In this document: piece by piece, positions 1 to 39,198 of the stretch
Numbering within the stretch: position 1 is the first letter of the stretch
Layout of the letters: each line of letters begins with the position of its first letter
Origin: Streptosporangiales bacterium
Lineage (GTDB): Bacteria; Actinomycetota; Actinomycetes; Streptosporangiales; Streptosporangiaceae
Length of the DNA: 39,198 bases
Assembly (NCBI GenBank): GCA_009380095.1
Contig: WHSL01000030.1
Location: forward strand, 1 to 39,198
Direction: 5' to 3'
The notes under the pieces: model-generated
What the model saw: only the letters and a program-made list of their open reading frames with translations
What the model was told of the DNA's origin: nothing
Databases searched by the model: none
Translations under genes and position numbers: made by a program

Positions 1-104
1 GAACGAAAGCCGCAAACCGTGACACAAAATCGCCACCCCGTAAGCAAAGCCCATCACCGCCCCGCCTGGCTGCCCTGCGCGCGCCCGTCGAGCCTGCACC
101 CCCC

Positions 105-211
105 GGGTCCGCGCCCGCCGGGTCTGCGCCCGCCGGGTCTGTGCCTGCGGGGTCTGTGCCTGCGGGGTCTGCGCCCGCCGGGGTCTGCGCCCGCCGGGGT
201 CTGCGCCCGTC
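105..211. repeat. 15/16-bp GC-rich tandem repeat, 7 units
   Basis: Seven consecutive units of the form GGGTCTGCGCCCGCC run through this stretch. The first five are 15 bp (105-179). The last two are 16 bp with one extra G. Two middle units carry C-to-T and C-to-G changes (GGGTCTGTGCCTGCG). It lies in the non-coding interval downstream of the minus-strand gene ending at 469. Open frames across it on both strands are low-complexity Pro/Gly/Arg strings with no recognisable domain, so I read the region as non-coding. Confidence 0.85.
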
Positions 212-290
212 CGCCTATCCGGCCGTCGGGCCGCCCACCTGGCCGTCCTTCGGACGGCTGGCCGTTGCCGCTCCGGATGCCCGCGGCCCC

Positions 291-397
291 CTTGCCCCGT
301 GGCCCACCTTGCCCTGCGGTCGCTTGCCTCGCGGCCCGCTTGCCTGGTGGCCCACCTTGCGCTGCGGCCCACTTGCCTGGTGGCCTGCCTTGTGTGG
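291..397. repeat. degenerate 15-17-bp repeat of a CTTGCC-nnGnGGCCC type
   Basis: Six or seven imperfect units begin with CTTGCC, CTTGCG or CTTGTG and continue with a purine-rich GTGGCCCAC or GCGGCCCGC tail. Together with the repeat at 105-211 this makes most of the first 400 bases repetitive. No gene is supported in 1-468. The interval is the 3' flank of the minus-strand gene at 469-1143. Confidence 0.6.
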
Positions 398-468
398 ACA
401 CCACGGGCGGGCGCGGGCAGGGCCAGGGCGGCGGCCGGGGCCGTACGGGCCGCGGCGGGGCGGCGGCC

Positions 469-1143
469 TCAGCGCAGGCGGAAGACCTGCTCCTGGGCGC
501 CGCGCACGCCGCCACTGTCGAGCGTGGCCACGTACGTACCCGGCCGCGCCTCGGCGCGGGTGTCCCGGCAGTCCGTGAACGACCGCGTACGGTCCCAGGT
601 GATCACGGTCGAGTACGGGCGGCCGCGCACCAGCTTGCGGACCTCCGAGTCCTCCCCCGCCGTGCAGTCCGCGGAGGACCAGATCCGATCACCGCCCGAG
701 GTGACCTTGATCTCCATGGCCTTGCGGCCGACGTCCCAGGTGCACAAGCGGCGCCCGGTGTTGACCACGGTCAGTTGGAACCGCGGCTTATCGCCCGAGG
801 AGTAGGAGTCCTGGTTGACCATGAAGGTGGCGACGAGATCCCGCTTGTCGCAGATGTCACCCGGTCGCTTCGGGGCGGACGGTGGCGTCTTGGGCGTGGC
901 GGTCACCGTCACCGTGACCGTGGGCAGCGGTTTCGGCGGCGCCGCCTTCGGCTTGGCCGGAGTGGCCGAACCGGTGGCGACGGCCGGGGCCGCGTTGCCA
1001 CGCTCGTCGCTCGACGCACCGGAGCAGGCCCACGCGAGGAGTGCGATGATGCCGATGATGCCGGTGAGCGCGATGACTCGCCGGCGCCAGTACGTCTCCG
1101 GCGGCAACGACCCGGAGCTGCCCCCGTACATGTCCGAGTCCAT
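469..1143 (-). CDS. Membrane-anchored protein with extracellular beta-sandwich-like domain
   Basis: This 224-residue protein begins with about 22 polar residues and then a transmembrane segment (roughly 23-41, rich in I, L, A, G) ending in AWACSG. A Thr/Pro/Ala linker (about 50-90) containing a VTVTVTATP stretch follows. The C-terminal domain (about 92-224) has four Cys residues and alternating beta-like strands (FQLTVVNTG, MEIKVTSGG, GTYVATLDS). The layout resembles BsuPI-type or other Ig-like extracytoplasmic domains, but this is inference. I chose the ATG at 1143 because the longer open frame upstream runs antisense through mutY. An AGGAG lies about 30 bases away, too far, so the transcript may be leaderless. 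It is divergent from mutY with a 60-base spacer. A membrane protein next to mutY is also seen in mycobacteria. Confidence 0.75.
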   Translation of the reverse strand: MDSDMYGGSSGSLPPETYWRRRVIALTGIIGIIALLAWACSGASSDERGNAAPAVATGSATPAKPKAAPPKPLPTVTVTVTATPKTPPSAPKRPGDICDKRDLVATFMVNQDSYSSGDKPRFQLTVVNTGRRLCTWDVGRKAMEIKVTSGGDRIWSSADCTAGEDSEVRKLVRGRPYSTVITWDRTRSFTDCRDTRAEARPGTYVATLDSGGVRGAQEQVFRLR

Positions 1144-1203
1144 AAAACGCAGTATCCCGACTACAGGGCGTTCTCCTGGTGCGACCCGCCGTGGAGCGCT
1201 GAC

Positions 1204-2085
1204 ATGCCGATGATCCAGAACACATACACAGAATCGATCTTGAATTGGTACGTGGCCCACGCTCGTGATCTTCCGTGGCGGTCCCCCGAGGCCTCGCCCT
1301 GGGCCGTCCTGGTCAGCGAGATCATGCTGCAGCAGACGCCGGTGGCGCGCGTACTCCCCGCGTACGAGGCGTGGATGAAGCGCTGGCCCACCCCCGCCGA
1401 CCTCGCCGCCGAACCGTCCGGCGAGGCGGTCCGCCAGTGGGGCCGGCTCGGCTACCCCCGGCGCGCGCTCAACCTGCACGCCATCGCCCGCGCGGTGACC
1501 GAACGGCACGATGGCACGCTGCCGTCGGACCACGAGCAGCTCCGCGCGCTGCCCGGCGTGGGCTCCTACACCGCCGCCGCCGTGTCCAGCTTCGCGTTCC
1601 GGCAACGACACGCGGTGCTCGACACCAACGTCCGCCGTGTCTTCGCCCGGCTGATCTCCGGCGTCGAGTATCCGGCCAAGGCCAAAACCGCCGCGGAGGA
1701 GCGGCTGGCGGTCAGCCTCCTGCCGGACGACCCGGAGACCGCCGCCCAATGGGCCGTCGCCGTCATGGAACTCGGCGCCCTGATCTGCACCGCCCGCTCG
1801 CCAAAGTGCGCGGACTGTCCGGTCTACGACAAATGCGCCTGGCGCCTAGCCGGCAAGCCACCGTACGACGGCCCACTCCGCAAGGGCCAGAGCTACGCCG
1901 GCACCGACCGGCAGTGCCGGGGCCGCCTGCTGGAAGTGCTGCGCCACGCCGAAGGCCCCGTCCCCAAGACCGCCCTGGACGCGGTCTGGGACGAACCGAT
2001 CCAACGCGAACGCGCCCTCGACGCCCTCATCGCCGACGGCCTCATCGACCCCCGCGACGACGGAACCTACGCGCTCCCGCACTGA
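1204..2085 (+). CDS. mutY: A/G-specific adenine glycosylase MutY
   Basis: MutY removes adenine mispaired with 8-oxoguanine and starts base excision repair. The 293-residue protein shows the family marks in order: the EIMLQQTPV segment with the catalytic Glu near residue 39, the helix-hairpin-helix LPGVGSYTAAA (about 117-127), the catalytic Asp in LDTNVRRV, and a C-x6-C-x2-C-x5-C iron-sulfur loop (CTARSPKCADCPVYDKC). It lacks the C-terminal NUDIX-like domain of E. coli MutY, which is usual for short actinobacterial forms. I start at the ATG at 1204 because GGAG at 1193-1196 is spaced 7 bases from it; the next ATG (1210) is an alternative. The NACHT gene follows 50 bases downstream on the same strand, so the two may share a transcript. 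Confidence 0.95.
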   Translation: MPMIQNTYTESILNWYVAHARDLPWRSPEASPWAVLVSEIMLQQTPVARVLPAYEAWMKRWPTPADLAAEPSGEAVRQWGRLGYPRRALNLHAIARAVTERHDGTLPSDHEQLRALPGVGSYTAAAVSSFAFRQRHAVLDTNVRRVFARLISGVEYPAKAKTAAEERLAVSLLPDDPETAAQWAVAVMELGALICTARSPKCADCPVYDKCAWRLAGKPPYDGPLRKGQSYAGTDRQCRGRLLEVLRHAEGPVPKTALDAVWDEPIQRERALDALIADGLIDPRDDGTYALPH

Positions 2086-2135
2086 CGCACGGAATAATCC
2101 AGGCGAACCGTCGCCTCACGGAAGCGGACCCCCAC

Positions 2136-4772
2136 GTGAGTGACATCGCCCTCGCCGTCGGCGCAGCGGTCGTCAAGGTCGCCACCAAGGTCTGGCTCGG
2201 CGCGCCGCCGGCGAGCAGCGTCGGCGACGCGGGCGTCGACACGGTCACCGAGGTGATCAAGGGCCGTGTAGCCGGGCGGCTGGAACAGCGGCGGGTACGG
2301 CGCCAGTTCGAGCACCTGGAGGAGACGGTCGCCGGTCGCGTCCTCGCCGTGCTGGGCCACGAGTTCGCCGACGTCCCGGAGAACGAGCGCGAGGCGGCGG
2401 TACTGGCCGTCGCGGACACCTTCGACGCGTCCCGCCTGCACGACACCGAGCTGTACGCCCAGGACCTGGACCCGCTCTACCTGGAGCGGCACATCCGCGC
2501 GACCACGCCGATCCGGGTCCGCGACCTGAGCCCCGGCGCGGTGGCACTCTTCGACCGGGTCCTCGCCGAGTGCTGCACGTACGTGATCCTGCTCTCCACG
2601 GCCCTCCCCACGTTCAACGCCGCCGCCTTCACCGAGATCCTGCGCCGCGAGCGCACGCTGATCGAGAAGGTCGACGAACTGCTCGCCCGGGTCCCGGAGC
2701 CGGACACCGGCGACACGGCGGCCGCCGAGTTCGGCACCGCCTACCGCAGGCACCTCATGGCCCGCCTGGACCGCCTCGACCTGTTCGGCGCGGACGTCCG
2801 CACCCGCCGCTATCCGCTCACGCTCGCGTACGTCGGCCTGAACGCGATCTCCGGCACGCCCGCCGCCGCCCGAGATCCGGGCCGCTCCGCCGGGGACGCG
2901 GGAATCCAGGAGACCCTCGCGTCCACCCGCCGGCTACTGCTGCGGGGCAACGCCGGCTCAGGGAAGACGACGCTCCTGCAGTGGCTGGCCGTACGCGCCG
3001 CCGGGCGCGACTTCCCGCTCCGGCTCGAGGCCTGGAACGACCACGTGCCCTTCCTGATCCGGCTGCGCGAGTACGTCGACCGGGGCCTCCCCTCGCCGGC
3101 CGCCTTCCTCCGCAGCTCAGGGCGGCACCTGCGCTATGCCATGCCGGAGGGCTGGGTGGAGGAGCTGCTGAACTCCGGCCGGGCGCTGGTCCTGGTCGAC
3201 GGGGTGGACGAACTACCCGAACGGAAGCGTCCCGCCGTACGGCGCTGGCTCCGCGACCTGGTCGAAGACTTCCCCGCCGCCCGCTACGTGATCACGTCCC
3301 GCCCGGCCGCCGTCCGGGAGGGCTGGCTGGACGACGACGGCTTCACCACCGCCGAGCTCGCGCCCATGGGGCCGAGCCAGATCCGCGGCTTCATCGAGAA
3401 CTGGCACGCAGCGGTCCGCAGCGAAATCGTGGACGTCGAGGAACACGAACGTCTCGACCGCTACGGCTCACCGGCACGCGGCGCCGCTTGCTCCTCCGCG
3501 AGCTCGCCCACTGGCTCATCCGCAACGATCTCTCCGACGCCGAGAGCGACCGGGCCGCCGCACACGTTCGAGGAGTATCTCGCCGCCCGGGCCATCATCG
3601 ACCAGGACCGCATCGGCATGCTCATCGACAAGGCGGCGGACGACCAGTGGCGCGAGGTCATCGCGATGGCCGCCGGGCACGCCACCACCGCCACCCGCGA
3701 GGAGCTGATCACCGGCCTGCTGGACCGTGCCGACACGGAGGCACCGCGCCGGCTCCGGCCCAAGCGCCGGCGGTCCGGCCAGGCGGGCCTCGAGGCGCGC
3801 ATCCTCATCACGGCGCTCGCCTGCATGAGGAACACCCGGCAGCTGAGCGAGGCGCTCTCCCGGCGGCTCTCCGTCCAGGCCGCCGGCGTCGTCGTCCCGC
3901 CGGAGTCGGACGAGCACGCGCAGGCCCTGGTCAGCGCCGGCGAGTTCGGGCTGGATCTGCTCCTCGGGAGCCCGGGCCGGTTCCAGCCGGGCGACCTGGC
4001 CCGTACGGTCCAGGTCGCCGCCCGGATCGGCGGTCCGCGCGCGTTCGGGCTGATCGAGGAGGTGACCCGCGAGCTGGCCGAGAAGGGGCCGCGGTTCGCC
4101 TCGGGAATGTACGAGCCGGAGATCCTGCACGCGGTGCGCTCGGCGTGGACCGCGTTCGATCCGGAGGAGTACGCGGCGGGCGTGCTGTCCGGCACGGTGT
4201 TCGGCGAGTCCCTGGCGGTCGCCGACCCGTCGCTGATCGCGGCGCTGCGCCTGGTGGACGGCCTGACCTCGCTGAGCGTCGAGTGGCGTGGCCGCTGGTT
4301 CCGCCACGTCGAGCCCGGCCGCCTGGGTCGCGCCACGGACGCGCTGGCCGACATCGGGGAGCTGTCCGGCCTCCGTTCGCTCTCCCTGGAGTGGCTCCCC
4401 TCCGATCTCGACCTCTCCCCGCTGACCGGGCTCACCGGCCTCCGCGAGCTGCTGCTGGACGGCATCCACTCGGCCCGGCTGCGCCCCGTGGCGGCGCTCG
4501 CCTCACTCGAACGGCTCGCGCTCTGCCTGTCCGACTCCGGCACCAGGCCCGACCTCAGCCCGCTGGACCGACTGCCCGCGCTGCGCCGCCTCGTCCTGTT
4601 CGGCCGGCGCGACTACGACGTGCGCTCCATGACCGGATCCCCCGGGCTCACCATCGTGGTCTCCCCCGAGGCCACCCTCAGCGGCGAGGAGAGACTGCAT
4701 CCCGAGGTCGTCGTCGACCGATCCCAGGGCCTGCGATCCGCCCCGGGGGTCCCCAGCGTCAACTGGACGTGA
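2136..4772 (+). CDS. NACHT-type STAND NTPase with C-terminal leucine-rich repeats, apparently internally deleted
   Basis: The 878-residue reading frame starts at GTG 2136 (GGAAG at 2120-2124). The N-terminal ~260 residues are helical, as in the NACHT N-terminal helical domains of actinomycetes. The NTPase follows: Walker A GNAGSGKTT (about 271-279), Walker B LVLVDGVDELP (about 350-360) and the sensor strand RYVITSRPAA. The C-terminal ~130 residues contain leucine-rich repeats (LxxLxxLxL, about 742-840). Bacterial NACHT proteins are known antiphage NTPases. Something is wrong at 3465-3562: the frame reads low-complexity Ser/Pro/Ala sequence, while the +2 frame there reads a typical NACHT helix (LLLRELAHWLIRND then LSDAESDRA) before this frame resumes with HTFEEYLAAR. 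Residues normally lying between these blocks are absent. I infer two deletions whose frame effects cancel. The product is probably defective unless the sequence is in error. Confidence 0.75.
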   Translation: MSDIALAVGAAVVKVATKVWLGAPPASSVGDAGVDTVTEVIKGRVAGRLEQRRVRRQFEHLEETVAGRVLAVLGHEFADVPENEREAAVLAVADTFDASRLHDTELYAQDLDPLYLERHIRATTPIRVRDLSPGAVALFDRVLAECCTYVILLSTALPTFNAAAFTEILRRERTLIEKVDELLARVPEPDTGDTAAAEFGTAYRRHLMARLDRLDLFGADVRTRRYPLTLAYVGLNAISGTPAAARDPGRSAGDAGIQETLASTRRLLLRGNAGSGKTTLLQWLAVRAAGRDFPLRLEAWNDHVPFLIRLREYVDRGLPSPAAFLRSSGRHLRYAMPEGWVEELLNSGRALVLVDGVDELPERKRPAVRRWLRDLVEDFPAARYVITSRPAAVREGWLDDDGFTTAELAPMGPSQIRGFIENWHAAVRSEIVDVEEHERLDRYGSPARGAACSSASSPTGSSATISPTPRATGPPHTFEEYLAARAIIDQDRIGMLIDKAADDQWREVIAMAAGHATTATREELITGLLDRADTEAPRRLRPKRRRSGQAGLEARILITALACMRNTRQLSEALSRRLSVQAAGVVVPPESDEHAQALVSAGEFGLDLLLGSPGRFQPGDLARTVQVAARIGGPRAFGLIEEVTRELAEKGPRFASGMYEPEILHAVRSAWTAFDPEEYAAGVLSGTVFGESLAVADPSLIAALRLVDGLTSLSVEWRGRWFRHVEPGRLGRATDALADIGELSGLRSLSLEWLPSDLDLSPLTGLTGLRELLLDGIHSARLRPVAALASLERLALCLSDSGTRPDLSPLDRLPALRRLVLFGRRDYDVRSMTGSPGLTIVVSPEATLSGEERLHPEVVVDRSQGLRSAPGVPSVNWT
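3465..3562 (+). other. Double-deletion scar in the NACHT gene
   Basis: Upstream of about 3470 the family-like sequence (VEEHERLDRYG) is in the gene's main frame. From about 3478 to 3558 it is in the +2 frame (LLLRELAHWLIRND and LSDAESDRAA). From about 3561 it is back in the main frame (HTFEEYLAARAI). In intact NACHT proteins these three blocks are separated by winged-helix sequence, including a segment resembling LATNPLLCxLLCALHR and an MPxxxxxAxxVFxxLLERSGLLREP-type segment. Neither is found here. The junctions therefore look like two deletions, the first shifting the frame and the second restoring it. Confidence 0.65.
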
Positions 4773-4776
4773 AATG

Positions 4777-4810
4777 CGAAAGGCCCGCACCGTACGGTGC
4801 GGGCCTTTCG
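4777..4810. terminator. Perfect 34-bp palindrome, bidirectional terminator
   Basis: CGAAAGGCCCGCACCGT is followed immediately by its exact reverse complement, giving a 17-bp perfect palindrome with A and T tracts at its base (GAAA and TTTC). It lies between the stop of the NACHT gene (4772) and the stop of convergent clpC (4826), so it can serve both transcripts. Confidence 0.9.
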
Positions 4811-4825
4811 TGTGGGTCGTACGGC

Positions 4826-7375
4826 CTAGGCCGACTCGCCGCGGTTGTTGGACTCGTTGGACTCGGTCACCTCGGCGGTGACCTCGGACTCGACCGGCGG
4901 CGGGGTGTCCGGCACCGAGTCGGGCTTGGCGACGCCCTTGAAGGTGAACTTCGCGGTCTCGCCGGAGCCCTCCACGTCCACGATCACGATCTGGCCGGCG
5001 CGCAGCTCGTTGTACAGGATCTTCTCGGACAGCATGTCCTCGATCTCCCGCTGGATCGTGCGACGCAGCGGCCGTGCGCCGAGCACCGGGTCGTAGCCGC
5101 GGGTGGCCAGCAGGTCCTTGGCCTTGGGCCGCAGCTCCAGCCCCATGTCGCGGTCCTTCAGCCGCTCGTCGACCTTCGCGATCATCAGGTCGACGATGAG
5201 GACGATCTCGTCCTCGGTCAGCTGATGGAACACGATCGTGTCGTCGACACGGTTCAGGAACTCGGGCCGGAAGTGCTGCTTGAGCTCGTCGTTGACCTTC
5301 GACTTCATCCGGTCATAGGTGCCCTGCACGTCGTTGGACTTCGAGAACCCGACGCCGATGCCCTTGGAGATGTCCCGGGTGCCGAGGTTGGTCGTCATGA
5401 TGATGACGGTGTTCTTGAAGTCCACCACGCGGCCCTGGGCGTCGGTCAGCCGACCGTCCTCCAGGATCTGCAGCAGCGAGTTGAAGATGTCCTGGTGGGC
5501 CTTCTCGATCTCGTCGAAGAGGACCACGGAGAACGGCTTGCGCCGCACCTTCTCGGTGAGCTGGCCGCCCTCCTCGTACCCGACGTAGCCGGGCGGGGAG
5601 CCGAACAGCCGCGAGACGGTGTGCTTCTCCATGAACTCGGACATGTCGAGCTGGATCAGCGCGTCCTCCTCGCCGAACAGGAACTCGGCGAGCGTCTTGG
5701 ACAGCTCCGTCTTACCGACGCCAGACGGGCCCGCGAAGATGAACGAGCCGCCGGGACGCTTCGGGTCCTTCAGGCCGGCGCGAGTACGCCGGATCGCCTG
5801 GGACAGCGCCTTGATCGCGTCGTCCTGGCCGATGACCCGCTTGTGCAGCTCATCCTCCATGCGGAGCAGGCGCTGGCTCTCCTCCTCGGTGAGCTTGAAG
5901 ACCGGGATGCCTGTGGCGGTGGCCAGGACCTCGGCGATGAGCTCCTCGTTCACCTCGGCGACGACGTCCATGTCGCCGGCCTTCCACTCCTTCTCCCGCT
6001 GAGCCTTCTGCGCGAGCAGGGTCTTCTCGTTGTCGCGCAGCGACGCGGCCTTCTCGAAGTCCTGCGCGTCGATCGCGGACTCCTTGTCGCGTCGCACGTT
6101 GGCGATCTTCTCGTCGTACTCGCGCAGGTCCGGCGGCGCGGTCATGCGGCGGATGCGCATCCGCGAGCCGGCCTCGTCGATGAGGTCGATCGCCTTGTCC
6201 GGCAGGAACCTGTCGCTGATGTAGCGGTCGGCCAGCTGGGCTGCCGCCACCAGCGCCCCGTCGGTGATCGAGACGCGGTGGTGCGCCTCGTACCGGTCCC
6301 GCAGGCCCTTGAGGATCTCGATGGTGTGCGAGATCGTCGGCTCGCTCACCTGGATCGGCTGGAAGCGGCGCTCCAGCGCGGCGTCCTTCTCGAGGTGCTT
6401 GCGGTACTCGTCCAGGGTGGTCGCGCCGATCGTCTGCAGCTCGCCACGGGCCAGCATCGGCTTGAGGATGCTCGCGGCGTCGATCGCGCCCTCGGCGGCA
6501 CCCGCACCCACGAGCGTGTGCAGCTCGTCGATGAACAGGATGATGTCGCCGCGGGTGCGGATCTCCTTGAGCACCTTCTTCAGGCGCTCCTCGAAGTCAC
6601 CGCGGTACCGGCTGCCGGCCACCAGCGCGCCGAGGTCGAGGGTGTAGAGCTGCTTGTCCTTGAGGGTCTCGGGGACCTCACCCTTGACGATCTTCTGCGC
6701 CAGGCCCTCGACGACGGCGGTCTTGCCGACGCCGGGCTCGCCGACGAGTACGGGGTTGTTCTTGGTACGGCGGGACAGCACCTGCATGACCCGCTCGATC
6801 TCCTTGTCCCGGCCGATGACCGGGTCCAGCTTGCCCTCGCGCGCGGCCTGCGTCAGGTTGCGGCCGAACTGGTCGAGGACCAGCGAGGTGGAGGGGGCGG
6901 ACTCCGACGACGCACCCGCCGCCTGAGGCTCCTTGCCCTGATATCCGTGCAGCAGCTGGATGACCTGCTGGCGCACCCGGTTGAGGTCGGCGCCCAGCTT
7001 GACCAGCACCTGCGCGGCGACACCCTCACCCTCACGGATCAGGCCCAGCAGGATGTGCTCGGTGCCGATGTAGTTGTGGCCGAGCTGCAGGGCCTCCCGC
7101 AGGGAGAGCTCTAGGACCTTCTTCGCACGCGGAGTGAACGGGATGTGGCCCGACGGTGCCTGCTGCCCTTGGCCGATGATCTCCTCGACCTGCTGACGGA
7201 CCGCCTCGAGACTGATGCCGAGACTCTCCAACGCCTTGGCAGCGACGCCCTCCCCCTCGTGGATGAGGCCGAGCAGGATGTGCTCCGTACCGATGTAGTT
7301 GTGGTTGAGCATCCTGGCCTCCTCCTGGGCCAGAACGACCACCCGCCTTGCGCGGTCGGTGAACCTCTCGAACAT
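4826..7375 (-). CDS. clpC: ATP-dependent Clp protease ATP-binding subunit ClpC
   Basis: ClpC is the Hsp100 AAA+ unfoldase that feeds substrates to ClpP in the cytoplasm. The 849-residue product matches full-length ClpC. It begins [20 protein letters not shown] with two Clp_N repeats, each containing a [14 protein letters not shown] motif. Next come AAA domain 1 (Walker A GEPGVGKT near 215, Walker B ILFIDELH), a UVR-type middle domain (about 425-465, [12 protein letters not shown]) and AAA domain 2 (Walker A GPSGVGKT near 555, LFDEIEKAH). A GVGF loop in domain 2 fits ClpP docking. I start at ATG 7375 because GAGGAG lies 7 bases upstream; the GTG at 7390 would overlap that ribosome site. The C-terminal tail is Glu/Pro/Thr-rich and probably disordered. 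In actinobacteria clpC is usually essential and followed by lsr2 and lysS in the same block. Confidence 0.97.
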
Positions 7376-7763
7376 CTCGTCGCTCCTCACAGAGCGGTCA
7401 GAGCAGGTCCGGGATGTCCGGGCCTGTCCTCCCGCATGCTAGCCCCGACCGGGCGCACGCACTTCGGTGGTACGGCCAGCGGTGGCACAGTCACTCCAGT
7501 GCACGGCCGACCCCTCTCGACGCTGCGGTGATACAGGGGGCCATGCCGAAGACGTTCCCCACGCCGGGGCGTTCATCCCCATCCAACTACCTCACCGGGC
7601 CTGGCTGTTCCCGCTACGCCATCGGCGAACGGAGGGCGTTATCGCAGACGAGCCGCTTGATGGGGACGGCCCAGGCCACAGGGCCGTACGGCGCCTGTTC
7701 GCCATGGGCGTAGCGGCGGCAAGGCGAATCGGTCCCGGCCGGAACACCGTGCCCGGAAAAACA
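7376..7763. other. Intergenic region upstream of clpC
   Basis: There are 388 bases between the clpC start and the lsr2 terminator. Short open frames on both strands have no domain-like composition. On the minus strand a TAGCAT hexamer (7436-7441) about 60 bases before the clpC start could be a -10 element, but I see no good -35. I recognise no ClgR or HspR/HAIR operator with confidence. Confidence 0.4.
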
Positions 7764-7798
7764 CGAAGGCCCGTCTCACATGAAGAGACAGGCCTTCG
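7764..7798 (-). terminator. Intrinsic terminator of lsr2
   Basis: A 14-bp stem with one mismatch (CGAAGGCCTGTCTC pairing with GAGACGGGCCTTCG) and a 7-base loop lies 37 bases past the lsr2 stop. On the minus strand the stem is followed by TGTTTTT, so it is a classical rho-independent terminator oriented for lsr2. Confidence 0.9.
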
Positions 7799-7835
7799 AT
7801 GAATCAATGCACGCGCCGCCGCCGACGCGTGTGAA

Positions 7836-8171
7836 TCAGCGACCTTGGGACGCGTCGTACTGCGCGACCACCGATGCCGGGATCCGACCGCGGTCGTTCA
7901 CCTTGATTCCACGCTGACGCGCCCACGACCTGATTTCCGCGCTGCGTTCGCGACTCGACGCGCCGCGTGTCCGGCGGCCGCGCCCGGTCTTCGCGCCACC
8001 CGCCTTACGCGCCCGCTCGATGAAAGGCGCCAGCGCCTCTCGCATCTTCGCGGCGTTGTTGGTGCTGAGGTCGATCTCGTAGGCGACACCGTCGAGTGAG
8101 AACGCCACGGTCTCGTCCGCCTCACCACCGTCGAGGTCGTCGACGAGAAGCACCTGAACCTTCTGTGCCAT
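7836..8171 (-). CDS. lsr2: Lsr2 family nucleoid-associated protein
   Basis: Lsr2 is the actinobacterial xenogeneic silencer: it bridges DNA and represses AT-rich, often acquired, genes. The 111-residue protein has the N-terminal dimerisation part (MAQKVQVLLVDDLDGGEADE, then FSLDGVAYEIDLS), a basic linker (about 60-78, KTGRGRRTRG) and the C-terminal DNA-binding domain with the RGR minor-groove motif (VNDRGRIPASVV). The start is ATG 8171 with GAAAGG about 9 bases upstream. It has its own promoter (8214-8243) and terminator (7764-7798), so it is probably monocistronic. In mycobacteria it sits directly between lysS and clpC; here lysS has been separated from it by about 10 kb. Confidence 0.97.
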   Translation of the reverse strand: MAQKVQVLLVDDLDGGEADETVAFSLDGVAYEIDLSTNNAAKMREALAPFIERARKAGGAKTGRGRRTRGASSRERSAEIRSWARQRGIKVNDRGRIPASVVAQYDASQGR

Positions 8172-8213
8172 GGGGACAGACCTTTCACCGAAAGCTGAGC
8201 TCTAATAGTGGCC

Positions 8214-8243
8214 AACATATACCGCAGAACTCTCCGCTGACAA
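8214..8243 (-). promoter_or_regulatory. Probable sigma-70-type promoter of lsr2
   Basis: On the minus strand TTGTCA (8243-8238) and TATGTT (8219-8214) are separated by 18 bases. They lie about 45 bases before the lsr2 start codon, in a locally AT-richer stretch. The hexamers match the TTGNCA and TANNNT pattern of actinomycete housekeeping promoters. Confidence 0.6.
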
Positions 8244-8315
8244 TTCGACACTCGGAGAACCGGGAAAACGGGCAGGGCGCACCCGGGTAATCCCGCGGAT
8301 TGCTTTGCCACGGCC

Positions 8316-8516
8316 TTACTCGGCCGGGGTGTTACCCCCGGACTTGCCCTCGTCGCCAGGCGTGTCGTCCGGCGGCGCGACCGCCCGGGGAGTCGACTCC
8401 CGCAGATCTGCCGTGCGTTTCGGCGCCATCTCTCCGCGCAGCAGCTTGAAGAGCAGGAAACCGAAGGTCGCGGCCACCACGAGCGGCGGGGTCAACGCCG
8501 ACACCACGTCCCACAT
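8316..8516 (-). CDS. Small single-pass membrane protein of unknown function
   Basis: This 66-residue protein starts at ATG 8516 with GGAAGGAG 9 bases upstream. It has one hydrophobic helix (about 8-26, LTPPLVVAATFGFLLFKLL), then a basic RGEMAPKR segment and a polar Pro/Gly/Asp-rich tail. Charge distribution suggests an N-out, C-in topology with a cytoplasmic tail. I recognise no family. It lies upstream of lsr2 in the same orientation, but the lsr2 promoter lies between them. Confidence 0.7.
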   Translation of the reverse strand: MWDVVSALTPPLVVAATFGFLLFKLLRGEMAPKRTADLRESTPRAVAPPDDTPGDEGKSGGNTPAE

Positions 8517-9069
8517 CGAACGGCGCTCCTTCCCATGAGGGCACGCGTTAAAAGCGGCCATACCACCGTACCGAAGTGGGGGTGCGCCGCGCGTGATCCG
8601 TCTTGTCGCGGGAACCGGTGAAGGATCGCCGAGACGCGGATGCGTTGGCGGCACCGGCCGAGAACCCGAGTCCCGACCACCTTACCGACCCCAGGGTCAG
8701 GAATGTCGACTTCTCCACATCCGGGCTGTGCCTCTTCCCACACATAGGATGTACGCGACCCCAAACGATCTTGAGCGATCACGGAAAACTTGGCATTCCG
8801 GACCGGCCGCTTACGGAGCGGGCCGTACTGATCGTGTTCGGTTAGCCGGGCGTTCCACGATGCGAGATACGGCCGCCTCGGTCCGGCCATCCGTAATCAG
8901 TTACCTCCGGCGAACCCTTTGCCCCCAACGTGCATACACGGAAACACATCGGCCGCCCGTACATCGATAGATCGGGCACCTGGCCGCAAAGTGCCGCAAA
9001 GCCCACAGAACGCGTCACTCGACGGCACCTTTCGCTGCGGCCGGTCCGCGCCCGTGGGAGGATCACCGG
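8517..9069. other. Intergenic region between divergent genes
   Basis: These 553 bases separate the small membrane protein gene (-) from the EndoQ-UvrD gene (+). The composition is a little lower in GC than its surroundings (for example 8740-8960). Short frames show no protein-like features. I see no tRNA-like cloverleaf and no strong hairpin. Promoters for both flanking genes should be here, but I cannot place them reliably. Confidence 0.4.
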
Positions 9070-12549
<3,480 letters not shown>

Positions 12550-12552
<3 letters not shown>

Positions 12553-12650
12553 CCCCAAGATCAACAAATTGGGGGAGGCACTTTGTAGGCGCGACCTGCG
12601 GGTTCTCCTGCAAATTCCTTCCCCCCATTTGTTGATCTTGGGGGCGGTCA
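12550..12650. repeat. Palindromic interspersed element, copy 1, between convergent stop codons
   Basis: Perfect 17-bp arms (CCCCAAGATCAACAAAT at 12553-12569, complement at 12627-12643) flank a partly paired interior including GGGGG/CCCCC and TTTG/CAAA, with a GCGACCTGCGGG core (12591-12602). The stops of the two convergent genes (12550-12552 and 12648-12650) sit at the outer ends. A degenerate relative is found at 21771-21858, sharing the GCGACCTGC core, TCCTTCCCCC and the GGGTCA end. It could act as a bidirectional terminator. Confidence 0.75.
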
Positions 12651-12974
12651 GCCGCGGAGGAGGCCGGATTCGCGTTCGGCGACGGTGGCGAGGGCGCGGA
12701 GGATTTCGCGGGGGCCGGCGGTGCGGTGGCTCCAGTTTCTGATCAGGCGGACCGCGTTGTCGCCGAAGCGGGTCATGGTCCCGATCAGGCAGCCGGCGTC
12801 GATCAGCCGGCACACCTCGGGATCGTCGGGCGGAAGATCGGCGACGTAGGCGGCGGCGTCGAGCAGCGCGACGGCGCTGCGTGCGTCGGTGTCATCGCTG
12901 CTGCGCGCCGCCAGCGCCATGCGCCAGCGCGCCTGCTCTCGCAGCCACGCGGCGAGAACCTCGGTCTTCTCCAC
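12648..12974 (-). CDS. Conserved-looking hypothetical protein, 108 residues
   Basis: The start is GTG 12974, chosen because GGGAGG lies 6 bases upstream; the longer frame to 13103 has Arg-rich, non-protein-like sequence. The protein is mostly helical with acidic and basic residues mixed, two Cys (VCRLIDAGC, about 65-72) and no transmembrane segment or signal peptide. A DARSAVALLDAAAYVADLP stretch near 30-48 is its most distinctive part. I do not recognise a family. The next gene on the same strand (argA-like) ends 135 bases upstream. Confidence 0.6.
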   Translation of the reverse strand: MEKTEVLAAWLREQARWRMALAARSSDDTDARSAVALLDAAAYVADLPPDDPEVCRLIDAGCLIGTMTRFGDNAVRLIRNWSHRTAGPREILRALATVAERESGLLRG

Positions 12975-13109
12975 GTACGGCCTCCCACGACGCAGCAGCG
13001 TGCCGCGCTGCCCTATTGTGCCCGCCCAGCGCCGCTCATGCCCCCGATTCCGGCGGCTGACACGGAACCGTGTCCTTTGGTCAAAGTCCGTCAGGACCGA
13101 CATGGGCGA

Positions 13110-13613
13110 TCAGTCAAGGTGCACGAGCATGCGGGTGTTGCCGAGCGTGTTGGGCTTCACCCGGTCCAGGTCGAGGAACTCGGCGACGCCCTCGTCGTAC
13201 GAGCGCCGCAGTTCCTCGTACACCTCGGCCGAGACGGGCGTGCCCTGGATCTTGCGGAAGCCGTGCCGGGCGAAGAAGGCGATCTCGAACGTCAGCACGA
13301 AGACCCGCCGTACGCCGAGCCACCGCGCCGTCTCCAGGAGCTCGGTCACGATGCGGTGGCCGACCCCGTGGCCACGCACCGCCGGATCCACCGCGACCGT
13401 ACGGATCTCCGCCAGGTCCTCCCACATCACGTGCAGCGCCCCGCACCCGGCCACCGCGCCGTCCGGCCCGGCCGCGACCCAGAACTCCTGCAGGTCCTCG
13501 TACAGGGTGACCGTGGGTTTACTGAGGACGCGCCGCTGGCCGGCGTACGTGTCGATCAGGCGGCGGATGGCCGGGACGTCGCGCGTGCGGGCGCGACGGA
13601 CGGTGAGTTCCAT
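13110..13613 (-). CDS. argA: Amino-acid N-acetyltransferase (N-acetylglutamate synthase-type, GNAT)
   Basis: The 167-residue protein is a single GNAT domain. It resembles the short actinobacterial N-acetylglutamate synthase (M. tuberculosis ArgA, Rv2747 type), which acetylates glutamate or glutamine in the first step of arginine synthesis. Visible marks are RRARTRDVPAIRRLIDTYAG at the N-terminus, the ALHVMWEDLAEIRTVAVDP strand pair, the acetyl-CoA loop RGHGVGHRIV, VFVLTFEIAFFARHGF, and a conserved tail (SYDEGVAEFLDLDRVKPNTLGN). ATG 13613 is the only sensible start, though the ribosome site is weak. No other arginine gene is nearby, as is common for this stand-alone form. Confidence 0.85.
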   Translation of the reverse strand: MELTVRRARTRDVPAIRRLIDTYAGQRRVLSKPTVTLYEDLQEFWVAAGPDGAVAGCGALHVMWEDLAEIRTVAVDPAVRGHGVGHRIVTELLETARWLGVRRVFVLTFEIAFFARHGFRKIQGTPVSAEVYEELRRSYDEGVAEFLDLDRVKPNTLGNTRMLVHLD

Positions 13614-13941
13614 GGGGTGATCAGGTTATCGTGCAGGATCGTGATCTACCTCGGCGCTACCCCGTTCCCGAATGGTGGGATAGACGTGAATGCATTCGCC
13701 GACGAATCGGAAATACCGGACGTTTGACTTGGCTGAATGTCATCACGGATGGCTTCCGGTCGACTACAGTACGGATAACCTGCGAGGACGCCCGGTGCGG
13801 AGAAACCGAAACGCACACGGGGCATACCGGCGCGACCGGCTGGAGCCGGTGGACAAAATCACATGAAAACGCCGACGCGCCGTGCGATCTGGCCGGAATC
13901 GGCTACCGGCCTCCGATAACCGAACAATTTCGAAGTTCTGG
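13614..13941. other. Intergenic region upstream of the c-di-AMP riboswitch
   Basis: These 328 bases lie between the divergent argA-like gene and the riboswitch promoter, with GC lower than the neighbouring genes. Short frames exist (for example around 13735-13870), but none has a convincing start or domain. I see nothing else identifiable. Confidence 0.4.
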
Positions 13942-13971
13942 TTGGCGCACGCGCGCCTTTGCCGTTAGCCT
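13942..13971 (+). promoter_or_regulatory. Probable promoter of the riboswitch-NlpC/P60 transcript
   Basis: TTGGCG (13942-13947) and TAGCCT (13966-13971) are 18 bases apart, placing transcription start near 13978, at the 5' edge of the riboswitch. Confidence 0.55.
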
Positions 13972-13973
13972 GC

Positions 13974-14209
13974 ATCGCTGTTGGCGCTGCTACGCCCGTG
14001 GACGCCTGCTCCTCCGGGAGCCTGTCCCAGTCCACGGGGAGCAGCCTCAGCCCGCCGAGTCTCAAGCGGCGCCTCGGCGTCGCGGAGAGCCGGGGACCCA
14101 TATCTCCCCGGGGTGAATCCACCTGGCACCGCACGGGCGAGGGCCCGCACGGTCCGAAGGTGGTAGGGCTTCTCCGGCCCGAACCCGTCAGCTAACCCGG
14201 TAGGCGGAC
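13974..14209 (+). ncRNA. c-di-AMP riboswitch (ydaO/yuaA class)
   Basis: The conserved blocks of the ydaO-yuaA family occur in order and spacing: ATCGCTG at the 5' side (13974-13980), GGGGACCCA (14092-14100), GGGGTGAATCC (14110-14120), and the long 3' signature CCCGAACCCGTCAGCTAACC (14178-14197) followed by GGTAGGCG (about 14199-14206). The RNA ends about 20 bases before the start codon of an NlpC/P60 cell-wall hydrolase, the classic actinobacterial target. Ligand binding normally reduces expression, linking peptidoglycan hydrolysis to c-di-AMP. The 3' blocks are certain; the 5' boundary is approximate. Confidence 0.93.
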
Positions 14210-14227
14210 CTGGAGAGGAGAGACCGA

Positions 14228-15307
14228 GTGGAGCGTTCGCGCCCCGACCGAGCCGGCTCCGCCTGTTCGGTGCTCTTCGAGCACCTTCCCAGTGGGCCGC
14301 AGTATCTTCCCGGGGGGACGACCCCCCGGACCCCCCGCCCAGGTCGGCTGCGGCGCCGTATCGGCTCGGTCTGCTGCGCCTTCGCCGCGTTCACCGTGCT
14401 GCTCCCGATGTCCGCCGGCATGGCCGACCCGGAGCCCAGCACCAAGGAGCTGCGGTCCAAGGTGCGGCACCTGCACGAGCAGCTCGAGGTGCAGAGCGAG
14501 CAGTACAACGGGCTGCGGGTGAAGTGGCAGCAGGCCAAGACCGCCGCCAAGGTCGCCGAGGAGAACGCCCGGCGCAACGACACCGAGCTGAGCGTCAGCC
14601 GGCAGCGGCTGGCCCGGGTCGCCGCGGCCAGCTACAAGACCGGCGGGCTCGACCCGACCGTGGCGCTCGCCTCCACCGACGACCCGCAGGCCTTCCTCGA
14701 CCAGGCCGCCGTGCTCAACCACATGGCGAACCAGGGCAGCGCCCAGGTCAACCAGTTCCGCGACGCCAAGCTGGCCGCGGAGCGGTCGCGCCGGGTGGCC
14801 GACACCCGCGCGGCCGAGGCCAAGAATCTCGTCGACGAGATGAAGGCCAAGAAGGACAAGATCGAGCGACTGCTCATCAAGAACGAGGACAAGCTCAACT
14901 CGCGCATCCTCGACCAGGTGAGCCGGAGCAGCGGCATCGGCAAGGGCTTCCGGGTGGCCGGCTCGGGCAAGGCGGTGGCCGCCACCAACCTCGCGCTCTC
15001 CAAGATCGGCTCGCCGTACGTCTGGGGTGCCGAAGGGCCGGGCACCTTCGACTGCTCGGGCCTGTCCATGTGGGCGTACGGTCAGGTCGGCATCAACCTG
15101 CCGCACTACACCGGCGCCCAGTGGACCGCGGGCACCCGGGTCAGCACGCCGCGCGTGGGCGACCTGGTGTTCTTCTACAGCGACCTGCACCACATGGGCA
15201 TCGTGATCGGCAACGGCAAGATGGTGCACGCACCGCACACCGGTGACGTGGTCCGCATCGCGGACTACACGAACCGGCCGGTGTCCGGCTTCGTCCGGGT
15301 GGCCTGA
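14228..15307 (+). CDS. Secreted NlpC/P60 peptidoglycan endopeptidase (RipA-like)
   Basis: The enzyme probably cleaves the D-Glu/diaminopimelate bond of peptidoglycan stem peptides outside the cell. The 359-residue product has a long basic N-terminus (1-~45), a hydrophobic signal segment (about 46-65, ending SAGMADPE), a coiled coil (about 70-235) and a C-terminal NlpC/P60 domain (about 245-359). The catalytic triad is visible: Cys276 in FDCSG, His322 in HHMGIVIG and His334 in VHAPH. The start is GTG 14228 with GGAGAGGAG upstream; it implies an unusually long signal peptide, and I see no better-placed later start. It is controlled by the c-di-AMP riboswitch (13974-14209) and ends before the hairpin at 15341. 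Confidence 0.93.
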   Translation: MERSRPDRAGSACSVLFEHLPSGPQYLPGGTTPRTPRPGRLRRRIGSVCCAFAAFTVLLPMSAGMADPEPSTKELRSKVRHLHEQLEVQSEQYNGLRVKWQQAKTAAKVAEENARRNDTELSVSRQRLARVAAASYKTGGLDPTVALASTDDPQAFLDQAAVLNHMANQGSAQVNQFRDAKLAAERSRRVADTRAAEAKNLVDEMKAKKDKIERLLIKNEDKLNSRILDQVSRSSGIGKGFRVAGSGKAVAATNLALSKIGSPYVWGAEGPGTFDCSGLSMWAYGQVGINLPHYTGAQWTAGTRVSTPRVGDLVFFYSDLHHMGIVIGNGKMVHAPHTGDVVRIADYTNRPVSGFVRVA

Positions 15308-15340
15308 CCCGGCGGTCCCGCGCGGGCACGCGCAAAGTAC

Positions 15341-15370
15341 GGTGCTGGTCTCTCGGGCGAGACCAGCACC
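15341..15370. terminator. Hairpin downstream of the NlpC/P60 gene
   Basis: A perfect 12-bp stem (GGTGCTGGTCTC with its complement) and a 6-base loop lie 34 bases after the NlpC/P60 stop. There is no T-tract, as in many actinomycete terminators. Confidence 0.75.
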
Positions 15371-15412
15371 GCCTCGATGCCGGGGGCCAGCCGTCCCGAC
15401 ATTGGCTCGGTG

Positions 15413-15472
15413 ACAGTGTCAATGACGCTGCCAGTGACTCTGTCCATGACCGTGTCGGTGACCACGGATTCT
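15413..15472. repeat. Degenerate 12-bp repeat
   Basis: On the minus strand five GTC-ACC-GAC-ACG-like 12-base units follow one another. They vary mostly at third-codon-like positions and read V-x-D-x in the frame starting at ATG 15531. Whether that frame (15265-15531) is a gene is unclear; see findings. Confidence 0.5.
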
Positions 15473-15503
15473 GCGTCGAGCGGGGGAGACGCTTGTTCCA
15501 GGA

Positions 15504-15989
15504 TCAGATCAACTGTCGCCGGGCCGCCCATACGACGGCCTCTATCGGAGTGTTCACCCCGAGTCGATCGCAGATGGCCCGCAGCCTGCGTCGCAATGTT
15601 CGCGCGCTGAGCTCCAGCCGGCGTGCCGCGACGTCCGCGGTCACTCCGCTGGCGATCTGCGCGAGCAGCCGAATTTCCTCCTCGTTCAGATGTGGCTCCT
15701 CGACGGCTTGGCGTGCGAGTGTGGCCTGTTCCACTCCGTCCTCCCTCGTCCGTGATGACCGCGGGGAATCAGCTGGCAGCCGCACGGGTGCGGGTAGGCC
15801 TGGGGCGAGGCGTGCTTGAGGTACACGGTGCGAGGGGAGGTCGGTGCCGTGGTCGGATGCGATGCCGTGCAGGCGCGTGGGCGCGGCATCTCCGGCCTGG
15901 TCGCCGACTGGCGGGTTCCCCTCTGGCACACTCCCCTGACCCGGGACGGACAGGCCGTTCAGGGATGTGTGCGTGGTGGGATGGGTCAT
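15504..15989 (-). CDS. LuxR-type helix-turn-helix protein
   Basis: This 161-residue protein is a probable transcription regulator. The first ~95 residues are low-complexity, rich in Pro, Ser and Gly, without a receiver domain. The last ~65 hold a GerE/LuxR-like helix-turn-helix (LNEEEIRLLAQIASGVTADV, then RRLELSARTLRRRLRAICDRLGV and IEAVVWAARRQLI). ATG 15989 is preceded by GAAAGG at 10 bases; a GTG at 16022 would add 11 residues. It is divergent from the LacI gene at 16241. The target genes are not apparent. Confidence 0.75.
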   Translation of the reverse strand: MTHPTTHTSLNGLSVPGQGSVPEGNPPVGDQAGDAAPTRLHGIASDHGTDLPSHRVPQARLAPGLPAPVRLPADSPRSSRTREDGVEQATLARQAVEEPHLNEEEIRLLAQIASGVTADVAARRLELSARTLRRRLRAICDRLGVNTPIEAVVWAARRQLI

Positions 15990-16190
15990 ATCATCAGCGC
16001 CTTTCTCGCCCATCCCCTCCACCGCGCTACTTGCGCATGCGGCACATGATCGTGAATCGATTCAAGCTACGCTTCGGTCCGGAACGCTAAGCGGAGGGCG
16101 AACCGCCGTCAAGCGCATACCGGTAACAACGTGTACGCGAACTGTCATCGACGATCACTTGGCGTAATCGATCACATCGGCATAACCTGT

Positions 16191-16218
16191 TTGACCTGCG
16201 GTTACCGAGTGTTATAAC
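16191..16218 (+). promoter_or_regulatory. Probable promoter of the LacI-type regulator, with operator-like symmetry
   Basis: TTGACC (16191-16196) and TATAAC (16213-16218) are 16 bases apart, ahead of the GTG at 16241. The -10 lies in a GTTATAAC palindrome, and a TAACC...GGTTA inverted pair straddles the -35. This symmetry could be an autoregulatory operator. Confidence 0.55.
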
Positions 16219-16240
16219 CACGACCCCGTTGGGAGGCGAG

Positions 16241-17248
16241 GTGACACAAACCAGCATTCGTGAGGTGGCCGCACGCGCGGGAGTTTCGGTGGGCACGGTC
16301 TCCAACGTCTTGAACCGGCCGGCGCGCGTCTCGGCGAAGATGCGCGTCCGCGTCCAGACCGCGATCGACGAGCTCGGGTTCGTCCGCAACGAGACCGCAC
16401 GCCAGCTCCGGGTCGGCCGCTCGCGCACCCTCGGCCTGATCCTTCCGGACACGATCGACCCGTTCTACGCCGACGTCGCCCGGGGGGTCGAGGAGACGAG
16501 TGCCGAGGCCGGCCTCGCGGTCATCGTGTGCAGCAGCGGCCAGGCGGCCGAGCGCGAGGAGCGCGCGCTGGAGCTGCTGGAGCGTCAGCAGGTCGGCGGC
16601 CTGCTGATCACGCCCGTGGCGGCGGGGCCGGAGCGGGTCGCGATGCTGCGCCGCAGCGGCATGGGCGTGGTCCTGGTGGACCGCCGCCCCCGCCGGCCGG
16701 ACGAGTGCTCGGTCCGGGTCGACTACCTGGCCGGCGGCGAGCTCGCCGTACGGCACCTGCTCGAACAGGGCCACCGCCGCATCGCGTACGTGACCGCCCC
16801 GCTGGACGCCGAGCCCAACCGCGACCGCCACCGCGGCGCGCTCCGCGCGCTCCGGGCGGCCGGCCTCTCCGAGGACGTGGTCACCACGATCGTCGAGCCG
16901 CGCCAGACCCCCTCCTTCGGCGCCCGGGCCGCCACCCGGCTGCTCTCCCTGGAGCCGCGCCCCACCGCGGTCTTCTGCTCCAGCGACCTGCTGGCCATCG
17001 GCCTGCTCAACCGGCTGCTGCGATCACGGGTGAAGGTCCCGCACGACATCGCGATCGTCGGCTCGGACGACATCGAGCTCGCCGCGTGTGCCGCCCTGCC
17101 CCTGACCACGGTGGCCCAGCCCCGGGCGGCCCTCGGCCAGGCCGCCGCCGAACTCGCCCTCAGCGAGGCCGACGACACCGGCGCCCACCAACACCGCCAC
17201 CTCGTCCTCCCCCCCGAGCTCGTCATCCGGGAAACCAGCGAGGTCTGA
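16241..17248 (+). CDS. LacI family transcriptional regulator
   Basis: The 335-residue protein has the LacI helix-turn-helix at the N-terminus (SIREVAARAGVSVGTVSNVLNRPARVS), a hinge (LGFVRNETARQLRVGRS) and a periplasmic-binding-protein-like sensor domain (LGLILPDTIDPFYADVARGVEE to VGSDDIELAACAALPLTTVAQP). Such proteins bind palindromic operators and usually sense sugars or related metabolites. I start at GTG 16241 because GGGAGG at 16231-16236 would be its ribosome site, although the 4-base spacing is short; a TTG at 16229 would overlap it. The P450 gene follows 97 bases downstream on the same strand. No sugar transporter or catabolic enzyme is close by, so its ligand is unknown. Confidence 0.93.
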   Translation: MTQTSIREVAARAGVSVGTVSNVLNRPARVSAKMRVRVQTAIDELGFVRNETARQLRVGRSRTLGLILPDTIDPFYADVARGVEETSAEAGLAVIVCSSGQAAEREERALELLERQQVGGLLITPVAAGPERVAMLRRSGMGVVLVDRRPRRPDECSVRVDYLAGGELAVRHLLEQGHRRIAYVTAPLDAEPNRDRHRGALRALRAAGLSEDVVTTIVEPRQTPSFGARAATRLLSLEPRPTAVFCSSDLLAIGLLNRLLRSRVKVPHDIAIVGSDDIELAACAALPLTTVAQPRAALGQAAAELALSEADDTGAHQHRHLVLPPELVIRETSEV

Positions 17249-17345
17249 CCGGGCGGCGGCGCCCACCCGGCTCGACCCGCTAGATCGGGCGCTATTGGAC
17301 GGCTAGTCTCGAAAGCGACGCACTGATCGCTTGATGAGGAACGCC

Positions 17346-18557
17346 ATGGCGCAGCCGACGATCGAACCGGCCGACTTCCTGGGCTTCAACCCCCTGCACC
17401 CGTCGTTCCGCCAGGATCCCTACCCCGAGTTCGGCCGGCTGCGCGAAGCGGGACCCCTGGTCCGTACGGCCTCGGGCACGTGGGTGACCGCGCACCACCA
17501 GGTGGCCGGGGCGGTGCTGCGCAGCCCGGCGTTCGGCCACGGCGACGGCCCCTCGGTGCAGCGCCGCTCGGATCCGAACGTCCCGCCGTCCTTCCTCGTG
17601 CTGGACCCGCCGGAACACACCCGCCTGCGCGGGCTCGTCTCCCGCGCCTTTACCGCCCGGGTGGTGGAGCGGCTGCGCCCACGGGTGGCCGACGTCGTCA
17701 CCGAGCTGCTGGACGACGCGCTGGAGACGTCCCGGACCAAGGGTTCGGTGAACCTGATCGAGGCGCTCGCCTACCCGCTCCCGGTGATCGTGATCTGCGA
17801 GCTGCTCGGCGTCCCGCCGGAGGATCAGGAGCGGTTCCGTACCTGGTCGGAGGCGCTCGCCCGAGGGCTCGACCCGGACTTCATGATGCCCGAGGAGATC
17901 GCCGCCAAGCGGACCGAGGCGCGCGGGCACTTCGTCGAGTACTTCCTCGAGCTGATCGAGCGGCGCCGCCGCGAGCCCGGCGACGACCTGATCAGCGGGC
18001 TGCTGGCGATCGAGGCCGAGGGCGACCGGCTGTCCGTGGCGGATCTGCTGGCGACGCTCATTCTGCTGCTGGTGGCGGGGCACGAGACGACGGTCAACCT
18101 GATCGGCAACGGCGCGCTCGCGCTGGCCCGGCACCCGGACCAGCTGGCGGCCGTACGGGCCGACCCGTCGCTGGCGCCGTCACTGGTCGAGGAGGTGCTC
18201 CGGTACGACCCGCCGGTGCAGCTCACCGGCCGGCAGGCGCTCACCGACACCGAGCTTGCCGGGCACGCCGTACGGCGGGGCGAGCTGATGTTCCTGCTGA
18301 TCGGCGGCGCCAACCGGGACCCCGCGGTGTTCGACGACCCGGACCGGTTCGACGTGACGCGGGCGCCCGGCCGGCACTACGCCTTCGGCCTCGGCGTGCA
18401 CTTCTGCCTGGGCGCGCCACTGGCCCGGCTCGAAGGTGAGCTGGCGCTCGGCGAGCTCGTACGGCGCAGCGCGACGATCGAGCTCGCCGCGCCCGCGCCC
18501 ACGTACAAGGACAACCTCATCCTCCGCGGCCTCGCCGAGCTCCCGCTCGCCCTCTGA
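17346..18557 (+). CDS. Cytochrome P450 (bacterial soluble type)
   Basis: This 403-residue heme monooxygenase has the family marks: I-helix oxygen-binding motif AGHETT (about 244-249), the ExxR motif in EEVLRYDPP (about 283), and the heme loop FGLGVHFCLG with Cys354 as the axial ligand. ATG 17346 is preceded by GAGGA at 5 bases; earlier in-frame starts would overlap that site. No ferredoxin or ferredoxin reductase gene is adjacent, so electrons must come from elsewhere. It lies just downstream of the LacI regulator and convergent to lysS, with only 5 bases between the stops. The substrate cannot be inferred. Confidence 0.95.
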   Translation: MAQPTIEPADFLGFNPLHPSFRQDPYPEFGRLREAGPLVRTASGTWVTAHHQVAGAVLRSPAFGHGDGPSVQRRSDPNVPPSFLVLDPPEHTRLRGLVSRAFTARVVERLRPRVADVVTELLDDALETSRTKGSVNLIEALAYPLPVIVICELLGVPPEDQERFRTWSEALARGLDPDFMMPEEIAAKRTEARGHFVEYFLELIERRRREPGDDLISGLLAIEAEGDRLSVADLLATLILLLVAGHETTVNLIGNGALALARHPDQLAAVRADPSLAPSLVEEVLRYDPPVQLTGRQALTDTELAGHAVRRGELMFLLIGGANRDPAVFDDPDRFDVTRAPGRHYAFGLGVHFCLGAPLARLEGELALGELVRRSATIELAAPAPTYKDNLILRGLAELPLAL

Positions 18558-18562
18558 GGGCC

Positions 18563-20056
18563 CTATTCGGGCTTGACCAGGGGGAAGAGGATCGTCTCGC
18601 GGATGTTCTTGCCGGTGAACGCCATCAGCATGCGGTCGACGCCCACGCCGACGCCGCCGGTGGGGGGCATCGCGTACTCCAGCGCGCGCAGGAAGTCCTC
18701 GTCCAGCTGCATGGCCTCGGCGTCCCCGCCCGCGGCGAGCAGCGACTGCTCGGTGAGCCGGCGCCGCTCCTCGATCGGGTCGATGAGCTCGGTGTAGCCG
18801 GTGCCCAGCTCCATGCCGAAGCCGATCAGATCCCACTTCTCGGTGACGCCGGGGGTGGAGCGGTGCTCGCGGGTCAGTGGTGAGGTCTCCACCGGGTAGT
18901 CGCAGACGAAGGTGGGCTGCACGAGCGTGTGCTCGATCAGCTCCTCGAACAGCTCCTGCACGACCCGCCCGGCGCCCCAGGTCGGCTCGTAGTGCACGCC
19001 GTGCGCGTCGGCCTGCTTGCGGATCTCCTCCAGCGGCGTCTCGGGCGTGATCTCCGCGTTGATGGCCTCGGACACGGAGCCGTACACGGTGATCCGCGGC
19101 CACTCGCCGGAGATGTCGATGTCCTGCCCGCGCCAGTGCACCGTCGAGGTGCCGAACACGGTGAGCCCGACGTGCTGGTACAGCTCCTGGGTGAGCCGCG
19201 CCACGGTGTCGTAGTCGCCGTACGCCTCGTAGGCCTCGAGCATCGTGAACTCGGGGTTGTGCGTGGAGTCGGCGCCCTCGTTGCGGAAGTTGCGGTTGAC
19301 CTCGAAGACCTTCTCCGCGCCGCCCACCATCAGCCGCTTCAGGTAGAGCTCCGGCGCGATGCGCAGGAAGAGCTCCATGTTGTACGCGTTGATGTGCGTG
19401 ACGAACGGCCGGGCCGTGGCGCCGCCGTGCACCGGCTGCAGCATCGGGGTCTCGACCTCGATGAACGTGCGGTCGGTGAAGAAGGTGCGGATCTCCTTGA
19501 TCATCGCGCTGCGCAGCCGCATCAGCTCGCGCGCCTCGGGGTTGACGATCAGGTCGACGTACCGCTGCCGCACCCGTGCCTCGAGGTCCGTGAGGCCCTT
19601 GTGCTTCTCCGGCAGCGGGCGCAGGCACTTGGCGGTCAGCGCCCAGCGATCCACCATGATCGACAGCTCGCCGCGGCGCGAGGTGATCACCTCACCCTCG
19701 ACGCCGACGTGGTCGCCGAGGTCGATGTCGCGCTTCCACGCGCTCAGCGACTCCTCGCCGAGCCTGTCGAGGGAGAGCATGACCTGCAGGTCACCGGTGC
19801 CGTCGCGGAGCGTGGCGAAGCAGAGTTTCCCGCCGATCCGCGACAGCATCACCCGGCCCGTCACGCCGACGCGATCGCCGGTGGCCGAGTCGGGCGCCAG
19901 GCCGGGATGGCGCTCGCGCACGGCGGCGATCGTGTCGGTCCGCGGAAAGCCGGCCGGGTAGGGGTCGACGCCGGACGCGCGCAGCCGCTCGAGCTTCTCC
20001 CGGCGGACGCGCATCTGCTCCGGCAGATCGTCGTGGTTGTCCTGCACCTCACTCAC
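18563..20056 (-). CDS. lysS: Lysyl-tRNA synthetase, class II
   Basis: LysRS charges tRNA-Lys. The product is 497 residues from GTG 20056, the usual length. It has an OB-fold anticodon-binding domain (about 55-165) and a class II catalytic core with motif 2 (FEVNRNFRNEGADSTHNPEFT) and motif 3 (GVGVGVDRMLMAFTGKNIRET). The start is not certain: there is no good ribosome site, GTG 20047 is an alternative, and the upstream open frame up to 20173 overlaps the preceding sigma-factor gene. Only 11 bases separate the sigma-factor stop from this GTG, so translation may be coupled. In mycobacteria lysS directly precedes lsr2; here a block of unrelated genes lies between. Confidence 0.96.
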   Translation of the reverse strand: MSEVQDNHDDLPEQMRVRREKLERLRASGVDPYPAGFPRTDTIAAVRERHPGLAPDSATGDRVGVTGRVMLSRIGGKLCFATLRDGTGDLQVMLSLDRLGEESLSAWKRDIDLGDHVGVEGEVITSRRGELSIMVDRWALTAKCLRPLPEKHKGLTDLEARVRQRYVDLIVNPEARELMRLRSAMIKEIRTFFTDRTFIEVETPMLQPVHGGATARPFVTHINAYNMELFLRIAPELYLKRLMVGGAEKVFEVNRNFRNEGADSTHNPEFTMLEAYEAYGDYDTVARLTQELYQHVGLTVFGTSTVHWRGQDIDISGEWPRITVYGSVSEAINAEITPETPLEEIRKQADAHGVHYEPTWGAGRVVQELFEELIEHTLVQPTFVCDYPVETSPLTREHRSTPGVTEKWDLIGFGMELGTGYTELIDPIEERRRLTEQSLLAAGGDAEAMQLDEDFLRALEYAMPPTGGVGVGVDRMLMAFTGKNIRETILFPLVKPE

Positions 20057-20067
20057 AGTGAGAGAGG

Positions 20068-21327
20068 CTACCGGGAGGGACGTCCCTCCCGCGCGCGGGT
20101 TTCCGCCGCGCGGGCCTGCAGGTAGCGCTGTTCCGGCACGCTGGTGGCGTAGCGGGCCGCGGTCCGGTAGCACTCCCGCGCCTCATCCGGACGCCCGGCC
20201 ATCTCCAGCAGGTGGGCGCGCGCCGCGTGCAGCCGGTGATGACTCGCCATCCGCTCGTCCCCCGCCACCCGTTCGACGAGTGCGAGGCCCGTCTCCGGCC
20301 CTCGCACCATGGCCAGCGCGACCGCCCTGTTGAGCGTCACCATCGGGCCGGGCGCGACCCGCTCGAGCAGCTCGTACAGGGCGAGCACCTCCGCCCAGTC
20401 CGTCGCCTCGACGCTCTCCGCCTCGTCGTGCACGGCGGCGATCGCGGCCTGCAGCTGGTACGGCCCCAGCGCGCGGGACCGCGCCAGCGTGGCCTGGATC
20501 AGCGTGGCCCCCTCGGCGATCATCTCGGCGTCCCACCGGGTGCGGTCCTGCAGGTCCAGCGTGATCAGCGAGCCGTCCGTGGCCGTACGGGCGTCCCGGT
20601 GGGCCTCGGTGAGCAGCATCAGCGCCAGCAGGCCGGCGGCCTCCGCCTCCTCGGGCAGCAGCCGGTGCACGAGGCGGGCCAGCCGGAGCGCCTCCCCGGT
20701 GAGGTCGTCGCGGCGCAGCGCGGGGCCGGCGGTGACCGCGTACCCCTCGTTGAACATCAGGTAGAGCACGTGCAGCACGGCGTGCAGCCGGTCCACGCGC
20801 TCGGCCGCGGCGGGCGGCTCGAACCGCGCGCCCGCCTTTCGGATCGCCTGCTTGGCCCGGCTGATCCGCTGCGCCATCGTGGCCTCGGGGACGAAGAACG
20901 CGTGCGCGATCTCCGCCGTGCTCAGCCCGCCGACCGCGCGCAGCGTCAGCGCGATCTGGGTCGGCGGCGAGAGCGCGGGGTGGCAGCAGAGGAACAGCAG
21001 GGTGAGGCTGTCGTCGCCGGGTGGCGGTTCGTCCGGCGGGGCGGCGACGAACATCGACGACGGGGTGGCGAGCAGGTCCTCGTCCTCGCGCCGGCGGCGG
21101 GCGGCGTCGCTGCGCACGTGGTCGGTGAAGCGCCGTACCGCGACGGTGACGAGCCAGCCGTACGGGTTGTCCGGCACGCCCTCGGACGGCCACTGGGTGG
21201 CGGCGGCGAGCAGGGCCTCCTGGACCGCGTCCTCGGCGATGTCGAACTGCCCGTACCGGCGTACGAGCGCGCCGAGGACCTGCGGCGCCAGCTCGCGCAG
21301 CAGGTCCTCGACCGGCGGCTCACTCAG
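20068..21327 (-). CDS. ECF42-type RNA polymerase sigma factor with TPR-like C-terminal extension
   Basis: The product is about 419 residues. Sigma region 2 (YGQFDIAEDAVQEALLAA, about 23-40) and region 4 (TLRAVGGLSTAEIAHAFFVPEATMAQRISRAK, about 130-160) are clear. A long helical extension of about 220 residues (for example DWAEVLALYELLERVAPGPMVTLNRAVALA) is typical of ECF42, a group normally encoded with a DGPF/YCII protein, as here. No ATG, GTG or TTG in this frame lies near the N-terminus. The best candidate is a CTG at 21327-21325 that overlaps the partner's TGA as CTGA, with GAGGGG 8 bases upstream. A GTG two bases further on is out of frame. Confidence 0.88.
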   Translation of the reverse strand: MSEPPVEDLLRELAPQVLGALVRRYGQFDIAEDAVQEALLAAATQWPSEGVPDNPYGWLVTVAVRRFTDHVRSDAARRRREDEDLLATPSSMFVAAPPDEPPPGDDSLTLLFLCCHPALSPPTQIALTLRAVGGLSTAEIAHAFFVPEATMAQRISRAKQAIRKAGARFEPPAAAERVDRLHAVLHVLYLMFNEGYAVTAGPALRRDDLTGEALRLARLVHRLLPEEAEAAGLLALMLLTEAHRDARTATDGSLITLDLQDRTRWDAEMIAEGATLIQATLARSRALGPYQLQAAIAAVHDEAESVEATDWAEVLALYELLERVAPGPMVTLNRAVALAMVRGPETGLALVERVAGDERMASHHRLHAARAHLLEMAGRPDEARECYRTAARYATSVPEQRYLQARAAETRAREGRPSR

Positions 21328-21689
21328 AGCGCGTTCCCCTCGGCCTCGTGCGGGATCGGCCAGACCTCGATCTCGCGGAGGGCGGCGAACGGCATGTCGG
21401 CGGCGATCTCCAGCGCCCGCTTCTCGCTCTCCACGTCCAGCAGGTACCAGCTGGCCAGGTACTCCTTGGTCTCCAGGTACGGACCGTCGGTCACCATGGG
21501 GACGCCGTCGCGCACCCGGACGACCTTGGCCGCCGAAGCGTCCGCGTTGCCGTACGCCCCGAGCAGCTCGCCGGTCTTCGCGTACCTCCGGTTGAACGCG
21601 TCCACCTCGGCGACGTGCTCCTGGAACTCCTCGGCCGGGATCGAGTCCCACAGTTCCTGGTTGCCGTAGATGATCAGCATGTACTTCAT
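21324..21689 (-). CDS. DGPF/YCII domain protein, partner of ECF42 sigma factor
   Basis: This 121-residue protein begins MKYMLIIYGNQELW and contains the motif TDGPYLETKEYLASWYLLDV (about 67-86) that defines the DGPF group of the YCII fold. These proteins accompany ECF42 sigma factors. Their mechanism is not established; a signalling or anti-sigma-independent control role is assumed. ATG 21689 has GGGGA 7 bases upstream. Its stop overlaps the start of the sigma-factor gene, so the two form a coupled operon, probably continuing into lysS. Confidence 0.9.
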   Translation of the reverse strand: MKYMLIIYGNQELWDSIPAEEFQEHVAEVDAFNRRYAKTGELLGAYGNADASAAKVVRVRDGVPMVTDGPYLETKEYLASWYLLDVESEKRALEIAADMPFAALREIEVWPIPHEAEGNAL

Positions 21690-21770
21690 GGTCGGTCCCC
21701 TTCGTCGGCGGGCACCCGGCGGGCGCCGTCACGGAGTGGTCGGAGCCGCCCGTCGCCCCTCGACATCCCG

Positions 21771-21858
21771 CCCAGAAAAATTCAGGGGAAGGATTATGCG
21801 GGTGCGACCTGCAGGAACGCCAACAAGATCCTTCCCCCAAATTGTGGGTCCTGGGTCA
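21771..21858. repeat. Palindromic interspersed element, copy 2, after the coaX stop
   Basis: The arms CCCAG (21771-21775)/CTGGG (21851-21855) and GGGGAAGGAT (21785-21794)/ATCCTTCCCC (21828-21837) enclose the core GCGACCTGCAGG (21804-21815). The core, the TCCTTCCCCC run, the A/T-rich AAATTGT stretch and the GGGTCA end correspond in order to the element at 12550-12650. As there, the outer end coincides with a stop codon (coaX TGA at 21858-21856). It probably terminates the coaX operon. Confidence 0.7.
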
Positions 21859-22635
21859 GGTGTTGCGTTCGTAGATGAGGCGGAGGCCGATGAGGGTGAG
21901 CCAGGGTTCGTGGACGTCGATGCTGCGCGCCTCGTCCACGACCAGCGGGGCGAGGCCTCCGGTGGCGACGACCTTGACGTCCTCGGGGTCGTCGGCGAGC
22001 GCCTCAGCCATCCGTTCCACGATCCCGTCGACCTGGCCGGCGAAGCCGTAGATGACCCCGGACTGCAGGCCCTCCACCGTGTTCTTGCCGATCACGTGCC
22101 GGGGCCGGGTCAGCTCGATCTTATGCAGCTGCGCCCCGCGGCGGGACAGCGCCTCCACCGAGATCTCGATGCCCGGGGCGATGGAGCCGCCCACGTACTC
22201 GCCGCGCTTGCTGACCGCGTCGAAGGTGGTGGCGGTGCCGAAGTCGACGACGATCGCCGGGCCGCCGAAGAGGTGCACCGCGGCGAGCGTGTTGACGATG
22301 CGGTCGCTGCCCACCTCCTTGGGGTTGTCCATGCGGACCGGGACGCCGGTCTTCACGCCGGGCTCGACGATCACCGCGGGCACGTCGCCGTGGTAGCGAC
22401 GGGACATCTCCCGCAGCTCGTGCAGCACCGACGGGACGCTGGAGCACAGCGCCATGCCGCTGATCTCGGTCTTGGACAGCACCGTGGACTGGGCGAACAG
22501 GCCCTGGTAGAGCACGGCGAGCTCGTCGGCCGTACGGCGCGCTTCGGTCGCCACCCGCCAGTGCTCGATCAGCTCGTCCCCCTCGAACAGGCCGAGCACC
22601 GTGTGCGAGTTGCCGACATCGATGGTGAGCAGCAT
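21856..22635 (-). CDS. coaX: Type III pantothenate kinase CoaX
   Basis: CoaX phosphorylates pantothenate, the first step of coenzyme A synthesis from pantothenate. The 259-residue protein has the ASKHA-type phosphate motif at the N-terminus (LLTIDVGNSHTVLGLFEGD), the second motif VVDFGTATTFDAV and the adenosine-site ATGGLAPLV. ATG 22635 overlaps the TGA of the nadB-nadC fusion by one base (TGATG), so translation is coupled. The operon therefore ends panC, nadB-nadC, coaX. The palindromic element follows the stop directly. Confidence 0.96.
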   Translation of the reverse strand: MLLTIDVGNSHTVLGLFEGDELIEHWRVATEARRTADELAVLYQGLFAQSTVLSKTEISGMALCSSVPSVLHELREMSRRYHGDVPAVIVEPGVKTGVPVRMDNPKEVGSDRIVNTLAAVHLFGGPAIVVDFGTATTFDAVSKRGEYVGGSIAPGIEISVEALSRRGAQLHKIELTRPRHVIGKNTVEGLQSGVIYGFAGQVDGIVERMAEALADDPEDVKVVATGGLAPLVVDEARSIDVHEPWLTLIGLRLIYERNT

Positions 22636-25376
22636 CAGGCCTCCGCAGCGCCCCTCAGGTCGAGTGCGATGTCCAGCGCCGGAGCCGAGTGGGTCAGCGC
22701 GCCGACGGCAAGGTAGTCCACCCCGGTCTCGGCCACATCTCGAGCCTCTTCCAGGGTGAGACCGCCGCTGGCCTCCAGCCGGGCCCGGCCGGCCACCAGC
22801 TCCACCGCCGCCTGTAGCTCCGGCACTGTGAAGTTGTCCAGCAGGATGTCGGTGGCGCCCTGGACGAGCACGGGCTCGATCTGGTCGATGCGATCCACCT
22901 CGACCTGCACCGGCACGTCCGCCCCCGACGCGCGGACCGCCCGGTACGCCTCCGCCACCCCGCCGGCCGCCAGCACGTGATTGTCCTTGATCAGCGCGGC
23001 GTCCGACAGCGACATGCGGTGATTGGTGCCGCCGCCGCAGCGCACCGCGTACTTCTGCAGCACGCGCATGCCGGGGACGGTCTTCCGGGTGTCGCGGATG
23101 ACCGCGCCGGTGCCCTGGACGGCGTCGGCCCAGCGCCGGGTGGCCGTGGCGACGCCGGAGAGCAGGCCGAGCAGGTTGAGCGCGGTGCGCTCCGCCTCCA
23201 GCAGCGTCCGGGTCTCCCCGGTCACGCTCATCAGTACGTCGCCGCGGCGCACCCGGGCGCCGTCGGCCACGTGCCGGACGACCTTGGCGCGGCCGCGAGA
23301 GGTGCGCGCGAACACCGCCGCGGCCACCGGCAGGCCGGCGACCACGCCGCCGGCCCGGGCGACCAGGTCGCCGGTCGCGGTGTGCCCGGCCGGGATGGTG
23401 GCGCGGCTGGTCAGGTCGCCGGCCTCCCACACGTCCTCGTCGAGCGCGGCCGCGACGGTGGCGGCCACCGCGTCGGCGTCCAGCCCGGCGGCGCGCAACG
23501 CCTCCGCGGTCTCCGCCGGCAGCCATCCGGCACCGACTCCGTCCGGCTCGGCGGCACGCGGTTCCGCGTCCTGCGGCTCGGCGGCGTGCGGCCCGGCATC
23601 GCGCGGCCCGGCATCGCGCGGCCCGGCATCGCGCGGCCCGGCATCGCGCGGCCCGGCGGCGTGTGGTTCGGCGGTGCCGTGCACCTCCTCACCGTGGTGG
23701 TATCGCACGGCCAAATCTCCCGTCGTGAGCAGTTCGATCGCGACGTGACCGCGGTGGTGCACGTCGTCGGTGCCGGGGTGGTCCTCGCGCCAGTGCGTCC
23801 CCCGCGTCTCCCGGCGGCGCAGGGCGGCCGCGGTCAGCGCGGTGGCCACGGTCAGCAGGTTCGTGTCCTCCCACGCGCGGACGCCGGGCCCGCGGGTGGC
23901 GGGCCGCGCGCGCAGCGCCGCCAGCTCCTCTTCCGCGCGGACCAGGCTGCGCTCCCCGCGCAGCACGCCCGCGTGCGCGCTCATCGCCGCCTGCGGCTCG
24001 GCCCGGTCGAACCCGGCGAACAACCCGGCCGGTCCGGGAGGCGCCGCGAGCCCGGCCGGCCCCGTAGGCGGCGCGGGCTCGACCGGTCGTGGAGGAGCCG
24101 CGGGCTCGGTGGGGCCGGGCGTGGGCCCGTCGGCCAGGACGGCGGCGATCCGCTCGGCGAAGACCAGCCCCTCGAGCAGCGAGTTGGACGCCAGCCGGTT
24201 GGCGCCGTGCACGCCGGTGCAGGCGACCTCGCCGCAGGCGTACAGGCCGGGAACGGACGTGGCGCCGTGCAGGTCCGTACGGACCCCGCCACTGGCGTAG
24301 TGCGCGGCCGGCACCACCGGGATCGGCTCGGTCACCGGGTCGATGCCGTGCTCCCGGCACGTCGCGAGGATCGTCGGGAACCGGGACCGCCACATCTCCG
24401 CACCGAAGTGCCGCGCGTCGAGCCCCACATGCGGCGCGCCGGTCTCCAGCATCACCCGGGTGATGGCGCGCGCCACCACGTCCCGCGGCGCCAGGTCGGC
24501 GAGCTCGTGCACGCCCTCCATGAACCGCCGCCCGTCCGCGTCGATCAGGTACGCCCCCTCGCCGCGCACCGCCTCCGAGACCAGCGGCTGCTGTCCGGTC
24601 GCGTCCGCGCCGAGCCACAGCACGGTCGGGTGGAACTGCACGAACTCCAGATCCTGTACGACCGCGCCGGCGCGCAGCGCAAGCGCCACCCCGTCGCCGG
24701 TGGAGACCGGAGGGTTGGTGGTGGCGGCGAACACGTGGCCGAGGCCGCCGCTGGCCAGCACCACCGCGCGGGCCCGTACGGCCCCGACCCCGTCGGTGGC
24801 GCCCTCGCCCATCACGTGCAGGGTGACGCCGCGCACCCGGCCGTCCGCGTCGAGCAACGCGTCCAGCACCAGCGCGTGCTCGATGACCTCGATCTCCGGG
24901 CGGGCCCGTACGGCCGCCACGAGCGCGCGCTGGATCTCCGCACCGGTGGCGTCGCCGCCCGCGTGCGCGATGCGCCGCCGGTGGTGCCCGCCCTCGCGGG
25001 TCAGCTCCAGCTCGCCGGCGGCGTCCCGGTCGAACGCGGTGCCGAGCGCGATCAGCCGCCGTACGGCGGCCGGGCCCTCGGTGACGAGCACCCGTACGGC
25101 CGTCTCGTCGCACAGCCCCGCCCCGGCTTCGAGCGTGTCGCGCAGGTGGTCCTCGGGGTCGTCGTCCGGCGCCAGCGCCGCCGCGATGCCGCCCTGGGCC
25201 CAGCGCGTGGACCCGGCGTCCAGCACGTCCTTCGTCACCACGAGCGTGTGCAGCCCGGCGCGCGCGCAGGCCAGCGCCACGGTGAGCCCGGCGATGCCGG
25301 ACCCGGTCACCACCACGTCGGCGGCACGGCTCCACCCCGGCTCGGGCGCGAGCAGCCTGCGCGGCACCTGGGACAT
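22635..25376 (-). CDS. nadBC: L-aspartate oxidase fused to quinolinate phosphoribosyltransferase (NadB-NadC)
   Basis: The 913-residue protein joins two enzymes of de novo NAD synthesis. Residues ~15-555 are NadB, which oxidises L-aspartate to iminoaspartate: FAD-binding VVTGSGIAGLTVALACARAG, STRWAQGGIAAAL, EGGHHRRRIAHAGGDATG, VQFHPT, and the late FAD motif GLYACGEVACTGVHGANRLA. Residues ~625-913 are NadC, which makes nicotinate mononucleotide from quinolinate: EDVWEAGDLTS, RDTRKTVPGMR, QKYAVRCGGGTNHRMS, LIKDNH, LEASGGLTLE. The two are joined by a linker (about 570-610) with repeated AGPRD units. ATG 25376 has GGAG 9 bases upstream and follows the panC stop by 3 bases. NadA, needed between the two reactions, is not in the window. 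Confidence 0.95.
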   Translation of the reverse strand: MSQVPRRLLAPEPGWSRAADVVVTGSGIAGLTVALACARAGLHTLVVTKDVLDAGSTRWAQGGIAAALAPDDDPEDHLRDTLEAGAGLCDETAVRVLVTEGPAAVRRLIALGTAFDRDAAGELELTREGGHHRRRIAHAGGDATGAEIQRALVAAVRARPEIEVIEHALVLDALLDADGRVRGVTLHVMGEGATDGVGAVRARAVVLASGGLGHVFAATTNPPVSTGDGVALALRAGAVVQDLEFVQFHPTVLWLGADATGQQPLVSEAVRGEGAYLIDADGRRFMEGVHELADLAPRDVVARAITRVMLETGAPHVGLDARHFGAEMWRSRFPTILATCREHGIDPVTEPIPVVPAAHYASGGVRTDLHGATSVPGLYACGEVACTGVHGANRLASNSLLEGLVFAERIAAVLADGPTPGPTEPAAPPRPVEPAPPTGPAGLAAPPGPAGLFAGFDRAEPQAAMSAHAGVLRGERSLVRAEEELAALRARPATRGPGVRAWEDTNLLTVATALTAAALRRRETRGTHWREDHPGTDDVHHRGHVAIELLTTGDLAVRYHHGEEVHGTAEPHAAGPRDAGPRDAGPRDAGPRDAGPHAAEPQDAEPRAAEPDGVGAGWLPAETAEALRAAGLDADAVAATVAAALDEDVWEAGDLTSRATIPAGHTATGDLVARAGGVVAGLPVAAAVFARTSRGRAKVVRHVADGARVRRGDVLMSVTGETRTLLEAERTALNLLGLLSGVATATRRWADAVQGTGAVIRDTRKTVPGMRVLQKYAVRCGGGTNHRMSLSDAALIKDNHVLAAGGVAEAYRAVRASGADVPVQVEVDRIDQIEPVLVQGATDILLDNFTVPELQAAVELVAGRARLEASGGLTLEEARDVAETGVDYLAVGALTHSAPALDIALDLRGAAEA
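23581..23670 (-). repeat. 15-bp tandem repeat encoding the NadB-NadC linker
   Basis: Four perfect copies of GCATCGCGCGGCCCG (23596-23655) are flanked by diverged copies (23581-23595, 23656-23670). Further degenerate relatives reach back to about 23551. On the coding strand each unit encodes Ala-Gly-Pro-Arg-Asp. Copy number is likely to vary between strains by slippage without breaking the frame. Confidence 0.9.
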
Positions 25377-25379
25377 GGG

Positions 25380-26249
25380 CTATCGCTCCAGCGTCAGCGG
25401 GACGTTGTCGATCAGCCGGGTGGCGCCGACGCGGGCCGCGACGACGAGCAGGGCGCGCCCCCGATGTTCCGGCGTGACCTCGGCGAAGCTATCGGGGTCG
25501 ACGAGGCCGAGGTAGTCCACGGCCAGGGGTGGCCGCGCCCGGGCCGCCTCGTCCAGCACCGCCCGCCCGGCCGCGAGCACGGCCGCGGGCCCCTCGGCAG
25601 CCGCGGACTCACCCGCGCGCAGCGCGCGGGACAGCGCCAGCGCGGTCTCCCGCTCCTCCGCGGACAGGTACCGGTTGCGGCTGGACAGCGCGAGGCCGCC
25701 GGGCTCCCGTACGGTCGGCACGCCCTCGATGCGGACCGGCACGTTCAGGTCGCGGGCCATCCGGCGGATCATCGCCAGCTGCTGGCCGTCCTTCTGGCCG
25801 AACAGCGCCACGTCCGGCCGGACCAGGTTGAGCAGCTTGAGCACGACGGTGAGCACGCCGTCGAAGTGACCCGGCCGGTGCGCGCCCTCGAAGACCGCGC
25901 CCATCGGGCCGGAGGAGACCGTGACGACCTGCTCGTCCGGGTACATGACGTCCACCGAGGGGACGAAGGCAGCGGCCACGCCCTCCTCCCGGCAGATCTC
26001 CAGGTCGGTTTCCAGGGTGCGCGGGTAGCGCTCGAAGTCCTCTCCCGGGCCGAACTGCCGCGGGTTCACGAAGATGCTCACCACGGCCGCGCCGGCCAGC
26101 TCCCGGGCGCGGCGGATGAGCGCGCGGTGGCCCTCGTGCAGCGCGCCCATGGTGGGGACGAGGGCGACCGTACGGCCGTCCGCGCCGAGCTTGGCGCGTA
26201 CGGCGTCCAGCTCGGAGATGTCGTGGGCGAGGAGCACCGGACCGGTCAT
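25380..26249 (-). CDS. panC: Pantothenate synthetase (pantoate-beta-alanine ligase)
   Basis: PanC condenses pantoate with beta-alanine using ATP. The 289-residue protein has the HIGH-type nucleotide motif in [11 protein letters not shown], the [18 protein letters not shown] segment, [16 protein letters not shown] and the KMSKS-like [15 protein letters not shown] 26249 overlaps the stop of the upstream DUF2520 reductase gene (ATGA). The usual actinobacterial neighbour panD (aspartate decarboxylase, source of beta-alanine) is absent between panC and nadB. Confidence 0.97.
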
Positions 26250-27154
26250 GGTCGTCCTCCGTTCAGCACGCCGAGGAGCCGTTCCGCGGCCTCCGGCGCG
26301 AGCAGACCGGCGGCAAGCGCGCGGTCGGCGGTGAGCCGGGCGAGGGCCACGTACGCGGCGCGCGCCTCGGGCGAGACGCGGCCGAGCTCCGCGAGGTGCT
26401 CCGCCACCGTGCCCGCGTCACCGCGCACCACCGGGCCGGTCAGCCCGGAGATGCCCAGCCGCAGGCCGTTGTCGAGCGCGGCGCCGAGCAGCGGGCCGAG
26501 CATCCGGGACGGGTTCTCCACGCCGGCCGCGCCGAGCAGCTCCGCGGCCTCCGCCACCAGCGTCACCAGGTGGTTCGCGCCGCCGGCCAGGGCCGCGTGG
26601 TAGAGCGGGCGGTTCTCCTCGGCGATCGTCACCGGCTCGCCGCCCATCTCCACGACGAGCGCCTGGGCCACGGGCAGCAGCGGCTCGGGCGCGGTGACGC
26701 CGAAGGAGGTGGCGGTCAGCCGGTTCAGGTCCTCCGGCCGGCCGGTGAAGGTCATCACGGGGTGCAGCGCCAGCGGGAGGGCGCCGCGCCGGGTGGCAGG
26801 TTCGAGGACCTCGGTGCCGTGCCGGCCGCTGGTGTGCGCGAGCAGCCGGCCCTCCAGCTTCACCTCGGTGGCCACCAGCCCGTCGATGAGCGGGGACAGC
26901 GCGTCGTCCGGGACGGTGAGCAGCACCAGGTCGGCGGCCTCGACGACGCCGCGCTCCGGCAGCACCTGCGCGGTGGGGAGGCGCTCGGCGATGCGCTCCC
27001 GGGAGGCGTCGCTGACCCCGGACGCGGCCACGACCGTGTGCCCGGCCTGGGACAGCGCCGCGCCCAGCGTGGCGCCGACGCGTCCGGCGCCGACCACGCC
27101 GACGCGCAGCCGGCCGGGGCGGTCGGTGGTCTCCGATGGTGGATTCGGTCGCAT
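26246..27154 (-). CDS. Rossmann-fold/DUF2520 oxidoreductase, possible PanG-type ketopantoate reductase
   Basis: The 302-residue protein has an NAD(P)-binding Rossmann domain ([22 protein letters not shown], about 17-38) and a C-terminal helical DUF2520 domain with [14 protein letters not shown] and [19 protein letters not shown]. Its orthologue is conserved upstream of panC in actinobacteria (Rv3603c-like). A family of this architecture, PanG, was shown in Francisella to replace PanE as ketopantoate reductase. The position as first gene of a panC operon makes the same job here attractive, but this is inference. ATG 27154 is the start, with a weak GGA upstream. Confidence 0.88.
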
Positions 27155-27432
27155 GCGTTCCAGTCCTCGTGCGCAGGTACCGGACGGTCCGGAATCAGCC
27201 TACCGACGGGATCGAGCAGGACTCGCCGGGCGTGCCGCAATGCACGGAGGGTGACCGTCGTCGTCGCGGTAGGTATCAGTCTGGTCACTCTCCGGTGAGA
27301 GTTCCTGTGTATCAGGAGCTGAGAGGGGATTCGGCCGATCGCTGTGGGTAACCCAGTGCGCGGCGGCCGCTACACCGGGTCAACAAATGAAGATCGGGCT
27401 TCGGCCCGAACCCCCTCGGAAGGAACCCTCGC

Positions 27433-27510
27433 ATGCGGAAGACGAACCTCGCCTCCCGATCCGTACCCGCCCCCGCATCCAACACCGTCGTGCTACCGGG
27501 CGGCCCCTGA
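27433..27510 (+). CDS. Candidate 25-residue peptide
   Basis: An ATG is preceded by GGAAGGA at 7 bases. It opens a 25-codon frame whose peptide begins MRKTNLASRSVPAP and ends VVLPGGP before TGA. It has no hydrophobic segment. It could be a leader peptide or a chance frame in C-rich sequence. The upstream UUCG hairpin and good ribosome site are the only support. Confidence 0.25.
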   Translation: MRKTNLASRSVPAPASNTVVLPGGP

Positions 27511-27799
27511 ACCAGGGGGCGCCGGCAGCGCGTCTGGGGGCCCGGCGCTCCCTGCGGATGCGGGACGGCCGGGACGGGGGCCAACCCCTCGCCACCACCA
27601 CAACCCGGCCCGGCCGTCCCCCCTCCGGACCTTCGTCACCCACCGGCTCCGATACCCCCGAGAGAGGAGGTCACGTCAGGCACAAGACGAGAGAGTCATG
27701 GCAGACACCCTTCCGGGTCATCCTGAATCCCCGAAGAATCACCCCACCCCCGACAGGTCCTGCGCCACCCCCGTAGGTGCAAGACCCCCAGGGGAAAGG

Positions 27800-27836
27800 C
27801 GGGCCGGGACGCTGCCCCCGACAGCGTCCCGGCCCG
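27800..27836. terminator. Strong hairpin, probable terminator or attenuator
   Basis: A perfect 15-bp stem (CGGGCCGGGACGCTG with its complement) and a 7-base loop make this one of the strongest hairpins in the window. There is no T-tract. It lies ahead of the promoter and start of the plus-strand gene at 27950, and would end any transcript coming from 27300-27790. Confidence 0.75.
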
Positions 27837-27915
27837 TCCGCCGCACCGAAGGCTCAGCGGGCCGCGCGAAGGCTCAGAGGCGATCGCGGAGGGAGACGGG
27901 TGCGTACGCGAGTGC

Positions 27916-27943
27916 TTGCTCCGCGTCACCATCGATGTAGCGT
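27916..27943 (+). promoter_or_regulatory. Probable promoter of a leaderless methyltransferase transcript
   Basis: TTGCTC (27916-27921) and TAGCGT (27938-27943) are 16 bases apart. The expected transcription start, about 7 bases beyond the -10, coincides with the ATG at 27950, as in leaderless actinomycete genes. This supports the chosen start. Confidence 0.55.
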
Positions 27944-27949
27944 CGGGGG

Positions 27950-29032
27950 ATGGGCTACCCGGCGTTCACAGGCGAACCCGGCGCGGTGACGGACACCGCG
28001 CCGCAGGGCTGGCCTACCTGGCGAGAGGCGATGCGGACGGCCCTGTACGGGGAGCGCGGTTTCTATCGGACCACCCGGCCGGGCGCGCACTTCCGCACGT
28101 CGGTGCACGCCTCGGCGCGGTACGGGCTCACGCTCACGCGGCTGCTCGTGCACGTGGACGAACAGCTCGGGCATCCCGTTCCGGTCGACCTGGTGGACGT
28201 GGGGGCCGGCGGCGGGGAGCTGAGCACCGCGATCCTGCGGCACGCCCCGGAGCACCTCGCCGGCCGGCTGCGCGTCACCGCCGTGGACCTGGCCCCCGCC
28301 CCGGACGGCCTCCCGGACGCCGTGACCTGGTGTGACCGGCTGCCGGCCGAGGTGGTCGGGCTGGTGCTGGCGAACGAGTGGCTGGACAACATCCCGCTGG
28401 AGGTCGCCGAGGGCACCCGGTGCGGGCCGCGGCTCGTGCACGTCGACCCCGCCACCGGCACCGAGCGGCTCGGCGCGGAACCCGCCGAGGAGGACGCCCG
28501 CTGGCTGGACCGCTGGTGGCCGCTGCGCGAGCCCGGGCTGCGCGCCGAGGTGGGCCGGCCGCGCTGTCTCGCCTGGGCGGCGGTGATCCGCCGGCTGCGC
28601 CGCGGAGCGGCGATCGCGATCGACTACGCGCACAGGCGGGAGGCCCGGCCGCCGTACGGATCGCTGGCCGGCTACCGAGACGGACGGCCCGTACCGCCGA
28701 TCCCCGACGGCGGCTGCGACATCACCGCGCACGTCGCGCTGGACGCCTGCGCCGAGGCCGGGCGAGAGGCGGGCGCCACCGCCACCGTGCTCACCGACCA
28801 GCGCACCGCGCTGCGCGCGCTCGGCCTGACCGGCGCCCGGCCGCCGCACGACCTGGCGCGCACGGACCCGCGCGGGTACGTGGCCGCGCTGTGCGGCGCC
28901 GGTGAGGAGGCGGAGCTGATCGACGCGGACGGGCTCGGCGGGTTCGGCTGGCTGGTGCAGGCGGCGGGGATCGAGCCGCCCGCCTGCCTCCCCCTGCTCG
29001 CCCCCGAGGCACCGGCGGACCCCGTCCGCTGA
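27950..29032 (+). CDS. SAM-dependent methyltransferase, MidA/NDUFAF7 family
   Basis: The 360-residue protein carries the family marks: an early WREAMRTALYGERGFY segment (about 22-40), SAM-binding VDVGAGGGELS (about 82-92), acidic AVDLAP, the LVLANEWLDNIPLEV motif typical of this family, and AIDYAH later. The human relative NDUFAF7 dimethylates an arginine of the complex I subunit NDUFS2 (NuoD). A solitary nuoD lies about 4 kb downstream, so a similar role is plausible but not proven. I keep ATG 27950 because it falls at the predicted transcription start. GTG 27986 is an alternative that fits the domain start better. It converges with a P450 gene, 14 bases between stops. Confidence 0.88.
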   Translation: MGYPAFTGEPGAVTDTAPQGWPTWREAMRTALYGERGFYRTTRPGAHFRTSVHASARYGLTLTRLLVHVDEQLGHPVPVDLVDVGAGGGELSTAILRHAPEHLAGRLRVTAVDLAPAPDGLPDAVTWCDRLPAEVVGLVLANEWLDNIPLEVAEGTRCGPRLVHVDPATGTERLGAEPAEEDARWLDRWWPLREPGLRAEVGRPRCLAWAAVIRRLRRGAAIAIDYAHRREARPPYGSLAGYRDGRPVPPIPDGGCDITAHVALDACAEAGREAGATATVLTDQRTALRALGLTGARPPHDLARTDPRGYVAALCGAGEEAELIDADGLGGFGWLVQAAGIEPPACLPLLAPEAPADPVR

Positions 29033-29046
29033 CCGGCCGCCGGGGG

Positions 29047-30261
29047 TCACACCCGCAGCATCAGGCGCTCCAGGCCGCGGATCACGAAGTTCGGGCGGCG
29101 TACCGGCTCCTCGGCGAGCTCCAGCCGGGGTGCGGCGCGGAGCAGCGCGCCGAAGGACTCGGCGATCTCGATCCGGGCGAGCGGTGCGCCGAAGCAGAAG
29201 TGGATGCCGGAGCTGAACGACACGTGCGGGTTGACGGTCCGGGTGAGGTCGAGCCGGTCCGGGTCGGCGAAGACCGCGGGGTCGCGGTTGGCCGAGCCGA
29301 GGAGCATGGCCAGCTCGGAGCCGCGGGGGATGCGGATGCCGTACAGCTCGATGTCCTCCAGCACCCAGCGTTCGAAGAGGTGCAGCGGGGTGTCGTAGCG
29401 CAGCAGCTCCTCGACCGCCTCGGGCGGGACCGCGTCGGCGCGGCTTCGCAGGAGCTCCAGTTGGTCCCGGTTGTGCAGCAGGGCCAGCCAGCCGTTGCCG
29501 GTGAGGTGCGCGGTGGCCTCGTGCCCGGCGTTGAGCAGCAGCGCGCAGGTGGAGATCATCTCCTGCTCGGACAGCCGGCCCTCCGCGTCGTGCGCCGCGA
29601 TCAGTCCGCTGACCAGGTCGTCGCCGGGCCGCTTGCGCCGTTCCGCGACGAGATCCCGGAGGTACGCGGAGAACTCCGCGGACGCGCGGACCGCGCGCTC
29701 CGCCGCGCCGTCGGTGGGATTGATCTCGTACATGCCGACGATCGCCGCCGACCAGGGGCGGAGCAGGTGCCGGTCCGCGGGCGGGATGGCGAGCAGCTCG
29801 GCGATCACCTCCACCGGCAGCGGCTCGGCGAACTCGGCGATCAGGTCGCCGCCGCCCTTGGCGGCGAAGTCCCCGGCCAGCCGTTCCGCCACGCGCCGTA
29901 CGGCGGGCCGCAGCGCCTCGGAGCGGCGGGGTGTGAAGGCGCTGCTCACCAGGCGGCGTACCCGGGTATGTGCGGGGGGTTCCAGGTCCAGCAGGCCGAA
30001 GTCGTTGAGGGTGCTGAACGGCTCGTGCCAGGCCGGGGATGGGGTGCGGCCGAACTCCTCGTGGGTGTAGCGGTGCAGGTAGGTGCGGCCGAGGCGGCGG
30101 TCGCGGAGCATCGCGTCCACGTCGGCGTGCCTCGGGACCAGCCATTGGTTCGAGGGTGCGTAGTAGTGCACCGGGGCCTCGTCGCGGAGCCGCTCGTAGA
30201 CCGGGTACGGATCCGCGGCGAACGCCGGTGAGCGTGGGGCGAAGTCGGCGATCGCGCGCAT
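29047..30261 (-). CDS. Cytochrome P450
   Basis: This 404-residue heme monooxygenase has I-helix NAGHEATAHL (about 246), EELLRYDTPLH with the ExxR motif, and heme loop FSSGIHFCFG with axial Cys356. ATG 30261 is preceded by AGGAG at 7 bases. It differs clearly from the other P450 (17346-18557) outside the core motifs, so they are not recent duplicates. No redox partner is adjacent. The N-terminal half contains the usual C-helix WHEPF and PPAHTRVRRLVSSAFTPRR segments. The substrate is unknown. Confidence 0.95.
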   Translation of the reverse strand: MRAIADFAPRSPAFAADPYPVYERLRDEAPVHYYAPSNQWLVPRHADVDAMLRDRRLGRTYLHRYTHEEFGRTPSPAWHEPFSTLNDFGLLDLEPPAHTRVRRLVSSAFTPRRSEALRPAVRRVAERLAGDFAAKGGGDLIAEFAEPLPVEVIAELLAIPPADRHLLRPWSAAIVGMYEINPTDGAAERAVRASAEFSAYLRDLVAERRKRPGDDLVSGLIAAHDAEGRLSEQEMISTCALLLNAGHEATAHLTGNGWLALLHNRDQLELLRSRADAVPPEAVEELLRYDTPLHLFERWVLEDIELYGIRIPRGSELAMLLGSANRDPAVFADPDRLDLTRTVNPHVSFSSGIHFCFGAPLARIEIAESFGALLRAAPRLELAEEPVRRPNFVIRGLERLMLRV

Positions 30262-30302
30262 ATCGGCTCCTATCCGGCTTTCCCGGGGGCGCCGCTCTCC
30301 GG

Positions 30303-32213
30303 TCAGGCCTGCTGAGGGGTGGCGGCGTCTTCTCCTACGGTGGCCTGGGCGGCCCAGCGTTCGGGGGGTGCCTCGGCTGTGCGTGATCGTCGCATGTGTT
30401 CGGCGACGGCGTCGACCATCCCGCGGGCGTCTCCGGAGGGGCGGCCTGGGGCGGAGACGTCCACCGGGCCTGGGGGTACGTCCACGTGGACGGTCGCGGT
30501 GCCGCGGCGGCGTTGGAGCGGGCCGCTGGTGAGGCGGACGCTCTGGGCACGGCCGTGGGAGGCGATTTCCACGTAGCGGCAGAAGCGGCCGTGGCGGGAG
30601 ACGAACACCGCCGCGTCCAGGCCGGCCGTACTTTGGCCCATCCGCACCGGGGTGTCCAGGAGGCGCTCGGCGACTTCGGCCCCGCCGGGGAACAGGACGT
30701 TGAGGAGGCCGAACGCCACCGGACGTGGGGCGGCGGGGAGCATCATCGCGGTCGCCATCTGGCGGTCGCCCACGTATCCCGCGACGTTGACCTCCAGGCG
30801 GACGAGGCCGAGGCCGCGCCAGAGCAGGGGCTCGGTGACCCGTACGGCCTGGACGCGCCGGGGCGGCACGGTCTGCATGCGCGTCTCCAGCAGGCCGCGG
30901 CGGACCCGCAGGCCGTCCGGTGAGACCGCGACGACGAAACCGCCCTGGGTGAACATCGGGCCCACGAAGCCGCGCAGCAGTCCGAGCAGCAGGGGTACCG
31001 CGGCGCCGAGCACGCCCGGCTCCGCCATCACGATGCCCACCGCGAGCAGTGCGGCGAAGCCGAACACGGACGCGAGCACCGGCACCCGTAGCAGCAGGCC
31101 GCCGAGCAGCATCCCGGCGGGCACCCGGAAGAACGTGCGTTCCGGCGCCTCAGGCGAGGAGCCGGACAGGCCGGCGGCGCGGGCCAGCAGCGTGGCGCGG
31201 AGGCGGTCGGCGTCGCGCTGCCCGAGGTACCGGAACACGATCTCCGCGCGGTCTCCGCCGGCCAGTTCGAGCCGGACTTCCGCCAGCCCCAGGAACCGGA
31301 TCACCAGCGGGCGTACCACGTCCACGGCCTGCAGGCGGGACAGCGGGATCTGCCGGGACCGGCGGACGAACGGACCGCTCTCGTAGATCAGGTCGTCTCC
31401 GACGATCTTGAACCGCACCTCCCACCAGGAGGCGAACGCGAACGCCAGTGCGAGCACGCCCACCGGCAGGATGACGAGCCCGAGCACGGAACGCTCGAAC
31501 TCGAGCAGGGCCACGCCGGGCACCGCGAGGAACACCAGGACGATCACCATTGCGCGCAGCGGAGCGGTCATCCAGTGCATGCGGTGCACGCCGAGCTCGA
31601 AGTCGGGGCCGGGGTCGGCGGGCGGGGGCGGTGCGGGCGGCGGGACCGGGGGCCGTACCGGCGGCGGGGGCGGACCCACCATCGGCACAGGCGGCGGATA
31701 CAGCACCGGCCGCATCCCCTTCGGCGGATTCACCGGAGCCGTCTGCCGATACTGCGGCTGCCCGCCGTGCGCATATCCGGCCTGCCCGGGACCGCCCGGC
31801 CCGGGACCGCCCCAGCCATAACTGCCCGGCGCAGGACCTCCTTGACCGTAGCCACCCGGGCGAGGTCCACCGTGAGCGTAACCGCCCGATCCAGGTCCGC
31901 CCTGACCGTAGCCCCCAGGCCCGTGACCGCCCTGACCGTAGCCCCCAGATCCGTGTCCGCCCTGGTCATAGGCGCCCGATGGGCTTCCCCCGTAGGAGTT
32001 TGCACCCTGTGGATGGGGGCCTGGAGGGCGGGATTGGTCGGCGGGCAGCGGATGGGCGGGCCGGCCCCACCCTCCGGCGGGCGTTCCGAGCGGTGCCCCG
32101 GTGGGCGCCCCGGGCGGGTCCGGCGGCGGGCGGAGGGCCACCGGGCGGGCGCCGGGGAGCGCCTGGTCCGGCGGAACCATCGGGGGGCCCTCGTACGGCG
32201 GCAGGTCGTTCAT
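30303..32213 (-). CDS. Multi-pass membrane protein with bacterial PH (bPH2, YdbT-like) domains
   Basis: The 636-residue protein has a disordered Pro/Gly/Tyr-rich N-terminus (1-~200) with GGYGQGG repeats. Two hydrophobic hairpins follow (about 210-265 and 355-405), each followed by a bPH2 domain (first RFKIVGDDLIYESGPFVRRSRQIPLSRLQAVDVV, second VVAVSPDGLRVRRGLLETRMQTVPPRRVQAVRV). A third partial bPH2-like region (about 540-600, SRHGRFCRYVEIASHGRAQSV) is near the C-terminus. Such YdbS/YdbT pairs are of unclear function, with suggested envelope-stress or lipid roles. ATG 32213 overlaps the TGA of the upstream PH gene by one base (TGATG), so the pair is co-translated. Confidence 0.9.
   Translation of the reverse strand: MNDLPPYEGPPMVPPDQALPGARPVALRPPPDPPGAPTGAPLGTPAGGWGRPAHPLPADQSRPPGPHPQGANSYGGSPSGAYDQGGHGSGGYGQGGHGPGGYGQGGPGSGGYAHGGPRPGGYGQGGPAPGSYGWGGPGPGGPGQAGYAHGGQPQYRQTAPVNPPKGMRPVLYPPPVPMVGPPPPPVRPPVPPPAPPPPADPGPDFELGVHRMHWMTAPLRAMVIVLVFLAVPGVALLEFERSVLGLVILPVGVLALAFAFASWWEVRFKIVGDDLIYESGPFVRRSRQIPLSRLQAVDVVRPLVIRFLGLAEVRLELAGGDRAEIVFRYLGQRDADRLRATLLARAAGLSGSSPEAPERTFFRVPAGMLLGGLLLRVPVLASVFGFAALLAVGIVMAEPGVLGAAVPLLLGLLRGFVGPMFTQGGFVVAVSPDGLRVRRGLLETRMQTVPPRRVQAVRVTEPLLWRGLGLVRLEVNVAGYVGDRQMATAMMLPAAPRPVAFGLLNVLFPGGAEVAERLLDTPVRMGQSTAGLDAAVFVSRHGRFCRYVEIASHGRAQSVRLTSGPLQRRRGTATVHVDVPPGPVDVSAPGRPSGDARGMVDAVAEHMRRSRTAEAPPERWAAQATVGEDAATPQQA
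31820..31975 (-). repeat. 30-bp repeats coding a Gly-Tyr-rich tail
   Basis: About five units with a period near 30 bp (core CCTGACCGTAGCCCCCAG on the plus strand) encode GGYGQGGPG-type repeats in the cytoplasmic N-terminus of the YdbT-like protein. The tail resembles low-complexity, phase-separating sequences, but this is only a resemblance. Confidence 0.7.
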
Positions 32214-32920
32214 CAAAGACCCATCGAGGCCGCCGCGGCCCGGTCCGCGAGCCGGTCGCGCAGCAGGATCGCGTCCTGCAACCGGAGCCCCGGGATCCAG
32301 GCGTCGGTCGAGGCCGCCGCGGTACTGAGCCGTACGGTGGCGATGCCCAGGCTCTGCTCGAAAACGTCGGCGGTGACGTCGACGAGCTGGATCCGCCCGT
32401 AGGAGACCACGGTCAGCCGGCGCACCAGCACGCCGCGGGTGATGTAGATCTCGTCGGCCCGTTCGCAGTACCCCCAGGAACGCTTGTCGAGATCCGCGAG
32501 GATCCAGCCGATCACGGAGATCGCCAGTCCGGCCCCGCCGAAGCTCACGGCCAGCGGGGTCGCGCCGGTGAGCAGCGTGATCAGCACGGCGAGCAGGCTC
32601 AGCGGCACCGTGACGACCAGCAGGAAGAGCCGCCGATACCAGGTCAGCCGGAGCGTCACCGGGGTCCAGCCGAGGCCGCGCGGAGGCGCGAAGACCGCCC
32701 CGTCGGGCACGGGAACGTACGGCGGGCGCTGCTCGTCCGGCGGTTCCAGCGGCGCGGGCGCCTCGTGCACGAAGGCGGGCTCACCGCGCTCGGCCCCGCG
32801 CTCGGCCCCGCCCTCCGCCTCGCGCGGGGGCGCGTCGGGCCGGGCCGCGTCGGACGGAGGGGCGTCCGGCGCGCGCGGCGGCCGGCCCTCCGCCGGCCGC
32901 GGGCCGGTGTCCTCGCTCAT
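32213..32920 (-). CDS. Membrane protein with one bacterial PH domain (YdbS-like)
   Basis: The 235-residue protein has an acidic, Pro/Ala-rich N-terminus (1-~85), two transmembrane helices (about 98-145, LFLLVVTVPLSLLAVLITLL and AVSFGGAGLAISVIGWILA) and a bPH2 domain (about 150-215, ADEIYITRGVLVRRLTVVSYGRIQLVDV). The tail (LRLQDAILLRDRLADRA) is helical. I chose ATG 32920; the TTG at 32950 is an alternative. It is the first gene of the PH pair and divergent from nuoD with a 143-base spacer. Confidence 0.88.
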   Translation of the reverse strand: MSEDTGPRPAEGRPPRAPDAPPSDAARPDAPPREAEGGAERGAERGEPAFVHEAPAPLEPPDEQRPPYVPVPDGAVFAPPRGLGWTPVTLRLTWYRRLFLLVVTVPLSLLAVLITLLTGATPLAVSFGGAGLAISVIGWILADLDKRSWGYCERADEIYITRGVLVRRLTVVSYGRIQLVDVTADVFEQSLGIATVRLSTAAASTDAWIPGLRLQDAILLRDRLADRAAAASMGL

Positions 32921-33063
32921 GCTCGTAGGCGTCTCCACGGGACCAGTCAACCAAAAGCGGCGAATCCATGCGGCAACCCGTCCGCGCTCCTACCCCTGGC
33001 CTTTTCCGTCTCACGTGTCAGCATGGACTTCAGCCGCCAGGGCGGGCCGCCGAGGAGCAGCCG

Positions 33064-34248
33064 ATGGACATCTCCGAGCGTACGGTCGGGGTCGGCGCGG
33101 GCGCCGCGCAGACCGGCGACGCCGTGTCCGCGAAGGACATGGCCACCGAGGACATGGTGCTGAACATCGGCCCGCAGCACCCCTCCACGCACGGCGTGCT
33201 GCGCCTGCGGCTACGGCTCGACGGCGAGCAGATCGTGTCCGCCGAGCCGATCGTCGGCTACATGCACCGCGGCGCGGAGAAGCTCTTCGAGGTCCGTGAC
33301 TACCGGCAGATCGTGGTGCTGGCGAACCGGCACGACTGGCTGTCGGCGTTCGCCAACGAGCTCGGCGTGGTGCTCGCGGTGGAGCGGATGCTCGGCATGG
33401 AGGTGCCGGAGCGCGCGACCTGGGCCCGTACGCTGCTCGCCGAGCTGAACCGGGTGCTCAACCACCTGATGTTCCTCGGCTCCTATCCGCTGGAGATGGG
33501 CGCGATCACGCCGATCTTCTACGCCTTCACCGAGCGCGAGTACCTGCAGGCCGTGATGGAGGAGGTCTCCGGCGGCCGCATGCACTACATGTTCAACCGG
33601 GTCGGCGGGCTCAAGGAGGAGCTGCCGGCGGGCTGGACCGGCCGCGCCCGCGCCACCGTCGCCGAGGTGCGCCACGGCATGGTGCGGGTGGAGGAGATCA
33701 TCCACGGCAACGAGATCTTCCGAGCCCGGACCCGCGGCGTCGGCGTGCTCACCCGCGAGCAGATCCTGCAGTACGGGGTCAGCGGCCCGATCGCGCGCGC
33801 CTCCGGAGTGGACTTCGACCTGCGGCGCGACGAGCCGTACCTGGCGTACGGGGAGCTCGGCGACGTGCTGCGGGTGGTCACCCGGACCGAGGGCGACTGC
33901 CACGCGAGGTTCTCGTGCCTACTCGACCAGGTGGCGGTGTCGCTGAACCTCGCCGACGCCTGCCTGGACCGGCTGGAGGCGCTGCCGCCCGGGCCGATCA
34001 ACCAGCGGCTGCCCAAGGTGCTCAAGGCCCCGGAGGGACACGTCTACCAGTGGACGGAGAACCCGCTCGGTCTGAACGGCTACTTCCTGGTCTCCCGCGG
34101 CGAGAAGACGCCGTGGCGGATGAAGCTCCGCTCCGCCTCCTTCAACAACGTGCAGGTGCTCAAGGAGCTGCTGCCCGGCAACCTCGTCGCCGACATGATC
34201 GCCATCCTCGGCTCGATGTTCTTCGTGGTCGGCGACATCGACAAGTGA
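33064..34248 (+). CDS. nuoD2: Solitary NADH-quinone oxidoreductase subunit D (NuoD-type)
   Basis: NuoD is the 49-kDa-type subunit lining the quinone site of complex I. The 394-residue product has N-terminal [15 protein letters not shown] (about 36-50), [12 protein letters not shown], the NRHDW segment, [36 protein letters not shown] and the C-terminal [19 protein letters not shown]. It lacks the CxxC pairs of NiFe hydrogenases. ATG 33064 has GAGGAG 6 bases upstream. No other nuo gene is in the window, so it is a second, stand-alone copy (Streptomyces has a comparable nuoD2). Arg89 aligns by spacing (46 residues after His43) with the arginine methylated in mitochondrial NDUFS2. It converges with the DUF3180 gene, 3 bases apart. 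Confidence 0.93.
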
Positions 34249-34251
34249 CGG

Positions 34252-34824
34252 TCAGCGCGGCGGCGTAGGGGGCACCGAGGGCGGGTCGCGGTCGTCCGGG
34301 CCCTTGGGGACGCGGCAGCTGTACTCCAGGAACAGCGCCGCCACCACCAGCACCAGGGCAGAGACGGCCGTGGCCCCGCTGACCCAGGCGTCCGCCCGCG
34401 GCGTCTCGATGTCGAGATTCCCCGCCACGTGCAGCAGGATGCCGGTGAAGATCCCGGCGAGCACGGCCGCGGCGTGCGCGCTCGCCTTGCCCAGCGCGGC
34501 GAACCTGGCGATGGTGAGCGGGTCGATGCGACTCCCCCGCTGGGTGCCACGCCCGCTCCGCACCTCCGCCCGCAGATCGCGCACCTCCGCCCGGAGCCGC
34601 CGGAGCTCACCCCGTATGCCCCAGGCCGGCAGCGGGTGGCCGTGCAGCCGGGCCCGGACGCCGAACGCGGAGTAGAACTCGCCGAGCGCGAGCAGCAGCA
34701 GCGTGGGCACCGCCGTCCACGGCAGCGGCGGAAGGCTCGAATACACCGACCCCATGAGCGGCCAGACCACCGCCGCGGGCACGAGGAACAGCCCGAGCAG
34801 CACCTGCCACCGGCTCGGCGTCAC
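34252..34824 (-). CDS. DUF3180 family membrane protein
   Basis: The 190-residue protein has four hydrophobic helices: about 8-25 (VLLGLFLVPAAVVWPLMG), 33-52, 115-132 and 150-166. A polar, Arg-rich loop (75-105) lies between the second and third. It resembles the DUF3180 proteins found next to folK in many actinobacteria (Rv3605c-like); the function is unknown. GTG 34824 is preceded by AAGGGG at about 8 bases. It follows folK, 61 bases after its stop, as the last gene of the folate cluster. Confidence 0.85.
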   Translation of the reverse strand: MTPSRWQVLLGLFLVPAAVVWPLMGSVYSSLPPLPWTAVPTLLLLALGEFYSAFGVRARLHGHPLPAWGIRGELRRLRAEVRDLRAEVRSGRGTQRGSRIDPLTIARFAALGKASAHAAAVLAGIFTGILLHVAGNLDIETPRADAWVSGATAVSALVLVVAALFLEYSCRVPKGPDDRDPPSVPPTPPR

Positions 34825-34885
34825 GCTGCCACCCCTTCCCCGTCGGGCGCCCTGCCCCTGAGAGCAACCGTACTCATGACGGGTG

Positions 34886-35410
34886 TCAGTCGGGCACCTG
34901 AAGGAGAAGATCGTCCCTGCGCCGTACGCCGGCGTGGCCGGCCGCCTCGAGCAGCCCGCCGATCGGGCCGTGCCCGTGCAGCGACCCGTCCGGGTCGATG
35001 TCGTACCACGGGGCCAGCACGAACGGCCGCTCGTGCGCGCGCGGGTGCGGCACCCGCAGGTCGTCCTCGTCGCTCGTCTCGTCGCCCACGTCGATGATGT
35101 CGATGTCCAGCGTGCGCGGGCCCCAGCGGATCTCCCGTACGCGGCCGAAGGCGTCCTCGACGTTCAGCGCCCGTTCCAGCAGCATGCGCAGGCTCAGGTC
35201 GGTGTCCACGATGATCACGGCGTTCAGGAACTCGCCCTGCTCGGGACCGCCGACCGGGTCGGTCTCGTACACCGGGGAGACCGCGACCAGCCGCAGGCCC
35301 GGCGCGTCGGTGAGCGCGTCGATGGCCCCTTGCAGGTTGCTCAGCCGGTCACCCAGGTTGCTGCCCAGCGCCAGCACGGCGTGGCGGGTGTTGTTGGCGG
35401 GAGCGGGCAT
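34886..35410 (-). CDS. folK: 2-amino-4-hydroxy-6-hydroxymethyldihydropteridine pyrophosphokinase (HPPK)
   Basis: FolK transfers pyrophosphate from ATP to the pterin alcohol, just before dihydropteroate synthesis. The 174-residue protein has ALGSNLGDRLSNLQ (about 14-27), SPVYETDPVGGPEQGEFLNAV and the Mg/ATP motif RWGPRTLDIDIID (about 95-107), then VPHPRAHERPFVLAPW. ATG 35410 overlaps the folB stop by one base (TGATG), giving translational coupling. Confidence 0.96.
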   Translation of the reverse strand: MPAPANNTRHAVLALGSNLGDRLSNLQGAIDALTDAPGLRLVAVSPVYETDPVGGPEQGEFLNAVIIVDTDLSLRMLLERALNVEDAFGRVREIRWGPRTLDIDIIDVGDETSDEDDLRVPHPRAHERPFVLAPWYDIDPDGSLHGHGPIGGLLEAAGHAGVRRRDDLLLQVPD

Positions 35411-35790
35411 CAGCGCCTCCGGTGGATGGTGACGGCGACATCGGCGAAGCGGTGCGGGATCGGCGCCTGCGGCTTGTGCACGGTCACCTCCACCTCTCGT
35501 ACGAGCGCCTCGCGCAGGCAGACCTCCGCCAGCCGGGCCGCGAGGGTCTCGATCAGATCGACCGGATCACCCTCCACGACGGCCACCAGCCGGTCGGCGA
35601 GTCCGCCGTAGTCGACCGTACGCGCGAGATCGTCGGTACGGGCCGCCTCGCGGGTGTCGATTCGGAGAACCACGTCGACGACGAAGTCTTGCCCCTCACG
35701 GCGCTCGTGTTCGAAGACGCCGTGCCTGCCGCGCGCGGTTAGCCCCCGCAGCGCCACCCGATCGAGATGCCCGTCGCCGGCCGCAGTCAA
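35410..35790 (-). CDS. folB: Dihydroneopterin aldolase
   Basis: FolB splits 7,8-dihydroneopterin to the pterin alcohol used by FolK. The 126-residue product has GLTARGRHGVFEHERREGQDFVVDV with the family Glu, DLARTVDYGGLADRL, LIETLAARLAEVCL and VTVHKPQAPIPHRFADVAVTI containing the catalytic Lys. The likely start is TTG 35790, which overlaps the previous gene's TGA (TTGA). A later GTG (35757) would give a form starting at VALRGL, closer to typical FolB length. The gene overlaps folK at its end. Confidence 0.95.
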   Translation of the reverse strand: MTAAGDGHLDRVALRGLTARGRHGVFEHERREGQDFVVDVVLRIDTREAARTDDLARTVDYGGLADRLVAVVEGDPVDLIETLAARLAEVCLREALVREVEVTVHKPQAPIPHRFADVAVTIHRRR

Positions 35791-36230
35791 CCCTCGTCAT
35801 CCTCGTCGTCGTCGCGTTCCATGACCGGTGATCCGTGGTGCAGCCACAGCCGCCAGCCGGCCTCGGTGCGTACGAACACCTTGGACGCGACGATGCTTCC
35901 CCCCGCGGCGAAATCCGACTCCGACCCCTCGGCGGCGGTCAGCACGTTCTCGCCGCAGGTGACCATCGCCACGTCCCCGTGCACGGTGGCCTGCACGTCG
36001 GTCAGCACGAACTGGATGTAGGTGGTGTTCGCCATGATCAGCGCCCAGGAGCGGAGCACCTCGGCCCGCCCGCGGAGCATCGGCCAGCCCGGGTGTACGC
36101 AGCTGACCTGGCCCTCGGCGTCGGAGTCGAAGGCCCACAGGGCGCTCATCCGATCGAGGTCGCCGGCCTCGAAGGCGGCATAGTACTCAGCGTTGGCGGC
36201 CTCGACCTCCACCACGTCCGCGCGGTTCAT
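35787..36230 (-). CDS. NTF2-like/SnoaL-type protein embedded in the folate operon
   Basis: This 147-residue protein has the NTF2-like cone fold pattern: EVEAANAEYYAAFEAGDLDRMSALWA (about 9-34), VSCVHPGWPMLRGRAEVLRSW, then beta strands VQATVHGDVAMVTCGENVL and FVRTEAGWRLWLHHGSPV, with an acidic tail. ATG 36230 overlaps the folP stop (ATGA), and its own stop overlaps the folB start. It is therefore locked between folP and folB by overlaps on both sides, suggesting a role tied to folate synthesis, but no function is assigned. Confidence 0.85.
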   Translation of the reverse strand: MNRADVVEVEAANAEYYAAFEAGDLDRMSALWAFDSDAEGQVSCVHPGWPMLRGRAEVLRSWALIMANTTYIQFVLTDVQATVHGDVAMVTCGENVLTAAEGSESDFAAGGSIVASKVFVRTEAGWRLWLHHGSPVMERDDDEDDEG

Positions 36231-37087
36231 CGTGCCGCGGCCCGCCAGGCCGCGGCCACCCGGACCGCGTCCGCGTTGGGCCGTACGTCGTGCACGCGGA
36301 CGCACCACGCCCCGGCCTGCGCGGCGAGCGCGCTGACCGTCACCGTCGCGGCGTCGCACTGCTGGAACGGGCGCGGGGTGCCGTCCGGCGCGGCGAGCAG
36401 GCGGCCCAGGAAGCGTTTACGGGAGGCGCCGATCAGCATCGGCAGGCCCAGCTCGGCGAGGGTGTCCATGCCGGCCAGCAGCTCCCAGTCATGCGAGCCC
36501 TTCTTCGCGAAGCCGAGCCCCGGGTCGAGCACCATCAGGCTCGGATCGACCCCCTCGGCGGCCAGGCCGTCGACACGTTGCCGCAGCTCATCACGGACCT
36601 CGGTGAGAACGTCGGAGTACACGGCCCGATTGTTCATGTCATGGCTGTGCCCGCGCCAGTGCATCACCACGTACGGCACGGCGGCCTTGGCGACGAGCGG
36701 CGCCATCGCGCGGTCGGCGAGCCCGCCGCTCACGTCGTTGATCAGCTTCGCGCCCGCCCCGATCGCCACCTCCGCGACCTCGGCGCGCATCGTGTCCACG
36801 CTGACCGGCACGCCCTCCGCGGCGAGCGCCTCGATGACCGGGCGGACGCGGCGCAGCTCCTCCCGGGGGGAGATGCGCTGCGCCCCCGGGCGGGTGGACT
36901 CACCGCCCACATCGACGAGATCCGCGCCCTCGGCCATCAGGTCGAGTCCGTGCCGGATGGCGATGTCGGGATCGAAGAAGTTGCCACCGTCGGAGAACGA
37001 GTCGGGCGTGACGTTCACGACGCCCATCACCAGGCAGCGGCCCGGGTCGGGGAGACCGGGGACCCTGTGCCGCACGGGTTCGGACAT
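36227..37087 (-). CDS. folP: Dihydropteroate synthase
   Basis: FolP condenses the pterin pyrophosphate with p-aminobenzoate and is the sulfonamide target. The 286-residue TIM barrel has MGVVNVTPDSFSDGG (about 21-35), LVDVGGESTRPGA, VSVDTMRAEVA, INDVSGG, VMHWRGH, LDPGLGFAKKG, and SRKRFLGRL (about 222-230). ATG 37087 is the first gene of the folP, NTF2-like, folB, folK set. It is divergent from the histidine kinase gene with a 108-base spacer. folE, often upstream in other actinobacteria, is not here. Confidence 0.97.
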   Translation of the reverse strand: MSEPVRHRVPGLPDPGRCLVMGVVNVTPDSFSDGGNFFDPDIAIRHGLDLMAEGADLVDVGGESTRPGAQRISPREELRRVRPVIEALAAEGVPVSVDTMRAEVAEVAIGAGAKLINDVSGGLADRAMAPLVAKAAVPYVVMHWRGHSHDMNNRAVYSDVLTEVRDELRQRVDGLAAEGVDPSLMVLDPGLGFAKKGSHDWELLAGMDTLAELGLPMLIGASRKRFLGRLLAAPDGTPRPFQQCDAATVTVSALAAQAGAWCVRVHDVRPNADAVRVAAAWRAAAR

Positions 37088-37195
37088 GCGTCCACCCTAT
37101 TGGAGACGGGGGTCACTCGTACGGGGGCCCGAGACGCCCGGAAGCCTCACTTTCGTTGGTGTTCCCGCAGCTCCGGGGCGGATAGTTTCGACGTC

Positions 37196-39055
37196 ATGCG
37201 GACGAGGTGGCTGCCGCGGCTCCGTGAGCTGCGGCGCGGCGAGATCCTGCGCGACGTGGGCCTGGGGGCCGGGCTCGCGCTCCTCGTCGTGCTGGAGAAC
37301 AACTCCTTCGAGGAGGACCGAACCGCGTGGCCGCCGCTGCTGTTCGGGCTCGCCGCGCTGCTCGCCGCCGTGCTCGTCGCGCGCCCGCGGCCGGTCCTGG
37401 GGCTGGGTCTCGCGATCGGACTGTACGTGGCGCAGATCGCCACGCTGCCGAACGACTACGGGCCGTTCCCTGTCTCCGGGTTCGTGGTGCTCACCGTGCT
37501 CAGCTATTTGGCCGGGGTGCGTACGGCGCGGGCGCGGCCGGTGGCGGTGCTGTTCATCGCGTCGGCCGCGGGGGTGCTGCCGCTGGCGATGCTCACCTTC
37601 GGGACCGTGCTCGGGTTTCTGAACTGGCTGGTCTCCGTGCTCGTGGCGCTGTTCGGGATGGTGGCGCCGTGGCTGGTCGGACGGTACCGGCGGCAGCACC
37701 TGGCACTGGTCCGGGCCGGGTGGGAGCGTGCCGAGCGGCTCGAACGCGAGCAGCGCATCGTGGTGGAGCGGGAGCGGCTCCGTGAGCAGGCGCGGATCGC
37801 CCAGGACATGCACGACTCGCTCGGGCACGAGCTCAGCCTGATCACGCTGCGCGCGGGCGCGCTCGAGCTGGACGCCTCGCTTGATGAGCGGCACCGGCGG
37901 TCCGCCGGGGAGCTCCGGAAGGCGGCCGGGGCCGCCACGGATCGGCTCGGCGAGATCATCGGGCTGCTGCGTGCGGGCTCCGGGGGCGCCGGGTCCGCCG
38001 CGTCTGCCGGGTCCGCCGCATCTGCCGGGTCCGAGAGCGGCGTCGACGCACGGGGCGACGCCGGCGTCGACCTCGGGGCTTCCGAGGTGGCCGGGGCGCC
38101 GCTGGCGCCGACCGCGGAGGGGATCGCCGATGTCGTCGAACGGGTCCGCGCCTCGGGGTTGCGCGTTTCCCTGGAGGAGGAGACCGGCCCGTACGGCCCA
38201 CCGCCCCCGCTCGCGGCACAGGCGGTGCACCGTGTCGTACGCGAAGCACTGACCAACGCCGCCAAGCACGCCCCCGGCGCCGCGGTCACGGTCCGCGTCA
38301 CCCGCACGGACGACTCCACCACCGTCGGCATCACTAACACCGCCCCTCCGGAGACCGACATCCACATCGACGACGGCCCGGCCTCACCCGGCGCCGGTTC
38401 AGGGGGCGGATACGGGCTCGTCGGACTGCGGGAGCGGGTACGGCTCGCCGGCGGGACGTTGCGGGCGGAGCCGCGGGACGGCGGGTTCGCGGTCGAGGCG
38501 CGGGTGCCGGACGCGGCACCACCCGGCGCTCCCGCGGACGCCGTACCCGCGCCGGCCGCCGACAGCGAGACCGAGTCGGCACGGAGCCTCCGAGACGCCC
38601 GACGGCGGGTACGGCAGGGCCTGATCGCCGCCGTCGCCGTGCCGACAGGGCTGGCCGCCGCGATCGGCACGCTCGGAGCCGGGTACTACGTGCTCAACTC
38701 CTACCTATCGGTGCTGCCACCGGCGCGGTTCGCGGAGCTACGGATCGGGGAGCCGCAGGCCCGGGCCGAGGCGCTGCTGCCGCCGGTACAGATGATCGAC
38801 GCCCCGGACTCCCGCGGGCCGTTCCCACCCGGCGCCGAGTGCCGCCACTACCGCGCCACCGCCACCCCCTTCGCGCTCCGCACGGTGCACCGCGTGTGCT
38901 TCGACGACGGCCGCCTGGTGGCCAAGTACGCCCTCCCCAGCGGCGCCCCCCAGCAAAGCGAGGAGACACCGCGCGCCGAAGCGCCGGAATCGGAGAGCAC
39001 GTCGCCACCCGCCGGACCGGTGGCCCGAAGCGAAGGATCGGAGGCGGACGAGTGA
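37196..39055 (+). CDS. Sensor histidine kinase (HisKA_3, NarL-type) with extra C-terminal membrane-anchored domain
   Basis: The 619-residue protein has an N-terminal membrane region of about five helices (25-160), a coiled linker, and a HisKA_3 domain with phospho-acceptor His206 in RIAQDMHDSLGHELSL. The HATPase follows (REALTNAAKHAPG, then GGGYGLVGLRERVRLAGG, about 345-440). After the kinase there is a further transmembrane helix (about 475-500) and a ~75-residue outer domain with two Cys (ECRHYR, HRVCFDDGRLVAKYALP) that resembles a BamE/SmpA-like fold. ATG 37196 lies 7 bases after a TAGTTT -10-like hexamer, so it may be leaderless. Its TGA overlaps the response-regulator GTG (GTGA). Confidence 0.9.
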   Translation: MRTRWLPRLRELRRGEILRDVGLGAGLALLVVLENNSFEEDRTAWPPLLFGLAALLAAVLVARPRPVLGLGLAIGLYVAQIATLPNDYGPFPVSGFVVLTVLSYLAGVRTARARPVAVLFIASAAGVLPLAMLTFGTVLGFLNWLVSVLVALFGMVAPWLVGRYRRQHLALVRAGWERAERLEREQRIVVERERLREQARIAQDMHDSLGHELSLITLRAGALELDASLDERHRRSAGELRKAAGAATDRLGEIIGLLRAGSGGAGSAASAGSAASAGSESGVDARGDAGVDLGASEVAGAPLAPTAEGIADVVERVRASGLRVSLEEETGPYGPPPPLAAQAVHRVVREALTNAAKHAPGAAVTVRVTRTDDSTTVGITNTAPPETDIHIDDGPASPGAGSGGGYGLVGLRERVRLAGGTLRAEPRDGGFAVEARVPDAAPPGAPADAVPAPAADSETESARSLRDARRRVRQGLIAAVAVPTGLAAAIGTLGAGYYVLNSYLSVLPPARFAELRIGEPQARAEALLPPVQMIDAPDSRGPFPPGAECRHYRATATPFALRTVHRVCFDDGRLVAKYALPSGAPQQSEETPRAEAPESESTSPPAGPVARSEGSEADE

Positions 39056-39198
39056 TCCGGGTGTTGGTGGCCGACGACGAGGCGATGATCCGGGCGGGGG
39101 TGCGGGCGATCCTCGCGGCGGATCCGGAGATCGAGGTGGTGGCCGAGGCCGGCGACGGGCGGGAGGCCGTGGAGACGACGCGCGCGCACCGGGTGGAC
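39052..39198 (+). CDS. Response regulator receiver domain, NarL/FixJ type (partial)
   Basis: The gene starts at GTG 39052, overlapping the kinase stop by 4 bases, and runs off the window end after 49 codons. The visible part (MIRVLVADDEAMIRAGVRAI, then EVVAEAGDGREAVE) is the start of a receiver domain with the acidic pair DD near residues 8-9. The phospho-acceptor Asp and the DNA-binding domain lie beyond the window. It is the cognate partner of the upstream kinase. Confidence 0.93.
   Translation, partial: MIRVLVADDEAMIRAGVRAILAADPEIEVVAEAGDGREAVETTRAHRVD

Follow-up and report, generated by a model that had tools for sequence, protein, structure and literature searches.

L-Aspartate oxidase (NadB) and quinolinate phosphoribosyltransferase (NadC) flank the NadA step in the NAD pathway, and have no metabolite in common. 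The locus described here most resembles the separate nadB–nadC pairs of the Streptomyces and Actinomadura type, which encode the same enzymes in the same order among similar neighbours (panC-nadB-nadC-coaX). Those pairs comprise two open reading frames (ORFs); ours, in contrast, is a single ORF, and the old position of the nadC start no longer holds a start codon. In Mycobacterium smegmatis, nadA, nadB and nadC are described, in the passages considered here, as an operon under the control of NrtR (PMC6800001). The pathway genes are the same as ours, and an NrtR-like gene lies near nadA in our genome too, but nadA is apart from nadB and nadC, and the latter two are fused (compare PMC6800001). 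Among the matches listed, the titles and abstract openings of the open-licence literature disclosed no NadB–NadC fusion. The string ‘nadB-nadC’ is an operon name in the relevant passages of PMC3828012 and PMC6800001, and those of PMC7455551 and PMC4217691 report no such fusion.

Genes that yield two proteins from one reading frame have been described in other settings. Certain phage endolysin genes produce two polypeptides by way of an in-frame internal start, and this, according to the excerpted text, was shown experimentally (PMC9430671). Like these, nadBC is one ORF with a shared stop codon and, as a candidate, a shorter C-terminal product; unlike them, it is metabolic, the evidence is comparative only, and the start would bring back a gene that fusion had abolished (PMC9430671, in part). 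Cas11b, again from excerpts, is also produced by in-frame internal translation (PMC11899642). It shares with nadBC an internal in-frame start (a candidate in our case) and an extra product from one gene, but does not join two enzymes of a pathway (PMC11899642, in part).

The DNA analysed here, ‘the window’, is a stretch of 39,198 nucleotides from a Streptosporangiales bacterium (GCA_009380095.1, contig WHSL01000030.1). The likeliest reading of its nadBC gene, from comparison of sequences, is a fused gene from which free NadC may also be translated at an internal start. Where pathway enzymes are fused, the usual interpretation is a single joined protein, made for the sake of the joining; should nadBC produce both a joined protein and free NadC, such interpretations call for caution.

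THE nadBC GENE AND ITS DOMAINS

The nadBC ORF (22,635–25,376, minus strand) begins with ATG, has no internal stop, and encodes 913 amino acids. Residues 2–558 (23,703–25,373, minus strand) match NadB along the whole domain (NCBIfam PRK07804, 812 bits versus a cut-off of 639), and residues 641–906 (22,659–23,456, minus strand) match NadC (TIGR00078, 289 bits versus 198). Pfam finds FAD_binding_2 and Succ_DH_flav_C in the former, and both QRPTase_N and QRPTase_C in the latter. An earlier note, made from the letters of the window, had proposed a natural in-frame NadB–NadC fusion, and one open frame with both domains above curated cut-offs bears this out. Across the genome's 413 contigs nadBC is the only full-length match to the fusion, and the NadC family model finds a single match; three other matches to the fusion, all on contig C100, are partial (31–38% identity). 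No other NadB or NadC was found in this genome.

Both domains are complete, and are predicted to be an L-aspartate oxidase and a quinolinate phosphoribosyltransferase. The catalytic residues of NadB, which we take to be H244, R290, H351 and R386 in Escherichia coli numbering, correspond by eye, on 1CHU, to H249, R298, H359 and R394. Those of the NadC active site, presumably R105, R139, K140, H161, R162, K172, E201 and D222 in M. tuberculosis, correspond by eye, on 1QPN, to R730, R764, K765, H786, R787, K797, E826 and D847. All 12 are unchanged in 36 fused proteins. We infer that the full-length protein is made, its two enzymes linked by a flexible joint.

DISTRIBUTION AND ORIGIN

The earlier note suggested a survey of nadB/nadC fusions in actinomycetes. 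In a draw of 61 genomes from the family, the two genes are fused in 39 of the 57 that carry NadC. A further 20 genomes from outside the family, hand-picked for long NadC frames among the matches listed, comprise six with an in-frame NadB–NadC fusion and 14 without. Open-frame length was accordingly rejected as proof of fusion by itself, because GC-rich frames stay open by chance. In a quick LG+G4 tree, without mixture, the window falls, on a long end branch (0.49), in a clade of 56 exclusively fused rows (aligned loci; SH-aLRT 99). The tree leaves out four partial loci (L094, L137, L138 and L142), seven duplicate fused loci, one locus without nadC (L079) and three without a nadB call (L134, L135 and L141). 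Judged by this distribution, the fusion is old and ordinary within its family, and common to a large group of soil actinomycetes.

The simplest view is that a single fusion event would have preceded the split between the Streptosporangiaceae proper, the Nocardiopsaceae-type group and the lineage of the window; three rows, L145, L146 and L148, represent an independent fusion. The source would have been adjacent nadB and nadC genes with touching ends, within a panC-nadB-nadC-coaX cluster; relatives show a similar order of genes. Among 79 separate nadB/nadC loci, 48 have a nadC start that shares bases with the stop codon of nadB (GTGA in 37, ATGA in 11). The group as a whole forms a natural series—touching genes, fusions with the old nadC start, fusions with a candidate new start, and fusions with no clear start—that serves for asking how operon neighbours turn into one gene.

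A CANDIDATE INTERNAL START FOR FREE NadC

Of 86 fused rows of the Streptosporangiaceae proper, 85 carry a start codon at one and the same position in the last strand of NadB (71 ATG, 13 TTG and, in the window, 1 GTG; L213 has CTG), these rows forming one clade rather than independent cases. A Shine–Dalgarno (SD)-like stretch, with an SD energy of −5 or better, precedes it in 84 of the 86; the exceptions are L038 and L092 (−4.9). At the homologous position of 24 unfused family rows, no start codon occurs. In the window, the candidate is the GTG of Val557 (23,706–23,708, minus strand), preceded at eight bases by GGGAG (23,717–23,721, minus strand; duplex −7.4 kcal/mol). Its SD ranks third among the 66 in-frame start codons of the ORF, and the six codons before it rank 10th of 908 for synonymous rarity within the ORF. 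The site in the window is thus weaker, with GTG as its codon and no more than GGGAG ahead of it.

The 49 fused and 24 unfused rows of a later sample were fetched after the idea of an internal start had arisen. Of its 85 loci, 12 duplicated rows already in use and were removed; 40 of its regions were hand-picked among the matches listed, known Nocardiopsaceae-type genera being passed over, and a further 20 were chosen for short NadC frames. With the site placed by alignment, 46 of the 49 new fused rows have a start codon, a figure that, owing to the genera passed over, speaks for the Streptosporangiaceae proper only. Of the three without one in this first alignment, L192 and L208 show ATG in the 86-row alignment. 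An early site finder required Met, Leu or Val and was therefore biased; the later 73-row and 86-row work placed the site by alignment.

Taken together, these comparisons lead us to favour, at somewhat better than even chances, a bifunctional nadBC that was fused once from touching neighbours and that, in the Streptosporangiaceae proper, would also furnish free NadC from an internal start. A ribosome-binding site and start codon would lie concealed within the sequence that encodes the last strand of NadB, and one mRNA would be translated into both NadBC and free NadC. The internal start would restore the separate nadC start that fusion removed, and NadC could then outnumber NadB, or oligomers of mixed make-up could form. 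That the site arose anew after fusion, that NadBC and free NadC perhaps co-assemble, and that the fusion is partly undone in translation family-wide, we put at an even chance. The earlier note had expected a single product of approximately 95 kDa; given the conserved internal-start signature at the junction in the Streptosporangiaceae proper, this is not assured.

A simpler possibility, which we consider appreciable though distinctly the less probable, is that full-length NadBC alone is made and that the resemblance to a start simply comes with the residues E-E-G-x-x-M in NadB's last strand. The SD energies are consistent with this. Their median is −8.1 at 38 sites versus −2.9 at 252 other NadB ATGs, and among 46 fused rows that have an ATG in the junction, whose ORFs contain about 10 ATGs each, the junction one comes first by SD in 25; but given the encoded residues these energies are ordinary (median synonymous p 0.50), and in the synonymous test the sites do not fall clearly lower than other ATGs (p 0.08). 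We rejected SD energy as stand-alone evidence because the encoded residues determine it. The signature is also missing from the related, Nocardiopsaceae-type fused group, where seven of 19 rows lack any junction start whose SD is better than −5, and one (L113) has no junction start at all; free NadC is thus not needed by every fused gene. The window itself has GTG instead of ATG.

What the residues do not dictate are a dip in GC3, an excess of GGA and weak folding, all of which resemble true starts. In a GC3 scan of the 86 rows, the only six-column stretches lower than the junction dip lie at the start of coaX. The ten lowest stretches include none at the junction in the 19 Nocardiopsaceae-type fused rows, nor, in 32 unfused nadB genes, any that precedes the homologous codon; these unfused genes have a dip of their own at the end of nadB, right beside that codon, and so are a control close in place. 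The Gly codon before the site is GGA in 51 of 84 rows, the next best Gly column reaching 25 of 86; on the tree the Gly codon before the site undergoes 14 changes against a mean of 15.6. Folding of the mRNA is weak at 40 sites (median, 7th percentile of the stretches within each ORF), compared with the 49th percentile for 266 other ATGs and the 1st for 48 inferred nadC starts of unfused loci. The SD-energy, rare-codon and folding comparisons include the three independent-fusion rows; for the latter two, the L038 and L092 site was set by hand at GTG, and the 86-row alignment places there an ATG with a weak SD. At the homologous residue, moreover, 17 of the 24 unfused family rows have Thr codons, which also argues against the simpler possibility. 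The codon and folding data point to selection at the junction, acting on synonymous sites or on the structure of the mRNA, SD energy alone showing no synonymous excess.

Conservation of TTG in 12 of 12 rows was discarded as circular, these rows having been chosen because they bear TTG. Among 72 invariant Leu columns in TTG-bearing rows, no other is TTG throughout, and TTG makes up 1.6% of Leu codons; a single codon is kept in 41 of these 72 anyway.

A programmed pause could leave a similar trace. Rare codons (GGA, GAA and ACA) accompany the SD-like motif at the domain border, and might slow ribosomes there and aid folding with no start involved. This we regard as unlikely; it leaves unexplained both the start codon at SD distance in nearly every row and the weak mRNA structure.

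GENE NEIGHBOURHOOD AND NadA

The cluster in the window runs DUF2520-panC-nadBC-coaX, all on the minus strand. It is headed by a Rossmann-like/DUF2520 protein (26,246–27,154), followed by panC, pantoate–β-alanine ligase (25,380–26,249), and, beyond nadBC, by coaX, type III pantothenate kinase (21,856–22,635), the three identified by profile matches. The coaX ATG and the nadBC stop share one base. The gene for NadA sits on a different contig, divergent from an NrtR-like Nudix gene identified by eye.

The earlier note had further supposed that fusion could hold NadA nearby and guard unstable iminoaspartate. The positions of NadB and NadC on either side of the NadA step lend this some appeal, but the two enzymes share no metabolite, nadA is unlinked at the window, and no NadA match was found in 80 loci with flanks. 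With nadA on another contig, the three-enzyme idea lacks support, and we rejected a link between NadA and the fusion; origin from touching neighbour genes suffices, and NadA is not needed to explain it. We consider such a scaffold very improbable: fusion by itself does not bring in NadA.

THE LINKER AND ITS REPEATS

AlphaFold2 predicts confident folds on either side of a disordered linker (residues 565–614; 23,535–23,684, minus strand; pLDDT <50, about 31 mid-linker). The tandem repeat reported earlier in this linker is present as described: TRF finds a degenerate array of period 15 (23,544–23,658; 7.7 copies, 86% matches), and within it lie four exact 15-bp units encoding AGPRD (23,598–23,657, minus strand). 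Identity at lag 15 across the linker is 0.81, which none of 5,000 codon shuffles reached (best 0.61). A scan of the window (lags 9–45 in steps of three, ≥90% over 60 bp) found one other array, at 96–178, likewise of 15-bp period. A fragmented assembly and a repetitive joint could in principle have produced the fusion as an artefact, but the exact repeat spans just 60 bp and the same fusion recurs in many other genomes and genera, so that we rejected this as having a negligible chance.

As a joining element, the repeat fared less well. By eye, AGPRD is in none of the other linkers examined, and Sphaerimonospora thailandensis has a different repeat in the same place; its role as an essential joint was accordingly rejected. 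Linkers in 36 relatives of the Streptosporangiaceae proper are 15–63 codons long (median 30), and a search of the genus found this genome only. Since AGPRD occurs in no other linker examined, we read it as a local expansion, probably a minor one, and perhaps a recent, neutral lengthening of the joint. Its unit is a multiple of three in length, and so units can be gained or lost without disturbing the frame. A second in-frame repeat (27 bp, 3.2 copies by TRF; 24,024–24,109, minus strand) encodes a Pro/Ala-rich insertion within NadB, where the model has low-confidence stretches at residues 419–430 and 433–447.

A single gene for NadB and NadC

The gene at 22635–25376 (−), nadBC, is a single 913-codon ORF without interruption, the N-terminal part of which is a complete L-aspartate oxidase (NadB) and the C-terminal part a complete quinolinate phosphoribosyltransferase (NadC), both far above curated cut-offs. 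One unbroken frame thus holds two complete domains, and the natural fusion claimed in the earlier note is confirmed. Twelve residues, which we take to be catalytic from the structures of Escherichia coli NadB and Mycobacterium tuberculosis NadC, align to those structures and are unchanged across 36 fused proteins. With 36 fused proteins as input, AlphaFold2 predicts two folds confidently, with a disordered joint between them at residues 565–614 (mean pLDDT 80.4; pTM 0.63). Genome-wide, nadBC is the sole full NadB–NadC match; the rest lie on another contig (C100) and are partial (31–38% identity). The gene follows one for a DUF2520 protein and is flanked by panC and coaX, the ATG of which overlaps its stop. 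NadB itself carries an in-frame tandem repeat at 24024–24109 (−), 3.2 copies of a 27-bp unit. The resulting Pro/Ala-rich insertion separates the FAD domain from the C-terminal helices.

Since our scans found that sequence databases already contain NadB–NadC fusion genes, the fusion is at most new as a described case; none of the open-licence papers listed has it as the topic of its title or abstract opening.

Distribution and origin

Among named species, both parts occur at 79 of 80 loci (30 fused, 49 separate), proportions that are not a rate, the query being the fusion and only the best 80 loci being kept. NadC occurs in 57 of 61 genomes drawn from the window's family: 39 fused (including the window), 16 separate and two, near contig ends, undecided. 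One family genome (L141, G025 contig 1) has a fused nadBC and also an extra NadC frame, for which no adjoining NadB was found. A tree of 143 loci (‘rows’; 68 fused, 75 separate) requires at least six changes of state; strong branch support makes three of these unavoidable. The window falls in a clade of 56 rows, all fused (SH-aLRT 99), comprising 36 from Streptosporangiaceae proper, 19 from the group with Nocardiopsis (‘Nocardiopsaceae-type’) and the window itself. Beyond it, the fused state is also seen in f13 (five rows) and f34 (one row), both of them other families of the class, and in six Streptomyces, for the most part presumably verticillate species. Two records of Streptomyces griseocarneus disagree, JCM 4580 being fused and strain 132 separate (L021, L048), which may reflect faulty strain naming.

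In 48 of 79 separate loci, the start codon of nadC shares bases with the stop codon of nadB (GTGA or ATGA), and the nadC ribosome-binding site lies inside the 3′ end of nadB. A minor change at such an overlap would suffice to fuse the genes. The six fused Streptomyces retain the former nadC site within the fused ORF (AAGGAG or GAGGAG, then GTG). At named loci coaX is always downstream (79/79), with panC directly upstream as well at 20 of 30 fused versus 43 of 49 separate loci.

The idea that fusion gathers all three enzymes of the pathway finds no support: nadA is on another contig (L005, G000:C404; 1474–2505 (−)), and a NadA match was found at none of the named loci (80 in all). Among unfused loci of the family, four do have one (L119, L125, L130 and L138). 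Because nadA is divergent from an ORF (2547–3275 (+)) named by eye as an NrtR-like Nudix regulator gene, and nadBC sits in a pantothenate/CoA cluster, control of the pathway may be divided between its two halves.

A candidate internal start for NadC

Fusions of Streptosporangiaceae proper have in common an in-frame start codon tens of codons upstream of the NadC fold, preceded at the usual spacing by a Shine–Dalgarno (SD)-like stretch. At 38 such sites the median anti-SD duplex energy is −8.1, against −2.9 at 252 ATGs elsewhere in those NadB parts. The energy is −5 or lower in 84 of 86 rows. Clade rows are not mutually independent. Predicted mRNA folding is weak there (median 7th percentile of ORF windows, 40 sites), compared with the 49th at 266 other ATGs and the 1st at 48 inferred nadC starts. 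The codon is ATG in 71 of the 86 rows, TTG in 13, GTG in the window and CTG in one. Genomes retrieved once the hypothesis had been framed, in which an alignment fixed the site, include 49 fused rows; 46 of these have a start codon (36 ATG, 10 TTG), while L192 and L208 look like alignment shifts and L213 is a genuine exception. None of 24 unfused rows fetched later has one, and in 17 of them the codon specifies Thr. The 71 unfused rows from before, which come mostly from Streptomyces and for which the alignment is less certain, include two with GTG. A test on rows selected for TTG adds little. In the independent f13 fusion, start codons lie near the equivalent position of the NadB tail (ATG in L145, L146, L147 and L148; GTG in L162), in too few rows to weigh.

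In the window, the aligned codon is a GTG behind GGGAG (23706–23708 (−)), placed by the AlphaFold2 model in the last NadB strand (residues 555–560). Its SD is third best of 66 in-frame start codons, and folding is at the 10th percentile. By synonymous rarity, the six codons upstream (ACG ACG GGA GAT TTG GCC) come 10th among 908 windows.

Across the 86 rows, third-position GC in six-column windows is lowest at the coaX start and next lowest at the site; isolated low columns also occur elsewhere. Controls used the ten lowest windows per set. All ten lie near the coaX start in the 19 Nocardiopsaceae-type rows. In 32 unfused nadB genes, the lowest windows are at the nadB start and end, with weaker ones at residues 34–40 and 69–75; the end dip starts directly beside the homologous codon and extends downstream, over the place of the nadC site in those genomes, whereas the fused-row dip precedes the codon. 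In the fused rows, 51 of 84 use GGA for the glycine directly upstream of the site, compared with an average of about 6% and 25 of 86 at the next best glycine column; the codon's 14 changes on the tree are about typical (mean 15.6). SD strength shows no excess beyond what the encoded residues give. Seven of the 19 Nocardiopsaceae-type rows have no junction start with an SD better than −5, and five have one at −9 or better. A translational pause at the NadB–NadC border, instead of a start, is a live alternative.

In-frame internal starts are already known from other genes. Here nadBC is a fused metabolic gene with what appears to be a regained separate start. The arrangement proposed resembles that of a phage endolysin gene, where an in-frame internal start is reported to yield two products from one gene (PMC9430671).

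The linker and its repeat

The repeat linker described in the earlier note is present: four identical 15-bp units, encoding AGPRD, lie at 23598–23657 within a degenerate array, and none of 5,000 codon shuffles matched the periodicity. As a family feature the repeat is ruled out, since by eye the unit is absent from all other linkers compared. At the equivalent position Sphaerimonospora thailandensis has a six-residue repeat and another locus (L034) a proline-rich one. The window linker is 80 codons long; relatives, measured between aligned ends, have 15–63 in Streptosporangiaceae proper (median 30, 36 rows), 34–106 in the Nocardiopsaceae-type (median 67, 19 rows) and 80–124 in the six fused Streptomyces. 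The AGPRD repeat is probably a recent, local and neutral lengthening.

A further 15-bp tandem array (8.5 copies) lies at the window edge (81–209), adjoining an ORF whose later part, we presume, resembles an A/G-specific adenine glycosylase. At 31604–31964, GC-rich tandem repeats are tightly packed and overlap one another, their units ranging from 6 to 60 bp.
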